Positions 1 through 64,000 of a stretch of DNA of 64,000 bases are shown here, piece by piece (within the stretch, counting starts at the first letter, position 1; the number at the start of each line of letters is the position of its first letter). The notes under the pieces are model-generated. The model saw only the letters and a list, made by a program, of their open reading frames with translations. It did not search any database and was not told the DNA's origin. The stretch is from Burkholderiales bacterium (GTDB taxonomy: Bacteria > Pseudomonadota > Gammaproteobacteria > Burkholderiales > Eutrophovitaceae): contig DATMAN010000068.1 in the NCBI GenBank assembly GCA_035560005.1, positions 62,001-126,000 of the forward strand, given 5' to 3'. Position numbers and translations under genes: made by a program.

Positions 1-736
1 CCTGCTGGCTTGCGCCTGCGCGCAAAGATTCGCTCTGGCCGGTGCTCGTTTCGGTCTGTCCGGGCCGGGGATCATCCAGGCGCTGGGTGGAGTGACCGAA
101 CTCGACGCCTCCGACCGTGACGCCGTGCAAAGGCTGCTGGGTGTCTCGGCGCGACACGGCGCTCGCCTGTTCGAGCGGATTTGCGACGACAATGGTCCAG
201 CGCTGCGCACCGCTCTATCCGGGCTGCTGGCGGCCCGGCCGACGATCGACTTGCACGCCGAGCACCGACGGTTGCGCGAGCGTCTGACCAAGGCCGGCGT
301 GGCGGTTCACGCGCCGGGCGACGCCTGGCGCGCGTTCGGGTCAGGGCGCGCGGTCGGCGCGCTCGAATGCTGGCTGGCCGCCGATGCGGTCCTCGATCGC
401 CCGGCGGAAGATCTCGCAATCACCCTCGACTCTCCGGGTCAGGCGACCACGCGCCTGGACGAAGCTGTGGGGTTGTCTCAATACGTCGCGCACCTGGCCT
501 TGTGCCTGGCCAGCTTCAGGGCGGGCGGCGGGCGGCTGCGGCTGCGGCTCGGCGGCGAAGCCGCTGGCGCGATCTATGTGGCGCTCGCCGCGCCAGCCGA
601 TCGTGTCAGTGCCTCGCGCTCGACCCTCGTCAGAACGCTGCCGCCGCGCGCAGTCGCCGAGGTACTGCGGACACCGGCGGCCGAGGAAAGCATCGAAGCG
701 GCGCTCACTGCCGGCGTGGTGGACGAAATCGCATGA
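1..736 (+). CDS. Malonate decarboxylase beta/gamma-subunit-like carboxyltransferase, 3' part
   Basis: The reading frame is open from base 2, so the N-terminus lies outside the window. The visible part starts in a crotonase/carboxyltransferase-like stretch with a GLSGPGII segment followed by a DASDRDAV segment. This resembles the GLNGP...SRD region of MdcD, the beta subunit of biotin-independent malonate decarboxylase. The C-terminal third (GGEAAGAIYVALAAPADR) looks more like the MdcE gamma subunit. The TGA stop overlaps the ATG of the malonyl-CoA synthetase gene (ATGA), so both are probably translated from one mRNA. A malonate-related role is inferred from that neighbour. It could instead be another decarboxylase or enoyl-CoA hydratase-like protein. 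Confidence 0.5.
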   Translation, partial: LLACACAQRFALAGARFGLSGPGIIQALGGVTELDASDRDAVQRLLGVSARHGARLFERICDDNGPALRTALSGLLAARPTIDLHAEHRRLRERLTKAGVAVHAPGDAWRAFGSGRAVGALECWLAADAVLDRPAEDLAITLDSPGQATTRLDEAVGLSQYVAHLALCLASFRAGGGRLRLRLGGEAAGAIYVALAAPADRVSASRSTLVRTLPPRAVAEVLRTPAAEESIEAALTAGVVDEIA

Positions 737-2244
737 GCGGCGCCAACCTGTACGCGGCAATCGCACAGGCGAATGCCCGGCGCAGCGAGGCAATCGCGCT
801 GGAAACCGAGGACGGTGCGCAATACCGTTACGGCGACCTCGACGCCTGGTCGGCGCGTTATGCGAACCTGATGGTCGGTCTGGGACTCGCGCCGGGTGAT
901 CGCGTCGCGGTGCAGACGGAGAAAAGCCACCACGCGCTGTTCTTCTACCTGGCGTGCCTGCGCGCCGGGCTGGTGTATGTACCGCTGAATACCGCCTATC
1001 AGAGGAGCGAGCTGGAATACTTCCTCCAGGATGCCGAACCGCGCCTCGTCGTTGGGCAGATCGGTCGCGAAGGGCAACTGGCCGAGCTGCTGCGCGCAAG
1101 TTCTGCATCGCGACTGCTGACGTTGGACGAGACCGGCACCGGGAGCCTGCGCGAGGCAGCCGAAACGTGCGCGGCGCACTTCGACACGGTCGGGGTCGCG
1201 CCGGATCAGCTCGCGGTCATCATCTACACCTCGGGGACCACCGGACGTCCCAAGGGCGCGATGGTCACCCACCGCAACCTGCTGTCCAACGCCCTGGCTC
1301 TGATCCGCAGTTGGGGATTCACCGATCGCGACGTGCTGCTGCACGCACTGCCGATGTTCCACGTGCACGGCCTGTTTGTCGCCAACCACTGCGCGCTGCT
1401 TTCGGGAGCGAAGATGCTCTGGCGGCGGAAATTCGACCCGCGTGCCGCGTTGCGCGACCTGCCGCGCGCCACGGTGTTCATGGGAGTCCCGACTTACTAC
1501 ACGCGGCTGCTGGCCGAGTCCGAGTTCGGGCGTGCGCAGTGCTCCGGCATGCGTCTGTTCATCTCCGGTTCGGCACCGTTGTTGCCGGACACCTTCGGGC
1601 AATTCGAGGCACGCGCCGGTTTGCGGATCCTGGAGCGCTACGGCATGTCGGAAGCGGGAATGATCGCGTCCAACCCGCTGAGCGGCGAACGCCGGCCCGG
1701 CACCGTGGGATTCCCCCTTCCGGGTGTGAGCGTGCGCGTCGCCGATGCCGAGGACCGGGTGCTGCCTGTCGGCGCGGCCGGCATGATCCAGGTCAAGGGC
1801 GACAACGTCTTCGCCGGCTACTGGCGTCGACCGGAGGCCACGAGGCAGGAGTTCACGTCGGACGGCTGGTTTCGTACCGGCGATATCGGCAGCTTCGACC
1901 GCGACGGTTATCTGTCGATCGTGGGACGCGCCAAGGATCTCATCATCAGCGGCGGCTACAACGTCTATCCGAGGGAAGTGGAATCGGTGCTGGAGCGCCT
2001 GCCGGGCGTGGCGGAGTCCGCGGTGGTGGGTGTGCCGCACCCGGATTTCGGGGAGGCGGTGACCGCGGTCGTGGTCGCCGTGCCCGGCGCCGTGCTGAAC
2101 GAAAACGAAATCATCGCGGCACTCAAATCGCAGCTCGCCAACTACAAGGTTCCCAAGCGTGTGTTCATCGTAGCGGAGCTGCCGCGCAACGCCATGGGCA
2201 AGGTCCAGAAGAACCTCCTGCGGGAACTTTTCGCTCGGGCATGA
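733..2244 (+). CDS. matB: Malonyl-CoA synthetase (MatB-like acyl-CoA ligase)
   Basis: 503-residue ANL-superfamily adenylating enzyme, expected to form malonyl-CoA from malonate, CoA and ATP in the cytoplasm. The P-loop motif YTSGTTGRPKGAM is near residue 165. It is followed by ERYGMSEAG (A5), GWFRTGD (A7), a GGYNVYPREVE hinge region and the C-terminal catalytic lysine motif NAMGKVQKN. The RYGMSEAGMIASNP context and the short length fit MatB better than acetyl-CoA synthetases of about 650 residues. The ATG at 733 overlaps the upstream stop, and the gene's own TGA overlaps the next ATG. The coupling to a malonate-decarboxylase-like gene supports a malonate substrate. A related short dicarboxylate or acyl-CoA ligase is the alternative. 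Confidence 0.82.
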   Translation: MSGANLYAAIAQANARRSEAIALETEDGAQYRYGDLDAWSARYANLMVGLGLAPGDRVAVQTEKSHHALFFYLACLRAGLVYVPLNTAYQRSELEYFLQDAEPRLVVGQIGREGQLAELLRASSASRLLTLDETGTGSLREAAETCAAHFDTVGVAPDQLAVIIYTSGTTGRPKGAMVTHRNLLSNALALIRSWGFTDRDVLLHALPMFHVHGLFVANHCALLSGAKMLWRRKFDPRAALRDLPRATVFMGVPTYYTRLLAESEFGRAQCSGMRLFISGSAPLLPDTFGQFEARAGLRILERYGMSEAGMIASNPLSGERRPGTVGFPLPGVSVRVADAEDRVLPVGAAGMIQVKGDNVFAGYWRRPEATRQEFTSDGWFRTGDIGSFDRDGYLSIVGRAKDLIISGGYNVYPREVESVLERLPGVAESAVVGVPHPDFGEAVTAVVVAVPGAVLNENEIIAALKSQLANYKVPKRVFIVAELPRNAMGKVQKNLLRELFARA

Positions 2245-2852
2245 TCGACGCCCGCGAAACGGCGCAGTTCGCCGAATCGCTCGCCGAGGACATTGCGACC
2301 GCCGGCTATTCGATCCGCGCCGGATTTATCGATGAAGAAGAGCTGGCCGCACTGCGCGCGGCTTTGCTCTCGTTGCAGGCGGTGGGACGCTTCCGTCCAG
2401 CGGGCGTGGGCAAGTCGGCGGAAGTATGCGGCACCGAGCGCAGCGACCGGATCGCGTGGTTGGATCCGGAGCACGCATCACCGGGTGTTTCGGCGGTGTT
2501 GGCGCGCTTCGAAGCATTGCGTCTTGTGCTCAACCGCAGACTGTTTCTCGGGCTGTTCGAACTCGAGTGTCATTTCGCGCACTACCCGCCGGGCGCCTTC
2601 TATCGTAGACATCTGGACCAGCTGCGAGGGGATTCCAGACGCGCACTCACCTGTGTGCTGTATCTGAACGACGCGTGGCGCGCTGAAGATGGCGGGGCTT
2701 TGCGCATTTATCTGGACCTGGAGGGTCGAGCGCTCGATGTCATGCCACAGGGTGGCAGACTGGTCTGTCTGCTCAGCGATCGCTTCGAACACGAAGTTCT
2801 GCCGGCGCAGCGCGATCGCTGGAGCCTCACCGGCTGGTTTCGCCGCCGCTGA
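2241..2852 (+). CDS. 2OG-Fe(II) oxygenase, prolyl-hydroxylase (SM-20/PHD) type
   Basis: 203-residue cytosolic protein with the double-stranded beta-helix iron site. The H-x-D pair is H124 and D126 in YRRHLDQ, the distal histidine is H184 in FEHEV, and an arginine just after (R191 or R193) should bind 2-oxoglutarate. The HYPPGAFYRRHLDQ and VLYLN segments resemble bacterial prolyl hydroxylases related to human PHD2, one of which (Pseudomonas PPHD) hydroxylates EF-Tu. The substrate here is unknown. Its ATG overlaps the matB stop by four bases, and it ends the visible operon. Family assignment is strong; EF-Tu as substrate is only an inference. Confidence 0.82.
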   Translation: MIDARETAQFAESLAEDIATAGYSIRAGFIDEEELAALRAALLSLQAVGRFRPAGVGKSAEVCGTERSDRIAWLDPEHASPGVSAVLARFEALRLVLNRRLFLGLFELECHFAHYPPGAFYRRHLDQLRGDSRRALTCVLYLNDAWRAEDGGALRIYLDLEGRALDVMPQGGRLVCLLSDRFEHEVLPAQRDRWSLTGWFRRR

Positions 2853-2908
2853 CTTTCGGCGTCGATGAACCGCTCGGCGCGCGCAGCGCGAGCGTGGAGG
2901 CACGGCGA

Positions 2909-3709
2909 TCAGGCCGCGAAAAGCGACCACAACATGCGTGAGGCGAGCAGGAAGAGAACCACGGCGAAGATTTTCTTCAACAACGGAACCGGCATGCGAT
3001 GCGCCGCCCGGGCGCCGAGCGGGACGGTGACGAAGGTGCCGAGCACGATCCCAACCAGCGCCGGCAGGTATACATAGCCCATGCTCCAAGGCGGCAGAAG
3101 ATCCAGATCCAGCCCGTGGAAAATGTATCCGGCCGCGCCCGCCGCGGCGATCGGCAGCCCGAGCGCAGCCGATGTCCCGACGGCGTTGCGCATCGGGACG
3201 TTGCACAAGGTCATCAGCGGGATCGAGATCACGCCTCCGCCGGCACCAACCAGGCTGGACATTACGCCGACCAGCACCGCGGCGATCCACATGCCGACCG
3301 GCCCCGGCAATTGCCGCGATGGTTCCGGCCGGATGTCGAGAAACACTTGGGCGGCGGAGTAGTAGACGAACGCGACGAAAATGACCGCCAGATATCTAGA
3401 TCTGAGCGCTTCCGCGACGAAGGTTCCCACCAGCGTGCCGATCACCAGCCCCGGCGCCGCGCGGCGCACGATGTCCCAGCGCACGGCCCCATGACGATGA
3501 TGCGCGCGCAAGCTGGCCAAGGACGTGAAGACGATGCTGGTGAGTGAAGTTCCGAGCGCCAGGTGCAGTACGCGGTCCGGTGCGAAGTCCTGGGCGGCAA
3601 ACAGGAAGACCATCAGCGGAACCAGCAGTACGCCGCCGCCGATTCCGAGCATGCCGGCGAAGAAGCCGACCACAACGCCCATCATCAGATAAGCGACCCA
3701 CCACTCCAC
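2909..3709 (-). CDS. TauE/SafE (sulfite exporter-type) family permease
   Basis: 266-residue integral membrane protein with two homologous halves. Each half contains a glycine-rich helix of the family pattern: GMLGIGGGVLLVPL near residue 20 and SSLVGAGGGVISIPLM near residue 150. About eight membrane segments are visible, which is the usual size and topology for TauE/SafE permeases. Members move sulfite, sulfoacetate or other organosulfur anions, but the substrate cannot be read from this sequence. It lies 30 bases downstream of the EVE-domain gene on the same strand and probably shares its transcript. Confidence 0.85.
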   Translation of the reverse strand: MEWWVAYLMMGVVVGFFAGMLGIGGGVLLVPLMVFLFAAQDFAPDRVLHLALGTSLTSIVFTSLASLRAHHRHGAVRWDIVRRAAPGLVIGTLVGTFVAEALRSRYLAVIFVAFVYYSAAQVFLDIRPEPSRQLPGPVGMWIAAVLVGVMSSLVGAGGGVISIPLMTLCNVPMRNAVGTSAALGLPIAAAGAAGYIFHGLDLDLLPPWSMGYVYLPALVGIVLGTFVTVPLGARAAHRMPVPLLKKIFAVVLFLLASRMLWSLFAA

Positions 3710-3739
3710 CAGGGCGTGCTCCCGATTATCGGGCGCCGT

Positions 3740-4243
<504 letters not shown>

Positions 4244-4294
4244 GAGCGGGTACGCGCGACGAGAAAGCGGCCGAGCCGCCTGTGTCGGAAATGG

Positions 4295-4476
4295 GGAGCC
4301 CCCCGCGAATGCCGTCAGGCCGACGTCTTGAACCGAAGGTTCAAGGGCGGTCGCCTTCCGAGCGCATCAGGCGCTTCCGGACTGGACGCGCACAACAGCG
4401 CTGCTTGAGTCGGCAACCAGAATCATCGTGTTGGTTCAGAGAATCCAAAGCCCGAACAAGCACCGCAGGGGACATC
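4295..4476 (-). ncRNA. ssrS: 6S RNA
   Basis: The stretch just downstream of zapA on the minus strand carries the conserved 3' arm of 6S RNA: CCCTTGAACC, a short loop and GGTTCAAG, then a GCCTGACGGCATTCGCGGGG tail comparable to the E. coli 3' arm. The 5' end CCCCTGCG (4471 to 4464) pairs with CGCGGGGG (about 4307 to 4300) to form the closing stem expected of the molecule. 6S RNA mimics an open promoter and binds sigma-70 RNA polymerase in stationary phase. Position directly after zapA is the classic proteobacterial arrangement. The ends are approximate, and processing from the zapA transcript or an internal promoter are both possible. Confidence 0.88.
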
Positions 4477-4483
4477 GAAGCGT

Positions 4484-4795
4484 TCAAAACAGCTCGTCCT
4501 GCGAGTTCATCGCCTGATCGATGGCTGCCTGCATGCTGGCCATTCTACGCTTCAGCTCCGCGATGTCAAAAGCGCCGTCGACGCGCGTCGACAGCAGCTC
4601 ATGGGCGATGTTGAGCGCCGCCATGATGGCGATGCGCTCCATGCCGATCACTTTGCCGCTGTCCCGGATCTCGCGCATCTTCTGGTCGAGATAGGCGACG
4701 GCCTTGAGCAGATCTTTCTTTTCCTCCTCGGTACACGAGACGCGAAACTGTCGCCCGAGGATCGTCACGTCCAGGCCTGAGGCTTGTTTGCTCAT
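4484..4795 (-). CDS. zapA: Cell division protein ZapA
   Basis: 103-residue protein with the ZapA pattern: an N-terminal head (LDVTILGRQFRVSC), the conserved AVAYLDQKMREIR helix, then a long C-terminal coiled coil ending in DELF. ZapA binds FtsZ and crosslinks protofilaments at the division site. The ATG at 4795 overlaps the stop of the upstream coiled-coil gene (ATGA) and gives the usual length; longer in-frame extensions only run through that neighbour. 6S RNA follows directly, as in many proteobacteria. Confidence 0.93.
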   Translation of the reverse strand: MSKQASGLDVTILGRQFRVSCTEEEKKDLLKAVAYLDQKMREIRDSGKVIGMERIAIMAALNIAHELLSTRVDGAFDIAELKRRMASMQAAIDQAMNSQDELF

Positions 4796-4992
4796 TCGGT
4801 ACCTTCGGGAACCTGCTCCAGCAGCGCTTCGAGGCGGTTCCTGGCGGCGCCGATCTTTTCCGCCAGTCGCTTGTTCTCGTTGCGCGCGCTGGCGAGTTGC
4901 TGCCGCAGCTCGCTGTTGTCCTTGCGGAGCCGCTGGCACAGCTGCACCAACTGATGAATCTTCTGATCGAGTGCGTTGAGGTCAGCTTCCAT
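4792..4992 (-). CDS. Small coiled-coil protein, TIGR02449/ZapB-like
   Basis: 66-residue, almost entirely helical protein starting MEADLNALDQKIHQLVQLC. Heptad-like spacing of leucine and isoleucine runs through to residue 60. Short proteins of this type (TIGR02449 family, reminiscent of ZapB) usually precede zapA in beta- and gammaproteobacteria, and a role in division is inferred from that linkage. The start codon has no Shine-Dalgarno sequence. The promoter's -10 box ends seven bases before the A of this ATG, which suggests a leaderless message. The stop overlaps the zapA start. Confidence 0.8.
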   Translation of the reverse strand: MEADLNALDQKIHQLVQLCQRLRKDNSELRQQLASARNENKRLAEKIGAARNRLEALLEQVPEGTE

Positions 4993-4998
4993 AGGCAC

Positions 4999-5028
4999 AC
5001 TATAGTTTTGAAAATCTAGCAAAGTCAA
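4999..5028 (-). promoter_or_regulatory. Sigma-70 promoter of the coiled-coil/zapA/6S operon
   Basis: Read on the minus strand, TTGACT (5028-5023) and TATAGT (4999-5004) are separated by 18 bases; five of six positions match consensus in each box. By standard spacing transcription would start at about 4992, the A of the coiled-coil gene's ATG. Two ATTCAAAA copies lie 15 to 34 bases upstream of the -35 box. Confidence 0.72.
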
Positions 5029-5042
5029 CTGGTAACGGGACT

Positions 5043-5062
5043 TTTTGAATGTTCTTTTGAAT
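5043..5062. repeat. Direct repeat TTTTGAAT x2, 12-bp period
   Basis: Two identical octamers, TTTTGAAT at 5043-5050 and 5055-5062, lie in an AT-rich island within very GC-rich surroundings. On the minus strand they sit at about -51 to -71 relative to the predicted start of the zapA operon. That placement suits an UP-element-like contact or a regulator half-site pair. No known operator was recognised. Confidence 0.5.
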
Positions 5063-5124
5063 ATTTTGCCCAGTTCTGCCAGCAAGCGCTCACCAGCCCG
5101 GAAGCGATCCGGCGATGCATTAGT

Positions 5125-5130
5125 TAGAAT
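5125..5130 (+). promoter_or_regulatory. Candidate -10 box for the btuB leader
   Basis: TAGAAT lies about 12 bases before the first conserved bases of the cobalamin aptamer, where a -10 box is expected. No convincing -35 hexamer is present 16 to 18 bases upstream, so the promoter is weak or needs an activator. Confidence 0.4.
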
Positions 5131-5139
5131 GACCGTTCG

Positions 5140-5350
5140 CTTCAAGGTGCTCCGGCGCGGCCACGCGCCGGGGTTAAACGGGAAACAGGTCCAAAAGCCT
5201 GTGCTGCCCCCGCAACGGTAGGCGAGTGCGGGCGCGTCTTTCGGAAAACCGGCCCCGGTTTTCCAGGCCACTGTGACTGCGCGCGGATCAGCCGTGCAAC
5301 GTCATGGGAAGGCGACGCGCCAAGTCTCGCAAGCCCGGAGACCGGCCTCG
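5140..5350 (+). promoter_or_regulatory. Cobalamin (B12) riboswitch aptamer
   Basis: Conserved B12-box elements appear in order: GGTGCTCCGG (about 5147), TTAAACGGGAA (5174), GCTGCCCCCGCAACGGTA (5203-5220), GCCACTGTGACTG (5267), CATGGGAAGGC (5303) and AAGCCCGGAGACCGGCC (5331-5346). These are the hallmark sequences of the adenosylcobalamin/aquocobalamin riboswitch class. The aptamer precedes a TonB-dependent receptor gene, the classic btuB target, and should lower its expression when B12 is abundant. The rest of the 4993-5466 gap holds the zapA promoter and the expression platform. Confidence 0.95.
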
Positions 5351-5415
5351 CAAGCGAGAATGGGGTTTCCGCGCGGGGCGGTGTCCAATTCGATTCGCTT
5401 GTCCATCCGCGGAAA

Positions 5416-5460
5416 CTCCCTGTCAACAATCGGCGCGCGGCGGGCGCGCATTACAGGGAG
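5416..5460 (+). promoter_or_regulatory. Shine-Dalgarno-sequestering hairpin of the B12 riboswitch
   Basis: CTCCCTGT (5416-5423) is perfectly complementary to ACAGGGAG (5453-5460). The second arm contains AGGGAG, the ribosome-binding site six bases ahead of the btuB ATG. A GC-rich inner stem lies in the loop. A second helix, TTTCCGCG (5366-5373) with CGCGGAAA (5408-5415), abuts it and may link the aptamer to this switch. No terminator U-tract follows, so control is probably translational. Confidence 0.75.
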
Positions 5461-5466
5461 ATTCGA

Positions 5467-7446
5467 ATGAAGACGCTGTTTCAGTGCGCGGTTGCCGGAC
5501 TGGCGCTGAGCTTTCCGTGCATTGCACTCGCATCGATCGACATCCTGACCGAAGACATCGTCGTCACTCCGACCCGATTCGACGCGAGTCTGGAAAGCCT
5601 GGCGGTCGGAGTGACGGTTATCGAACGCGAACAAATCGAAGCGAGCCGGGTGCGCACCGTCGCCGAGGCGCTGAGCGTACTGGGTGGCGTGCACTCGCGC
5701 GACAACACCGGGCGGCCAAGCCCTCAGCTCGATCTACGCGGCTTTGGAGTGACCGGCGACCAGAACACGCTGGTCCTTGTCAACGGCCAGCGCATCAGCG
5801 AGAACGAGCTTCTGCCGGCCAACGTGGCTTCCATTCCGCTGGCGGCGGTCGAGCGAATCGAGATCCTGCGCAGCGGCGGCGCCGTGCTTTACGGGGGCGG
5901 TGCAACCGGGGGAACGATCAACATCATCACGCGTGCTCCGCGGCCGTATAGCCGCAGCGGCGCGGCGCTCGCGGGCGCCGGGAGCTACGACGCTTACACC
6001 GCGCAGGCCCGCGCAGAACTGTCAGGGGAGCATCTTGGTTTGCGTCTCGGCGTACTGCGGGACGATACCGACAACTACCGGCGCAACAACGCCAACCGCC
6101 AGGATTCCGTCAGTGCAACGCTGCGTCTGGCGCGCGAGCTGGATCGCTGGAACTTCAGCTTCGGGCGCGACCGCCAGGAAACGCGACTGCCGGGCGCCCT
6201 GAGCGAGAGCCAGATTGCTGTGGACCGGCGCGCCGCGGCCTTTCCTGATGACCAGGCTTCGCTCGACACGGATTTCGCGTCGCTGGGTTGGCTGCGTTCG
6301 CTGGATGGTGTCGAGTTCGGTGCCGATGCGACGTATCGGGGACGCGACGCGACCGGCTCGGTCTCGGGCGGCAGCAGCGCAGCGCGCGGACGAACGGTGC
6401 TGCTTTCACCGCGGGCGCGCGTGCGCGGCGTCCTGTTCGGCCAGCCCCACATGCTCGTATTGGGACTAGACTGGGAAAATTGGGAGTATGACACCCTCAC
6501 CGCTTTCCCGGGTTTCGACTCCGATGCCGCATCGGTTCAGAAGAACGGGGCCATCTATGCGCTCGACACCTGGGAGCCGCGCCAGGGCAGCACGCTGACG
6601 CTCGGCGCGCGCGCCCAGCGGAGCCGTACCCGAATCAACGAACGCTCGACGTTCTCGCCGGCCAGCAGCCTCTCCAGAACCGACGGCCTCAAGGCCTATG
6701 AACTGGCGTTGCGTCAACAGCTCGTCGATCGTCTCTCGCTGTACTTCAGGGCGGGCAACAGCTTCAGGCTGGCCACGGTGGACGAAAATCGGGGCAGGCC
6801 GGTGCCGCTGGCGCCGCAGACCTCGCGCGACCGCGAAGTCGCCCTCGAGTACGATGGCGCGGGATACTGGGCACGTGCTGCGGCCTATCGTCTGAACGTG
6901 TCCAACGAGATCCACTTCATGTTCATTCCGGGCGGAGTCTTCGGACTGTTCGGGGCCAACGTGAATCTCCCACCTACACGCCATGAGGGCGCGGAACTGG
7001 GCGCGGGAATGCAGTTCGCGTCCGGAGTGCGGCTTCAGGTGCGCTACGAGTGGCGCCGCGCGCGCTTCCTGGAGGGCCTGTTTGGGGGGACCGATGTCCA
7101 AGGAAACGAGATTCCGCTCGTGCCCCGGCATCTTGCATCGGCGCTGCTCACCTGGCGGCCCACTGAACACTGGAGTATTGGGGCATCGGCCCGTTACGTG
7201 GGCGAACAGCGCTTCGACAACGACCAGAGCAACACGTTCGGAAGCAAGATGCCCGCGTACGTTGTGGCGGACGTCAAGGCAAGCCGGCATTCGGGCAGAT
7301 GGGTCTGGACTCTGGCGATCAACAACCTCTTCGCCGAGGAGTATTTCAGCTACGGCATCCTGAACGGCGCAGGCACCAGCTTCAGTGCCTATCCGGCACC
7401 CGAGCGCAATCTGTTCCTTACGGCCGAATACCGCTTCGGCCGCTGA
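5467..7446 (+). CDS. btuB: TonB-dependent vitamin B12 receptor
   Basis: 659-residue outer-membrane receptor. A signal peptide covers about 22 residues, then a TonB-box-like EDIVVTPTR, a plug domain (TVAEALSVLGGV, QLDLRGFG, VERIEILRSGGAVLYGGGATGGTINI) and a 22-strand-type barrel. The protein ends in an aromatic-rich strand closing with RFGR. Control by the upstream cobalamin riboswitch identifies cobalamin or a related corrinoid as the probable ligand. It stands alone: no BtuFCD or corrinoid salvage gene follows. The receptor family is certain; the ligand assignment rests on the riboswitch. Confidence 0.9.
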   Translation: MKTLFQCAVAGLALSFPCIALASIDILTEDIVVTPTRFDASLESLAVGVTVIEREQIEASRVRTVAEALSVLGGVHSRDNTGRPSPQLDLRGFGVTGDQNTLVLVNGQRISENELLPANVASIPLAAVERIEILRSGGAVLYGGGATGGTINIITRAPRPYSRSGAALAGAGSYDAYTAQARAELSGEHLGLRLGVLRDDTDNYRRNNANRQDSVSATLRLARELDRWNFSFGRDRQETRLPGALSESQIAVDRRAAAFPDDQASLDTDFASLGWLRSLDGVEFGADATYRGRDATGSVSGGSSAARGRTVLLSPRARVRGVLFGQPHMLVLGLDWENWEYDTLTAFPGFDSDAASVQKNGAIYALDTWEPRQGSTLTLGARAQRSRTRINERSTFSPASSLSRTDGLKAYELALRQQLVDRLSLYFRAGNSFRLATVDENRGRPVPLAPQTSRDREVALEYDGAGYWARAAAYRLNVSNEIHFMFIPGGVFGLFGANVNLPPTRHEGAELGAGMQFASGVRLQVRYEWRRARFLEGLFGGTDVQGNEIPLVPRHLASALLTWRPTEHWSIGASARYVGEQRFDNDQSNTFGSKMPAYVVADVKASRHSGRWVWTLAINNLFAEEYFSYGILNGAGTSFSAYPAPERNLFLTAEYRFGR

Positions 7447-7596
7447 TCGTGAGGCCCTTTCGGTCCCCAATAGCGGAGGCTACAATCCATCCAGTCCGCC
7501 GAACCTGGTCACCCGCCCGGCATGACGTTGCGATAGCACCAGACGCGGGTCTGGAGTCCGGGGAACCACAACATCCAACAACCAGAGGAGATCGCC

Positions 7597-8754
7597 ATGC
7601 CGAATTCCAGCCTGACCGGGCACTTCCTGGCGCTGGCACTGGCGGCCGCGGTGGTATCACCAGCCGCTGCCAGGGTGGAGAAGATCGGAAAGGGTGAAGG
7701 TTTCGTCGACATCGTCGCGTGGCCCGGATACATCGAGCGCGGCGAGACTGACAAGAACTTCGACTGGGTGACCGGGTTCGAGAAGCAGACCGGCTGCAAA
7801 GTGCGGGTGAAGACCGCCGGCACTTCGGACGAGATGGTCGCGCTGATGAACGAGGGCGGCTTTGATCTGGTCACCGCTTCGGGCGATGCGAGCCTGCGGC
7901 TGATCGCCGGCAAGCGCGTCCAGGAAGTCAACGTCAATCTGATCCCCAGCTACAAGAGCATCGATCCCCGCCTGCAGAAGGCCCCCTGGCACTACGTCAA
8001 CGGCAAGCATTACGGCGTACCCTACCAGTGGGGCTATAACGTGCTCGCCTACAACACCAAAGCGTTCAAGAGCCCCCCCAAGAGCTGGGAAGTGGTTTTC
8101 AAGGAAACGAGGCTCGACGACGGCAAGTCCAACAAGGGCCGGATTCAGGCGTTCGACGGCCCGATCTACATTGCCGACGCCGCGCTCTATCTGATGCACG
8201 CCCGACCGGAGCTCGGGATCAAGAACCCCTACGAACTGGACGAAAAGCAGTACAAGGCCGCCCTGGATCTGCTGCGCGAACAGCGCAAGCTGGTGGCGCG
8301 CTACTGGCATGACGCGTTCGTGCAGATCGACGACTTCACCAACGAGGGCGTGGTGGCGTCCTCCTCGTGGGGATTCCAGGTCAATCTGCTGAAGTCGAAG
8401 AACGCGCCGATCTCCAGCGTCGTGCCTAAAGAAGGCGCCACCGGTTGGGCCGACACCACGATGATGCACGCGGAGGCCAAGCACCCCAACTGCGCCTACC
8501 TGTGGATGGAGCATTCTCTGAACAAGAAACTGCAGGGTGATCTTGCCGCCTGGTTCGGGTCGGTGCCGGTCGTGCCCGAAGCCTGCAAGGGCAATGCGCT
8601 GCTCGGGGATAAGGGGTGCGAGACCAACGGGATCAACGAGTTCGACCGCATCTGGTTCTGGCGTACCCCGGTCGCCGACTGCGGTGGCGGGCGCACCTGT
8701 GTGCCCTACTACCGCTGGGTGACGGACTACATCGCGATCCTCGGCGGTCGCTAG
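7597..8754 (+). CDS. ydcS: Polyamine-type ABC transporter substrate-binding protein (YdcS-like)
   Basis: 385-residue periplasmic binding protein with a signal peptide of about 25 residues ending near PAAARVE. Type II binding-protein features include FVDIVAWPGYIERG, FDLVTASGDASLRL and the YGVPYQWGYNVLAYN lining segment. A strong ribosome-binding site (AGAGGAGA) precedes the ATG, and TACAAT at 7481 is a possible -10 box. It heads a cluster in the same order as E. coli ydcSTUVW, a putative putrescine importer with aminobutyraldehyde dehydrogenase. A perfect hairpin follows the gene, as is common after highly expressed binding-protein genes. Confidence 0.85.
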   Translation: MPNSSLTGHFLALALAAAVVSPAAARVEKIGKGEGFVDIVAWPGYIERGETDKNFDWVTGFEKQTGCKVRVKTAGTSDEMVALMNEGGFDLVTASGDASLRLIAGKRVQEVNVNLIPSYKSIDPRLQKAPWHYVNGKHYGVPYQWGYNVLAYNTKAFKSPPKSWEVVFKETRLDDGKSNKGRIQAFDGPIYIADAALYLMHARPELGIKNPYELDEKQYKAALDLLREQRKLVARYWHDAFVQIDDFTNEGVVASSSWGFQVNLLKSKNAPISSVVPKEGATGWADTTMMHAEAKHPNCAYLWMEHSLNKKLQGDLAAWFGSVPVVPEACKGNALLGDKGCETNGINEFDRIWFWRTPVADCGGGRTCVPYYRWVTDYIAILGGR

Positions 8755-8798
8755 GAACGGCGCCCCCGCGCTTCGCTCTGGCGCCGGAGAGCAGGCAC

Positions 8799-8834
8799 AC
8801 ACAGGACGGGCCGCGAAAGCGGCCCGTCCTGTGT
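8799..8834 (+). terminator. Perfect 16-bp hairpin between ydcS and ydcT
   Basis: The arms at 8799-8814 (ACACAGGACGGGCCGC) and 8819-8834 are exact complements around a GAAA tetraloop. A short T-rich run (CTTTT) follows only seven bases later. The hairpin ends 14 bases before the ydcT start. It probably acts as a partial terminator or 3'-end stabiliser that makes the binding protein more abundant than the membrane components. Confidence 0.75.
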
Positions 8835-8848
8835 CGCATCTTTTCATC

Positions 8849-9889
8849 ATGCCCACGCCCACCAGCATTGCCGTGAGTTTCGCCGCTGTCTCACGCGCGT
8901 TCGGGGTGGTGCGCGCCGTGGACGACGTCAGTTTCGAAGTGCGCGACGGTGAGTTCTTTTCCATGCTCGGACCGTCCGGTTCGGGCAAGACCACATGCCT
9001 GCGGCTCATCGCCGGCTTCGAACTGCCGGATCGCGGCGCGATCGTCATCCACGGGAGGAACGTTGCGGGTGTCCCGCCCTACGAGCGCGACGTCAACACC
9101 GTTTTCCAGGACTATGCGCTGTTCCCGCACATGACCGTGTACGAAAACGTCGAGTACGGCCTGATGATCCGCAGGGTTGCGGCCGCGCAGCGGCGCAGCC
9201 GTGCGGATGAGATGCTCGCGCTGGTAAAGCTCGAAGGCATGGGGGATCGCAGACCTTCCCAGCTGTCCGGAGGTCAACGCCAGCGCGTGGCCCTGGCGCG
9301 CGCTTTGATCAATCGGCCGGGCCTGCTGTTGCTCGACGAGCCGCTGGGTGCACTCGACCTGAAGCTGCGCGAGCAGATGCAGGAAGAACTGAAGGCCCTG
9401 CAGCGACAGGTCGGGATCACCTTCGTCTACGTCACGCACGACCAGGGCGAAGCGCTCGCCATGAGCGACCGGCTCGCGGTGTTCAACCGTGGCAGGATCG
9501 AGCAGATCGGTACACCCGCGCAGATCTACGAGCATCCGGCCACCGTTTTCGTTGCCGGTTTCGTCGGCGTGTCCAACCTCTGTACCGGCGAGCTGGCGCG
9601 GCGGCTGACCGGCTCGGAGCGACCGTTCGCGATCCGACCGGAAAAGATCCTGTTCGCCGCGCCGCAGGCCCCGGCCCCGGAGGGCAGCGTCTGCGTGACC
9701 GGCCGGGTCTCGGCGGTGACGTATCTGGGCGCTTCAACCCGCTATACCGTGGCGCTCGATGGGGGCGGTGAACTCACGGTGGTGCGGCAGAACTTGGCCG
9801 GACCCGACGCCGGGCCGCACGTGAGCGAGGCGGTCCGGCTGTTTTGGCCGCGCCATCTCATGCAGCCGCTGAGCGGGGCCGCTAGATGA
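8849..9889 (+). CDS. ydcT: Polyamine-type ABC transporter ATP-binding protein (YdcT-like)
   Basis: 346-residue ABC ATPase. Walker A GPSGSGKTT is near residue 40, signature LSGGQRQRVALARAL near 137, Walker B LLLLDEPLGALD near 157 and the switch histidine follows in YVTHDQ. A C-terminal TOBE-type domain starts around residue 240. It energises the adjacent permease pair at the inner membrane. ATG 8849 is preferred; a GTG at 8831 lies inside the hairpin and adds only six residues. Neither has a clear ribosome-binding site. Its stop overlaps the next start (ATGA). Confidence 0.9.
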   Translation: MPTPTSIAVSFAAVSRAFGVVRAVDDVSFEVRDGEFFSMLGPSGSGKTTCLRLIAGFELPDRGAIVIHGRNVAGVPPYERDVNTVFQDYALFPHMTVYENVEYGLMIRRVAAAQRRSRADEMLALVKLEGMGDRRPSQLSGGQRQRVALARALINRPGLLLLDEPLGALDLKLREQMQEELKALQRQVGITFVYVTHDQGEALAMSDRLAVFNRGRIEQIGTPAQIYEHPATVFVAGFVGVSNLCTGELARRLTGSERPFAIRPEKILFAAPQAPAPEGSVCVTGRVSAVTYLGASTRYTVALDGGGELTVVRQNLAGPDAGPHVSEAVRLFWPRHLMQPLSGAAR

Positions 9890-10815
9890 CCACGCTGGCG
9901 GCGCCTTCCCCTCTGCAGCGGATTTCCACGGCGCTGTATCTGCGCCCGCGCATCCTGCTGTTCCTGCTGCTCGCACCGCCACTCATCTGGCTGGGTGTGA
10001 TCTACCTGGGATCGCTGTTCGCGCTGCTGTTGCAGAGCTTTTTCTATATCGACGAGTTCGCGGGAACCATCGTCCACGACTTTTCGCTGCGTACCTACGG
10101 CGAGCTGTTCACGCGCGCCAACTTCGACATCTTCCTGCGTACTGCGGTAATGGCGGCGGTAGTCACGGTCGCCGCGGCGATCGTCGCCTTTCCCATCGCC
10201 TATTACATGGTGCGCTACGCCTCCCTGAAGACCAAGGCGCTGCTGTATCTGGCGGTGATGCTGCCGCTGTGGTCGAGCTATCTGGTGCGGGTCTATGCCT
10301 GGAAGCTGATCCTGGCGAAGGAAGGCATCGTGACCTGGATCGCGGAGCAGACGCATCTGGCCTGGCTGCTCGACTCGATCCTCGCCATTCCGGTCATCGG
10401 CGGTCCCTCGCTCTCGATCTCTTATATAGGCACGTTTCTGGTGTTCCTGTACATCTGGCTGCCGTTCATGATCCTGCCGATCGTCGCGGCGCTGGAGCGG
10501 GTGCCGGCCTCGCTCGTCGAGGCTTCGGCCGATCTGGGCGCGCATCCCGGTGCGACCTTCCGCAGGGTGATCCTCCCGCTGGCGCTGCCGGGAGTGGTGG
10601 CCGGTTCGATCTTCACCTTCTCGCTCACCCTGGGCGACTACATCATTCCCGGCATCATCGGCAATTCGCGCCCCTTCATCGGCCAGGCGGTCTACCAGCT
10701 CCAAGGCACCGCGGGCAACATCCCGCTGGCTGCGGCGTTCACCGTGGTGCCAATCGCAGTCATGTCCGTCTATCTGATGATCGCAAAGCGTGCGGGAGCC
10801 TTCGATGCGCTCTAG
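9886..10815 (+). CDS. ydcU: Polyamine-type ABC transporter permease 1 (YdcU/PotB-like)
   Basis: 309-residue inner-membrane permease with six predicted helices. Its ATP-binding-protein contact loop (EAA motif) reads [17 protein letters not shown] near residue 208. The N-terminal cytoplasmic stretch and long first periplasmic loop ([20 protein letters not shown]) are usual for PotB/YdcU-type subunits. The start overlaps the ATPase stop by four bases, and the end overlaps the second permease by eleven bases, which implies coupled translation. Confidence 0.9.
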
Positions 10816-11641
10816 CGCCGGGAAGCGTTCGCCGCGCAGTGGCAGACGCGCCGGAGTGCCGCTCCGGATCGCGACCATCGGCGGGTTGCTGTTCCTGCAC
10901 GTGCCGCTGTTCATCATCATCCTCTATGCCTTCAGCGCGGAGGAGCGCAGCTTCGTCTTTCCACCGCCGGGGTTCACCACGCGGTGGTTCGCGGTGGCGC
11001 TCGAGCGCGAGGACGTGCGTCGCGCGTTGTTGCTCTCGCTGCAGGTGGCGGTCGTGGCCACCGCCGCGGCGATGGTGCTCGGCACGCTCGCGGCGGCCGC
11101 GGTGTGGCGCACGCGCTTCTTCGGGCGCGAAGCGATTTCGCTCCTGCTGATCCTGCCGATCGCGCTGCCGGGAATCATTACCGGGATCGCGCTGCGCTCC
11201 GCGCTGAACCTGATGGACATTCCGTTCAGCTTCTGGACCATCGTCATCGGCCACGCTACGTTTTGCATCGTCGTGGTGTACAACAACGTGCTGGCGCGGT
11301 TGCGACGCTCGGCGCCCGCCCTGATCGAAGCATCCATGGATCTTGGCGCCAACGGCTTTCAGACCTTCCGCTACATCGTGCTGCCGCACATCGCCACGGC
11401 GTTGCTCGCCGGGGGCATGCTCGCCTTCGCGCTCTCGTTCGACGAAGTGATCGTTACCACCTTCACCGCCGGCCAGCAGTCCACGCTGCCGATCTGGATG
11501 CTCTCTGAGCTGATCCGCCCGCGACAGCGGCCGGTAACCAATGTGGTCGCCGTTTTCGTGATCGCGGTGACGCTGATCCCGATTCTGGCGGCGTTCTACC
11601 TGACCCGTGACACCCATGAAGCCGCCGGAGGCGGCAGATAA
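10805..11641 (+). CDS. ydcV: Polyamine-type ABC transporter permease 2 (YdcV/PotC-like)
   Basis: 278-residue permease with about six membrane helices and the EAA loop [17 protein letters not shown] near residue 180. The [11 protein letters not shown] segment is typical of PotC-class subunits. ATG 10805 is chosen over a GTG five codons earlier. It overlaps the preceding permease gene by 11 bases and is followed after 20 bases by the aldehyde dehydrogenase gene, which has a GGAGG-type ribosome-binding site. It would pair with YdcU to form the translocation channel. Confidence 0.9.
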
Positions 11642-11661
11642 GACAACTGGAGGAGCACAAC

Positions 11662-13089
11662 ATGCAAACCAGGCTGCTCATCGACGGCGAACTGTCCCCG
11701 GGAGCCGGGGCGGAGCATGCGGTGATCAACCCGCACAACGGCGAGACGATCGCCAGAGTCCGCGAAGCTTCGGCTGAACAGATCGATCAGGCGGTCAGGG
11801 CGGCCGCAGCCGCCTTCAAGACCTGGGGCCACACCACTCCCCAGGAACGCTCGCTGCTGCTGCTCAAGCTCGCCGAACACATCGAAACGAACGCCCGAGA
11901 CTACGCCGAAATCGAATCGAGGAACTGTGGCAAGCCGCTGGCCCGCGTGCTCAACGACGAGATGCCGGCGATTATCGACTGCTTTCGCTTCTTCGCCGGC
12001 GCGGCACGCTGCCTGCAGGGATCGGCCGCGGACGAGTACCTTGCCGGTCACACCAGCATGATCCGGCGCGATCCGCTGGGCGTGGTGGCGCAGATCACGC
12101 CGTGGAACTATCCGCTGATGATGGCGGCCTGGAAGCTCGCGCCGGCCTTGGCTGCCGGCAACACCGTGGTGTTGAAGCCCTCGGAGATGACGCCCCTCAC
12201 CACGCTCACGTTGGCTGAGACGCTCGCCGCGCTCTATCCGAAAGGCGTGGTCAACCTCGTGCATGGCACGGGCGCGTCGGTGGGCTCGTCGCTGATCAAT
12301 CACCCTGGTGTGCGCATGATCTCGGTCACCGGCAGTATCGCCACCGGGCAGAAGGTGCTGGAGGCTGCGCGCTCCACGCTGAAGCGAACCCATCTGGAGC
12401 TGGGTGGAAAGGCGCCGGTGATCGTCTTCGAGGATGCCGATCTGGAAGCGGTCGTCAACGGCATCAAAGTTTTCGGTTACTACAACGCCGGGCAGGACTG
12501 CACCGCCGCCTGCCGGGTGTACGCGGCGGCGAAGGTGCACGACAGGCTGGTCGCCGACCTGGGGGCCGCGGTGAAGTCGATCCGGTTCGGCGACCCGGAT
12601 GCGGAGGATTCGGAAATCGGGCCGCTGATCTCCGCTCAGCAGCGCGAGCGCGTCGCGGGATTCGTCGAGCGGGCGCTCGCCAGCCGGCACATGGAAGCGG
12701 TGGCCGGCGGCCGGCCGGCCGCGGGCGGCGGCTTTTACTACGAGCCGACGCTGATCGCGGGAGCCCGGCAGGAAGATGAAATCGTGCGCAGGGAGGTGTT
12801 CGGTCCGGTAGTGTCGGTCACCCGCTTCTCCGACGTCGAGCAGGCGATCGAATGGGCCAACGACTCGGAGTACGGGCTGGCCTCTTCGGTCTGGAGCAGG
12901 GATCTCGGCAAGGCCATGAAGGTGGCGAGCCGGCTCGAGTACGGCTGCACGTGGGTCAACACGCACTTCATGCTGGTCAACGAAATGCCGCACGGCGGGC
13001 TGAAGATGTCCGGTTATGGCAAGGACCTGGCGCTCTACGGGCTGGAGGATTACACGGCGGTGCGGCACGTCATGCTCAATCTCGGCTAG
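11662..13089 (+). CDS. patD: Gamma-aminobutyraldehyde dehydrogenase
   Basis: 475-residue NAD(P)-dependent aldehyde dehydrogenase. The catalytic cysteine is C280 in [11 protein letters not shown], the general-base glutamate is E246 in LELGGK, and the cofactor loop SVTGSIATG precedes them. The GQDCTAACR context is typical of PatD/Prr (YdcW), which oxidises 4-aminobutanal from putrescine breakdown to GABA. Placement at the end of the importer operon, as ydcW is in E. coli, supports this. Import and the second catabolic step are thus linked; the putrescine aminotransferase or oxidase that would act first is not in the window. Confidence 0.88.
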
Positions 13090-13188
13090 GTGCCGAGCGC
13101 GCAGCGAACCCGAGGCAGACGCGCGTAAGGCCTCGGTACCCGTCAGCGCGGTGCAACGCGCGCGGGGAGCTGTGCTATCGTGCGCCCC

Positions 13189-14973
13189 ATGCGAGCGCTG
13201 AGCAGCACGCAGCTGTACTTCCGGCTGTTGCGCCATGTCCGGCCCTACTGGGCCATCTTTGCACTCTCCATCCTGGGCATGCTGATCAGCGCCGCGACCG
13301 AGGTGGCGCTGCCCGCAGCGATCAAGCCGTTTCTCGACGGCACCTTCATCGACAAGGACCCCTTTCTCATCCGCTGGATGCCGGTGTTGCTGGTGGTGAT
13401 CTTCCTGGTGCGGGGCATCGGCCAGTACATCGGCCAGTACGCCAGCACCTGGGTCGGAAACAAGGTCGTGATGGATCTGCGCGACCGGATGTTCCGCCGC
13501 ATGCTGGCGCTGCCGCTCGGCTACTTTCACGACCACGCCTCGGGCAACCTCGTCTCGCGCTTCACCTACGACGTGACCCAGGTCGCCCAGGCGGCCACAC
13601 AGGCCGTCACGGTGCTGGTGCGCGATTCGCTGTCCATCGTCGGGTTGGTCGCCTACCTGCTGTACCTGAACTGGAAGCTCACGCTGATCTCGCTGCTCAT
13701 GGTTCCGCCGATCGCGCTGGTTGTGCGGGTGTTCAACTTCCGGCTGCGCCACATGAGCCGGGCGACGCAGGCGGCGATGGGCGATCTGACGCAGGTGGTC
13801 CAGGAGAGCATCGACTGCAACAAGGTGGTGAAGATCTTCGGCGGGCAGGACTACGAGACCGCGCGCTTCAACGCCACCAGCAACCGCTTGCGCGGTTTTC
13901 AGATGAAGCACACCGCCGCAGCCGCGGCGAACGTGCCCATCGTCCAGTTGCTGGCCGCGATCGCCACCGCGGTGGTGATCTACTACGCCACGCTCCAAGC
14001 CCAGCAGGACGCCACGACCGTGGGCGGCTTCGTCTCCTTCCTTGCTGCGATGCTGATGGTCACGGCGCCGCTCAAGCGCCTGACCGGCGTGGCGGAGCAC
14101 CTGCAGCGCGGCTTGGCCGCGGCCGAAAGCGTGTTCGCCCTGGTCGACGAGCCGCCGGAACGCGACGCCGGCCGCGTGACGCTCGACCGCGCTGCCGGCG
14201 AGATCCGCTTCGAGCACGTAACCTTCCGGTACCCGCGCAGCGCGCGACCGGCGCTGCGCGATATCAATCTCACGGTCCGCGTGGGCGAGACCGTCGCGCT
14301 GGTCGGCTCCTCGGGCAGCGGCAAGACCACGCTCGCCAATCTCATTCCGCGCTTCTACCGTCCGGATTCCGGGCGCATTCTGCTTGACGGCCACGATTTG
14401 GACTCGCTCACACTGGCGAGCCTGCGCGCCAACATCGCGCTCGTCAGCCAGGAGGTCGCCCTGTTCAACGACACGGTGGCGGCCAACATCGCCTACGGCA
14501 CCAACGCCGGCGCCGACCGCAAGGACATTGAGCGCGCTGCCGAGGCAGCACACGCAATGGAATTCATCCGCGCCATGCCCCAGGGGCTCGACACGCTGAT
14601 CGGCGAGAACGGAATGCGTCTCTCCGGCGGGCAGCGCCAGCGCCTGGCGATCGCCCGCACGATCTTGAAGAACGCCCCGGTCCTGATCCTCGACGAAGCG
14701 ACCTCGGCGCTCGACTCGGAATCGGAAAAGCACGTGCAGGCCGCGCTGGAGGAGTTGATGCGCAACCGTACCACGGTGGTCATCGCGCACCGGCTTTCGA
14801 CGATCGAGAAGGCGCATCGGATCGTCGTGTTGGACGAAGGGCGGATCGCCGAGACCGGGTCGCATGCCGAGCTGCTGGCGCGGGGCGGCATCTACGCACG
14901 CCTCTACCACATCCAGTTCGCGCTGGGCGCCGTGCAGGCGAGCCCGGCGCTTGCTTCGACTGGTAGCGCCTGA
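13189..14973 (+). CDS. msbA: Lipid A export ABC transporter MsbA
   Basis: 594-residue half-transporter. An N-terminal six-helix exporter domain (about residues 15-315) is fused to an ATPase domain with Walker A GSSGSGKTT near 373, signature LSGGQRQRLAIAR near 480 and Walker B VLILDEATSALDSE near 500. As a homodimer it flips lipid A-core across the inner membrane. ATG 13189 gives the standard N-terminus; a GTG three codons upstream is possible. No lpxK or kdsB lies beside it here. Assignment to MsbA rather than another type I exporter rests on overall length and the N-terminal domain. Confidence 0.87.
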   Translation: MRALSSTQLYFRLLRHVRPYWAIFALSILGMLISAATEVALPAAIKPFLDGTFIDKDPFLIRWMPVLLVVIFLVRGIGQYIGQYASTWVGNKVVMDLRDRMFRRMLALPLGYFHDHASGNLVSRFTYDVTQVAQAATQAVTVLVRDSLSIVGLVAYLLYLNWKLTLISLLMVPPIALVVRVFNFRLRHMSRATQAAMGDLTQVVQESIDCNKVVKIFGGQDYETARFNATSNRLRGFQMKHTAAAAANVPIVQLLAAIATAVVIYYATLQAQQDATTVGGFVSFLAAMLMVTAPLKRLTGVAEHLQRGLAAAESVFALVDEPPERDAGRVTLDRAAGEIRFEHVTFRYPRSARPALRDINLTVRVGETVALVGSSGSGKTTLANLIPRFYRPDSGRILLDGHDLDSLTLASLRANIALVSQEVALFNDTVAANIAYGTNAGADRKDIERAAEAAHAMEFIRAMPQGLDTLIGENGMRLSGGQRQRLAIARTILKNAPVLILDEATSALDSESEKHVQAALEELMRNRTTVVIAHRLSTIEKAHRIVVLDEGRIAETGSHAELLARGGIYARLYHIQFALGAVQASPALASTGSA

Positions 14974-14997
14974 GCGCTACGGGGCACGCCGCCGGCT

Positions 14998-17712
14998 CTA
15001 GTGTGCCCGATCCCAGTTCGGGCCGGCGCCGATGTCGACGACCAGCGGCACGGCGAGCTTGGCCACGCCGGACATCAGCTCCGGGACGCACTGGCTGATC
15101 CGCCCCAGCTCCGCCTCCGGCGCCTCGAACACCAGTTCGTCGTGCACCTGCATGATGAGTCGGGTGGCCAGATGTTCCGCGGTAATCCAGCGCTGCACCG
15201 CGATCATGGCGAGCTTGATGAGGTCGGCCGCCGTGCCTTGCATCGGCGCGTTGATCGCGGCGCGCTCCGCGGCTTGGCGCCGGGCGTTGTTCGACGCGCG
15301 GATGTCGTTCAAGTACAGACGCCGACCGAACACCGTCTCCACGTAACCGCGGGTCCTCGCGCTCTCCCGGGTGCGCTGCATGTAGTCGGCGACGCCGGGG
15401 TAACGGGAGAAGTAGCGGTCCATGTACTGCTGCGCGGCAGCGCGCTCGATGCCGAGTTGCGCCGCCAGCCCGAACGCGGACATGCCGTAGATCAGCCCGA
15501 AGTTGATCACCTTGGCGTAGCGCCGCTGCTCGGGCGTGACGGCGTCCGTTGCGACGCCGAAGATCTCCGAAGCGGTGTGCCGGTGGACATCTTCTCCCCG
15601 GGAGAAGGCCTTCAGCAGGTTCGGGTCCTGCGACAAGTGCGCCATGATGCGCAGCTCGATCTGCGAGTAGTCGGCGGATACGATCATCCATCCCCGGTCG
15701 GCGATGAACGCCTCGCGGATCCGGCGTCCCTCCGGCGTGCGCGCCGGAATGTTTTGCAGGTTCGGCTCGTTGCTCGCCAGGCGTCCGGTCACTGCAACGG
15801 CCTGTCCATAGGTCGTGTGCACGCGGCCGGTCCTCGGATTGACCATTTTCGGAAGCTTGTCGGTATAGGTGGACTTCAGCTTGGAGAGCGCACGGTGTTC
15901 CAGGATCAGCTTGGGCAGCGGGTGATCGAGTGCCAGTTGCTCCAGCACGTCCTCGTCGGTCGAAGGCTGTCCGGTGGGCGTCTTCTTCAGGATCGGCAGC
16001 TGGTGTGCCTCGAACAGGATCTCCTGCAACTGCTTGGGGGAGCCAAGGTTGAAGCGCCGGCCAGCAAGTTCGTGCACCCGCCGTTCCAGTTCGGCGATGC
16101 GTTGTCCCAGCTCCCTGCTCTGCCCTTCCAGGGCGGCGACATCGAGCAGCACGCCGTTGCGTTCCATGACGAACAGCACGTCCAGCACGGGCATCTCGAT
16201 CTCGTGATAGACATAGCTCAAGCGTTCATCGCGCGCGAGCTGCGGGTACATCGCCTGGTGCAGCCGCAGCGTCACGTCGGCGTCTTCCCCCGAGTACTGC
16301 GTCGCCCGGGCGATATCCACCTGTTCGAAGCCGATGCGTGAGGTGCCTTTCCCGGTTACCTCGTCATAGGTGATGGTCTTGATACCGAGATGGCGCTCGG
16401 CCAAAGCGTCCATGTCGTGCGGCCGGTGCGCTTCGAGGACATAGGACTGCAGCAGCGTGTCGTGCTGCACGCCGGTCACGCGGATGCCGTGGTTCATCAA
16501 CACATGCATGTCGTACTTCAGGTTCTGGCCCAGCTTGGCGCGCGCCGCGCTTTCGAGCCACGGCCCGAGCCGGCGCAGCACCGTTTCCACTGACAACTGC
16601 TGCGGGGCTCCGGCATAGCGGTGACCCATCGGGATATACGCCGCGCAGCCAGGTTCGGTGCACAGCGAGATGCCCACCAGCTCGGCCGCCATCGGGTCGA
16701 GGCTGGTCGTCTCGGTGTCGATGGAAACGAGCGCGGCGCGCTCGACGCGCTGGGCCCAATCCTCCAGGTCCTGCTCCGTCAGTACCGTGCGGTAGTCGCG
16801 CGGGGGCGCTGCCGGCGGGCTCGCCGGCGTGGCGTCTGGGGCGGCCGACTCCACGCCCGGCGAACGCTCTTTCAGCTCGCGCAGCCAGGATCTGAAGTCC
16901 AGCCGCTCGAACAGCTCGGCCAGCCGTTTCACATCCGGCGGCTGCGGTTGCAGCTGCTCGACTTCGAACGGCAGGTCGACATCGGTCTTGATCGTGAGGA
17001 GCTGCCGCGCGGTGGGCAGCCAAGAGATCGCCTTGCGCAGGTTCTCGCCCGCCGCGCCCCCGATCTCATCGGCGTGGCGCACGATTTCTTCCAGTGAACC
17101 GTATTGGGCCAGCCACTTCGCCGCGGTCTTCGGGCCGACTTTTTCCACGCCGGGCACGTTGTCCACGCTGTCACCGACCAGGGTGAGGAAGTCGATCATC
17201 TGCTCTGGCCGCACTCCGAATTTGGTTTCCACGCCCTTGGCGTCCAGCGTCTCGTTGGACATGGTGTTGACGAGCGTCACGGAGCCGTCGAGCAGCTGGG
17301 CGAGGTCCTTGTCGCCGGTCGAGATCACGGTGCGCATGCCCTTGCGGCTTGCCTGCCTGGCCAGCGTGCCGATCACGTCGTCGGCCTCGACGCCTTCCAC
17401 GGCGAGCAGCGGCCAGCCCATGGCCCGGATGCATGCTTGCAAGGGCTCGAGCTGTGCCGCGAGATCGTCGGGCATCGGCGGCCGGTTAGCCTTGTATTGC
17501 GGGTAGACGTCGTCGCGAAAGGTCTTTCCTTTTGCGTCGAATACGCAAGCGATATAATCCGCGGCGGTTTCCTTCCTCAGACGGCGCAGCATATTCAGAA
17601 CGCCGTACACCGCGCCCGTGGGCTCCCCGTTCCTGTTGCGCAAGTCCGGCAGCGCGTGAAATGCACGGTACAGATAAGACGAGCCGTCGACCAGCAGCAG
17701 CGTTTTCATCAC
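14998..17712 (-). CDS. polA: DNA polymerase I
   Basis: 904-residue full-length enzyme. The N-terminal 5' nuclease carries LLVDGSSYLYRAF and TGDKDLAQLL. The 3'-5' proofreading domain is intact, with SIDTETTSLD, LGQNLKYDMH and YSGEDADVTLR. The polymerase palm has motif A SADYSQIELRIMAH, motif B RRYAKVINFGLIYGMS and motif C MQVHDELVFE. It fills gaps and removes RNA primers in replication and repair. It ends 24 bases from the msbA stop (convergent) and starts 23 bases from the divergent LOG-family gene. Confidence 0.98.
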   Translation of the reverse strand: MMKTLLLVDGSSYLYRAFHALPDLRNRNGEPTGAVYGVLNMLRRLRKETAADYIACVFDAKGKTFRDDVYPQYKANRPPMPDDLAAQLEPLQACIRAMGWPLLAVEGVEADDVIGTLARQASRKGMRTVISTGDKDLAQLLDGSVTLVNTMSNETLDAKGVETKFGVRPEQMIDFLTLVGDSVDNVPGVEKVGPKTAAKWLAQYGSLEEIVRHADEIGGAAGENLRKAISWLPTARQLLTIKTDVDLPFEVEQLQPQPPDVKRLAELFERLDFRSWLRELKERSPGVESAAPDATPASPPAAPPRDYRTVLTEQDLEDWAQRVERAALVSIDTETTSLDPMAAELVGISLCTEPGCAAYIPMGHRYAGAPQQLSVETVLRRLGPWLESAARAKLGQNLKYDMHVLMNHGIRVTGVQHDTLLQSYVLEAHRPHDMDALAERHLGIKTITYDEVTGKGTSRIGFEQVDIARATQYSGEDADVTLRLHQAMYPQLARDERLSYVYHEIEMPVLDVLFVMERNGVLLDVAALEGQSRELGQRIAELERRVHELAGRRFNLGSPKQLQEILFEAHQLPILKKTPTGQPSTDEDVLEQLALDHPLPKLILEHRALSKLKSTYTDKLPKMVNPRTGRVHTTYGQAVAVTGRLASNEPNLQNIPARTPEGRRIREAFIADRGWMIVSADYSQIELRIMAHLSQDPNLLKAFSRGEDVHRHTASEIFGVATDAVTPEQRRYAKVINFGLIYGMSAFGLAAQLGIERAAAQQYMDRYFSRYPGVADYMQRTRESARTRGYVETVFGRRLYLNDIRASNNARRQAAERAAINAPMQGTAADLIKLAMIAVQRWITAEHLATRLIMQVHDELVFEAPEAELGRISQCVPELMSGVAKLAVPLVVDIGAGPNWDRAH

Positions 17713-17735
17713 AGCGTGAAGTCAGAGGATGCCGA

Positions 17736-18464
17736 ATGAGCGAAAAGCAGAAACTTCCGGTCCCGCTTGCGCCCGAACTGGTGGAGAAAGCCTGGTCGGC
17801 GCGCGAGTCGTGGCGAGTGTTCGGAATTATGGCAGAGTTCGTCGAGGCCACCGAACGCCTGGCCCACATCCGGCCCGCGGTGTCGATATTCGGCAGCGCG
17901 CGTGTATCGCCCGAACATCCCTACTACAAACTCACCGAGAACATCGCCCGCGCGCTCTCCGATGCCGGTTTCGCGGTGATCTCCGGCGGCGGGCCGGGGA
18001 TCATGGAAGCGGCGAACCGGGGCGCCTACTTCGGCAAGTCGCTCTCGGTGGGCCTGAACATCCAGCTGCCGCATGAACAGCTCTCGAACGCCTACCAGGA
18101 CATCAGTCAGACCTTCCGGCATTTCTTCGCGCGCAAGGTCATGTTCGTGAAGTTCGCTTCGGCCTATGTAGTGCTGCCCGGCGGCTTCGGCACCATGGAC
18201 GAGCTGATGGAGGCGCTGACCCTGGTGCAGACCGGTAAATCGCGCAAGATCCCGATCATCCTGGTGCACAAGCCGTTCTGGCGCGGGCTGCTGGACTGGC
18301 TGCGCACCACGCTGGTGGATGAGAAGATGATCGACGCGGAGGACATGAACCTGATCCAGATCATCGACGACCCGAAACAGATCGTCGAGGCGATCTTCAC
18401 GCACTACGAGCACCGCACCTTCGAGCCTTCCGCCGCGGAGCGCGAGGCGCAGCTCAGTCTGTAG
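17736..18464 (+). CDS. LOG-family Rossmann-fold protein (TIGR00730)
   Basis: 242-residue protein of the LOG family. It has the nucleotide-binding [15 protein letters not shown] segment near residue 82 and the signature [15 protein letters not shown] near residue 148. Several members are nucleoside 5'-monophosphate phosphoribohydrolases (LonelyGuy/PpnN-like), which release free bases; activity here is inferred from family. ATG 17736 follows an AGAGGA ribosome-binding site at a good distance. The gene is divergent from polA and 13 bases upstream of thrB. Confidence 0.88.
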
Positions 18465-18477
18465 CCCGCCGCCGCTC

Positions 18478-19428
18478 ATGTCGGTCTTCACCACCGTCAC
18501 CCGGGAAGAGCTCGCCGCATGGCTGAAAAACTACTCGATCGGCGTGCTCACGCATTTCGAAGGCATCCTGTCGGGCATCGAGAACACCAATTACTTCGTC
18601 ACGACCACCCACGGCCGCTACGTGCTCACACTGTTTGAGAAGCTGACCAGGAACGAGCTTCCGTTCTATCTCAACCTGATGGCGCACTTGTCGAATCACG
18701 GACTGCCGGTTCCCAGGCCGATCGCCAATCTGCAGAACCAGTTGCTGGGAGAACTCAAGGGCAAACCGGCGGCTATCGTGACTTGCCTGCCCGGGGAGCC
18801 GGTGATGAGTCCCACGCCACAGCATTGCGCGCAGGTGGGCGAGGTGCTCGCCGACCTCCACCTGGCGGGACAGACCTATCAGGGCTACCTGGACAACCTG
18901 CGCGGGCCGAAGTGGTGGACCGCGGTCGCGCCGGAGATCTACCCCTTTCTGTCGGCGGAGCAGCGCGCGCTGCTGGAATCGGAAATCGCATTCCAGGCCA
19001 GCCAGTCGCGCGAGGGGCTTCCGCGCGGAGTGGTGCATGCCGATCTGTTTCGCGACAACGTGCTGTTCAACGGCAGCGGGGTGGGCGGATTCATCGATTT
19101 CTATTTCGCCTGCGTGGACAGCTTGATCTACGACGTGGCGATCACTGTGAACGACTGGTGCACCACGGCCGAATGCGCACTCGATCCGCAGCGCGCGCGG
19201 GCGCTGCTGGGGGCCTATGAGTCGGTGCGTCCCTTCACCGAGGCCGAAGTGAGGGCTTGGCCAGCGATGCTGCGCGCAGGGGCGCTGCGTTTCTGGGTAT
19301 CGCGCCTCTACGACTACTACCTGCCGCGGCCCGGCGAACTGACCCATGCGCACGATCCGGACCGGTTCCGCCGGATCCTGCTCCATCACCGTAACGCCTC
19401 GCCGGCGCCGTTGCGCTTGTCAGCGTGA
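18478..19428 (+). CDS. thrB: Homoserine kinase (APH-fold type)
   Basis: 316-residue kinase of the aminoglycoside-phosphotransferase fold, the type used for threonine synthesis in many alpha- and betaproteobacteria in place of the GHMP type. It starts [16 protein letters not shown], has a GIENTNYFV segment and carries the catalytic loop [13 protein letters not shown] near residue 185, followed by GFIDFYFAC as the metal-binding motif. It phosphorylates homoserine in the cytoplasm. It probably shares a transcript with the LOG gene. Confidence 0.93.
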
Positions 19429-19601
19429 TGCACATCCGGCGGGTCGGCGCAAGACGGCTCCATTCCCGGAGTCTGGCGCACGGGTGATCGGCCTGATCGC
19501 GCCGGCCGTTGCTCTCGATCCGTGCTGCCTGGCCGTTTCCTGCCTTTGCGCTGTTCCTCGGTGTCCGCGATGTTCCGGACGGCTCGAACTTGAATTCTTC
19601 T

Positions 19602-21797
19602 TCAGCCGGGGGAGAGTCTGGCATATTCGAGCGCGAGCAGTTTCAGTCCGGCGTCACGGAAACTGACCTGCACGCGCGCGTCCGCACCCCGTCCTTCGAA
19701 CCTGACGATCACGCCGGAGCCGAACTTGGGATGGGTCACGTTCTGGCCGATGCGCAAGCCGGCCACCGTCGCCGGCGGCTGCGAACCACCCGGTGCGAAA
19801 GGTGCAGCCCGGGCCGCGGCGGGCCGCGGTGCGACCGCGTTGACGCGCCGGATGAGCGGGGCGGGAATCTCGTCGAGGAAGCGCGAACTGATGTTGTAGC
19901 GCGTCTGCCCGTGCAGCAGGCGCGTTTGCGCGTATGTCAAATACAGCCGGCGCCGTGCACGAGTGATGGCCACGTACATGAGCCGCCGTTCTTCCTCCAG
20001 TCCACCCTCTTCGTGCAGCGAGTTCTCGTGCGGGAACAGCCCTTCTTCCAGACCGCTGATGAACACCGCGTGAAATTCCAGCCCTTTGGCCGAGTGCACC
20101 GTCATGAGCTGCAGAGCATCGGCACCTGCCGCGGCCTGGTGCTCGCCGGCTTCGAGCGCCGCGTGCGTGAGGAAGGCCTGCAGCGGATCGGGGCTCGCTT
20201 CTTCCGCAGAAACTGTGAGTGCCTTCTCGCCCTCGGCGGAGCGACCCGCCAAGCCTTCTTCCGCAGTGAACGCCGCTCCAGCGTTTACCAGTTCCTCGAG
20301 GTTCGCCACGCGCTCCGCGCCGTCTCTCTCGGCCCGATAGTGCGCCATCAGGCCGCTCGCCTCGAGAACGTGCTCGATGACTTCCGGCAGCGGCAAGTCC
20401 AGTGTCGCGCGGCGCATGTCCTCGATCGAGTGCAGGAATGCCGCGAGCGCGGCTCCCGGTTTGCCGGCCGGCGCGCTGGTCAGCGCGGCCTGCCACAGCG
20501 TGCTGCCCGCCTGCTCGGCGGCGGCCTGCAGCTGCTCCAGCGTGCGGTTGCCGATGCCGCGCGCCGGGAAGTTCACCACGCGCAGGAAGGCGCCGTCGTC
20601 CGCCGGGCTGGCGATGAGCCGCAGATAGGCCAGCGCGTGCTTGATCTCCTGGCGTTCGAAGAAGCGCAGGCCTCCGTACACCCGGTAAGGGATGCCCGCG
20701 CTGAACAGAGCGTGCTCCAGCATGCGCGACTGCGCGTTGGAGCGGTACAGCAGCGCTATGTCGGACAGTGCCACGCCCTCGCCGCGCAGCCTGCAGACCT
20801 CTTCGAGGATGTAGGCGGCTTCCTCCGAGTCGGTCGCCGCCTCGAACAGCTGCAGCGGTTCGCCCTTGCCTTGCGCGGTCCAGAGGTTCTTGCCGAGCCG
20901 CAGCCGGTTATGGCTGATCAGCGCGTTGGCCGCGTCCAGTATGTTGCCGTGGGAGCGGTAGTTTTGTTCGAGCTTGATGACCTTGCGCACGCCGAAGTCG
21001 CGCTCGAAATCGAGCATGTTGTCCGAGCGCGCCCCGCGAAACGCATAGATCGACTGGTCGTCGTCGCCGACGGCGAACACCGCATTCGAGCGGCCCGCGA
21101 TCAGCCGCAGCCACAGATACTGGAGCCGGTTGGTGTCCTGGAACTCGTCGACCAGGATGTGCTTGAAACGCTCCTGATAGTGCGCGCGCAGCGGTTCGTT
21201 CGCTTGCAGCAGCTCGAAGCAGCGCAGCAGCAATTCGGCGAAATCGACCACGCCTTCGCGGTTGCATTGCGCGTCGTAGGCCGCGTAAACCTCGCTCAGG
21301 CGGCGCGAGAAATCGTCCGCCGCCTCCACGCGCGAGGCGCGCAGGCCCTTCTCCTTGCTGGCGTTGATGAAGTACTGCGCCTGCTTCGGCGGGTATTTTT
21401 CGTCGTCCATGCCCAGCGCCTTGATGACGCGCTTGATCATCGAAAGCTGGTCGGCGCTGTCCAGGATCTGGAAGCTCTGCGGCAGACCGGCGTCGCGGTG
21501 GTGGGCGCGCAGCAGCCGGTTGCACAATCCGTGGAAAGTGCCTACCCACATGCCGCGGGTATTGATCGGCAGCATCGCGGAAACGCGCGTGAGCATCTCG
21601 CGCGCCGCCTTGTTGGTGAAGGTGACCGCCATCAGAGCGAGCGGGCTCACCTGACCGGTCTGGATCAGCCAGGCGATGCGGGTGGTGAGCACCCGCGTCT
21701 TGCCCGACCCGGCACCGGAGAGAATCAGCGCGGACTGGTTGGGGAGCGTGACGGCTTCGAGTTGTTGTTCGTTCAGGCCTTCGAGAATCTCTGACAT
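19602..21797 (-). CDS. uvrD: DNA helicase II (UvrD)
   Basis: 731-residue superfamily 1A helicase. Motif I LSGAGSGKTRVL, motif Ia TFTNKAAREM, motif II VDEFQDTN, motif III GDDDQSIYAFRGA, motif IV LEQNYRSH, motif V TVHSAKGLEF and motif VI YVAITRARRRLYL are all present. A C-terminal tudor-like domain (HPKFGSGVIVRFEG) should contact RNA polymerase. It unwinds DNA in nucleotide excision and mismatch repair. The ATG at 21797 (MSEILEGLNEQQ) gives the normal N-terminus. No SOS box was seen upstream. The 173 bases between thrB and this convergent gene hold nothing recognisable. Confidence 0.96.
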   Translation of the reverse strand: MSEILEGLNEQQLEAVTLPNQSALILSGAGSGKTRVLTTRIAWLIQTGQVSPLALMAVTFTNKAAREMLTRVSAMLPINTRGMWVGTFHGLCNRLLRAHHRDAGLPQSFQILDSADQLSMIKRVIKALGMDDEKYPPKQAQYFINASKEKGLRASRVEAADDFSRRLSEVYAAYDAQCNREGVVDFAELLLRCFELLQANEPLRAHYQERFKHILVDEFQDTNRLQYLWLRLIAGRSNAVFAVGDDDQSIYAFRGARSDNMLDFERDFGVRKVIKLEQNYRSHGNILDAANALISHNRLRLGKNLWTAQGKGEPLQLFEAATDSEEAAYILEEVCRLRGEGVALSDIALLYRSNAQSRMLEHALFSAGIPYRVYGGLRFFERQEIKHALAYLRLIASPADDGAFLRVVNFPARGIGNRTLEQLQAAAEQAGSTLWQAALTSAPAGKPGAALAAFLHSIEDMRRATLDLPLPEVIEHVLEASGLMAHYRAERDGAERVANLEELVNAGAAFTAEEGLAGRSAEGEKALTVSAEEASPDPLQAFLTHAALEAGEHQAAAGADALQLMTVHSAKGLEFHAVFISGLEEGLFPHENSLHEEGGLEEERRLMYVAITRARRRLYLTYAQTRLLHGQTRYNISSRFLDEIPAPLIRRVNAVAPRPAAARAAPFAPGGSQPPATVAGLRIGQNVTHPKFGSGVIVRFEGRGADARVQVSFRDAGLKLLALEYARLSPG

Positions 21798-21950
21798 CGC
21801 TGGCACGGGCGGGGACGGCGGCGCAATGGTACACGAAACCTCTAGGCATTCCGGTGGCGGGAGCGTCAAGCGCGGATCGCTCTACCGGCGCGGACGAGGC
21901 CAGAACAGGCGGGAACCGGGGTCAACGGTTCGCCAAGCGCGGCGGCGACG

Positions 21951-22829
21951 TCAGCGACGGGAAGCGGCCGGCGAGACGCCGGGATAAGCCTGCCTGAGGC
22001 GATCGCCCAGCGCGCGTGCCTCGACCCGGGTGGCAAACCCCTCCAGGCGCACGATGTAGAGGTTGCGTGCGCCTTCGCGCACCGGCCGGATTCGCGCCGG
22101 ATAGCCATCGTCGCGCAGTCTGTCGTAAAGCGCCAGCGCGCCGTCTTGGCCGTCGAAGCGGGCGACGTCGAGGTTCCAGCTCCCCGTTCGCGACTGCGCG
22201 CCGCCTCCTGCCCGGATCTCGGTCTGCTGCGCCCACTCCTCGAGACGCTCTGGAGGTAGGGTCTGGACGCTAGGTTCGCCGCCCGCCGGAGCCTGGTAAT
22301 ACGTTCCCGCTTCTTTCAGCTCGAGCGCCTGGTCCGCTCCGCGGCTTATCGTGACACTGCCCTCGAGGAGCGCGACGACCTCACGATCGCCGAAGTTTCT
22401 GCCCCAGATGTCGGTGCCGCGGATTCCCGCCGTGACAGTGGTGAACTGCACGTCGATCTCGCGCCGGTAGCGGCTGCGGCTCGCCGCATCGGTCGTGAGC
22501 CGGAAGGCGCCTTCAAGCACCCTGAGCGTGGCTCGAAGCAGGCGAGCGCCCTCGCGGCGCACCGAGAGGGTTTCCAGCCTGAGGCTGCCGTTTTCCCCCA
22601 GTTTCACCCGGCTGCCGTCGGCGAGCTTCAGTTGCGCGCGCGACTCCCCTCCGGTTAAGACCTGGTCGCCGGCGCGCAATTCGGCTCCGGCCGCCAGCGG
22701 CAGCCGCTTGCCGTCTCGCGCCAGCCAAGCCGGGGCTTGAAGCACCTCCACCACGGCGTCAGCGGCAGCCGGCGCGGCGACGACGGCACTCAGCAGCAAA
22801 GCCAATGCAATGGCAACGTTACCGGGCAT
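21951..22829 (-). CDS. FecR-domain protein with C-terminal SPOR domain
   Basis: 292-residue exported protein. A signal peptide of about 24 residues is followed by a FecR-like beta-rich domain (LRAGDQVLTGGESRAQLKL, SRVKLGENGSLRLE, VTAGIRGTDIWGR) to about residue 165. A linker leads to a SPOR-like repeat domain at 215-285 (DGYPARIRPV, YIVRLEGFATRVEARALGDRL). SPOR domains bind denuded peptidoglycan glycan strands, often at the septum. Unlike FecR itself it has no anti-sigma cytoplasmic part and no sigma factor gene beside it. The function is unknown; envelope binding is inferred. The gene is divergent from leuS. Confidence 0.8.
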   Translation of the reverse strand: MPGNVAIALALLLSAVVAAPAAADAVVEVLQAPAWLARDGKRLPLAAGAELRAGDQVLTGGESRAQLKLADGSRVKLGENGSLRLETLSVRREGARLLRATLRVLEGAFRLTTDAASRSRYRREIDVQFTTVTAGIRGTDIWGRNFGDREVVALLEGSVTISRGADQALELKEAGTYYQAPAGGEPSVQTLPPERLEEWAQQTEIRAGGGAQSRTGSWNLDVARFDGQDGALALYDRLRDDGYPARIRPVREGARNLYIVRLEGFATRVEARALGDRLRQAYPGVSPAASRR

Positions 22830-22901
22830 CGTCCGGTCCCCCGTTTGTCTGTCTGTCGGAACTTACGCAGCAGCGCGGCGTGCGGTTACGCAAGCCGACG
22901 A

Positions 22902-25603
<2,702 letters not shown>

Positions 25604-25616
25604 GGATCGCCCGCGA

Positions 25617-26144
25617 GTGAAGCGCCTGAAGACGAGTAGCCACGGCCTCCGGCTTTGGGGACTGGCGGTGGTCCTGCTTCTCGCGGCGACGACGCTCAGC
25701 GCCTGCGGGTTTCGGCTACGCGGCCAGGCAGCGTTGCCGTTCGAGAGCATCTACATCGAAACCGTCGGATTCTCCTTGCTTGGCGCGGAACTGCGCCGCG
25801 CGATCCGCACCGGCGGCAAGACGCGCGTGGCCGACCGACCGGACGACGCGGAAGTCGTTCTGCGCATCACCGGCGAGCAGCAGGAGAAGCACGTCCTGTC
25901 GCTGTCCACCGCGGGCAAGGTGCGGGAGTTCGAGCTGCGCTATCGGCTCGCGTACCGGCTGCTGGACCGCACCAGCAACGACATCGTCCCGCCCGACGAG
26001 ATCACCCTGCGGCGCGACTTGACCTATGACGACACCCAAGTACTGGCCAAGGAATCGGAAGAGGCGCTGCTCTACGAGGACATGAAGTCCGATGCCGTCC
26101 AGCAGTTGCTGCGGCGTCTGTCGGTAGTCAGGCTGTCCTCCTGA
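25617..26144 (+). CDS. lptE: LPS assembly outer-membrane lipoprotein LptE
   Basis: 175-residue lipoprotein. A signal peptide ends in the lipobox LSAC with C30 as the lipidated cysteine, followed by GFRLRG as in LptE/RlpB proteins. It plugs the LptD barrel and helps deliver LPS to the outer surface. The start is GTG at 25617. It sits directly after leuS, the usual order. The DNA polymerase III delta gene (holA) that normally follows is absent; a metX promoter comes next instead. Confidence 0.92.
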   Translation: MKRLKTSSHGLRLWGLAVVLLLAATTLSACGFRLRGQAALPFESIYIETVGFSLLGAELRRAIRTGGKTRVADRPDDAEVVLRITGEQQEKHVLSLSTAGKVREFELRYRLAYRLLDRTSNDIVPPDEITLRRDLTYDDTQVLAKESEEALLYEDMKSDAVQQLLRRLSVVRLSS

Positions 26145-26160
26145 TTCGCGCCGCTATAAT
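26133..26160 (+). promoter_or_regulatory. Promoter of metX-metW
   Basis: A perfect TATAAT (26155-26160) overlaps no gene and stands 29 bases ahead of the metX ATG. A weak -35 (CTGTCC, 26133-26138) is 16 bases upstream, inside the lptE 3' end. Confidence 0.5.
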
Positions 26161-26188
26161 CGCGCGCTGATTGCGCACCGCCCCCGCC

Positions 26189-27313
26189 ATGCCCGAAGGT
26201 TCCGTAGGCGTCGTCAGCCCCAAGCTGCTGCACTTCGACGAGCCGATCGCGCTCAAGTCGGGGTTCACGCTCGACCGCTACGATCTGGCCTACGAGACCT
26301 ACGGCGAACTCAACGCGGCGCGCAGCAACGCCATCCTGGTGTGCCACGCCCTGAATGCCTCGCACCACGTGGCCGGTATCTACGCCGACGACCCGAAAGA
26401 CGTGGGCTGGTGGGACAACCTCATCGGACCGGGCAAGCCCGTCGACACCAACCGCTTTTTTGTCGTCGGCGTGAACAATCTCGGCGGCTGTCACGGCTCG
26501 ACCGGTCCGGCCAGCATCAATCCGAACACCGGAAAGCGCTGGGGCGGAGACTTTCCGGTGGTAACCGTGGAGGACTGGGTCGAGGCGCAGGCCAGGCTGG
26601 CGACCCGGCTCGGCATCGAGCGCTTCGCGGCCATCATGGGCGGCAGCCTCGGCGCGATGCAGGCGTTGCAGTGGACCATCAGCCAGCCCGAGCGCGTGCG
26701 CAACGCGCTGGTCATTGCGGCGGCGCCGAAGCTCTCGGCCCAGAACATCGCGTTCAACGAGGTCGCGCGGCAGGCGATCACCACCGACCCGGATTTCCAT
26801 GGCGGTAACTTCTACGAATACGGCGTGGTTCCAAAGCGGGGGCTTCGCATCGCGCGCATGATCGGGCACATCACCTACCTGTCCGACGACGTCATGGCGG
26901 AGAAATTCGGCCGCGCCCTGCGCGAAGGAGAACTGAAGTTCAACTTCGACGTGGAGTTCCAGATCGAGTCGTACCTGCGCTATCAGGGCGACAAGTTCGC
27001 CGAGCGTTTCGACGCCAACACCTATTTGCGCATCACCAAGGCGCTGGATTATTTCGACCCGGCCGCCGCCCACGGGGGCGACCTCTCCGCGGCGCTTTCT
27101 CCCGCCAGGGCGAACTTCCTGGTGGTGTCTTTCACCTCCGACTGGCGCTTCTCGCCCGCGCGCTCGCGCGAGATCGTCAAAGCCTTGGTCGACAACCGGC
27201 GCAACGTGAGCTACGCCGAAATCGACGCGCCCCACGGGCACGACGCGTTCCTGATGGACGATCCGCGCTATCACAACCTGATCCGCGCCTATCTGGAGAA
27301 CATTCCGCTGTGA
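26189..27313 (+). CDS. metX: Homoserine O-acyltransferase (MetX)
   Basis: 374-residue alpha/beta-hydrolase-fold acyltransferase that activates homoserine for methionine synthesis. The nucleophile is S153 in [12 protein letters not shown], with the aspartate in FTSDWRFSP and histidine in [10 protein letters not shown] completing the triad. [11 protein letters not shown] and [12 protein letters not shown] are typical MetX segments. Proteobacterial MetX proteins of this type often use succinyl-CoA rather than acetyl-CoA, and the choice cannot be fixed by eye. ATG 26189 is preferred to an upstream TTG. The end overlaps the metW GTG. Confidence 0.94.
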
Positions 27314-27942
27314 ACGCCCCGCACACGCCGCCGCCGGCGTCGTCCAAGCTCGCACGCCGCGCCGATTTCGAGGCGATCGCTCAATGGGTGCAGCCCGGCG
27401 CGCACGTGCTCGATCTGGGCTGCGGGGACGGGTCACTGCTGCGCTATCTGAGGGAAACGCGCGGGGCGAGCGGCTACGGGATCGAGATCGACGACGAGAA
27501 GGTACTGGCGTGCGTGAAGCACGGCGTGAACGTGCTGCAGGCGGACCTCGAGTCCGGTCTTTCGGGCTTCGAGAGCGACCAGTTCGACTACGTTATCCTC
27601 TCGCTCACGCTGCAGGCGGTGCGCCACACCGAACGCCTGGTGAGGGAGATGCTGCGGGTTGGCCGCGAAGGCATCGTCACGTTCCCGAACTTCGGCTACT
27701 GGCGCCATCGGTTGCAGGTGCTGGCCGGGCGCATGCCGGTTTCCAAGGAACTACCCTACCAGTGGTACGACACGCCCAACGTGCACCTGTTCACGATCAC
27801 GGACTTCGAGATCTTCTGCGCCGGCCACGGCATTCGCATTCTCGAACGGCGCGTGCTCGACGAAGGGCGCGAGGTTGCCTTCCTGCCCAACCTGCTCGGG
27901 GCGCTGGCCGTCTATCGTTTCGACGACTCCGGTCCGGCCTGA
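27310..27942 (+). CDS. metW: Methionine biosynthesis protein MetW
   Basis: 210-residue methyltransferase-fold protein with the SAM-binding motif [15 protein letters not shown] near residue 34 and the MetW-typical [19 protein letters not shown] segment. MetW forms a pair with MetX in many proteobacteria and is needed for efficient homoserine acylation. The GTG start overlaps the metX stop (GTGA). The last 31 bases overlap the convergent ampG gene. Confidence 0.94.
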
Positions 27943-29312
27943 GGCGCTGCCGGATGCGCACGGCGGGCGAGCCAGACCAGAGCGAGCACCGGCACGCCCA
28001 GGGCGGCGCTGCCGGAGAAGAACACCGCGTAGCCGTAGTGATCCACCACCCAGCCCGACCATCCGGCGAGGAACTTCGGCAGCAGCAGCATCACCGAGCT
28101 GAACAACGCATATTGCGTGGCCGAATAGGCCACGTTGGTAAGCCCCGACAGATAGGCGACGAACGCAGCACTGGCGATTCCGGCACTCAGGTTGTCGGCG
28201 CAGATCACCATCAGCAGCCCGGGCAGATCATGGCCCCGGGTCGAGAGCCAGGCGAACAGCAGATTGGTCAGCGCTGAGAGCGCTGCTCCCAGGAACAGTA
28301 CCCGCATCACCCCCAGCCGCAGCGCGAGTACCCCACCCAGCGCCGCGCCGGCAAGCGTCATCAGGACCCCGTAGACTCCCGAGACCACCGCCACTTCGTC
28401 CTTGGCGAATCCCATGTCGCGGTAGAACGGATTGGACATGACGCCCAGCACGATGTCGGAGATGCGGTAGGTCCCGATCAGCGCGAGCAGCAGGACCGCG
28501 TTCCAGCGGTAGCGCAGCACGAAGTCAACGAAGGGGCCGATGACTGCGGAATAGAACCACGACAACATTGCGGCGAGCCGCGGGGGAAGGCGACGCGCAT
28601 GCAGCCGCTCGGCCATTGCGCGCTCGCGTTGCACGGTTTGGGGCGAGATCGCAACGACCGGCTCGCGGGAGAACAGCACGGTGGTGATGCCCACGCTCAC
28701 GCAGGCCGACATGCACAGATAGGCGATGAGCCACGGCAGATGCTGGTAGCTTTCCTCGTCGGGATCGAACGCCGCCGCGATCGAAAGCGCGCCTGCCGAA
28801 GCGGTGATCATCGCAGCCCGGTAACCCACCTGGTAGGCGGCGGCCAGCGCTGCCTGAAGAGACGGCGCCGCCGACTCGATGCGAAACGCGTCCAGCGCGA
28901 TGTCCTGCGTGGCCGAAGCGAAAGCCACCAGCACGGCGAATCCCACCAGGCGGTGCAGATGAGTGGTCGGGTCGCTCAAGGCCATGCCGACGAGCCCTAG
29001 CGCGATGACGACCTGGGAGGCCAGCAGCCAGCTGCGACGGCGCCCGAGGGCGCGGGTAAGCAGCGGTAGCGGCAACCGGTCCACGAGCGGCGCCCAGACC
29101 CACTTGAACCCGTAGGCAAGACCGATCCAGCTCAGAAAGCCGATCGTAGTGCGGTCGATTCCCGCCTCGCGCAGGCGATAGGACAGCGTGCCCAGCACCA
29201 GCAGCAGCGGCAGGCCGGCGGAGAACCCGAGCAGCAGCATGCGCGCCACCCGCGGCTCGGCATAGACGCGCAGATCACTGAGCCAGCTTCTGCGCGCCGC
29301 CGGCTCAGGCAC
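27912..29312 (-). CDS. ampG: Muropeptide permease AmpG (MFS)
   Basis: 466-residue major-facilitator protein with 12 or more hydrophobic segments. The N-terminus MLLLGFSAGLPLLLVLGTLSYRL and the LSWIGLAYGFKWVWAPLVDRLPLP segment are characteristic of AmpG. It imports anhydro-muropeptides for cell-wall recycling at the inner membrane. Its 3' end overlaps metW on the opposite strand. It lies eight bases downstream of xthA on the same strand and may share that transcript. Confidence 0.93.
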   Translation of the reverse strand: MPEPAARRSWLSDLRVYAEPRVARMLLLGFSAGLPLLLVLGTLSYRLREAGIDRTTIGFLSWIGLAYGFKWVWAPLVDRLPLPLLTRALGRRRSWLLASQVVIALGLVGMALSDPTTHLHRLVGFAVLVAFASATQDIALDAFRIESAAPSLQAALAAAYQVGYRAAMITASAGALSIAAAFDPDEESYQHLPWLIAYLCMSACVSVGITTVLFSREPVVAISPQTVQRERAMAERLHARRLPPRLAAMLSWFYSAVIGPFVDFVLRYRWNAVLLLALIGTYRISDIVLGVMSNPFYRDMGFAKDEVAVVSGVYGVLMTLAGAALGGVLALRLGVMRVLFLGAALSALTNLLFAWLSTRGHDLPGLLMVICADNLSAGIASAAFVAYLSGLTNVAYSATQYALFSSVMLLLPKFLAGWSGWVVDHYGYAVFFSGSAALGVPVLALVWLARRAHPAAPQAGPESSKR

Positions 29313-29320
29313 GCGCCGTC

Positions 29321-30097
29321 CTAGAGCGTGTAGTCATACTCGATGATGAGCGGCGCGTGATCGGAAAAACGCTGTGCCTTGTAGATCTCGGCGCGCCGCG
29401 CCTTGCGCGCGATGCCGGGCGTGGCGATTTGGTAGTCGATGCGCCATCCCACGTTCTTGGCCCAGGCCCGGCCGCGATTCGACCACCACGTGTATTGCTC
29501 CGGCTCCTTGTTGAGCAACCGGAAGACGTCGACGTAGCCGAGTTTGTCGAACACGCCGGAGAGCCATTCGCGCTCCTCCGGCAGAAAGCCGGAGTTCTTC
29601 TGGTTGGCACGCCAGTTTTTCAGATCGATCTCCTTGTGCGCAACGTTCCAGTCGCCGCACAGGATGACTTCACGTCCGCTGGTGGCGAGCCGGTGCAGCG
29701 GCCCGATGACGCGCTCCATGAACTTGAACTTTACCGCCAGCCGTTCCGGAGAGCTGGAACCGGAAGGAATGTAGATCGACGCGATCGAGAGATTGCCGTA
29801 CTGCGCCTCGATGTAACGGCCCTCGGAGTCGATGTCCGGAATGCCCAGTCCTTCGATGACGCGATCGGGACGCTTGCGGCAGTACACTCCTACGCCGCTG
29901 TATCCCGGCCGGTCGGAATAGTGGAAGTATCCCCGGTAACCGTCGGGATTGAGCATTTCCTCGCGCATGTCCTTGGCCTGTGCCTTGATCTCCTGCACGC
30001 AGACCACGTCGGCACCGTGCGAGGCGATCCACTTCAGGAAACCTTTGTTGACGGCCGAGCGTATGCCGTTTAGATTCAGCGTGACGATGCGAAGCAC
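29321..30097 (-). CDS. xthA: Exodeoxyribonuclease III
   Basis: 258-residue exonuclease/AP-endonuclease. TLNLNGIRSA, CVQEIKAQ, CGDWNVAHKEIDL, the WWSNRGRAW...RIDYQ region and the catalytic FSDHAPLIIEYD close are all present. It acts in base-excision repair, cleaving at abasic sites. The GTG at 30097 is chosen because it places TLNLNGIRSA at the usual position and gives the standard length; longer starts would run into the divergent pyrE gene. Only three bases separate it from pyrE. Confidence 0.95.
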   Translation of the reverse strand: MLRIVTLNLNGIRSAVNKGFLKWIASHGADVVCVQEIKAQAKDMREEMLNPDGYRGYFHYSDRPGYSGVGVYCRKRPDRVIEGLGIPDIDSEGRYIEAQYGNLSIASIYIPSGSSSPERLAVKFKFMERVIGPLHRLATSGREVILCGDWNVAHKEIDLKNWRANQKNSGFLPEEREWLSGVFDKLGYVDVFRLLNKEPEQYTWWSNRGRAWAKNVGWRIDYQIATPGIARKARRAEIYKAQRFSDHAPLIIEYDYTL

Positions 30098-30100
30098 GAA

Positions 30101-30748
30101 ATGAGTTCGGATTTCCGGCAGGAGTTCATCGCCTTCGCTCTGGCCAAGAAAGTACTGTGCTTCGGCGAGTTCAAAACCAAGGCAGGGCGTCTTTCCCCGT
30201 ATTTCTTCAACGCCGGGCTGTTCAACGACGGCGACTCGTTGCGCCGGCTCGGGCAATTCTACGCGAAAGCCATTGGCGCGGCGGCGCTCGAGTTCGACAT
30301 GCTGTTCGGTCCCGCCTACAAGGGCATTCCGCTGGTCACGGCGACCGCCGTCGCTCTGGCAGAGAGCGGGCGCAACGTGCCGTTCTGTTTCAACCGCAAG
30401 GAAGCCAAGGACCACGGTGAAGGCGGGTTGACGATCGGCGCGCCGCTCGCAGGCCGCGCGATCATCGTCGATGATGTGATCTCGGCCGGGACCTCGGTCG
30501 GAGAATCGGTGCGGATCATCCGCGCGGCCGGCGCCGAGCCGTGTGCGGTGGTCATCGCGCTCGATCGCATGGAGCGCGGCTCGGGGACACAGTCTGCCGC
30601 CCAGGAGGTGCGCGCCCGCTTCGGAATACCGGTCGTCAGCATCGCCAATCTCGATGATTTGATGGCGTTTCTGTCGGCTCGGCGGGAGCTGGCACAGCAG
30701 TTGCGCGAAGTCGAGCGTTATCGCAGCCAATACGGGGCAATCCCATGA
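30101..30748 (+). CDS. pyrE: Orotate phosphoribosyltransferase
   Basis: 215-residue enzyme converting orotate and PRPP to OMP in pyrimidine synthesis. It shows AYKGIPLVT, the catalytic loop FNRKEAKDHGEGG and the PRPP-binding motif VDDVISAGTS. It is divergent from xthA with a three-base gap. Its stop overlaps the ATG of the DUF4124 gene (ATGA). Confidence 0.97.
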   Translation: MSSDFRQEFIAFALAKKVLCFGEFKTKAGRLSPYFFNAGLFNDGDSLRRLGQFYAKAIGAAALEFDMLFGPAYKGIPLVTATAVALAESGRNVPFCFNRKEAKDHGEGGLTIGAPLAGRAIIVDDVISAGTSVGESVRIIRAAGAEPCAVVIALDRMERGSGTQSAAQEVRARFGIPVVSIANLDDLMAFLSARRELAQQLREVERYRSQYGAIP

Positions 30749-31371
30749 AGGGCTTACAGAGAATCCTCATCGGCGCGTTCCTGGCCCTGCTTGGCGCCAG
30801 CTTCGCCGCGCACGCCCAGGTCAAGCGCTCCGGTCCGGCCAGCGCGATGTACAAGTGCAAAGACGCCGAGGGACGCACTTACTACGCCGACAAGCTCGGG
30901 CCCGAGTGCGTGGGGGGCGTTCAGGAGTTGTCGCGCCAGGGCCTGAGAGTTCATCGGCCCGCGCCGGCCGGAGCGTCGAGCGCGGAGACAACCGCCGCAG
31001 CGCCCGTGAATCTCGACCGCGAGCGGCGCGACAAGGCGCTGCTCGCGACCTACTCCTCGGAAGAGCAGATCGAGGCCGCCAAGCAGCGCAACCTGGCGCT
31101 GCCGGTACAGGCGATCAAACAGGCGGAGTCGAAACTGGAACGCGCCCGGAAGGAGCTGCACGGGCTGCAGGCCCAGGCAGATGGCTATGCCGGCCAAAAG
31201 AAGCAGATCCCCGCCTCGTTGCTGGAGGACGTGCGTTCCAAGGAAGCCCTGGTTGCCCGGCTCGCCGAGGAGCTGCAGAGAAAACGGGAGCACGTGGCCG
31301 GGATCGAGCAGCGCTTCGAAGCCGACAAGCAGCGCTTCCGCGAACTCAGCCTGAAGCAGGCCGCGCGCTAA
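30745..31371 (+). CDS. DUF4124 periplasmic protein with coiled coil
   Basis: 208-residue exported protein. A signal peptide of about 24 residues ends at AAHAQ. A short DUF4124-type module ([21 protein letters not shown], residues about 33-55) follows, then a Pro/Ala linker and a long helical, charged region from about 90 to 208 with coiled-coil periodicity. DUF4124 proteins are frequent in betaproteobacteria and have no assigned role. It is translationally coupled to pyrE, which may be coincidental. The 3' end overlaps gatB by four bases on the opposite strand. Confidence 0.8.
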
Positions 31372-32813
31372 CCCGCAAGCTTGCGGCGCAAGATGTCGTT
31401 CACCTGGGCCGGGTTGGCCCGGCCCTGGGTTGCCTTCATCACCTGCCCGACCAGGGCGTTGAACGCCTTCTGCTTTCCGTTCTTGTAGTCGGCCACCTGT
31501 TGCGCGTTCTGGGCCAGCACCTGGTCGACGATTCCCTCGATCGCGGCGGAATCCGAGATCTGCTTCAGCCCGCGTCGTTCGATCACTGCGTCCGCGCTGC
31601 CCTCTCCCTCCCACAGGGCATCGAACACTTCCTTGGCCATCTTGGAAGACAGCGTTCCATCCAGCAGCCGCGCAAGCAAACCGGCAAGCGTGCCCGGCGC
31701 CAGCGGTGAGCGGGCGATGTCCAGTTCGGCGCGATTGAGCGCCGCGGCCAGCTCGCCGTTGATCCAGTTCGCCGCGAGCTTGGCGGCCGCTGGCCGGTCG
31801 GCGGCCCGCAAGGCGTCGAGCACCGACTCGAAGAACTCCGCGGTCTCGCGGTCGGCGACCAGCAGCTGCGCGTCATAGGCGGACAGCGCATAGTCGCGCT
31901 GATAGCGCTCGCACCGCGCCTGAGGCAGCTCGGGCAGCTGCGCGCGCACACGCTCCAGCCAGTCTTGCGCGATCTCCAGCGGAAGCAGGTCCGGGTCAGG
32001 AAAGTAGCGGTAGTCATGCGCGTCTTCCTTCGTGCGCATCATGCGGGTGCGCCCGCTCTCGGGTTCGAACAGCACGGTGGCCTGCTCCACGCGCCCTCCG
32101 CTTTCCAGGGTGTGGATCTGCCATTGCGCTTCGTACTCGATGGCCTGCTGGAGGAAGCGGAACGAGTTGAGATTCTTGATCTCCCGGCGCGTTCCGAGCG
32201 GTGCGCCCGGCCTGCGTACCGAGACGTTGGCATCGCACCGGAAGCTGCCTTCCTGCATGTTTGCGTCGCTGATGCCGATCCAGCGCACCAAAGCGTGCAG
32301 CGCCTTTGCATAGGCTACCGCCTCCGCTGCCGATCGCATCTCCGGCTCCGAGACGATTTCCAGCAGCGGCGTTCCGGCACGATTCAGATCGATCCCGGAC
32401 ATGCCGTGAAAATCCTCGTGCAGCGACTTGCCGGCATCTTCCTCGAGGTGTGCACGGGTCAGGCGTATGGTCTTCTCCCGGCCGTCCGCGCGGATGCCGA
32501 TGGCGCCTCCCTGGACGATGGGGATTTCGTACTGGCTGATCTGGTAGCCCTTGGGCAGATCCGGGTAGAAGTAATTCTTGCGGGCGAAGATCGACCGGCG
32601 GTTGATGCTCGCTCCCACCGCCAGCCCGAAACGCAGTGCCCGCTCCACCGCGCCCTTGTTCAGCACCGGCAGCACGCCCGGCAAGGCCATGTCGATGGCG
32701 CACGCCTGGGTATTCGGCGCTGCGCCGAAAGCGGTCGACGCGCCGGAAAAGATCTTCGACTTGGTCGACAGCTGCACGTGGGTCTCCAACCCGATGACGA
32801 TTTCCCATTCCAT
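31368..32813 (-). CDS. gatB: Asp/Glu-tRNA amidotransferase subunit B
   Basis: 481-residue GatB. The N-terminus [21 protein letters not shown] and the [19 protein letters not shown] and [14 protein letters not shown] segments are family hallmarks. A C-terminal YqeY-like tail ([24 protein letters not shown]) closes it. It kinases and transamidates Glu-tRNA-Gln or Asp-tRNA-Asn with GatC and GatA, which suggests the organism makes Asn-tRNA or Gln-tRNA indirectly. It lies 95 bases after gatA on the same strand. Confidence 0.97.
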
Positions 32814-32908
32814 GGCGATACCCTAGTGCGCGCGCCATCGGGCGCGGCAGATGCAGAAGCTGTGCGCACAAAGGTCCAAAGGGGCGAACACTGTCCTTGC
32901 CTCCCCGA

Positions 32909-34363
32909 TCATTCGAACCCGGGCGGAACGCGCAGGTGCCAGTCGGTTGCCTGCTGGTAACGATGGGCCACGCCGAGCAGTCTTGCCTCCTCGAAGTAGT
33001 TGGCCATGAGCTGCAGGCCCACCGGCCGATTGCGGGCGCCGAAGCCGCAGGGAATGCTCATTCCCGGAATGCCGGCCAGGCTGCCCGGTATGGTGTACAG
33101 ATCCGACAGATACATGGCGACCGGGTCGGCGGCTCTCTGGCCGAAGTCGAACGCGACGCTCGTGGTGACCGGGCCGGCAATGACGTCACATTCGGCAAAG
33201 GCGCGCCGGAACTCGTCTGCGATCAGGCGCCGGACCTTCTGCGCCTTCAGGTAATACGCGTCGTAGTAGCCGTGCGAGAGCACGTAGGTGCCGATCAGAA
33301 TGCGGCGCTTGGGTTCCGCGCCGAAGCCTTCGGCTCGAGTCTTCTTCATCATGTCGGTGAGGTCGGCGTAGCGCTTTGCGCGGTGGCCATAGCGCACGCC
33401 GTCGAACCGGCTCAGATTCGAGGAACACTCGGCGGGCGCGATCACGTAGTACACGGGTATCCCGAGCCGCGCGTTCGGCAGCGAAATTTCCTTCAGTCGC
33501 GCGCCCAGCCGGGCGTAGACATCGAGTGCCTCTCGCACCGCTTTCTCCACGTCGGGCTCCAGCCCGGCGCCGAAAAACTCCTTCGGAATCCCGATGCGCA
33601 GCCCCCGAAGGTCGATCTCCAGATCGCGCGTGTAATCCTCGGGCTCGCGCTCCACGCTAGTGGAATCCTTCGGATCGAAGCCCAGCATCGCGTTGAACAC
33701 CAGGGCGGCGTCCTCGGCGCTGCGGGTCATGATTCCCGCCTGATCCAGGCTGGAGGCAAAGGCGATCATTCCCCAGCGCGAAGCGCGGCCGTAGGTCGGC
33801 TTGATGCCCGTCACTCCCGAGAAGGCGGCCGGCTCGCGGATCGAGCCCCCGGTATCGGTCGCTGTGGCCGCCGGCACCAGCCTGGCCGCCACCGCGGCAG
33901 CCGAGCCCCCGGAGCTGCCGCCGGGAACCGCCGAGCGGTCCCAGGGATTGAGGACGCTGCCATAGGCGCTGTTCTCGTTCGAGGAACCCATGGCGAACTC
34001 GTCGCAGTTGAGCTTGCCCAGGGTGACCATGCCCGCTTCGGCCAGTCTCTGCACCACCGTGGCGTCGAACGGGCTCATGTAGCCCTCGAGCATGCGCGAG
34101 CCGGCCGTCGAGGCGAAGTCCCGAGTCACGAAGATGTCTTTGTGAGCGACCGGCACCCCGGTGAGCGGGCCGCCTTCTCCGGCGGCGAGGCGCTGGTCGG
34201 CGCGGCGCGCCTGCGCTAGGGTCACATCGGGACGCACGTCGAGAAAGGCGTTCAGTTCCCGGCAGCGGCCGATGCGGTCCAGAAACAGCTGCGCCAGCTC
34301 GCATGCGGAGATCTGCCTCGCGCGGAGCAGACGGCCCAGTTCGGCCACGGACTGGTCGAACAC
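32909..34363 (-). CDS. gatA: Asp/Glu-tRNA amidotransferase subunit A
   Basis: 484-residue amidase-signature protein that generates ammonia from glutamine for the GatCAB complex. The Ser-cisSer-Lys triad is carried by [18 protein letters not shown] and [11 protein letters not shown]. The GTG at 34363 ([13 protein letters not shown]) gives the typical length and lies ten bases after gatC. Extending further upstream would read through gatC in another frame. Confidence 0.97.
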
Positions 34364-34373
34364 CGGGTGGCCC

Positions 34374-34661
34374 CTACTCGATGACTCTGGGAACCAGGAA
34401 TAGGCCGTTTTCCTGGGCCGGCGCGTTGCGCATGTTGGCGTCGCGATCGTCCGGCTCGGTGACCACATCCTCGCGCAGCCGCTGGCTTCCCCCCAGCGGG
34501 TGCGACATCGGCTCCACGCCCGCCGTCTCCACCGCCTGCATCTGCTCGATCAACCGAAGAATGCCGTTCAGCTGTTCGCGGATGCGTTCGGCTTCTGCAG
34601 CCGTGATGTCGATGCGCGCCAGATGGGCGATGCGGCCGATATCGTCGAGGCTAAGAGACAT
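34374..34661 (-). CDS. gatC: Asp/Glu-tRNA amidotransferase subunit C
   Basis: 95-residue GatC. It starts [20 protein letters not shown] and ends in the extended [22 protein letters not shown] tail, which wraps the GatA-GatB interface. It heads the gatC-gatA-gatB operon and is divergent from mreB across 164 bases, where only the mreB promoter is recognised. Confidence 0.96.
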
Positions 34662-34702
34662 TCTGGAAGCGTGAGCTTGCGGAGGGGCCCGCCGGGGTCT
34701 AG

Positions 34703-35869
<1,167 letters not shown>

Positions 35870-35894
35870 GTCACGGCCAGGCGACGGTGGGTAG

Positions 35895-35933
35895 CCAGCG
35901 CCGGCACGCCGTGCCGCTGGGGCGCTGAGCGCC
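35895..35933 (+). terminator. Tandem hairpins between mreB and mreC
   Basis: CCGGCAC/GTGCCG with flanking CCAG/CTGG forms a hairpin at 35895-35920. GGCGC/GCGCC forms a second directly after it (35921-35933). No U-tract follows. They may act as partial terminators or mRNA stabilisers that keep MreB more abundant than MreC and MreD. Confidence 0.5.
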
Positions 35934-35952
35934 TGCGCCACACGCACCACCC

Positions 35953-36852
35953 ATGGAGCACACCCCGCCACCCTTCTTCAAGCGTGGACCAAGCCTGCTC
36001 ACGCGGCTCACCTTCTTTTCCCTGTTGTCCATCGTTCTGCTTTATTCGGACGCGCGCTTTCGCTACCTGGAAGACGTGCGCCGCGCCGTGGCGGTCGTGC
36101 TCTATCCCTTGCAGCGGCTGGCGCATGTCCCGGGCGAAGTCGCCGGGCGGATCTCCGGGTTCTTCGTCACGCACTCGGCCCTGAGGCGCGAGAACGAGCG
36201 GCTCAAGCACGAGAACTTCGTCAACTCGGGTCAACTACAGGCCTACCAGGCGCTGGCGGCCGAGAACGACCACCTGCGCGCGTTGATGCAGTTGCGCGGC
36301 CGGATCGAGCGCCCCTCGCAGGTCGCGGAGATTCTCTACGCCGCGCGCGACCCCTTCGTGCGCAGGGTCGTGCTGGACAAGGGCTCGACCCACGGCGTGG
36401 AGCTCGGCGCCGCGGTGGTCGGCGACGCGGGGCTGGTGGGCCAGGTGCAGCGGGTCTTTCCCTGGGCGGCGGAGGTGTCGCTGGTGACCGACCGCGACCA
36501 GGTCATTCCGGTGCAGGTGGTCCGCAACGGCCTGCGCGGTGTCCTGTTCGGTCTGGGCTACGACGGCGCGCTCGATCTGCGTTTCCTGCCGGTCAACGCC
36601 GACATTCAAAGCGGAGATCTGCTCGTCACCTCCGGCATCGACGGGACCTATCCGCCGGGCCTTCCGGTAGCGACCGTGGCCAACATCGAGCGCAATGCCG
36701 CCTATCCGTTCGCGCGGGTGCTGTGCACGCCCAGCGCCGCCGTCAACAGCCACCGCCAGTTGCTCGTGCTGGCCAAGGGGCCGCCGTTGCCAGAGCGCCT
36801 GCCGGCGGCGGACGCTCCCAAGGCACGCAAGACCCAACGCGCAGCGCAATGA
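35953..36852 (+). CDS. mreC: Rod-shape-determining protein MreC
   Basis: 299-residue bitopic protein. A cytoplasmic N-terminus is followed by one membrane helix (about residues 18-36), a coiled coil (about 70-110, LRRENERLKHENF) and the periplasmic beta domains (RDPFVRRVVLDKGSTHGVELGAAVV, VTDRDQVIPV, SGDLLVTSGIDGTYPPGLPVA). It scaffolds the elongasome with PBP2. The stop overlaps the mreD start. Confidence 0.96.
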   Translation: MEHTPPPFFKRGPSLLTRLTFFSLLSIVLLYSDARFRYLEDVRRAVAVVLYPLQRLAHVPGEVAGRISGFFVTHSALRRENERLKHENFVNSGQLQAYQALAAENDHLRALMQLRGRIERPSQVAEILYAARDPFVRRVVLDKGSTHGVELGAAVVGDAGLVGQVQRVFPWAAEVSLVTDRDQVIPVQVVRNGLRGVLFGLGYDGALDLRFLPVNADIQSGDLLVTSGIDGTYPPGLPVATVANIERNAAYPFARVLCTPSAAVNSHRQLLVLAKGPPLPERLPAADAPKARKTQRAAQ

Positions 36853-37379
36853 ACGTCTTCGGCTTCGAACAGCGCCACGCGGAGGAGATCCTGTTGCCGG
36901 TGAGGCCCGGCTACGTGGCGCTGAGCCTCCTGATCGCCTTCATGATCAACCTGCTGCCGCTGGAGGGGATGGCGCTTGCGCTGCGTCCGGACTTCGTCGC
37001 CCTGGTGCTGCTCTACTGGGGGCTGGAGTATCCGCGTCGGGTGGGCTTCGTACCGGCTTTCGCGCTCGGCCTGGCGATGGATGTGTCCGTGGGCAGCCTG
37101 TTCGGGCAGCACGCGCTCGCTTACTGCGCGCTCATGTTCGGTGCCATCGCCATGCATCGCCGCTTGCCGCTCTTCGGCGTGCGCGAACAGATCCTGCACG
37201 TCTTCGGCGTACTGCTTGCCGCGCAACTGATCGTGCTCGTAGTCCGTCTAGCGGCGGACAGCGACTTCCCGGGCTGGTGGTATTTCCTGCCCGCGGTCAG
37301 CGGCGCGATCCTATGGCCGCCGGTGCGCCACCTGCTGCGCGCGCCGCTGCGGCCGCGCGCTGCCGCGCAGGACGCCTGA
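36849..37379 (+). CDS. mreD: Rod-shape-determining protein MreD
   Basis: 176-residue inner-membrane protein with about five hydrophobic segments and an ALRPDFVALVLLYW motif typical of MreD. It is part of the elongasome. ATG 36849 overlaps the mreC stop (ATGA). Longer upstream in-frame sequence is a shadow of mreC. Confidence 0.93.
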   Translation: MNVFGFEQRHAEEILLPVRPGYVALSLLIAFMINLLPLEGMALALRPDFVALVLLYWGLEYPRRVGFVPAFALGLAMDVSVGSLFGQHALAYCALMFGAIAMHRRLPLFGVREQILHVFGVLLAAQLIVLVVRLAADSDFPGWWYFLPAVSGAILWPPVRHLLRAPLRPRAAAQDA

Positions 37380-37402
37380 GACCGTCGACCGCAGAGCGCC
37401 GC

Positions 37403-39301
37403 GTGAACCGAACGGTCGAGCTGAGAGATCATCAGCGCGAGCTGTATCTGTTCCAGATCCGGCTCGCGATCGCCGGCGCAGTGGTGTTGATCGCCTTCGC
37501 GCTGCTGTTCGTGCGCTTCGTCTATCTGCAGGTCGTGCAGCACCAGTACTACCACCTGCTTGCAGAGCAGAACCGGGTCAACGTCGTTCCCGTGGTGCCC
37601 AATCGCGGAGTGATCGTGGATCGCAACGGAGTGGTACTGGCCAACAACTTCGGCGCCTACACGCTGGAAATCGTTCCGGCCCAGGTAGACGACATCGACG
37701 CAGTGATCGACGAACTCGCCGGGCTGATCGAGATCACCGCGAAAGACCGCAAGCGCTTCCAGAAGCTGCTGGAGGAGGTTCCGGACTTCTCCGGCGTGCC
37801 GATCCGCACGCGACTGAACGACGAGGAAGTGGCGCGTTTCGCGGTCGAGCGCTACCGTTTTCCGGGCGTCGAGATCAACGCGCGGCTTTTCCGCCACTAT
37901 CCGCTGGGCGAAGTCGCCTCGCATGTCGTCGGCTACATCGGCCGGATGAGCGAACCCGACTTCGAGGCCCTGCAGCGCCAGGGGCTCGCTCACAACTACA
38001 GCAAGTCGGACTATATCGGCAAAGTGGGCCTGGAGCAGCGTTACGAGAAGGAGCTGCGCGGCATCACCGGCTACGAACACGTCGAAACCGACGCCAACGG
38101 CCGCTCGGTGCGCACCCTGCGGTCGATCCTGCCAGTGTCGGGCAACAATCTCTTGCTGGCGCTCGACGCCAAGCTGCAGCAGGTGGCCGAGAACGTGTTC
38201 GGCGACTTCCGCGGCGCGCTGGTGGCGATCGAGCCCGCCACCGGCGGCGTGCTGGCGCTGGTGTCCCGACCGGGCTTCGATCCGAACCTCTTTGTCGAAG
38301 GCATCGAACCGCAGCACTGGGAGGCGCTGAACAACTCGCCCGATCACCCGCTGAACAACCGGGCGCTGCAGGGCGTCTATCCTCCCGGATCGACCTTCAA
38401 GCCCTTCATGGCGCTGGCCGGACTGGAACTTGGCAAGCGCACTCCGGGGTACACCATCTCCGACCCAGGCTACTTCGTGCTCGGCGGATCGGGGCACGTG
38501 TTCCGCGACTGGAAAGCCGGCGGGCACGGCCTTGTCAACCTGCATGACGCGATCGTGGTGTCCTGCGACACGTATTTCTACGGCCTGGCGCATGATCTGG
38601 GTATCGACGCCATCCACCAGTTCATGGGACAGTTCGGCTTCGGCAAGCGCACGGGTATCGACATCGAGGGCGAGGTCGCGGGGTTGCTGCCTTCCCAGCA
38701 ATGGAAGCAGAAGCGCTTCGGCCAGCGCTGGTTTCCCGGGGATACCATCTCGGTGGGGATCGGGCAGGGCTACAACCTGGCCACGCCGTTGCAGCTAGCG
38801 TATGCAACCGCCATTCTGGCCAACGACGGGCGGGTGTTCCGACCGCATATCGTCAAGCAGGTCGAGAACAGTCAGACCGGCGAGCGGCTCACCATCGAGC
38901 CGCAGCCGATCGGCCAGGTGGAACTGAGGGAACAGAATCTGCGCCGCATCCGTGAGGCGATGATCGACGTCACGCGCCCTGGGGGCACCGCGGCGTGGGC
39001 GGGAATGAATGCAAAATACACCTTTGCCGGCAAGACCGGAACGGCGCAGGTGTTCAGCATGAAGGGGCAGGTCTACGACGAACGTCGGGTGCACGAGCGG
39101 TTGCGCGACCACGCGCTGTTCGTCGCTTTTGCGCCGGCCGAGCTGCCGCAGATCGCGGTGGCGGTCCTGGTGGAAAACGGTGGACACGGCAGCAGTACGG
39201 CCGCCCCGATCGCCCGCAAGGTGATCGACTACTACCTGCTGGGCATCGAACCGCAACCCGTCAAGCCCGCCGCTGCGGACGAGGAGGCCGAGGGTGATTA
39301 A
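37403..39301 (+). CDS. mrdA: Penicillin-binding protein 2
   Basis: 632-residue class B transpeptidase. One N-terminal membrane helix (about residues 17-37) is followed by a dimerisation/pedestal region and the transpeptidase domain. The active-site serine is in PPGSTFKPFMAL, the SxD/N motif in VSCDTYF and KTG in FAGKTGTAQV. It crosslinks lateral-wall peptidoglycan with RodA. The GTG start at 37403 is 24 bases after mreD. Its end overlaps rodA by eight bases. Confidence 0.97.
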   Translation: MNRTVELRDHQRELYLFQIRLAIAGAVVLIAFALLFVRFVYLQVVQHQYYHLLAEQNRVNVVPVVPNRGVIVDRNGVVLANNFGAYTLEIVPAQVDDIDAVIDELAGLIEITAKDRKRFQKLLEEVPDFSGVPIRTRLNDEEVARFAVERYRFPGVEINARLFRHYPLGEVASHVVGYIGRMSEPDFEALQRQGLAHNYSKSDYIGKVGLEQRYEKELRGITGYEHVETDANGRSVRTLRSILPVSGNNLLLALDAKLQQVAENVFGDFRGALVAIEPATGGVLALVSRPGFDPNLFVEGIEPQHWEALNNSPDHPLNNRALQGVYPPGSTFKPFMALAGLELGKRTPGYTISDPGYFVLGGSGHVFRDWKAGGHGLVNLHDAIVVSCDTYFYGLAHDLGIDAIHQFMGQFGFGKRTGIDIEGEVAGLLPSQQWKQKRFGQRWFPGDTISVGIGQGYNLATPLQLAYATAILANDGRVFRPHIVKQVENSQTGERLTIEPQPIGQVELREQNLRRIREAMIDVTRPGGTAAWAGMNAKYTFAGKTGTAQVFSMKGQVYDERRVHERLRDHALFVAFAPAELPQIAVAVLVENGGHGSSTAAPIARKVIDYYLLGIEPQPVKPAAADEEAEGD

Positions 39302-40388
39302 CCGGCTGGCCTCAATGGTCGGCAAGCACCTCGACCGGCAACTCCTGTTCATGGTTGGCGCGCTGCTCGCCGTGGGCATGCTGACGCTCTACAGCGCTTC
39401 GGGAGGGAGTCTAGACCGGGTTGCGGCTCAGTTCGGCAATGCGCTGGTCGCGCTGCTCGTGATGTGGGTCGCCGCCAACACGCCGCTGCACTATCTCCAC
39501 CGCATCGCGCTGCCGGTCTATGTCGTCGGTCTGGTTCTGCTGGTCGGCGTGGCGTTCTTTGGCGAAGTGGTCAACGGCGCGCGGCGCTGGCTCAATCTCG
39601 GCATCACGCGCATCCAACCCTCGGAATTGATGAAGATTGCGGTGCCGCTGATGCTGGCCTGGTACTTCGACCGCTACGAGGCCGTGCTGAAGCTGCGCAA
39701 CTTCGTAGTGGGGGCGGTGCTGCTGCTGGTCCCCGTCGCCCTGATCGCGCGGCAGCCGGACCTTGGCACGGCGCTGCTCATTCTCGCCGCCGGGTTCTAC
39801 GTGCTGTTTCTGGCCGGGCTGTCGTGGAAGATCCTGGCGGCGCTCGGGGTGCTCGCCGCCGGCAGCCTGCCGCTGCTCTGGTCTTACATGCACGACTACC
39901 AGCGCCAGCGGGTGTTGACTCTGCTCGACCCGGCGCAGGACCCGCTCGGGGCTGGCTACCATACGATTCAGTCCACCATCGCCCTGGGCTCTGGAGGCGT
40001 GCTCGGCAAGGGCTGGCTCAACGGCACCCAGGCGCATCTCGATTTCCTGCCCGAGCGCACCACCGATTTCATCTTCGCCGTCTATGCGGAGGAGTTCGGA
40101 CTGGCCGGCAATCTGGTCCTTCTGATCCTGTTCCTGCTGGTCATCGGCCGCGGGCTGGTCATCGCGGCCAACGCGCCGACCTTGTTCACGCGCCTGGTAG
40201 CGGGCGCGATTACCCTGACGTTTTTCACCTACGTCTTCGTCAATGTCGGCATGGTGAGCGGAATCCTGCCCGTCGTCGGAGTGCCGCTGCCCCTGATCTC
40301 CTACGGCGGCACTTCCCTGGTGACGATCCTGTTCGGCGTGGGTCTGCTCATGAGCATCCACACTCACCGCAGGCTCGTGCAGACATAG
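39294..40388 (+). CDS. rodA: Peptidoglycan glycosyltransferase RodA
   Basis: 364-residue SEDS-family glycosyltransferase with about ten membrane segments. Recognisable parts are YSASGGS, NGARRWLNLG, QPSELMKIA, RQPDLGTALLIL, RTTDFIFAVYAEEFGLAGN and the closing PVVGVPLPLISYGGTSLV. It polymerises lipid II for lateral wall growth together with PBP2. The start is a GTG inside the mrdA 3' end. Confidence 0.97.
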   Translation: MINRLASMVGKHLDRQLLFMVGALLAVGMLTLYSASGGSLDRVAAQFGNALVALLVMWVAANTPLHYLHRIALPVYVVGLVLLVGVAFFGEVVNGARRWLNLGITRIQPSELMKIAVPLMLAWYFDRYEAVLKLRNFVVGAVLLLVPVALIARQPDLGTALLILAAGFYVLFLAGLSWKILAALGVLAAGSLPLLWSYMHDYQRQRVLTLLDPAQDPLGAGYHTIQSTIALGSGGVLGKGWLNGTQAHLDFLPERTTDFIFAVYAEEFGLAGNLVLLILFLLVIGRGLVIAANAPTLFTRLVAGAITLTFFTYVFVNVGMVSGILPVVGVPLPLISYGGTSLVTILFGVGLLMSIHTHRRLVQT

Positions 40389-40401
40389 ACCCGAGGACGG
40401 A

Positions 40402-41259
40402 GTGCCGAAAGCCGAACGGCGGGTTTGCGGAGCAAGTGCGGTCGCGGCGCTGTGCCTCGCAGTCGCGCTTGCCGCGTGCGGTTCGGTTCGCCCCCGCCCC
40501 GGCGGTTACTACCTCGACGACGGTCCGGGCGCCAACCCTCCGGCCGGTCTCGACCGTGTCCCGGACGCGGTGCCGCGCGCCGAACCGATCAATCGTTTCG
40601 CTTCGCGCCCCTACACGGTGCTGGGGCGCACTTATACGCCTTACACGGAGCTGCGGCCCTATCGGGCGCGCGGCCGCGCGAGCTGGTACGGGCGGCGCTA
40701 TCACGGGCAAAGAACGTCCTTGGGGGAGATCTACGACATGTACTCAATGAGCGGCGCGCACACGCTGCTGCCTTTGCCGAGCTATGCCCGCGTGACCAAC
40801 CTGGAAAACGGCCGCTCGGTCGTGGTGCGCATCAACGACCGCGGCCCCTTCCGCGAGGACCGCATCGTCGATCTGTCCTACGCTGCGGCACACAGGCTCG
40901 GGTTTCTGAACAGGGGCAGTGCGCTGGTGGAAGTCGAAGCCATCGTGCCTGGGCAGGAGCAACCTGTTTCGAGCGTGGCGGCTGTGACCGCGATTGCCCC
41001 GGCGCCGATGCCGATCACGGGCGATGCCGCTGGCGTGTTCGTTCAGCTGGGAGCGTTCGCCTCGCCCGAGAATGCGGCGGCGTTTGCGCGGCGCGTGCGC
41101 GCAGACCTGTCGTGGCTTCGCAATGCGCCGGTCGTGCATCGCCAAGGCGCTCTATACAAGGTCCGTACCGGTCCCTATGCCGACCGCGAGTCGGCGGAAC
41201 GCGATGCCGCGCGCATGCGCCGGGCACTGGGCTTCAGTCCCTTCTTGACCAACCCCTGA
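40402..41259 (+). CDS. rlpA: Septal-ring lytic transglycosylase RlpA (lipoprotein)
   Basis: 285-residue outer-membrane lipoprotein with lipobox LAAC and C26 as the first mature residue. A double-psi beta-barrel RlpA domain (GRASWYGRRYHGQRTSLGE ... VVVRINDRGPF ... LSYAAAHRLGF) follows at about residues 90-185. A C-terminal SPOR domain (AGVFVQLGAFASPENA ... LYKVRTGPYADR) spans about 210-283. Members cleave denuded glycan strands at the septum. The GTG start follows GAGGA. Position at the end of the mrdA-rodA cluster is usual. Confidence 0.95.
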   Translation: MPKAERRVCGASAVAALCLAVALAACGSVRPRPGGYYLDDGPGANPPAGLDRVPDAVPRAEPINRFASRPYTVLGRTYTPYTELRPYRARGRASWYGRRYHGQRTSLGEIYDMYSMSGAHTLLPLPSYARVTNLENGRSVVVRINDRGPFREDRIVDLSYAAAHRLGFLNRGSALVEVEAIVPGQEQPVSSVAAVTAIAPAPMPITGDAAGVFVQLGAFASPENAAAFARRVRADLSWLRNAPVVHRQGALYKVRTGPYADRESAERDAARMRRALGFSPFLTNP

Positions 41260-41274
41260 TCATCCACCGAAAAC

Positions 41275-42210
41275 GTGCGTACTCTGATCTGCGGCTCCGT
41301 GGCCTACGACACCATCATGGTGTTCCACGATCGCTTCCGCAACCACATCCTTCCTGACCAGATTCATATCCTGAACGTGTCGTTCCTTGTTCCGGACATG
41401 CGCCGCGAATTCGGCGGCTGCGCGGGCAATATCGCCTACACCCTGAAGATGCTGGGCGGCGATCCGCTGGTCATGGCCACCGTCGGGCAGGACGCCCAGC
41501 CCTACCTCTACCGCCTGGAAAAACTGCGCCTGTCGCAGGCCCACTTGCGGCAGGTCGACGACACGTATACCGCGCAGGCCTTCATCACCACCGATCTGGA
41601 CGACAACCAGATCACCGCGTTTCATCCGGGCGCGATGAACCATTCCCATCTGAACCATGTGTACGACGCCCGGGACGTCGGACTGGGCATCGTCGCACCC
41701 GACGGGCGCGAAGGCATGTTGCAGCACGCGCGCGAGTTCCACGACGCGGGCATTGCGTTCGTTTTCGATCCGGGCCAGGGGTTGCCGATGTTCGGCAAGG
41801 AAGAATTGCTCGAATTCGTGGACCGGGCGGATTTCGTGGCAACCAACGACTACGAAGCGAAGCTGCTGCAGGAGCGTACCGGTCAGAGCGTCGAGGCCCT
41901 GGCCAGGAAGGTCAAAGCCTTCGTCGTCACCCAGGGCGCCCACGGCTCGCTCATTCTGGCTGGCGGCCGGGAGTTTCGCATCCCCGCGGTAAAGCCCACC
42001 CGTGTGGTGGACCCGACCGGCTGCGGCGACGCCTACCGCGCCGGCCTTCTCTACGGAATCGCCAACGACCTGGATTGGCCCACAACCGGACGGCTTGCCT
42101 CGCTGCTCGGATCGATGAAGATCGCGCAGCGCGGCGCGCAGAACCATCAGTTCACCCCGGAAGAAGTCGCCGCGCGCTATCGCGAAGCGTTCGGCGCGGC
42201 ACCCTGGTAG
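41275..42210 (+). CDS. PfkB-family carbohydrate/nucleoside kinase
   Basis: 311-residue ribokinase-fold enzyme. It starts with LICGSVAYDTIMVF, has a substrate-lid GGCAGNIAYTLKMLGG segment and the family C-terminal signature DPTGCGDAYRAGLLYG with the catalytic aspartate. Closest in feel to adenosine-kinase-like members of betaproteobacteria, but the substrate cannot be set from sequence alone. The GTG start is 15 bases after rlpA. Confidence 0.87.
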   Translation: MRTLICGSVAYDTIMVFHDRFRNHILPDQIHILNVSFLVPDMRREFGGCAGNIAYTLKMLGGDPLVMATVGQDAQPYLYRLEKLRLSQAHLRQVDDTYTAQAFITTDLDDNQITAFHPGAMNHSHLNHVYDARDVGLGIVAPDGREGMLQHAREFHDAGIAFVFDPGQGLPMFGKEELLEFVDRADFVATNDYEAKLLQERTGQSVEALARKVKAFVVTQGAHGSLILAGGREFRIPAVKPTRVVDPTGCGDAYRAGLLYGIANDLDWPTTGRLASLLGSMKIAQRGAQNHQFTPEEVAARYREAFGAAPW

Positions 42211-42296
42211 TCGGCCTCCCGCTTTTCGAATGCCCGCGCTCACCATTGTCCAGCAGCGAACCCAAGTCCGACGCCCGCTGCGCTGAGAGGCCGGCA

Positions 42297-43151
42297 GTGG
42301 CCGTTTCTCCACGGCGCGTGATGCGTCTCGTGCGGCTGGTCGCGCAACTGCTCGCCGGGCTGGTCACGGTCGCTTTGCTCTTCCCTTTCTACGGGCGCGA
42401 ACGGCGCTGGCGCGCCGTGCAACGCTGGTCGGCGGGCATCTGCAGGATCGTGGGCCTCGAATTGAGCGTTTCGGGGGAGGTTCCGCGGCCCGCCGGACGT
42501 CCCGTGCTGGTGGTCGCCAATCATGTTTCCTGGCTCGACATCCAGGCGATTCACGCGGTCTGCCCGGTGCGCTTCGTGGCGAAATCGGAAGTGCGCAACT
42601 GGGCTGCCATCGGCTGGCTCTCCGCCCGCACCGGCACCCTGTTCATTCATCGCAGCCGGCACCGCCATGCCGCTCAGATCAATCGTGCCATCCATGAAGC
42701 GTTCGCGGCCGGGGACATGATCGCGGTATTCCCTGAAGGTACGACCACCGACGGCAAGCGGTTGCTGCGCTTTCACACCTCGCTCCTGCAGCCCGCGGTC
42801 GACGAGCAGGCACTCGTGGTCCCGCTCGCGCTGCGCTACGTGGACAGCGCCGGCGCGATCGACCTCACACCGAGCTACGTCGGTGACCGCAACCTCGTCC
42901 AGTCCGTCCTGGCGATCGTGGCCGCACCGCGCTTGCGCGCAGAGTTGCGCTTCTTGCCCGCCATCGAGGCGAAGGGTCGCACCCGGCGCGAACTGGCGCA
43001 GTTCACGCACACCGCCATTGCGACCGCGCTCAAGCTGCACGCCGCGGGCAGCGCACCTGGCAAGCCTTGCGATCCTCCAGCCGCACCGCCGACAGACCGC
43101 GCCCCCACAGGCACCCGCTGTCCAGCGCCAGAAGATTGCGCTCGATCCTGA
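42297..43151 (+). CDS. plsC: 1-acyl-glycerol-3-phosphate acyltransferase (PlsC-like)
   Basis: 284-residue membrane-associated acyltransferase. It has one or two N-terminal hydrophobic helices, the catalytic HX4D motif NHVSWLD near residue 80 and the FPEGTTTDG glycerophosphate-binding motif. It converts lysophosphatidate to phosphatidate or acylates a related lysolipid. GTG 42297 is preferred because GAGAGG lies six bases upstream; ATG 42321 is the alternative. The last 122 bases overlap apaH on the other strand and encode a proline-rich tail that is unlikely to be conserved. Confidence 0.88.
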   Translation: MAVSPRRVMRLVRLVAQLLAGLVTVALLFPFYGRERRWRAVQRWSAGICRIVGLELSVSGEVPRPAGRPVLVVANHVSWLDIQAIHAVCPVRFVAKSEVRNWAAIGWLSARTGTLFIHRSRHRHAAQINRAIHEAFAAGDMIAVFPEGTTTDGKRLLRFHTSLLQPAVDEQALVVPLALRYVDSAGAIDLTPSYVGDRNLVQSVLAIVAAPRLRAELRFLPAIEAKGRTRRELAQFTHTAIATALKLHAAGSAPGKPCDPPAAPPTDRAPTGTRCPAPEDCARS

Positions 43152-43842
43152 GGCCGAGCGCCGACCAGTGGCCGCAGACCACGGTCGCCCCCGCGCTTTT
43201 GCGGCCAGGGACGAGAAACCACGGCAAGTAGCCGGACGGGACTTGCGCCAGCGTCCCCGTGAATGACAGCTCCATGCGCCCGTCGGGCGTGCAGATGCGC
43301 AGCCGCGTCATCGCGTTGATGATGACCCGCAGCCTGTCATGGCCGCCGAGCCGTTCCTCCCAACGGTCGGGTTGGCTGCCGTACATGTGCTGGATCAAGG
43401 CGCGGTAGCGCGGCCCGCGCAGCGCTTCTTCCACTTCCGCCGCAAGCTCGCGCGCGCGCGCCACGTCCCACGCCGGCAGCAGGCCGGCGTGAACCATTAC
43501 CGCATCGCCTTCCACATGCAGCATCGGCCGCGCCCGCAGCCAGGCGAGCAGCTCCTCGCGGTCCGGCGCCGTGAGGATCGCATCGAGTGTATCGCTGGCG
43601 TGGATGCGGCCGAAGCCCTCCGCCACCGCCAAGAGGTGCAGGTCGTGGTTGCCCAGCACGGTGACCGCCCGGTCGCCCAGCGAGCGCACGAAGCGCAGGC
43701 ATTCCAGCGACTGCGGGCCGCGGTTGACCAGGTCGCCGACGAACCACAGACGGTCGCGTGCGCCGTTGAATCCGATTTCGCTCAAGAGCTGTTGCAGGGA
43801 GTCGAAGCAGCCCTGCAGGTCGCCGATTGCGTAGGTGGCCAT
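43030..43842 (-). CDS. apaH: Symmetrical bis(5'-nucleosyl)-tetraphosphatase
   Basis: 270-residue metallophosphoesterase that hydrolyses Ap4A to ADP. The metal-binding blocks are all present: YAIGDLQGCFDSL, VGDLVNRGPQSLECL, VLGNHDLHLL and MVHAGLLPAWD, followed by the CGHWSALG and ALDSGCLWG blocks. The C-terminal end QVRCP is typical, so this gene, not plsC, is conserved in the overlap. Confidence 0.96.
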   Translation of the reverse strand: MATYAIGDLQGCFDSLQQLLSEIGFNGARDRLWFVGDLVNRGPQSLECLRFVRSLGDRAVTVLGNHDLHLLAVAEGFGRIHASDTLDAILTAPDREELLAWLRARPMLHVEGDAVMVHAGLLPAWDVARARELAAEVEEALRGPRYRALIQHMYGSQPDRWEERLGGHDRLRVIINAMTRLRICTPDGRMELSFTGTLAQVPSGYLPWFLVPGRKSAGATVVCGHWSALGLRIERNLLALDSGCLWGRGLSAVRLEDRKACQVRCPRRAA

Positions 43843-43874
43843 GCCGAGATTTCACCTCGGACGCACCTCGTAGA

Positions 43875-43955
43875 GAACCGCAAGACCAGAAACCGGATTC
43901 TTGATCTTGTCTCTGCTGGTGGTCTTGGTGCGCTGGTGGTTCGCTGTTCTTGTGT
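43875..43955. repeat. Short-period GGTGGTCTTGGTG-type intergenic repeat
   Basis: The spacer between the cytochrome gene and apaH contains GCTGGTGGT twice (43915-43923 and 43932-43940) within a run of related CTTGGTG/CTTGATC units. It encodes nothing recognisable. It resembles degenerate short-period elements found in intergenic DNA. Confidence 0.55.
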
Positions 43956-43969
43956 AGTGGGGTCTGCGA

Positions 43970-43995
43970 GAAAAGCGTGGCGAGCCGCGCTTTTC
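43970..43995 (-). terminator. Hairpin terminator downstream of the cytochrome gene
   Basis: GAAAAGCG (43970-43977) and CGCTTTTC (43988-43995) form an eight-pair stem 18 bases past the cytochrome stop on the minus strand. The T-run lies within the stem, so it is at most a weak intrinsic terminator. Confidence 0.55.
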
Positions 43996-44012
43996 GTTGG
44001 CTGCCGGTCGCG

Positions 44013-44555
44013 CTATTTCGACCTGGCCACCATGTAGTCGACCGCGGCTTTGATGTCGGCATCCGGCGTGGACATCGCACCGCCCTTCGGTGGCATCATG
44101 CGGATGCCCTGGATGGCGTGCTCATGCAGGGTGCCGATGCCTTGCGCGATGCGCGGCTTCCACGCGGCCTGGTCGCCGAGCTTGGGTGCGCCGGCCACAC
44201 CGGTTGCGTGACAAGCTTGGCAAGCCGCCCTGTAGACCTGCTCGCCGCGATTCGCACCGGTCTGCGGCGCGGGCGCCGCGACCGTGGGCGCGGGTTGCGC
44301 CGCAGCCGCGCCCGGAGACGGGGCCGTGGCGACTGCGGCGCCAATTACCACCTCGCCGACCGGCTTCAAGCGCTGTGCCACCGCCTCCTCGCTCATGGCC
44401 GGAGCGTCGGCATCGACTTTCAATCCCCCGGTAATCAGCTCGATCAGCAGCACGATGCCCACGACGGGAGCCAGGAATCCCGCGAGCACGACCGCCGCCA
44501 GTTGCTTCGGGGTCTTGATGAAGGAGGCGTGTTCTTCGATGTGCGGGTCTGCCAT
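44013..44555 (-). CDS. Cytochrome c5-like protein
   Basis: 180-residue membrane-anchored c-type cytochrome. A cytoplasmic start (MADPHIEEHASFIKTPKQL) is followed by a membrane helix at about 19-42, an Ala/Pro-rich linker to about residue 100 and one heme site, CQACH. A methionine in GIRMMPPKGG is the likely sixth ligand. It probably carries electrons between the bc1 complex and a terminal oxidase. The MADPH start is preferred over an ATG three codons upstream by similarity to the family N-terminus. Confidence 0.9.
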   Translation of the reverse strand: MADPHIEEHASFIKTPKQLAAVVLAGFLAPVVGIVLLIELITGGLKVDADAPAMSEEAVAQRLKPVGEVVIGAAVATAPSPGAAAAQPAPTVAAPAPQTGANRGEQVYRAACQACHATGVAGAPKLGDQAAWKPRIAQGIGTLHEHAIQGIRMMPPKGGAMSTPDADIKAAVDYMVARSK

Positions 44556-44596
44556 GCGCGGCATCGCTTGCGGACAGCGTTGAAAAAAACCGCGCG

Positions 44597-44625
44597 ATTA
44601 TAGGCGAGATCGTGCGCAGCGGAAA
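44597..44625 (-). promoter_or_regulatory. Promoter of the cytochrome c5-like gene
   Basis: On the minus strand a perfect TATAAT (44602-44597) is preceded at 17 bases by TTTCCG (44625-44620), a poor -35. The predicted start near 44590 leaves a 35-base leader. Confidence 0.55.
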
Positions 44626-44633
44626 GCGAAACG

Positions 44634-44662
44634 TAGACCGAACAAGCGTTTACGGTTATCCT
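44634..44662 (+). promoter_or_regulatory. Promoter of tRNA-Arg, with inverted repeat
   Basis: TAGACC (44634-44639) and TATCCT (44657-44662) are 17 bases apart and predict a start a few bases before the tRNA. GCGTTTA (44646-44652) and TAAACGC (44662-44668) form a perfect inverted repeat across the -10 box. Confidence 0.45.
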
Positions 44663-44672
44663 AAACGCCCTC

Positions 44673-44749
44673 GCGCCCGTAGCTCAGTTGGATAGAGTAC
44701 TGCCCTCCGAAGGCAGGGGTCGGACGTTCGAATCGTCTCGGGCGCGCCA
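44673..44749 (+). tRNA. tRNA-Arg (anticodon CCG)
   Basis: The acceptor stem GCGCCCG pairs with CGGGCGC. The D arm contains AGCTCAGTTGGATAGAGT. The anticodon arm is CTGCC-CTCCGAA-GGCAG, giving anticodon CCG for codon CGG. The T arm contains GTTCGAATC, and the CCA end is encoded (44747-44749). No phage or integrase sequence follows it. Confidence 0.97.
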
Positions 44750-44865
44750 AGTCTTTCGCCGCAAACGGCCTTCTGCGCGCGGCTTGCGGATCTCGGCAAC
44801 GCATTGCTCGAGCGCAATCCCCAGCCTCGCCAGACCGCTGGCGTGATTCGGTTGTTGCGCTGCGA

Positions 44866-44871
44866 TAGAAT
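44866..44871 (+). promoter_or_regulatory. Candidate -10 box of the DUF3683 oxidoreductase gene
   Basis: TAGAAT lies 32 bases before the ATG. The matching -35 region (GTGATT) is weak. Read-through from the tRNA gene is also possible, since no terminator was seen between them. Confidence 0.4.
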
Positions 44872-44902
44872 CGCCGGTCCACAGGTCGCTCGCGCATCGC
44901 TG

Positions 44903-47900
44903 ATGTTTCCTTCCCCTACCTTCGCCGCCGCCGGCGTGCGCCTGCGCGAGATACCGTACAACTACACGTCGTTCTCCGATCGGGAGATCGTGATCCGGCT
45001 GCTCGGCGAGGGGATCTGGAAGCTGCTGGACGAACTGCGCGCGGAGCGCCGCACCGGGCGTTCGGCGCGCATGCTCTACGAGGTGCTGGGCGACATCTGG
45101 GTCGTCCAGCGCAACCCGTATCTGCAAGACGACCTGCTCGCCAACCGGCGCCGCCGCGAGCTGCTGGTGCAGGCCATGCGCCACCGGCTGCGCGAGATCG
45201 AGAAGCGGCGCCTGAACGACGATGCGCGCGTGTCGCGCCTGCTGCAAGCCGCGGCGCGCGCGGTCGAAGCCTTCGATCGCGAGTTCGACGCAATGGCCGC
45301 CATGCGCCGCAAGGCGCTGAGGCGGCTGCGGCGCGTGACCCGGCGCGACAACATCGCCTTCGACGGCCTGGCGCGGGTCTCGCACGTCACCGACGCGACC
45401 GACTGGCGCGTCGAGTACCCGTTTGTGGTGCTCTACCCCGACACCGAAGCCGAGGTCGCCGGGCTGGTCCGGGCCTGCAGCGATCTCGGACTCACGATCA
45501 TTCCCCGCGGCGGCGGGACCGGCTACACCGGCGGCGCGGTGCCGCTCAGCCGTTACTCGGCGGTCATCAACACCGAGAAACTTGACAGGCTCGGGCCGGT
45601 GGAGCGTATGAAGCTGCCCGGCCTCGACCGTGAAGTCGCGACGATTGAATGCGGCGCCGGTGTGGTCACCAAACGGGTCATGGAAGCGGCAGAAGCCGCC
45701 GGGCTGGTGTTCGCGGTCGATCCGACTTCCGCCGACGCCTCCTGCATCGGCGGCAACATCGCGATGAACGCCGGCGGCAAGAAGGCGGTGCTGTGGGGCA
45801 CGGCATTGGACAACCTCGCCGCCTGGAAAATGGTCACGCCACAGGCCGACTGGCTGCTGGTCGAGCGGCTGGACCACAACCTGGGCAAGATCCACGACGC
45901 GCCACTGGCGCGTTTTCGCCTCACGCGCTTCGAGGCCGACGGGCGCACGCCGCGCGGCGCGCCCGAGATCCTGGAGATCCCGGGCCGGAAGTTCAGAAAA
46001 GAGGGACTGGGCAAGGACGTCACCGACAAGTTCCTCGCCGGCCTGCCAGGGGTGCAGAAAGAAGGCTGCGACGGAATCATCACGTCTGCGCGCTTCATCC
46101 TGCATCGCATGCCGGCGCACACCCGCACCGTGTGCCTAGAGTTCTATGGGAGCGTGGCCGAAGCCGTGCCCTCCATCGTCGAGATCAAGGACTATCTCGA
46201 TGGGCGCCCGGGCGGCGCGGTCCTGGCGGGGCTCGAGCACCTGGATGAGCGCTACGTCAAGGCCGTGGGCTACGCGCCCAAGGCCAAGCGCGCAGGCCGC
46301 CCCAAGATGGTGCTGCTCGCCGACATCGTCGGCGACGACCAGAACGCAGTGGGAGAAGCCGCCTCGCGCGTGGTGAGAATCGCCAACGCGCGGCACGGCG
46401 AAGGGTTCGTCGCGGTGAGCCCCGAGGCGCGCAGGAAATTCTGGCTCGACCGCGCGCGTACCGCAGCCATCGCCCGGCACACGAACGCCTTCAAGATCAA
46501 CGAGGACGTCGTCATTCCGCTCGACCGCCTGGCGCAGTATTCTGACGGCATCGAGCGGATCAACATCGAGTTTTCGCTCAAGAACAAGATCCGGCTGATG
46601 GAAGCGCTGGAGGAGTATTTCTGCGGCGATCTGCCGGTGCACGCAGAGCTGGGCAATGTTGCCAAGCCGGAGCTGCTGGGCGGCAGGGTGGAGGCGGCGC
46701 TCGACCTGGTGCGCGCTGCGCGCGGCCGCTGGCAGTGGCTGTTGGAGCATCTCGATTCCGCGTATGAAAGCAAGAACGCAGCGGGAAGCACGAAGGATGA
46801 GGAAAATTCAAGCGCCGCACCCCTTTGTCCTGCGAAAAGCGTGTTCCAGGCGCTGCAGGACCGAACGCTGGTTGTGTCCTGGAAGACCGAAGTGCGCGAG
46901 CCGCTGCTGCAGCTCTTCGACGGCCGCGCGTTCGACCCGATCCGCGCCGGGATCGAGGCGGTGCATCGGAGCGTGCTGAAGAGCCGGATCTTCGTCGCGC
47001 TGCACATGCACGCCGGCGACGGCAACGTGCACACCAACATCCCCGTGAACTCCGACGACTACGCGATGCTGCAGGAAGCCAACCGCGCCGTGAGCCGCAT
47101 CATGGGACTGGCCAAGTCGCTGGGCGGAGTGATCTCGGGCGAGCACGGCATCGGCATCACCAAGCTCGATTATCTCGACCCGGAAGAAGTCACCGCCTTC
47201 CAGCGATACAAGGAGCGAGTGGACCCCGAGGGCCGCTTCAACAAGGGCAAGCTGCTCCGCGGCGCCAACCTCGCCAACGCCTATACGCCGAGCTTCAACC
47301 TGCTGGAGCTGGAAAGCCTGATCCTGGAGCAAAGCGAGATCGGGCGCATTTCCGATTCGATCAAGGACTGTCTGCGTTGTGGCAAGTGCAAGCCGGTGTG
47401 CGCGACCCACGTGCCGCGCGCCAACCTCCTCTACAGCCCGCGCAACAAGATCCTCGCGACGTCGCTGCTGATCGAAGCCTTCCTTTATGAGGAGCAGACT
47501 CGGCGCGGCATCAGCCTGCGGCACTTCGACGAGTTCGGCGACGTGGCCGATCACTGCACGGTCTGCCACAAGTGCCTCAATCCCTGTCCGGTCGACATCG
47601 ATTTCGGCGACGTGTCGATCGCGATGCGCAATTTCCTGCGCAAGCAGGGCCGCAAGAAATTCAATCTTGGCACGGCGGCCTCGATGCTTTTTCTCAACGC
47701 GACCGATCCGGCGGCCATCAAGCTGGCGCGCAAGGTGATGATCGAGTGGGGCTACCGGGCGCAACGGCTGGCCTACCGGGCCGCCAGGACCTTTCGCCTG
47801 ACGCAGGAGCAGGTGCGCCAGCCGCCGGCCACCTTGGGGCGCGCGCCGGTGAGGGCGCAGGTCATCCACTTTATCAACAAGCCGATGCCCGGCGGCTTGC

Positions 47901-48775
47901 CGAAAAGGACCTCCCGAGCGTTGCTCGACATCGAGGACCGTTCGGTCGTTCCGGTCATCCGCAATCCGCGCAAGGTGACCGACGATTCGGAGGCGGTGTT
48001 CTATTTTCCCGGCTGCGGCAGCGAGCGGCTCTTTGGCCAGGTGGGGCTCGCCACCCAGGCACTGCTGTTCGACATCGGCGCGATCACCGTGCTGCCGCCC
48101 GGGTATCTGTGCTGCGGCTATCCGCAAACCGCCGCCGGAGAAGCCGAAAAGGGCCAGAAGATCATCACCGACAACCGCGTGTTGTTTCATCGGGTGGCGA
48201 ACACGCTCAACTATCTGGACATCCGCACGGTCATCGTCTCCTGCGGGACCTGCCTGGATCAGCTCCAGCACTACGAGTTCGACAAGATCTTTCCCGGCAG
48301 CCGGCTGCTCGACATCCACGAGTACCTGCTGGAGAAGGGGGTGAAGCTCGAGGGCGTGAAGGGCGTGCGCTACATGTACCACGACCCGTGCCACACGCCG
48401 ATGAAGACTTACCAGCCGCTCGGCGTCGTCCGGGAGCTGATGAATTCGGATGTGAAGCCGAGCGAGCGCTGCTGCGGCGAATCCGGAACGCTTGCGCTAT
48501 CGCGGCCGGATATCTCCACGCAAGTGCGTTTCCGCAAGCACGAGGAGCTGCAAAAGGATGTGGCGTCGATCCGCGCCGCAGGTCACGGCGGCGAGGTCAA
48601 GATTCTGACCTCCTGTCCGTCCTGCCTGCAGGGGTTGTGGCGCTATCGGGACGACACAGGGGTCGACGCCGACTACATCGTGGTGGAAATGGCGCGGCAT
48701 CTGCTGGGCGAGAACTGGATGGCCGACTACGTCGCGCGGGCCAACGGCGGTGGAATCGAAAGGGTTCTCTTGTAA
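44903..48775 (+). CDS. DUF3683-type FAD-linked/Fe-S oxidoreductase (D-2-hydroxyacid dehydrogenase-like)
   Basis: 1290-residue multidomain enzyme. An N-terminal DUF3683-like part (to about 170) is followed by an FAD-binding domain with [15 protein letters not shown] near 200. The FAD-oxidase C-terminal domain has [12 protein letters not shown] near 700 and [11 protein letters not shown]. Two 4Fe-4S clusters follow ([11 protein letters not shown] near 823, [12 protein letters not shown] near 885), then paired CCG domains ([36 protein letters not shown]). The plan matches YdiJ-like D-2-hydroxyglutarate/lactate dehydrogenases, so 2-hydroxyacid oxidation into the quinone pool is inferred. A low-complexity linker at about residues 620-650 is unusual. 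ATG 44903 is chosen. Confidence 0.85.
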
Positions 48776-48804
48776 GGCGCCGATCGGTGGTTAAGTGAGT
48801 GACA

Positions 48805-48877
48805 GGGTGATTGGGTAATCGGGACTGGTTGACTGGGTGAGTAAGAGCGGTTCGATCACTTGGTCAGCCAATCACCC
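48805..48877. repeat. Intergenic short-period repeat with 10-bp inverted ends
   Basis: GGGTGATTGG (48805-48814) recurs inverted as CCAATCACCC (48868-48877). Between them are degenerate eight-base units such as GGTGATTG, GGTAATCG and TGACTGGG. The element fills most of the 130-base gap between the oxidoreductase and HIT genes and could fold as an imperfect hairpin. Confidence 0.55.
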
Positions 48878-48905
48878 GCACCCGACGCTTCGCACTGCAT
48901 CCAGA

Positions 48906-49343
48906 ATGCCCAGCACCACTCCCGGCTCCTCCGCTTGCTTCTTCTGCCAACAACCCGGCGGCAACGTGCTTTGGCGGGACGACTTCTGCCGCGTCGTGGT
49001 CGCCGGCGATGCGGACCACCCCGGGATCTGCCGCGTGGTGCTGAACGCGCACATCCGGGAAATGACCGACCTGCCGCTCGCGCAGCGCGAGCGTCTGATG
49101 CGCGTGGTGTGGGCGGTGGAGCACGCGCTGCGCGACGCGCTGCGGCCGCACAAGATCAATCTCGCGAGCTTGGGCAACCAGGTTCCCCACCTGCACTGGC
49201 ACGTCATCCCGCGGTTCATCGACGATCCGCATTTTCCCAACCCCGTCTGGGGTTCGAGGACCGGCGGGCGGCGGCGACCGCTGCCGCTCTCTTTCCAGGA
49301 CACCTTGAAGCGCGCGCTCGAAGCCAATCCGGAGGAAGGTTAG
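48906..49343 (+). CDS. HIT-family nucleotide hydrolase/transferase
   Basis: 145-residue histidine-triad protein. The triad is in PHLHWHVIPR near residue 97, preceded by LNAHIREMTDLPLAQR and by an N-terminal CFFCQQPGG pair of cysteines that could bind zinc. HIT proteins hydrolyse AMP-lysine or dinucleotide polyphosphates. ATG 48906 is chosen; upstream in-frame sequence is repeat DNA. The last four bases overlap phoR on the other strand. Confidence 0.9.
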   Translation: MPSTTPGSSACFFCQQPGGNVLWRDDFCRVVVAGDADHPGICRVVLNAHIREMTDLPLAQRERLMRVVWAVEHALRDALRPHKINLASLGNQVPHLHWHVIPRFIDDPHFPNPVWGSRTGGRRRPLPLSFQDTLKRALEANPEEG

Positions 49344-50674
49344 GCGCGTACCGTAGCGGGTGCCGGAGCCTTCTTCGGCAGCAGCTTGCGCGTGTCGGGG
49401 AAGACCACCGAGAACGTGCTGCCTTTGCCCGGGGTGCTTTCGATCTGCAGGGTGGCCTGGTGGCGCATCAGCACGTGCTTGACGATGGCGAGCCCCAACC
49501 CCGTGCCTCCAGTCTCGCGCGAGCGACTCTTGTCCACGCGGTAGAAGCGCTCGGTCAGGCGGTCGATATGCCGGCGTTCGATGCCGATGCCCGTGTCCTG
49601 CACGCTGAAGACGGGTGCGTCGCCCTTGCGCTCCCAGCGCAAGTCGATCTCGCCGTCCTCCGGTGTGTAGCGCACGGCGTTGCTGACCAGATTGCCGAAC
49701 GCGCTGCGCAGCTCCTCGGTATTGCCGCGGATCCAGTCCTGCGCTTCGATCCGCAAGCGGATGCGGTGGCGTCCGGCGGACAGCGCGAGGGCGTCCTGGT
49801 AGAGCGATTTCAGCAGCTCGGGCACGTCGACGTCTTCCTCGCGCAGAGGATTCTGTGCGCTTTCCAGGCGCGATAGGGTCAGCAGATCCTCCACCAGCCG
49901 GTTCATGCGCCGGGTCTGCTGGGTCATGAGCTCGATGGAACGCCGGGCCATTTCCGGATCGGCGTCCAGCGTGTTCTCCAGCGTCTCGAGGAAACCGTGC
50001 ACCACGGTGAGCGGCGTGCGCAGCTCGTGGGAGACGTTGGCGATGAAATCGCGCCGGGTCGTCTCCAGCTTCTCCCAGCGCGTGACATCGCGCCCCAATA
50101 TGAGCTTCTGCCGGTCCCCGTAGGGCACCAATTGCAGGGAGAGTATTCGGTCGGAGTCGTCGGTGGACATCCTCAGCGTCAGCGGCTCGCTGATCTGGCC
50201 GGCGGCCAGATAGTCGGAGAACTGGGGTTGGCGAACGATATAGGTGATCTGCTGGCCGAGGTCGCGCCGGGCTTTCAGTCCGAGATATTCCTGCGCCTTG
50301 GGATTGCACCACTGGATGCGGTCGTTCTCGTCGAGCAGGACCACGGCTTCGGGAAGGGCCGCCGCGGCGAGCTGAAAGCGCGACAAGGCCTCCGTCAGCC
50401 GCGCTTCGCTCAGCTTCTGGCGCTTGAGCATGCGCAGGACCAGCGAGAAGACGTGCTCCCAGGCACCGGATCCCGCCGGCACGTTCTCCCTGTTCGGGTC
50501 GCGCAGCCACCGATACAGGATCGACAGGTTGCGCACGTGATGCAGCGCCAGTCCGAGCAGCAGTACGCCCAGGATCGACAGCGCGGCGGTGTGGCCAAGG
50601 AACGGCCAGGACAGCAACGCGCCCACGCAGATCAGAACGACGGTGGAAAGGGGTCGTCCCCAGAACTGCTTCAA
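49340..50674 (-). CDS. phoR: Phosphate-regulon sensor histidine kinase PhoR
   Basis: 444-residue membrane kinase. Two hydrophobic segments lie within residues 8-45, then a linker, a PAS domain (LPEAVVLLDENDRIQWCNPKA), the H-box FIANVSHELRTPLT, N-box NLVSNAVRYTP and G-boxes DTGIGIE and GGTGLGLAIVKH. It phosphorylates PhoB when phosphate is scarce. A TTG at 50674 behind GGGGGCGG is the best start because it gives the family length; an ATG at 50797 would overlap phoB by 71 bases in another frame. The gap to phoB is 52 bases. Confidence 0.92.
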   Translation of the reverse strand: MKQFWGRPLSTVVLICVGALLSWPFLGHTAALSILGVLLLGLALHHVRNLSILYRWLRDPNRENVPAGSGAWEHVFSLVLRMLKRQKLSEARLTEALSRFQLAAAALPEAVVLLDENDRIQWCNPKAQEYLGLKARRDLGQQITYIVRQPQFSDYLAAGQISEPLTLRMSTDDSDRILSLQLVPYGDRQKLILGRDVTRWEKLETTRRDFIANVSHELRTPLTVVHGFLETLENTLDADPEMARRSIELMTQQTRRMNRLVEDLLTLSRLESAQNPLREEDVDVPELLKSLYQDALALSAGRHRIRLRIEAQDWIRGNTEELRSAFGNLVSNAVRYTPEDGEIDLRWERKGDAPVFSVQDTGIGIERRHIDRLTERFYRVDKSRSRETGGTGLGLAIVKHVLMRHQATLQIESTPGKGSTFSVVFPDTRKLLPKKAPAPATVRA

Positions 50675-50726
50675 GTCTTCCGCCCCCTTCGTACGAGGGA
50701 GCCCAATTATCCCACGCGTGGGCCGC

Positions 50727-51413
50727 TCAGCCGGCGGAGAACCGGTAGCCGGTGCCGCGCACCGTCTGGATGAGGCGGTCCAGGCGGGTGGGTTCAAGCG
50801 CCTTGCGCAGCCGGCGGATGTGCACGTCGACCGTACGCTCTTCGACGAACACGTGGTCGCCCCACACCTGGTCGAGCAACTGTGCTCTGGAGTACACGCG
50901 TTCGGGATGGGTCATGAGGAAGTGCAGAAGCCTGAATTCCGTGGGGCCAAGCTCGACCGGCTCGCCGTTTCCGCTCACCCGGTGGCTGGCAGGATCGAGC
51001 CGCAATCCGCCGATCTGCACCACGTCGTCGGTCATCTGCGGCGCCCGGCGCCGCAGTACGGCCTTGATCCGGGCATTGAGTTCGCGCGGAGAGAAAGGCT
51101 TGGTGATGTAATCGTCCGCGCCGGTCTCCAGGCCGTGCAGCTTGTCCGGCTCCTCGGAGCGGGCGGTGAGCATGATAATGGGCACGTTCTGGGTGCGTTT
51201 GTCGGCGCGCAGCCGTTTGGCCAGCTCGATGCCGCTGATTCCCGGCAGCATCCAGTCGAGCAGTACAAGGTCGGGCAGCGCGTTGAAAACCAGGTGAAGA
51301 GCTTGTTCTGCGTTGTCGGCGCGCAACGGCTGGTGTCCGGCCTGTCTGAGGTTGTAGGCGATCAGTTCCTGGATCGCTGGTTCGTCTTCGACCACGAGGA
51401 TGGTGGCTGGCAT
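50727..51413 (-). CDS. phoB: Phosphate-regulon response regulator PhoB
   Basis: 228-residue OmpR-type regulator. The receiver domain carries the phospho-acceptor aspartate in [13 protein letters not shown] and the switch lysine in [10 protein letters not shown]. The winged-helix domain includes [22 protein letters not shown] and [15 protein letters not shown]. It activates phosphate-starvation genes. A PHO box with correctly spaced -10 lies upstream, so it is probably autoactivated. phoU and pst genes are not in the window. Confidence 0.96.
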
Positions 51414-51443
51414 GAGCGAGCGGCTACGATGACGACGCTTGTA

Positions 51444-51477
51444 ATACTATGAACCAAATGTTACAGGCCGGTGACAG
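51444..51477 (-). promoter_or_regulatory. PHO box and -10 of phoB
   Basis: On the minus strand CTGTCAC (51477-51471), a CGGC spacer, CTGTAAC (51466-51460) and ATTT form a PHO box. TAGTAT (51449-51444) follows the second repeat after exactly ten bases, the spacing used in PhoB-activated promoters, where the box replaces the -35 element. Confidence 0.78.
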
Positions 51478-51575
51478 CGCGCCGCCGCCCAAGCGAGTGG
51501 TTTCATGCGGTCGGGCCCGCTATCATGCGGCAGCGGCCAGGCCGGCCGCCAGATCGCGTTAACCGGGTATTCCGA

Positions 51576-51998
51576 GTGGCAGGTCTCCAAAGCGGCGCCC
51601 CGCGCCCCACCCAGATCGTTCTTCACCAGCAATCGAAGGTTCTCGAGATTGCATTCGACGACGGGAAGGCGTTCAGGCTGCCCTGCGAGCTGCTGCGGGT
51701 GTATTCGCCTTCGGCCGAGGTGCGCGGTCATGGGCCGGGACAGGAGGTGCTGCAGACCGGCAAGCGCGAGGTCGGCATCAATGCGATCGAGCCGGTGGGC
51801 AACTATGCAATCCGCCTGGTGTTCAGCGACGGCCACGACAGCGGTCTGTACTCCTGGGACTACCTGTATTCTCTCGGCGAGAACCAGGAAACGCTCTGGA
51901 AGCAGTATCTCGAGCGCCTCGAAAAAGCGGGTGCCAGCCGCGATGCCGCCGCGCCTGCGCCCTCTCCCGGCGCGAAAACAGGCTGGAGAAAGCTTTGA
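51576..51998 (+). CDS. DUF971 (GBBH-like N-terminal) domain protein
   Basis: 140-residue protein with the DUF971 core: VLEIAFDDGKAFRLPCELLRVYSPSAEVRGHGPGQ, then EPVGNYAIRLVFSDGHDSGLYSWDYLY. Members share the N-terminal fold of gamma-butyrobetaine hydroxylase and may take part in Fe-S or ubiquinone-related processes. In betaproteobacteria the gene normally precedes ubiE, as here. The GTG at 51576 (VAGLQSGAP) gives the family N-terminus; an earlier start at 51471 would overlap the phoB PHO box. Confidence 0.85.
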   Translation: MAGLQSGAPRPTQIVLHQQSKVLEIAFDDGKAFRLPCELLRVYSPSAEVRGHGPGQEVLQTGKREVGINAIEPVGNYAIRLVFSDGHDSGLYSWDYLYSLGENQETLWKQYLERLEKAGASRDAAAPAPSPGAKTGWRKL

Positions 51999-52023
51999 GC
52001 GGCATTCGCCGGGCAAGCGCTAA

Positions 52024-52160
52024 CCGCGGAAGAAGCTGAGGACGCCGGCAAGAGGCGTGAAAGCATTTCGACGCGGTCGAATAGAAGGCACAGGATAAAC
52101 CCTCGCATTGTTGCGTAATGACTCGGCGGTTTCCTCTGTGCCTGCTGCGTCCTCTGCGGT
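52024..52160. repeat. Tandem 9-bp CCTCTGNG-type intergenic repeat
   Basis: Three consecutive nine-base units, TCCTCTGTG, CCTGCTGCG and TCCTCTGCG, occupy 52132-52158 just ahead of ubiE. GAGGACGC at 52038-52045 is an inverted match to GCGTCCTC at 52147-52154, so the spacer could fold on itself. No gene is visible in this 178-base gap. Confidence 0.55.
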
Positions 52161-52176
52161 GAGCGTTCAAGTTTCA

Positions 52177-52914
52177 ATGGACAAGAAAACGACAGACTTC
52201 GGGTTTCAGAAGGTGCCGGAGCAGGAGAAGGCAAGGAAAGTCGCCGGAGTTTTCTCCTCGGTGGCGAGGCGCTATGACGTGATGAATGATCTCATGTCGG
52301 CGGGCCTGCACCGGCTGTGGAAACGTTTCGCCGTCGACGTGTCCGGCGTGCGCGAAGGCAGCCGGGTACTGGATGTCGCGGGTGGCACCGGAGACCTGAC
52401 CGCGCTGCTCGCTGCGCGCGTCGGGCGCCAGGGCGCAGCGTGGTTGACCGATGTGAACGCCGACATGCTGGCGCTGGGGCGCGACCGGCTACTCGATCGG
52501 GGACACGCCGTTCCGGTGGTGCGATGCGATGGCGAGCGGTTGCCGTTCCCGGCCGGCTATTTCGATTGCGTGACGATCGCTTTCGGGCTGCGCAACATGA
52601 CTCACAAGGACAAGGCGCTGGCCGAAACGTATCGCGTGCTACGCCCTGGCGGCCGGCTGATCGTGCTCGAATTCTCCCGCGTCTGGAAGCCGCTCGGCTC
52701 GCTCTACGACGCGTATTCCTTCAACGTCCTGCCGGTCCTGGGCCGGCTCGTGGCCGGCGACGCCGACAGCTACCGCTATCTCGCGGAGTCCATCCGGATG
52801 CACCCCGACCAGGAAACGCTGAAGTCGTTGATGGAGGCGGCGGGCTACTCGCGCGTGGAGTACTTCAACCTGTCGGCCGGCGTGGCGGCGGTACACCGGG
52901 CCCTGAAGACCTGA
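52177..52914 (+). CDS. ubiE: Ubiquinone/menaquinone C-methyltransferase UbiE
   Basis: 245-residue SAM-dependent methyltransferase that methylates the benzoquinol ring in quinone synthesis. It opens with [18 protein letters not shown], has [18 protein letters not shown], the SAM motif [12 protein letters not shown] and [15 protein letters not shown]. The ATG at 52177 gives the family N-terminus. It heads a ubiE-ubiJ-ubiB operon with four- and eleven-base gaps. Confidence 0.97.
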
Positions 52915-52918
52915 GGGC

Positions 52919-53503
52919 ATGATGCTCGACGAAGCGTTTCTGGCGGTGGCCAACCACCTTCTGCGCAACGCCGAGTGGGCGCGGGCGCGTCTCGGAGCGC
53001 ATGCCGGCAAGCGCGTGTGCATTCGGGTGAGCCCGTTGTCCTTCCACTTCACGATCGACACCGATGGTCTGCTCGTCCCTCGCGCCGCCGAGGCGCCCAT
53101 CGATGCCACCCTGGAAGTGCCTGCAAGCCGGGTGCCGGCCTGGCTGGTGCAGCCCGATGCCGCAACGCGCGCGGCGAGAGTCAGCGGCGACGCCGATCTG
53201 GCCGAGGCCATCTCCTTCGTGGCGGCCAACCTGCGCTGGGATTTCGAGGAGGATCTGAGTCGCCTCGTGGGCGACGTCGCCGCGCATCGCATCGGCGAGG
53301 CGATCCGCTCCCTGGAGCGCTGGCGGCGCTCGGCTTCGGCGTCGGTGGCCGCCAATGTCGCCGAGTACCTCACCGAGGAGCGGGGCGTCCTGCCCACGCG
53401 GTTGCGCGCCGAAAGCTTCCTGCGGGAGGTCGACGATCTGCGCGACGCGGTGGAGCGGCTGGAAAAGCGTATTGCACAGCTGGAAAACGGCGATCAGCGT
53501 TAG
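52919..53503 (+). CDS. ubiJ: Ubiquinone biosynthesis accessory factor UbiJ
   Basis: 194-residue protein with an N-terminal SCP2 lipid-binding domain (about residues 15-115, [13 protein letters not shown] and [13 protein letters not shown]). A C-terminal helical tail ([21 protein letters not shown]) probably forms a coiled coil. UbiJ organises the soluble Ubi complex around hydrophobic intermediates. Two adjacent ATG codons (52919 and 52922) are possible starts. Position between ubiE and ubiB is diagnostic. Confidence 0.92.
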
Positions 53504-53514
53504 CCGCCGGCCCG

Positions 53515-55029
53515 ATGCGCCTGTTGAGAATCCTCGCCGTCGTCCTGCGCTTCGGGCTGGACGAGTTCATCCTCGGCCACGAGCGGGTGCGCGCGCTGCG
53601 CGTGCTCGTGAAATTCCTGCTCTTCTGGCGCCGGCTGGAGCGGCCGCGCGGCGAACGGCTGCGCCTGGCGCTCGAAGCCCTGGGACCGATCTTCGTCAAG
53701 TTCGGCCAGGTGCTCTCCACCCGGCGCGACCTCATCCCCGCGGACATCGCCGACGAGCTGGCGAGGCTGCAGGACCGCGTCCCGCCTTTCTCCTCCGAAC
53801 AGGTGCGAACCATCCTGGAGCGCAACTACGGGCGTCCGGTGCACGAGGTGTTCAAGCGCTTCGAGCCGGTCGCGGTGGCCAGCGCGTCGGTGGCGCAGGT
53901 CCATCTGGCCGAGCTGCCCGATGGCACCGAGGTGGCGGTGAAGATCCTGCGGCCGGGAATCGGGCGCGTCATCGTCGAGGACCTCAAGCTGCTCTACGTG
54001 GCGGCCGGCCTGGTGGAAAAGCTGTGGGTCGAAGGCAAGCGCCTGAAGCCGCGTGAGGTGGTGGCGGAGTTCGAACGGCATTTGAAGGAAGAACTGGACC
54101 TGCTGCGCGAGGCGGCCAATGCCAGCCAGTTGCGCCGCAATTTCGCCCAGTCGCCACTGCTGATGGTGCCCGAGATCCACTGGGACTATTGTTCCTCGGA
54201 AGTGATGGTGATGCAGCGCATGGTGGGTACGCCGATCAGCCAGATCGCGCGGCTCCAGCAGCAGGGCATCGACCTGAAACGGCTTTCGCGGGCCGGCGTC
54301 GAGATCTTCTTCACTCAGGTGTTCCGCGACGGTTTCTTCCACGCCGACATGCACCCGGGCAACATCCTGGTGGCGGCCGATGGCCGCTATATCGCCCTCG
54401 ATTTCGGCATCATGGGCACCCTCACCGAAGTGGACAAGAACTACCTGGCGCAGAATTTCATCGCCTTTTTCAGGCGCGACTACCGCGGCGTGGCCCAGGC
54501 CCACGTGGACGCGGGCTGGGTACCGGCCGACACCCGCGTCGAAGAATTCGAATCCGCGATCCGGGCGGTGTGCGAACCGATCTTCGACAAGCCACTCAAG
54601 GAGATCTCGTTCGGCAAGTTGCTGCTGCGGCTGTTTCAGACCGCGCGCCAGTTCAACGTCGAAGTGCAGCCGCAGCTTGTCATGCTGCAGAAGACGCTGC
54701 TCAATATCGAGGGGCTGGGGCGCGAGCTGGACCCGGACCTCGACTTGTGGAAGACCGCCAAGCCCTACCTCGAGCGCTGGATGTCGGAACAGATCGGCTG
54801 GCGCGCGCTCTTTCAGAACCTGCGCAAGGAAGCCGCGCAGTGGGCCGCCCTGCTGCCACAGATCCCGCGCCTGGCGCATCGCGCGCTCGCCCGACAGCAG
54901 CCCGATCCGGCCTACGCCGCACTCGAAGCGCTGATCGCTGCGCACCAGCGCGAGAGCCGGCTGCTCGCGGTGGTCGCCGCACTGCTCGCCGTGCTCGCCG
55001 GCGGCCTCGTCGCGCTGCTGCTGCGCTGA
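53515..55029 (+). CDS. ubiB: Ubiquinone biosynthesis kinase-like ATPase UbiB
   Basis: 504-residue atypical kinase of the ABC1/ADCK family. The family-specific [14 protein letters not shown] motif is near residue 62. The Ala-rich loop ([10 protein letters not shown]), the VAVKILRPG lysine, HADMHPGN catalytic loop and ALDFGIMG metal loop follow. Two C-terminal hydrophobic helices (about 478-503) anchor it to the inner membrane. It supports ubiquinone synthesis, probably by extracting lipid intermediates. The gene ends 25 bases before a PHO box. Confidence 0.96.
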
Positions 55030-55053
55030 CTCTTCGCCCCGGCACTGTGTGAC

Positions 55054-55087
55054 GTTTCATAAAACCGTCACAGTGTGCCGCCAGAAT
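55054..55087 (+). promoter_or_regulatory. PHO box and -10 of the phosphate porin gene
   Basis: GTTTCAT (55054-55060), AAAA and CCGTCAC (55065-55071) make a PHO box that matches the CTGTCATAAAACTGTCACA pattern at 16 of 19 positions. CAGAAT (55082-55087) follows after ten bases, the same spacing as at phoB. TGTGACG/CGTCACA also forms an inverted repeat over the site. Confidence 0.75.
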
Positions 55088-55186
55088 TCGCACCCGTCGA
55101 CGCGCTGCCGCGGCCCGGCAGAGCACGTTCGTTACACGGTCGCGGGCACCGCGACCGGCAACCTGTCCTTCAAAACGGGAGAAAAC

Positions 55187-56641
55187 ATGGCAGTCCACCT
55201 CACCAAAGCCAGGCGGCTCGCGTTCGCGGCATCGATCGCAGCCGCCTTCGCGGCCGCCACTCCGGCGCTGTCCGCCGACATGGAAACGATCCTGGAGAAG
55301 ATGCACGAGAAGGGTTTGCTCACGGACGAGGAATATCAGGAGATGCGCTCGCAAGCCCGTGAGCAGCGGCGCAGGGAAGCGCTGGAAAAGGCAACGGCGG
55401 AAGAAAAGGCCGCGAAGGCCAAGGAAGAAGAGCCCTCGACGCTGAAGGGACGTTTCCGCGACAACTTCGTCTTCGAGTCGGGCGACAAGCAGCACTCGAT
55501 CAGCGTACAGGGGCGGATCCACGCCGACTTCCGCAAGTTCGACATCGATTCGACGAACGCCAACACCGCCGACACGTTCGACATTCGTCGGGCCTATCTC
55601 GGCGTGACCGGAAAGCTCTACGGGGACTGGACGTTCGAGGTGACCGGGGACCTCGCCTCCGACTCGCTGGAGTACGCCTGGGTCAACTACAAGCAGTCGG
55701 ATCTCTTCCAGTACAGGATCGGCGCGCTCAAGATGCCGTTCAGCTACGAGGAGTTGACCAGTTCGCGCCTGATCGACTTTCAGGAGCGCTCGCTCGTCAA
55801 CGCTCTGGCCCCGGGCAAGGAGCAGGGGCTCATGATTCACGGCGCGCCGACCAAGTGGATGAGCTATGCGGTGGCGATGTCCAACGGCAATGGCAAGGAG
55901 GGCGACGAGACGAACGCAGTGGTCGACGACAAGGACATCCTGGGCCGCATTGCGATGAATTTTGCCACGCCCGCCGGGATCGCCGATACGGTGCTGCACT
56001 TGGGCCTGAACTATTCGACCGGTACGATTCCAGAGGGAGCGATCTTTGCCGGCGGTCCCCGGACCGAGGGCCGTGGTCTCGCCCATCTGACCGCCATTCC
56101 GGCATTCGACACGATCTCCAACGAAGTCGACCGCGAGCGCACCGGCCTCGAAGGTATCCTCGCTTGGGGTCCGTTGAAGCTGCAGGCGGAGTGGGTCGAA
56201 GCGAACTGGTCGGGCACCGCCGTCGGCGGGATCGATTTCGACCGCAGCATCGACGCCTACTACGCGGCGATTTCCTGGCTGATCAGCGGCGAGAAATACG
56301 CGGACTTCTACAGCCCGAACGGCAGCCGCAACCTCAAACCCGCCCGGCCGTTCAAGAAGGGGGCTGACGGCTGGGGTGCCTGGGAACTGGGCCTGCGCCT
56401 GAGCCGCTTCGACGCAGCCGACTTCCAGCAAGGGCCTGCCGGCGCGGCTGCCGGGGCGATTGCCGCGAGCGCCAACGCCAAGACCGACGCCATGACCCTC
56501 GGCCTGAAGTGGATCCCGAACACCAACACCCGGGTCTATCTGAACTACGTGGTCAGCGAGTTCGACCGGCCCATCGCGATCGCCGGCGGCACCGCGGACG
56601 AGGAAAAGGCGATCACGTTGCGCAGCGCCGTGTTCTTCTAG
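55187..56641 (+). CDS. Phosphate-selective porin (OprO/OprP family)
   Basis: 484-residue outer-membrane porin. A signal peptide (about 31 residues, ending near ALSA) is followed by a short charged coiled coil (METILEKMHEKGLLTDEEYQEM to about residue 80). The barrel then begins with FVFESGDKQHSISVQGRIHADFR and includes FDIRRAYLGVTGKLYGDW and the IGALKMPFSYEELTSS loop typical of OprP. It ends in an aromatic residue. A PHO box upstream and phoBR nearby support phosphate or polyphosphate uptake. A GGGAGA ribosome-binding site precedes the ATG. Confidence 0.9.
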   Translation: MAVHLTKARRLAFAASIAAAFAAATPALSADMETILEKMHEKGLLTDEEYQEMRSQAREQRRREALEKATAEEKAAKAKEEEPSTLKGRFRDNFVFESGDKQHSISVQGRIHADFRKFDIDSTNANTADTFDIRRAYLGVTGKLYGDWTFEVTGDLASDSLEYAWVNYKQSDLFQYRIGALKMPFSYEELTSSRLIDFQERSLVNALAPGKEQGLMIHGAPTKWMSYAVAMSNGNGKEGDETNAVVDDKDILGRIAMNFATPAGIADTVLHLGLNYSTGTIPEGAIFAGGPRTEGRGLAHLTAIPAFDTISNEVDRERTGLEGILAWGPLKLQAEWVEANWSGTAVGGIDFDRSIDAYYAAISWLISGEKYADFYSPNGSRNLKPARPFKKGADGWGAWELGLRLSRFDAADFQQGPAGAAAGAIAASANAKTDAMTLGLKWIPNTNTRVYLNYVVSEFDRPIAIAGGTADEEKAITLRSAVFF

Positions 56642-56801
56642 CCTTTCGGCGGGCTCTACAGTCCCGACGGTCTCTGCTGTCCTGAGCTAGCTCGAGCCTT
56701 CGGCCGCGCGCCTCGCCCTCTTGGACGAACGCCCGCGGCCGCTTCTTTTCATTCCCCGGCCGGGAGGCCGTATCATTGCGGCTTCGCGGCATGTCCCGGG
56801 A

Positions 56802-57887
56802 ATGGCGCTTCTAGAGATTCGCAACGTCACGCGGCGCTTCGGCGAGTTCACCGCAGTGGACGATGTCAGCCTCAGCATCGAGGCCGGCGAATTCTTCACG
56901 CTGCTGGGGCCCTCGGGCTGCGGCAAGACCACGCTGCTGCGCCTGATCGCCGGTTTCGACGCGCCGGATGCGGGCACCATCGTGCTCGACGGCCGCGACA
57001 TGACCGGTATTCCTCCCGAGGGACGGAACATCCACACCGTCTTCCAGAGCTACGCGCTGTTTCCGCACATGACCGTGGCCGAGAACATCGCCTTCCCCCT
57101 GAAAATGGCCAAGGTCGCGCCCGCGCAGATCGAACGGCGGGTGGAGGAGGCGCTGGAGGACGTGCGGCTGACCGGCATGGGCCGGCGCTATCCGAACGAG
57201 CTGTCCGGCGGCCAGAAGCAACGGGTGGCAGTGGCGCGGGCGCTCATCAACCGGCCGAAGCTCCTGCTGCTCGACGAACCGCTGGCCGCGCTGGACGCCA
57301 AGCTCAAGGAGAGCGTGCAGCTCGAGCTGATCGGCCTGCAGCGCGAAATCGGCATCACCTTCGTCTACGTGACCCACGATCAGAGCGAAGCGCTGGCGCT
57401 CGCGCACCGCATCGCGGTCATGAACCGCGGGCGCGTCGAACAAGTCGACGAGCCGTCGAAACTCTACGGCTTTCCGAAGAACCGGTTCGTGGCCGACTTC
57501 ATCGGACAGTGCAATCTGCTGGAAGGCGAGATCAAGTCGGTCAACGGTGCGCGCATGACGGTCGCACTGAAAGGCGTCGGCGAGGTGCAGGCGCTCAATC
57601 CGGAGCACGACGTCGCCGGTACCACGGGCGTGCTGGCGCTGCGCCCGGAGAAAGTCGCGATCGCCCGCGAGTTGCGGGAAGAGCCGGACTTCAACCGCTT
57701 TTCCGGCCGGGTGTTCGATTTCCTGTATCTGGGCGACGTCACCGTCTACATCGTGGAGCTGCCCGCCGGCGGGCGCATCGAGGCGCTGCTGCCCAATTCG
57801 ACCGCCGGTCGTGCACGCTTCTTCGAGCCGGGCGACCAGGTGCAGGTCGGCTGGCGCCACGACGCCGGCCACTTTCTCAACGATTGA
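56802..57887 (+). CDS. potG: Polyamine-type ABC transporter ATP-binding protein (PotA/PotG-like)
   Basis: 361-residue ABC ATPase with Walker A GPSGCGKTT near residue 38, signature LSGGQKQRVAVARAL near 131 and Walker B LLLLDEPLAALD near 153. A C-terminal TOBE regulatory domain runs from about 240 to 360. The ATG at 56802 (MALLEIRNVTRRFG) gives a normal N-terminus. TATCAT at 56771 is a possible -10 box. It leads an ATPase-permease-permease-binding-protein cluster like potGHI. Spermidine or putrescine is the likely cargo by family. The 160-base gap before it holds one GAGCTAGCTC palindrome (56684-56693) of unknown meaning. Confidence 0.87.
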   Translation: MALLEIRNVTRRFGEFTAVDDVSLSIEAGEFFTLLGPSGCGKTTLLRLIAGFDAPDAGTIVLDGRDMTGIPPEGRNIHTVFQSYALFPHMTVAENIAFPLKMAKVAPAQIERRVEEALEDVRLTGMGRRYPNELSGGQKQRVAVARALINRPKLLLLDEPLAALDAKLKESVQLELIGLQREIGITFVYVTHDQSEALALAHRIAVMNRGRVEQVDEPSKLYGFPKNRFVADFIGQCNLLEGEIKSVNGARMTVALKGVGEVQALNPEHDVAGTTGVLALRPEKVAIARELREEPDFNRFSGRVFDFLYLGDVTVYIVELPAGGRIEALLPNSTAGRARFFEPGDQVQVGWRHDAGHFLND

Positions 57888-57999
57888 CAGCGGCATGAAC
57901 CAGAGAGGCACGGACGCGCGCAGAACTGAAGATCAAACAGTCTTGCGCCTTCCGATCCAAGTTTCTGCGCTCCTGGGGTAAGGCCGCATCCATAGAACC

Positions 58000-58881
58000 A
58001 TGGGCAAGCGCTGGCACAAGTGGCTGATCGGCGGGCCGCCGCTGTTGTACCTGACGGTCTTCTTCGCCATCCCCACGCTGATCATGCTGGTGGCTTCGTT
58101 CCGCCACCCGGGAGAATTCGGGGGCCTGGCACCGATTCTCACCGAAGACGAGGCGGGCCGGCGTCTCGATCTGACGACCGAGAACTACGTCCGCTTCTTT
58201 TCCGATCTGCTCTACGCGCAGCTGTTCCTGAAGTCGCTTTGGTATGCGCTGGTCACCACGCTGCTGTGCCTGCTCGTCGCCTACCCGCTCGCGCTTTTGA
58301 TCGCGCGCAGCCCGAAACGCTACCGGGACGTACTGCTGCTGCTGGTGATTCTGCCGTTCTGGAGCAACTTCCTGATCCGGGTCTATGCCTGGATCATCAT
58401 CCTGGGACCCCAGTCCGTGTTTCTCGGCGCGTTCAATGACCTGATCGGCCTGGCCGGGCTCGCGCCGGTGCAGGTACTCTACACGCCCGCCGCCGTAGTG
58501 ATCGGCCTGGTCTATGTGCATCTGCCGTTCATGGTGCTGCCGCTCTACGCCAACCTGGAGAAGCACGATCCGGCGCTGCTCGACGCCGCCCAGGACCTCG
58601 GGGCCAATGCCTGGAATCGGTTCTGGCGGGTCACGTTTCCGCTGTCCCTGCCCGGGGTCTACGCCGGCGGCGCGCTGGTATTCATTCCCGCATTCGGAAT
58701 TTTCGCCATTCCCGACATCCTCGGGGGCACCGGAGGCACGATGATCGGAAACGTCATCAAGCAGCAGTTTCTCGACTCCCGCGACTGGCCGTTCGGGAGC
58801 GTGCTTTCCATGGTGCTCACGGTGGTCGCCGTCGCGCTGGCGGGGCTCGCCGCCTGGTTTGCACGGAGGTCTCGGCTGTGA
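58000..58881 (+). CDS. potH: Polyamine-type ABC transporter permease 1 (PotB/PotH-like)
   Basis: 293-residue inner-membrane permease with six helices and the EAA-type loop DAAQDLGANAWNRFWRVTFPLSLPG near residue 200. The PFWSNFLIRVYAW and IFAIPDILGG segments are usual for PotB/PotH. It begins 112 bases after the ATPase gene; that spacer shows no feature. Its TGA overlaps the GTG of the next permease. Confidence 0.9.
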   Translation: MGKRWHKWLIGGPPLLYLTVFFAIPTLIMLVASFRHPGEFGGLAPILTEDEAGRRLDLTTENYVRFFSDLLYAQLFLKSLWYALVTTLLCLLVAYPLALLIARSPKRYRDVLLLLVILPFWSNFLIRVYAWIIILGPQSVFLGAFNDLIGLAGLAPVQVLYTPAAVVIGLVYVHLPFMVLPLYANLEKHDPALLDAAQDLGANAWNRFWRVTFPLSLPGVYAGGALVFIPAFGIFAIPDILGGTGGTMIGNVIKQQFLDSRDWPFGSVLSMVLTVVAVALAGLAAWFARRSRL

Positions 58882-59648
58882 GGCGCCCGGCGTGGTTGTG
58901 GGCGCTGGCGCTCGCGGCCTATGCGTTCCTGTACGCGCCGCTGCTCGTCGTGGTCGTGTACTCGTTCAACGACTCGACGATGAACGCGCAGTGGATCGGC
59001 TTCACGCTGGACTGGTACCGCAAACTGTTCCGCAACGAGGAGATGCTCACCGCCGCATGGAACTCGCTGCTGATCGGCGTGGTCTCCAGCGCCGTTGCCA
59101 CGGTGCTGGGCACGATGGCCGGCTACGCGATGTACCGCTTCAGGCTGCGCCTGCTGCCGCTGATGGTCGTAGCGCCCATCGCCATTCCCGAGATCCTGAT
59201 GGGTGTCTCGCTGCTGATTTTCTTCGTCATGATCGATCTGACGCTAGGCATGGTGTCGATCATGCTCGCCCATATCGCCTTTTGCATCGGTTTCGTCGCC
59301 ATCGTCGTGCGCGCCAGGCTGGCCGGACTCGACGACAGCCTGACGGAGGCGGCGCGCGATCTCGGCGCCACGCCTTGGCAGGCTTTCAGGCTGGTGACCC
59401 TGCCTCTGATCATGCCCGGTGTCGTCGCCGGCGCGCTGATGGCGTTCACGCTGTCGATCGACGATTTCGTGATCACGTTCTTTACCGCGGGGCCGGACTC
59501 CAAGACCCTGCCGCTGGTCATCTACACGATGGTCAAGATCACGGTCACCCCGGAAGTGAACGCGGTGTCCACGCTGCTCATGCTGGTCACATTGGCGCTG
59601 ATCCTGATCGCTTCCCGCCTGTCGCCCGGCAGCCTGAAGGCACGATAG
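58878..59648 (+). CDS. potI: Polyamine-type ABC transporter permease 2 (PotC/PotI-like)
   Basis: 256-residue permease with six helices, FNDSTMNAQWIGFTLDWYRKLF after the first helix and EAARDLGATPWQAFRLVTLPLI as the ATPase-contact loop near residue 160. SIDDFVITFFTAGP is a PotC/PotI hallmark. The GTG start overlaps the preceding stop (GTGA). Confidence 0.9.
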   Translation: MRRPAWLWALALAAYAFLYAPLLVVVVYSFNDSTMNAQWIGFTLDWYRKLFRNEEMLTAAWNSLLIGVVSSAVATVLGTMAGYAMYRFRLRLLPLMVVAPIAIPEILMGVSLLIFFVMIDLTLGMVSIMLAHIAFCIGFVAIVVRARLAGLDDSLTEAARDLGATPWQAFRLVTLPLIMPGVVAGALMAFTLSIDDFVITFFTAGPDSKTLPLVIYTMVKITVTPEVNAVSTLLMLVTLALILIASRLSPGSLKAR

Positions 59649-59717
59649 GGGCTCGCGTTGTTTTCCCGCCCCGCTTTGCCCTATTCTTCTGCGCTCTCAT
59701 CGAAGGGAGACACGATC

Positions 59718-60779
59718 ATGAGAAGACTGCTTTTCCTGCTGTTGCTGGTCGCGGCGTGGCCGGCTGTGGCCCGCGAGGACGCCCTGCATCTGTACAACTG
59801 GAACCAGTACATCGCCCCGGAAACGGTGGAGCGGTTCGAGAAGGCCTGCAAGTGCAAGGTCAAGCAGTCTTACTACTCGGACAATTCCGAGCTGATGGCC
59901 AAGGTAACCGGCGGTGCCAAGGGCTACGACATCTACGTGCCGACCTCGAACTACATTCCCGACCTCGCCAAGGGCGGTTACCTGCAACCGCTGGACAAGG
60001 CCAGGATTCCCAACTTGAAGAACATCCTGCCGCAGTACCTCAATACGGAATTCGATCCGGGCAACCGGTATTCGGTGCCCTACGCCTACACGGTCACCAT
60101 GCTGGGCTACAACGAGCAGAAGATGAAGGAACTCGGCATCACGGTCGATTCTTGGGCGGCGATCTTCGATCCCGGAATTCTGGAAAAGATCAAGGGTCGG
60201 GTGACCGTGCTCGACAGCCCGGACGAACTGATGGCGGCGGCGCTCAAGTACCACGGCTATTCGGTCAACGACCGCGACCCCAGGCACTGGGAGCAGGCCA
60301 AGAAGACGATCATCGCCGCCAAGAAGTACTGGGCCGCGTTCAAGGCTTCGGGTTACATCGAGCTGCTGGCTTCGGGCGACATCTGGCTGGCACACGGCTA
60401 CTCCAACGACATCTTTCAGGCCGATCTCGGGGCACAGGACGCGAAGAAGAAATTCCGCATCCGCCATGCGCTGCCCAAGGAGGGCGCGGTGCTCGCGCTC
60501 GATGCGATGGTGATCGCCAAGACCGCGCCACGGCCCGATCTCGCGCACCAGTTCATCGACTTCATGCTCGACGGTCGCAATTCCGCCGATCTCACCAACA
60601 TGATCGGCTCGGGCAATCCGAACCGCGAGGCGATGAAGCACATCAAGCCGGAGATCAAGGCGATGTCGGCGATCTTCCCCGACGAGCAGACCGCCAAGAA
60701 GCTGGAAATGCTCAAGGCGCTGAATACAAAGGAGCGCAGGTTGCAGAACCGCATCTGGACCGAAATCAAGGCGAAGTGA
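59718..60779 (+). CDS. potF: Polyamine-binding periplasmic protein (PotF/PotD-like)
   Basis: 353-residue binding protein. A signal peptide of about 20 residues (cleaved near AVARED) is followed by LHLYNWNQYIAPETVERFE, a PotD/PotF start. DIYVPTSNYIPDLAKGGYLQPLDK and VPYAYTVTMLGYN line the ligand cleft. The ATG at 59718 follows GAAGGGAGA. It closes the second polyamine-type operon, 69 bases after potI. Whether it prefers putrescine or spermidine is not clear. Confidence 0.88.
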   Translation: MRRLLFLLLLVAAWPAVAREDALHLYNWNQYIAPETVERFEKACKCKVKQSYYSDNSELMAKVTGGAKGYDIYVPTSNYIPDLAKGGYLQPLDKARIPNLKNILPQYLNTEFDPGNRYSVPYAYTVTMLGYNEQKMKELGITVDSWAAIFDPGILEKIKGRVTVLDSPDELMAAALKYHGYSVNDRDPRHWEQAKKTIIAAKKYWAAFKASGYIELLASGDIWLAHGYSNDIFQADLGAQDAKKKFRIRHALPKEGAVLALDAMVIAKTAPRPDLAHQFIDFMLDGRNSADLTNMIGSGNPNREAMKHIKPEIKAMSAIFPDEQTAKKLEMLKALNTKERRLQNRIWTEIKAK

Positions 60780-60853
60780 AGTGGAGCGCAAGGCGCTGGC
60801 TGAGGGTCGGCCTCGCTCCCGCTCGACCTGCGCGGCGCTCGCGTTTTCGGCGC

Positions 60854-61807
60854 TTAGGGATACTCGGTGCGCAGCGCCTCGATCAGTTTCGGGAGTTCGG
60901 CTTCTGGGAGATAGTCGATGCCGGCGGCGGCTTCGCGACCGCCCCCCGAGGCAAAGCGCTGTGCGATGGCCAGCGCGCCCCTCGGGCGGGCCAGCGGCGC
61001 GCGCAAGCTGACGAGGTAGCCATGGCCGCGCTTGACCAGGACAGCGTGCGCTCGCTGCGGAAATTCCTGCGCCAACCGGTTGGCGAAAGTCCCGACTGCG
61101 CGCCGGCTCCACGCTTCATCCGGTAGCTTTACGAGGGCGCAGCCCGCAGAGAGCACCTCGATCGGCAGGGCATGCGCGCGCGACAAGTCCGCGAGGTAGG
61201 CGCGCTTGAGCGCCACGAATTCCGTGCCGGCGCGCACGAAATCGAGAGGATCGACAAAGGCACGCAATCTCCGGTAGAGCGCTTCCGGCGCGAAGAGCAG
61301 ATCGGCGACGCTCTCTCCGTAGGCGTTGTAGTTGATGTACACGCCCAGCTCCCGCAGCGCGCCGATCTCCGGGCTGGACAGTCCGATCTCGCGCGCCAGG
61401 GCCTGCGCCCGAGCCTCGAGGTTGTCACCGAAGGCGGCCACGATGGCCCATCTGCGAAACCGGCCGCCGAGGTGGCGATCGACGATCAGGCTGGTGCAAA
61501 GCGCGGGATCGGTATCGATGTGCGCGGCCAGGCCCGGGTGCGGCGGGATGCGCCCGGCGTAATGGTGATCGAACCACTCTACGCGTGCGCCCGCTTCCAG
61601 CGCGCGCTCCAGCGCGGCGCGGTTGGCGTCCAGGGAGATGTCGAGCACCGTCAGGTGATCGCCGCGCTCGGCGTCGACTCTGTCCAGGAGCTTGACGTCG
61701 CGCTTCACACCGGTGATCAGCACCGCCTCGCGCGGCTGGGCGAAGCGCAGTTGCAGCAGGCCGCAGATTCCATCCGCGTCGCCGTTGAAGATGTCATAGA
61801 ATCGCAT
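60854..61807 (-). CDS. DHH-family phosphoesterase with altered DHHA1 motif
   Basis: 317-residue protein of the DHH phosphoesterase superfamily. An N-terminal NGDADGICGLLQL metal motif, a DISLD segment and the DHH motif in WFDHHYAG build the catalytic domain (to about residue 150). The C-terminal DHHA1-like domain ends in ASGGGREAAAGI, where the usual GGGH substrate-binding histidine is arginine. Members act as nanoRNases, cyclic-dinucleotide or pyrophosphate hydrolases; the substrate here is unknown. It is divergent from the VanZ gene. Confidence 0.82.
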   Translation of the reverse strand: MRFYDIFNGDADGICGLLQLRFAQPREAVLITGVKRDVKLLDRVDAERGDHLTVLDISLDANRAALERALEAGARVEWFDHHYAGRIPPHPGLAAHIDTDPALCTSLIVDRHLGGRFRRWAIVAAFGDNLEARAQALAREIGLSSPEIGALRELGVYINYNAYGESVADLLFAPEALYRRLRAFVDPLDFVRAGTEFVALKRAYLADLSRAHALPIEVLSAGCALVKLPDEAWSRRAVGTFANRLAQEFPQRAHAVLVKRGHGYLVSLRAPLARPRGALAIAQRFASGGGREAAAGIDYLPEAELPKLIEALRTEYP

Positions 61808-61871
61808 GCGCCGGCGGGAATGAAGCGTCAGCGGAAGCTCGCGGGTATTTCCTTCAGGCGACGACTTCGAG

Positions 61872-62957
61872 ATGCCCAGGCCTGCGGCCGGACCGCCCGT
61901 ACCCTACGCAAAAAGCTCGAAACTCGTCCGCTACCTCGCCGTAGCTTACTTGCTGCTGGTGGCCTACACCAGCTTGTACCCGTTCACGGGCTGGCACCGC
62001 CCGGACGAGGAAGTGCGTGCCTTTCTCGCCTCGGACTGGCCGCGGTTTCTCACGTGGTCCGACGTCGCGCTCAATGCGCTCGCCTATCTCCCCGCGGGAT
62101 TCCTGCTCACTCTGATCCTCATGCCGCTGATGCGGCGCTCTTTGGCCGCGGTCGCCGCGGCCGCGCTGGCCGCGGGTATCAGCCTTGGATTCGAGTTCAT
62201 CCAGACCTATCTGCCGGCGAGAATTCCCTCAAACGTGGACCTGCTGTGCAATGCGTTCGGCGCCGCGCTGGGCGCGCTGCTGGCCGCGCGCTTCGGCGGC
62301 TGGGTGCTGTCCGGCGAGCTGCGGCGGCTGCGCGAGCAGTGGTTCGCGCCGGGCGCGCAGGTGGACTTCTGTTTCCTACTGCTCGCGCTGTGGCTCATCA
62401 CCCAGCTCAACGCCGAGATCTGGCTCTTCGGTAACGGCGACGTGCGCCACCTGCTGCCCGATCCGCCGGCCGTGGCCTACTCGGCGCAGACGTATCTGCT
62501 GCTGGAAGCCGGAGTGGCGGGGCTCAACGGCGCGGGCGTCCTGCTGATGTTGTCGGCCATCTCCCGATCCTTGAACGCGGCGGCCGCCTCGAGCGTGATC
62601 CTGCTGTTGCTCGCGCTCGGCCTGAAGTCGCTCGCTTCCGCCGCTTTGTTCGTGTCCGGCAATCCGCTGCTGTGGTTCACGCCGGGCTCTTCCGCCGGCC
62701 TGGCCATCGGCGCCATCGCATGGCTGGCGCTGATCGCGCTTCCGCGCCCGGTTCAGGCCGCCGCCGCCGCTGCCTGCTTCGCGCTCGGAATGGCGATCGT
62801 GAACGCCGCGCCGGAGAATCCCTATCTCACCGCGGCGCTGCGCGTCTGGCAGCACGGCCACTACGGCGTGGTCAACGAGCTTACCCGCGGTTTGTCGAGC
62901 GCCTGGTCGTTCATAGCCATCGCGTATCTTGCCTACGCCGGTTACCGGCTGCGCTGA
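61872..62957 (+). CDS. VanZ-family membrane protein
   Basis: 361-residue integral membrane protein. The N-terminal half is VanZ-like (YTSLYPFTGW, WSDVALNALAYLPAGFLLTL, SLGFEFIQTYLPARIPSNVDLLCNAFGAALG). The C-terminal half adds about five further helices. VanZ proteins are linked to low-level teicoplanin resistance in Gram-positives, but in Gram-negatives their role is unknown. A 64-base spacer separates it from the divergent DHH gene. Confidence 0.85.
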   Translation: MPRPAAGPPVPYAKSSKLVRYLAVAYLLLVAYTSLYPFTGWHRPDEEVRAFLASDWPRFLTWSDVALNALAYLPAGFLLTLILMPLMRRSLAAVAAAALAAGISLGFEFIQTYLPARIPSNVDLLCNAFGAALGALLAARFGGWVLSGELRRLREQWFAPGAQVDFCFLLLALWLITQLNAEIWLFGNGDVRHLLPDPPAVAYSAQTYLLLEAGVAGLNGAGVLLMLSAISRSLNAAAASSVILLLLALGLKSLASAALFVSGNPLLWFTPGSSAGLAIGAIAWLALIALPRPVQAAAAAACFALGMAIVNAAPENPYLTAALRVWQHGHYGVVNELTRGLSSAWSFIAIAYLAYAGYRLR

Positions 62958-62978
62958 GGGCCGACGGCGCCGCTTCGC

Positions 62979-62984
62979 TATAAT
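62979..62984 (+). promoter_or_regulatory. -10 box of the ferredoxin gene
   Basis: A perfect TATAAT lies 38 bases before the ferredoxin GTG. No -35 hexamer of note is present at 16 to 18 bases upstream. Confidence 0.5.
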
Positions 62985-63016
62985 CGCTACACGTTCTTTA
63001 CGCGGATCCCGGGCTG

Positions 63017-63325
63017 GTGAGCTACTACCGATACCACGTGTTCTTCTGTTGCAACCAGCGCGACGACGGCCGGGCGTGCTGCAACGATCACGATGCGCAG
63101 CAGATGCGCGATTATGCGAAGGCGCGCGTCAAGGAACTGGGTCTTGCCGGCAAGGACAGGGTGCGGGTGAACCAGGCGGGCTGCATGGACCGCTGCGAGG
63201 AAGGGCCGGTGGTGGCGGTCTATCCGCAGGGCGTGTGGTACACCTACGTCGACCGGCACGACATTGACGAGATCATCGAGGAGCATCTCGTCAACGGGCG
63301 CGTCGTCCAGCGCTTGCGGATTTGA
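63017..63325 (+). CDS. Thioredoxin-like [2Fe-2S] ferredoxin
   Basis: 102-residue small ferredoxin. Cysteines C11/C12 in HVFFCCNQRDDG, C21/C22 and the later QAGCMDRCEEGPVVAVYPQG pair supply the four cluster ligands. The pattern is that of thioredoxin-fold 2Fe-2S ferredoxins. The GTG at 63017 is preferred. Its stop overlaps the TTG start of the hydrolase gene (TTGA). The redox partner is not apparent. Confidence 0.88.
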   Translation: MSYYRYHVFFCCNQRDDGRACCNDHDAQQMRDYAKARVKELGLAGKDRVRVNQAGCMDRCEEGPVVAVYPQGVWYTYVDRHDIDEIIEEHLVNGRVVQRLRI

Positions 63326-63933
63326 CCGCGCGCGCGCTCGACCGGCGTCTGATCCGCGGTCCGGCCGGGGATCTGGAGATCGCCGTGACGCAACCCGGAG
63401 TGCAGCCGCGCGGCGTCGCGGTGATCGCGCATCCGCACCCGCTGTACGGAGGCACGCTGGACAACAAGGTCGTGCAGACTCTGGCCAAGGCGTTCGCGAC
63501 GCTGGGGCTGGTGGCGGTGCGCTTCAATTTCCGCGGGGTGGGCCGCAGCGCGGGCAACTTTGACGAGGGCCGCGGGGAGATCGAGGATCTGCTCGCGGTC
63601 GTGCGCCACGCGCGCGCGGAGTTGGCCGAAGGTCGCCTCGCTCTGGCCGGATTCTCGTTTGGCGGCTACGTGGCGGCGCAGGCGGCGCGCGCGCTGGAAA
63701 CGGGACACTTGGCGCTGGTGGCGCCGGCGGTCAATCGGTTTACGGTTCCCGCCGTGCCGCCCCAGACCCTGGTCGTGCATGGCGAAGAAGACGACGTGGT
63801 GCCGTTGAAGGACCTCATGGACTGGGCGCGGCCGCAGCGGTTGCCGGTGGTGGTCTTTCCGGGCACCGGACATTTCTTTCACGGCATGCTGATCGCGCTG
63901 CACGCCGTCGTGGCCCGTTACTTCCGCGACTGA
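63322..63933 (+). CDS. Alpha/beta hydrolase (YfbR/dienelactone-hydrolase-like)
   Basis: 203-residue serine hydrolase fold. HPHPLYGGTLDNKVV is followed by RFNFRGVGRSAG, the nucleophile elbow GFSFGGYVA near residue 112, an acid in HGEEDDVVP and the catalytic histidine in PGTGHFFHG. The substrate is unknown. The start is a TTG overlapping the ferredoxin stop, which is rare; a later start would lose the first strand. It pairs with the ferredoxin gene in many betaproteobacteria. Confidence 0.85.
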   Translation: MTARALDRRLIRGPAGDLEIAVTQPGVQPRGVAVIAHPHPLYGGTLDNKVVQTLAKAFATLGLVAVRFNFRGVGRSAGNFDEGRGEIEDLLAVVRHARAELAEGRLALAGFSFGGYVAAQAARALETGHLALVAPAVNRFTVPAVPPQTLVVHGEEDDVVPLKDLMDWARPQRLPVVVFPGTGHFFHGMLIALHAVVARYFRD

Positions 63934-63937
63934 AGAG

Positions 63938-64000
63938 ATGCCGCTGCTGGAGGTTCGCGAGCTGCGCAAGTCCTACGGAGAGAACGAAGTCATCCGGGGA
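63938..64000 (+). CDS. ABC transporter ATP-binding protein, 5' end
   Basis: The first 21 codons (MPLLEVRELRKSYGENEVIRG) match the N-terminal strand of an ABC ATPase. The gene runs off the window. The ATG follows the hydrolase stop by four bases, with GAAGAG upstream. Which transporter it belongs to cannot be told. Confidence 0.7.
   Translation, partial: MPLLEVRELRKSYGENEVIRG

Follow-up and report, generated by a model that had tools for sequence, protein, structure and literature searches.

The window analysed here, a stretch of 64,000 nucleotides from a Burkholderiales bacterium, contains a cobalamin (B12) riboswitch upstream of the gene of a TonB-dependent outer-membrane receptor. The aptamer occupies positions 5128-5364 of the forward strand, from P1 to the B12 box. 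A covariance search with the Rfam Cobalamin model (RF00174) scored it at 84.8 bits (E 1.9e-19) against a curated gathering score of 31.5, and the match spans the full model (1-189), which bears out the original prediction of a canonical aptamer. It is the only RF00174 match in the assembly, which comprises 3.6 Mb in 107 contigs and is 99% complete. From its family, the aptamer is predicted to bind cobalamin (class I: adenosylcobalamin). Its loop L5 (CCCCCG, 5207-5212, forward strand), identified by comparison with the riboswitches described in the available text of PMC10653944, would provide one half of a kissing loop. On the reverse strand, a 6S RNA (4296-4474, RF00013, 61.7 bits) adjoins a ZapA gene (4484-4834); both are divergent from the riboswitch leader.

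The receptor gene (5467-7446, forward strand) encodes 659 amino acids with Plug and barrel domains (PF07715 and PF00593, both above cut-off). It had been called btuB in the original prediction. The domains agree with a TonB-dependent receptor, but the scores against the BtuB models are far below their cut-offs (TIGR01779: 122.8 against 599.7 bits; PRK10641: 71.8 against 836 bits). Classification of the gene as BtuB was thus rejected at the model level, and the name itself is a matter of interpretation. Among solved chains, the best sequence matches are to YncD, the PQQ transporter, the Colicin I receptor and BtuB, all of them partial. The genome contains a full-length MetH, its match to MetE is weak and below cut-off, and no match to CobB/CbiA was found in it. 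B12 import would therefore be needed, and the likely role of the receptor is the import of B12. At 59% identity, the nearest relative of the receptor that was found is encoded in L032 (CAMDKM010000003.1), which has the same leader design and belongs to a MAG titled Bordetella parapertussis; this title may be a misassignment. The genes downstream of the receptor (7597-11641) encode a substrate-binding protein similar to YdcS, an ATPase similar to PotA and, judged from the look of the sequence only, two permeases; none of them is obviously B12-related.

The expression platform is made up of four strands of the forward strand, here named A to D. Strand D (ACAGGGAG, 5453-5460) holds the Shine-Dalgarno (SD) core GGGAG (5456-5460) and lies 6 nt before the ATG at 5467. 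Strand C, the anti-SD (CTCCCTGT, 5416-5423), is its exact 8-bp complement, as had been predicted; a perfect 8-nt complement to a GGAG-containing octamer was obtained in 7/2000 dinucleotide shuffles of 5365-5447. Strand A, the anti-anti-SD (GGGGTTTCCGCG, 5362-5373), pairs with strand B (CGCGGAAACTCC, 5408-5419) in a helix of 12 bp with one G-U, a length that was reached in 0/1000 linker shuffles. All four octamers named in the original prediction were verified at their exact positions. Two of these, TTTCCGCG (5366-5373) and CGCGGAAA (5408-5415), form the core of the A:B helix, which is longer than the 8 bp first described. The last 4 nt of B are also the first 4 nt of C (5416-5419), and A has 5369-5373 in common with a hairpin, P13a. 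Therefore, P13a excludes A:B, and A:B excludes C:D.

It had been suggested that the helix of TTTCCGCG and CGCGGAAA passes ligand binding on to the SD hairpin. As the full helix takes 4 nt of the anti-SD, A:B competes with the SD hairpin, and a role as transmitter of the OFF state was ruled out; A:B is better read as an antisequestor of the ligand-free state. The predicted absence of a terminator was confirmed, with 0 terminator-like sites in 4950-5560. This rules out terminator-based control and, along with the sequestered SD, supports the translational control that had been proposed. The leader thus has the architecture of a translational OFF switch, in which an SD-sequestering C:D helix and an antisequestor A:B are mutually exclusive and no terminator is found.

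Downstream of the aptamer, two hairpins of the window leader carry loops complementary to L5, each with 6 possible pairs and one bulged C. Both had escaped the original prediction. The proximal hairpin, P13a (CCGC-GCGGG-GCGG, 5369-5381, forward strand), has its 5' arm within strand A and presents CGCGGGG (5372-5378) as loop plus closing pair. The distal hairpin, P13b (GCGCGC-GGCGG-GCGCGC, 5433-5449, forward strand), is situated inside the SD hairpin and presents CGGCGGG (5438-5444). Nine leaders were aligned (the window, G003, G006, G009, G011, G084, G038, G165 and G127), and 96.6% of the cells over both helices are paired. The P13b loop reads CGG[CT]GGG in 9/9 leaders, with a stem that has changed on both sides at 4/6 pairs. 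P13a is nearly invariant, its core GGNGNNTNCGCGNGGGGCNG being identical at the lettered positions in all nine leaders, and its stem is consequently without covariation support. Lying inside strand A with a loop complementary to L5, P13a is the more likely candidate for the ligand-dependent element. The second loop could dock as well.

We consider it quite likely that the cobalamin riboswitch represses translation of the TonB-dependent receptor through a competition between P13a, A:B and the SD hairpin. In plain terms, an RNA switch that senses vitamin B12 probably shuts down a gene for B12 uptake by covering the site where the ribosome lands. In the ligand-free leader, A would pair with B and B would occupy the first half of the anti-SD, thereby leaving the SD free and allowing the receptor to be made. 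Bound cobalamin would stabilise the docking of L5 on P13a. P13a would then use up part of A, and B would be released. The anti-SD, released in turn, would pair with the SD and translation would stop. P13b in the SD hairpin could take over or reinforce the docking of L5.

The computed energies of the two states are nearly equal, with -31.6 kcal/mol for A:B plus P13b versus -31.2 kcal/mol for P13a plus C:D plus P13b. Such a balance would fit a switch that can be tipped by a small docking energy. In the window leader, the SD was unpaired at 0.0-0.5% when P13a was forced, versus 12-90%, depending on the position, when A:B was forced, so that most of the SD became accessible. Eleven leaders were folded with P13a forced: SD access went down in 8, stayed around 0 throughout in G000 and G084, and rose slightly in G009. 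The unpaired fraction of the SD fell from 0.44 to 0.01 in G077 and from 0.68 to 0.04 in G094. In G077, GGAAATGCCGCGGGG pairs with TCCCGCGGCATTTCC and the anti-SD TTTCCATTGTT pairs with GACAATGGAAA, the two helices having 5 nt in common. G077 and G094 display the same A:B design in a different sequence, which, judging from the leaders, is a convergent design.

Other folds count against the proposed switch. The unconstrained window leader already hides the SD (0.00 unpaired in one analysis, 0.01-0.14 in another), and a fold that starts at strand A leaves it 0.05-0.69 unpaired. Blocking the 3' arm of P13a in the G000 fold did not free the SD. The SD is hidden in the unconstrained fold because the 3' strand of P1 is able to pair with linker sequence once the remaining aptamer is left out of the fold. 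An ON state thus requires either a formed P1 or co-transcriptional folding.

Related leaders were searched for within the order, taken to be Burkholderiales. After two others without a B12 box had been dropped and one low-quality duplicate replaced, 156 leaders were assembled, of which 151 were analysed; those left out had an unreadable L5 or too short a downstream sequence. The sample is non-random and combines best scores, picks of new genera and 7 leaders added for their L5 variant. Hairpins were counted at -3 kcal/mol or better, with loop and closing pair matching the leader's own L5. This replaced the scoring of loops without the closing pair, which cuts off kissing bases and found an L13-like hairpin in 25/151 leaders and two in none. 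At least one L5-matching hairpin was found in 125/151 leaders, compared to 12/593 coding windows and 4/151 antisense strands. Two such hairpins are present in 29/151 leaders, in every case one proximal and one distal, and these twins are spread over 21/84 genera. At a stricter cut-off (-8 kcal/mol or better), twins remain in 6/151. In 24/29 twins, the start of the proximal hairpin lies between -10 and +4 relative to the aptamer end. The distal one starts at +61 to +168 and, in 28/29, ends 5-27 nt upstream of the assigned start codon. The competing helices were scored against linker shuffles in a set of 29 leaders, consisting of 27 of the 29 twins and two leaders added by hand: A:B reached p<=0.05 in only 5/29 and C:D in only 8/29, and strands B and C share one or more nucleotides in 10/29, which weighs against the proposed switch.

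When the remainder of each leader was shuffled, a mean of 3.1 twin leaders was obtained (maximum 6, 15 runs) versus the 29 observed. Permuting L5 gave two hairpins in 1, 1, 2 and 2 of 131 leaders, versus 28/131 with the real L5. The permutation of the loop letters failed to reject chance for the second hairpin (29 versus a mean of 24.6, sd 2.1, maximum 32), because a G-rich loop with a C-G closing pair keeps its complementarity after permutation. The G-richness of the loops therefore accounts for part of the signal. Proximal and distal hairpins showed no positive association among the 151 leaders (29 both, 73 proximal only, 23 distal only, 26 neither), and selection of the twin arrangement as a unit is therefore not demonstrated.

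A further line of evidence comes from leaders in which L5 ends in CUG and not CCG. Among the inspected leaders of this type, CAGGG is found soon after the aptamer in G020, G333, G152, G248, G359 and G069, and likewise in G315, G036, G125, G076, G119 and G133; G086, which also has the CUG variant, falls outside this list. The distal loop is of a G-rich CA type in 6/11 leaders with L5 CUG (CAGCGGG in G076 and G133, CAGUGGG in G248, CAUGGGG in G152, CAACGGG in G359 and G069). As for the others, G315 presents CAGGG once its last pairs are opened, the loops of G020 and G333 are of a CUG type, and G125 and G119 have no match. Among leaders with L5 CCG, the distal loop contains CGG in 64/109 and is CA-type in 3/109. 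The distal loop tends to change together with L5. No weight is placed on the p value of the corresponding Fisher table, in which the loops CAGCGGG and CAACGGG entered both columns. By parsimony on the aptamer tree, 5 changes of L5 type are needed; several of the proximal motifs hardly differ between families, however, and common ancestry or transfer may reduce the real number of events. A class-wide search with a pattern for the L5 variant returned 8 matches, none with a B12 box nearby. A different arrangement was seen in L080 and L083 (G041, G087), where an L13-like loop just after the aptamer, CGGAGGG, itself resembles the SD and lies some 8 nt upstream of the start codon. The L5 of these two leaders is CCCUCG; by docking, it would conceal the SD without any intermediate helix, as has been reported for env8 (PMC10907184).

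Three other explanations have to be weighed. It may be that docking is confined to the proximal P13a, as in E. coli btuB, and that CGGCGGG, as a stable or G-rich loop in the SD hairpin, takes no part in it. The single L5-complementary 5-mer of E. coli indeed lies early in the leader, and in G020, G333, G036 and G125 the proximal loop has changed along with L5 CUG, the distal loop not having changed in step. The permutation of the loop letters points the same way, since G-richness alone could explain many of the second hairpins. This explanation has an appreciable, if minority, chance of being correct; the CA-type distal loops of the CUG leaders (6/11 versus 3/109) and the near-complete loss of twins with a permuted L5 argue against it. 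Conversely, the distal P13b could be the only working L13, as proposed for ppe2 of M. tuberculosis, whose L13 has the anti-TIR on one side and the TIR on the other (PMC11260477, available text). The proximal GC-rich hairpin and A:B would then be incidental or structural. The conserved P13b loop over a covarying stem would suit this, as would the relatives of genus g2, which show just a P13b-kind hairpin (CACGGCGGGTG) immediately before the SD, and the leaders with a distal but no proximal hairpin (23/151). Against the invariance of GGNGNNTNCGCGNGGGGCNG, the 12 bp of A:B and the proximal CAGGG loops where L5 is CUG, however, it is unlikely.

The last explanation moves the switch to P1. The linker 5395-5401 (TCGCTTG) copies the 5' strand of P1 and would compete for its 3' strand (5351-5357), dismantling the ligand-free aptamer. 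The complement is exact over 7 nt, a 7-mer of this kind occurs in 36/2000 linker mono-shuffles, and the pairing is present in the minimum-energy fold of the window. By eye, no such copy was seen in the other eight aligned leaders. Moreover, the pairing accompanies a hidden SD in the fold, and the ON state is not explained by the pairing itself. A switch of this sort is very improbable; 5395-5401 may still be noted as a possible anti-P1 element.

The competition between P13a, A:B and the SD hairpin is thus the preferred reading, and it can be extended tentatively. L5 might kiss P13a first, thereby freeing the anti-SD, and then hand over to, or share its docking with, the L13 of the SD hairpin. 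Such a relay or double lock seems rather doubtful. If true, ligand binding would be read twice, and a relay would amount to a recurrent Burkholderiales expression platform that joins two separately known placements of L13. If both loops dock, there would be B12 riboswitches with a two-stage readout.

Taken singly, the aptamer, the OFF logic and both placements of L13 are already known. In the literature searched by titles and abstract openings, no description of two L13 hairpins in one leader was found. What is present here is a real, mostly ordinary switch with a second L5-complementary loop that looks unreported. In B12 riboswitches, the known transmitter is an L5-L13 kissing loop, which makes P13 more stable and favours the RBS hairpin (PMC10653944, available text). 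E. coli btuB follows this scheme, its P13 docking L5 and promoting the RBS hairpin (PMC10653944), and shares with the window the aptamer family, the outer-membrane receptor as target and the translational OFF logic. Its post-aptamer leader, used as control, contains one L5-complementary 5-mer (CGCGT), whereas two loops of the window leader are complementary to L5, of which the second belongs to the SD hairpin. In P. megaterium metE and A. halodurans cobT, the stability of P13 via L5-L13 likewise decides between competing helices, as described in PMC10653944. These control transcription terminators, however, and none was found in the window leader. The env8 hydroxocobalamin riboswitch also represses translation by L5-L13 docking, and a bulge of 1-2 nt in its loop-loop helix makes docking cobalamin-dependent (PMC10907184, available text); both loops of the window imply one bulged nucleotide. 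In env8 the RBS lies inside the P13 loop, whereas in the window the SD lies in the 3' strand outside P13b. The closest parallels in placement are found in M. tuberculosis, where the L13 of metE overlaps the anti-anti-TIR, similar to P13a, and that of ppe2 lies between anti-TIR and TIR, similar to P13b (PMC11260477, available text). Each of these leaders has one placement and the window leader has both. According to the available text of PMC10653944, the way in which the effector-bound state leads to the alternative folds of the expression platform was not known. With both placements of L13 and an antisequestor of near-equal energy in one leader, and with loops that are separable, this question would become directly testable.
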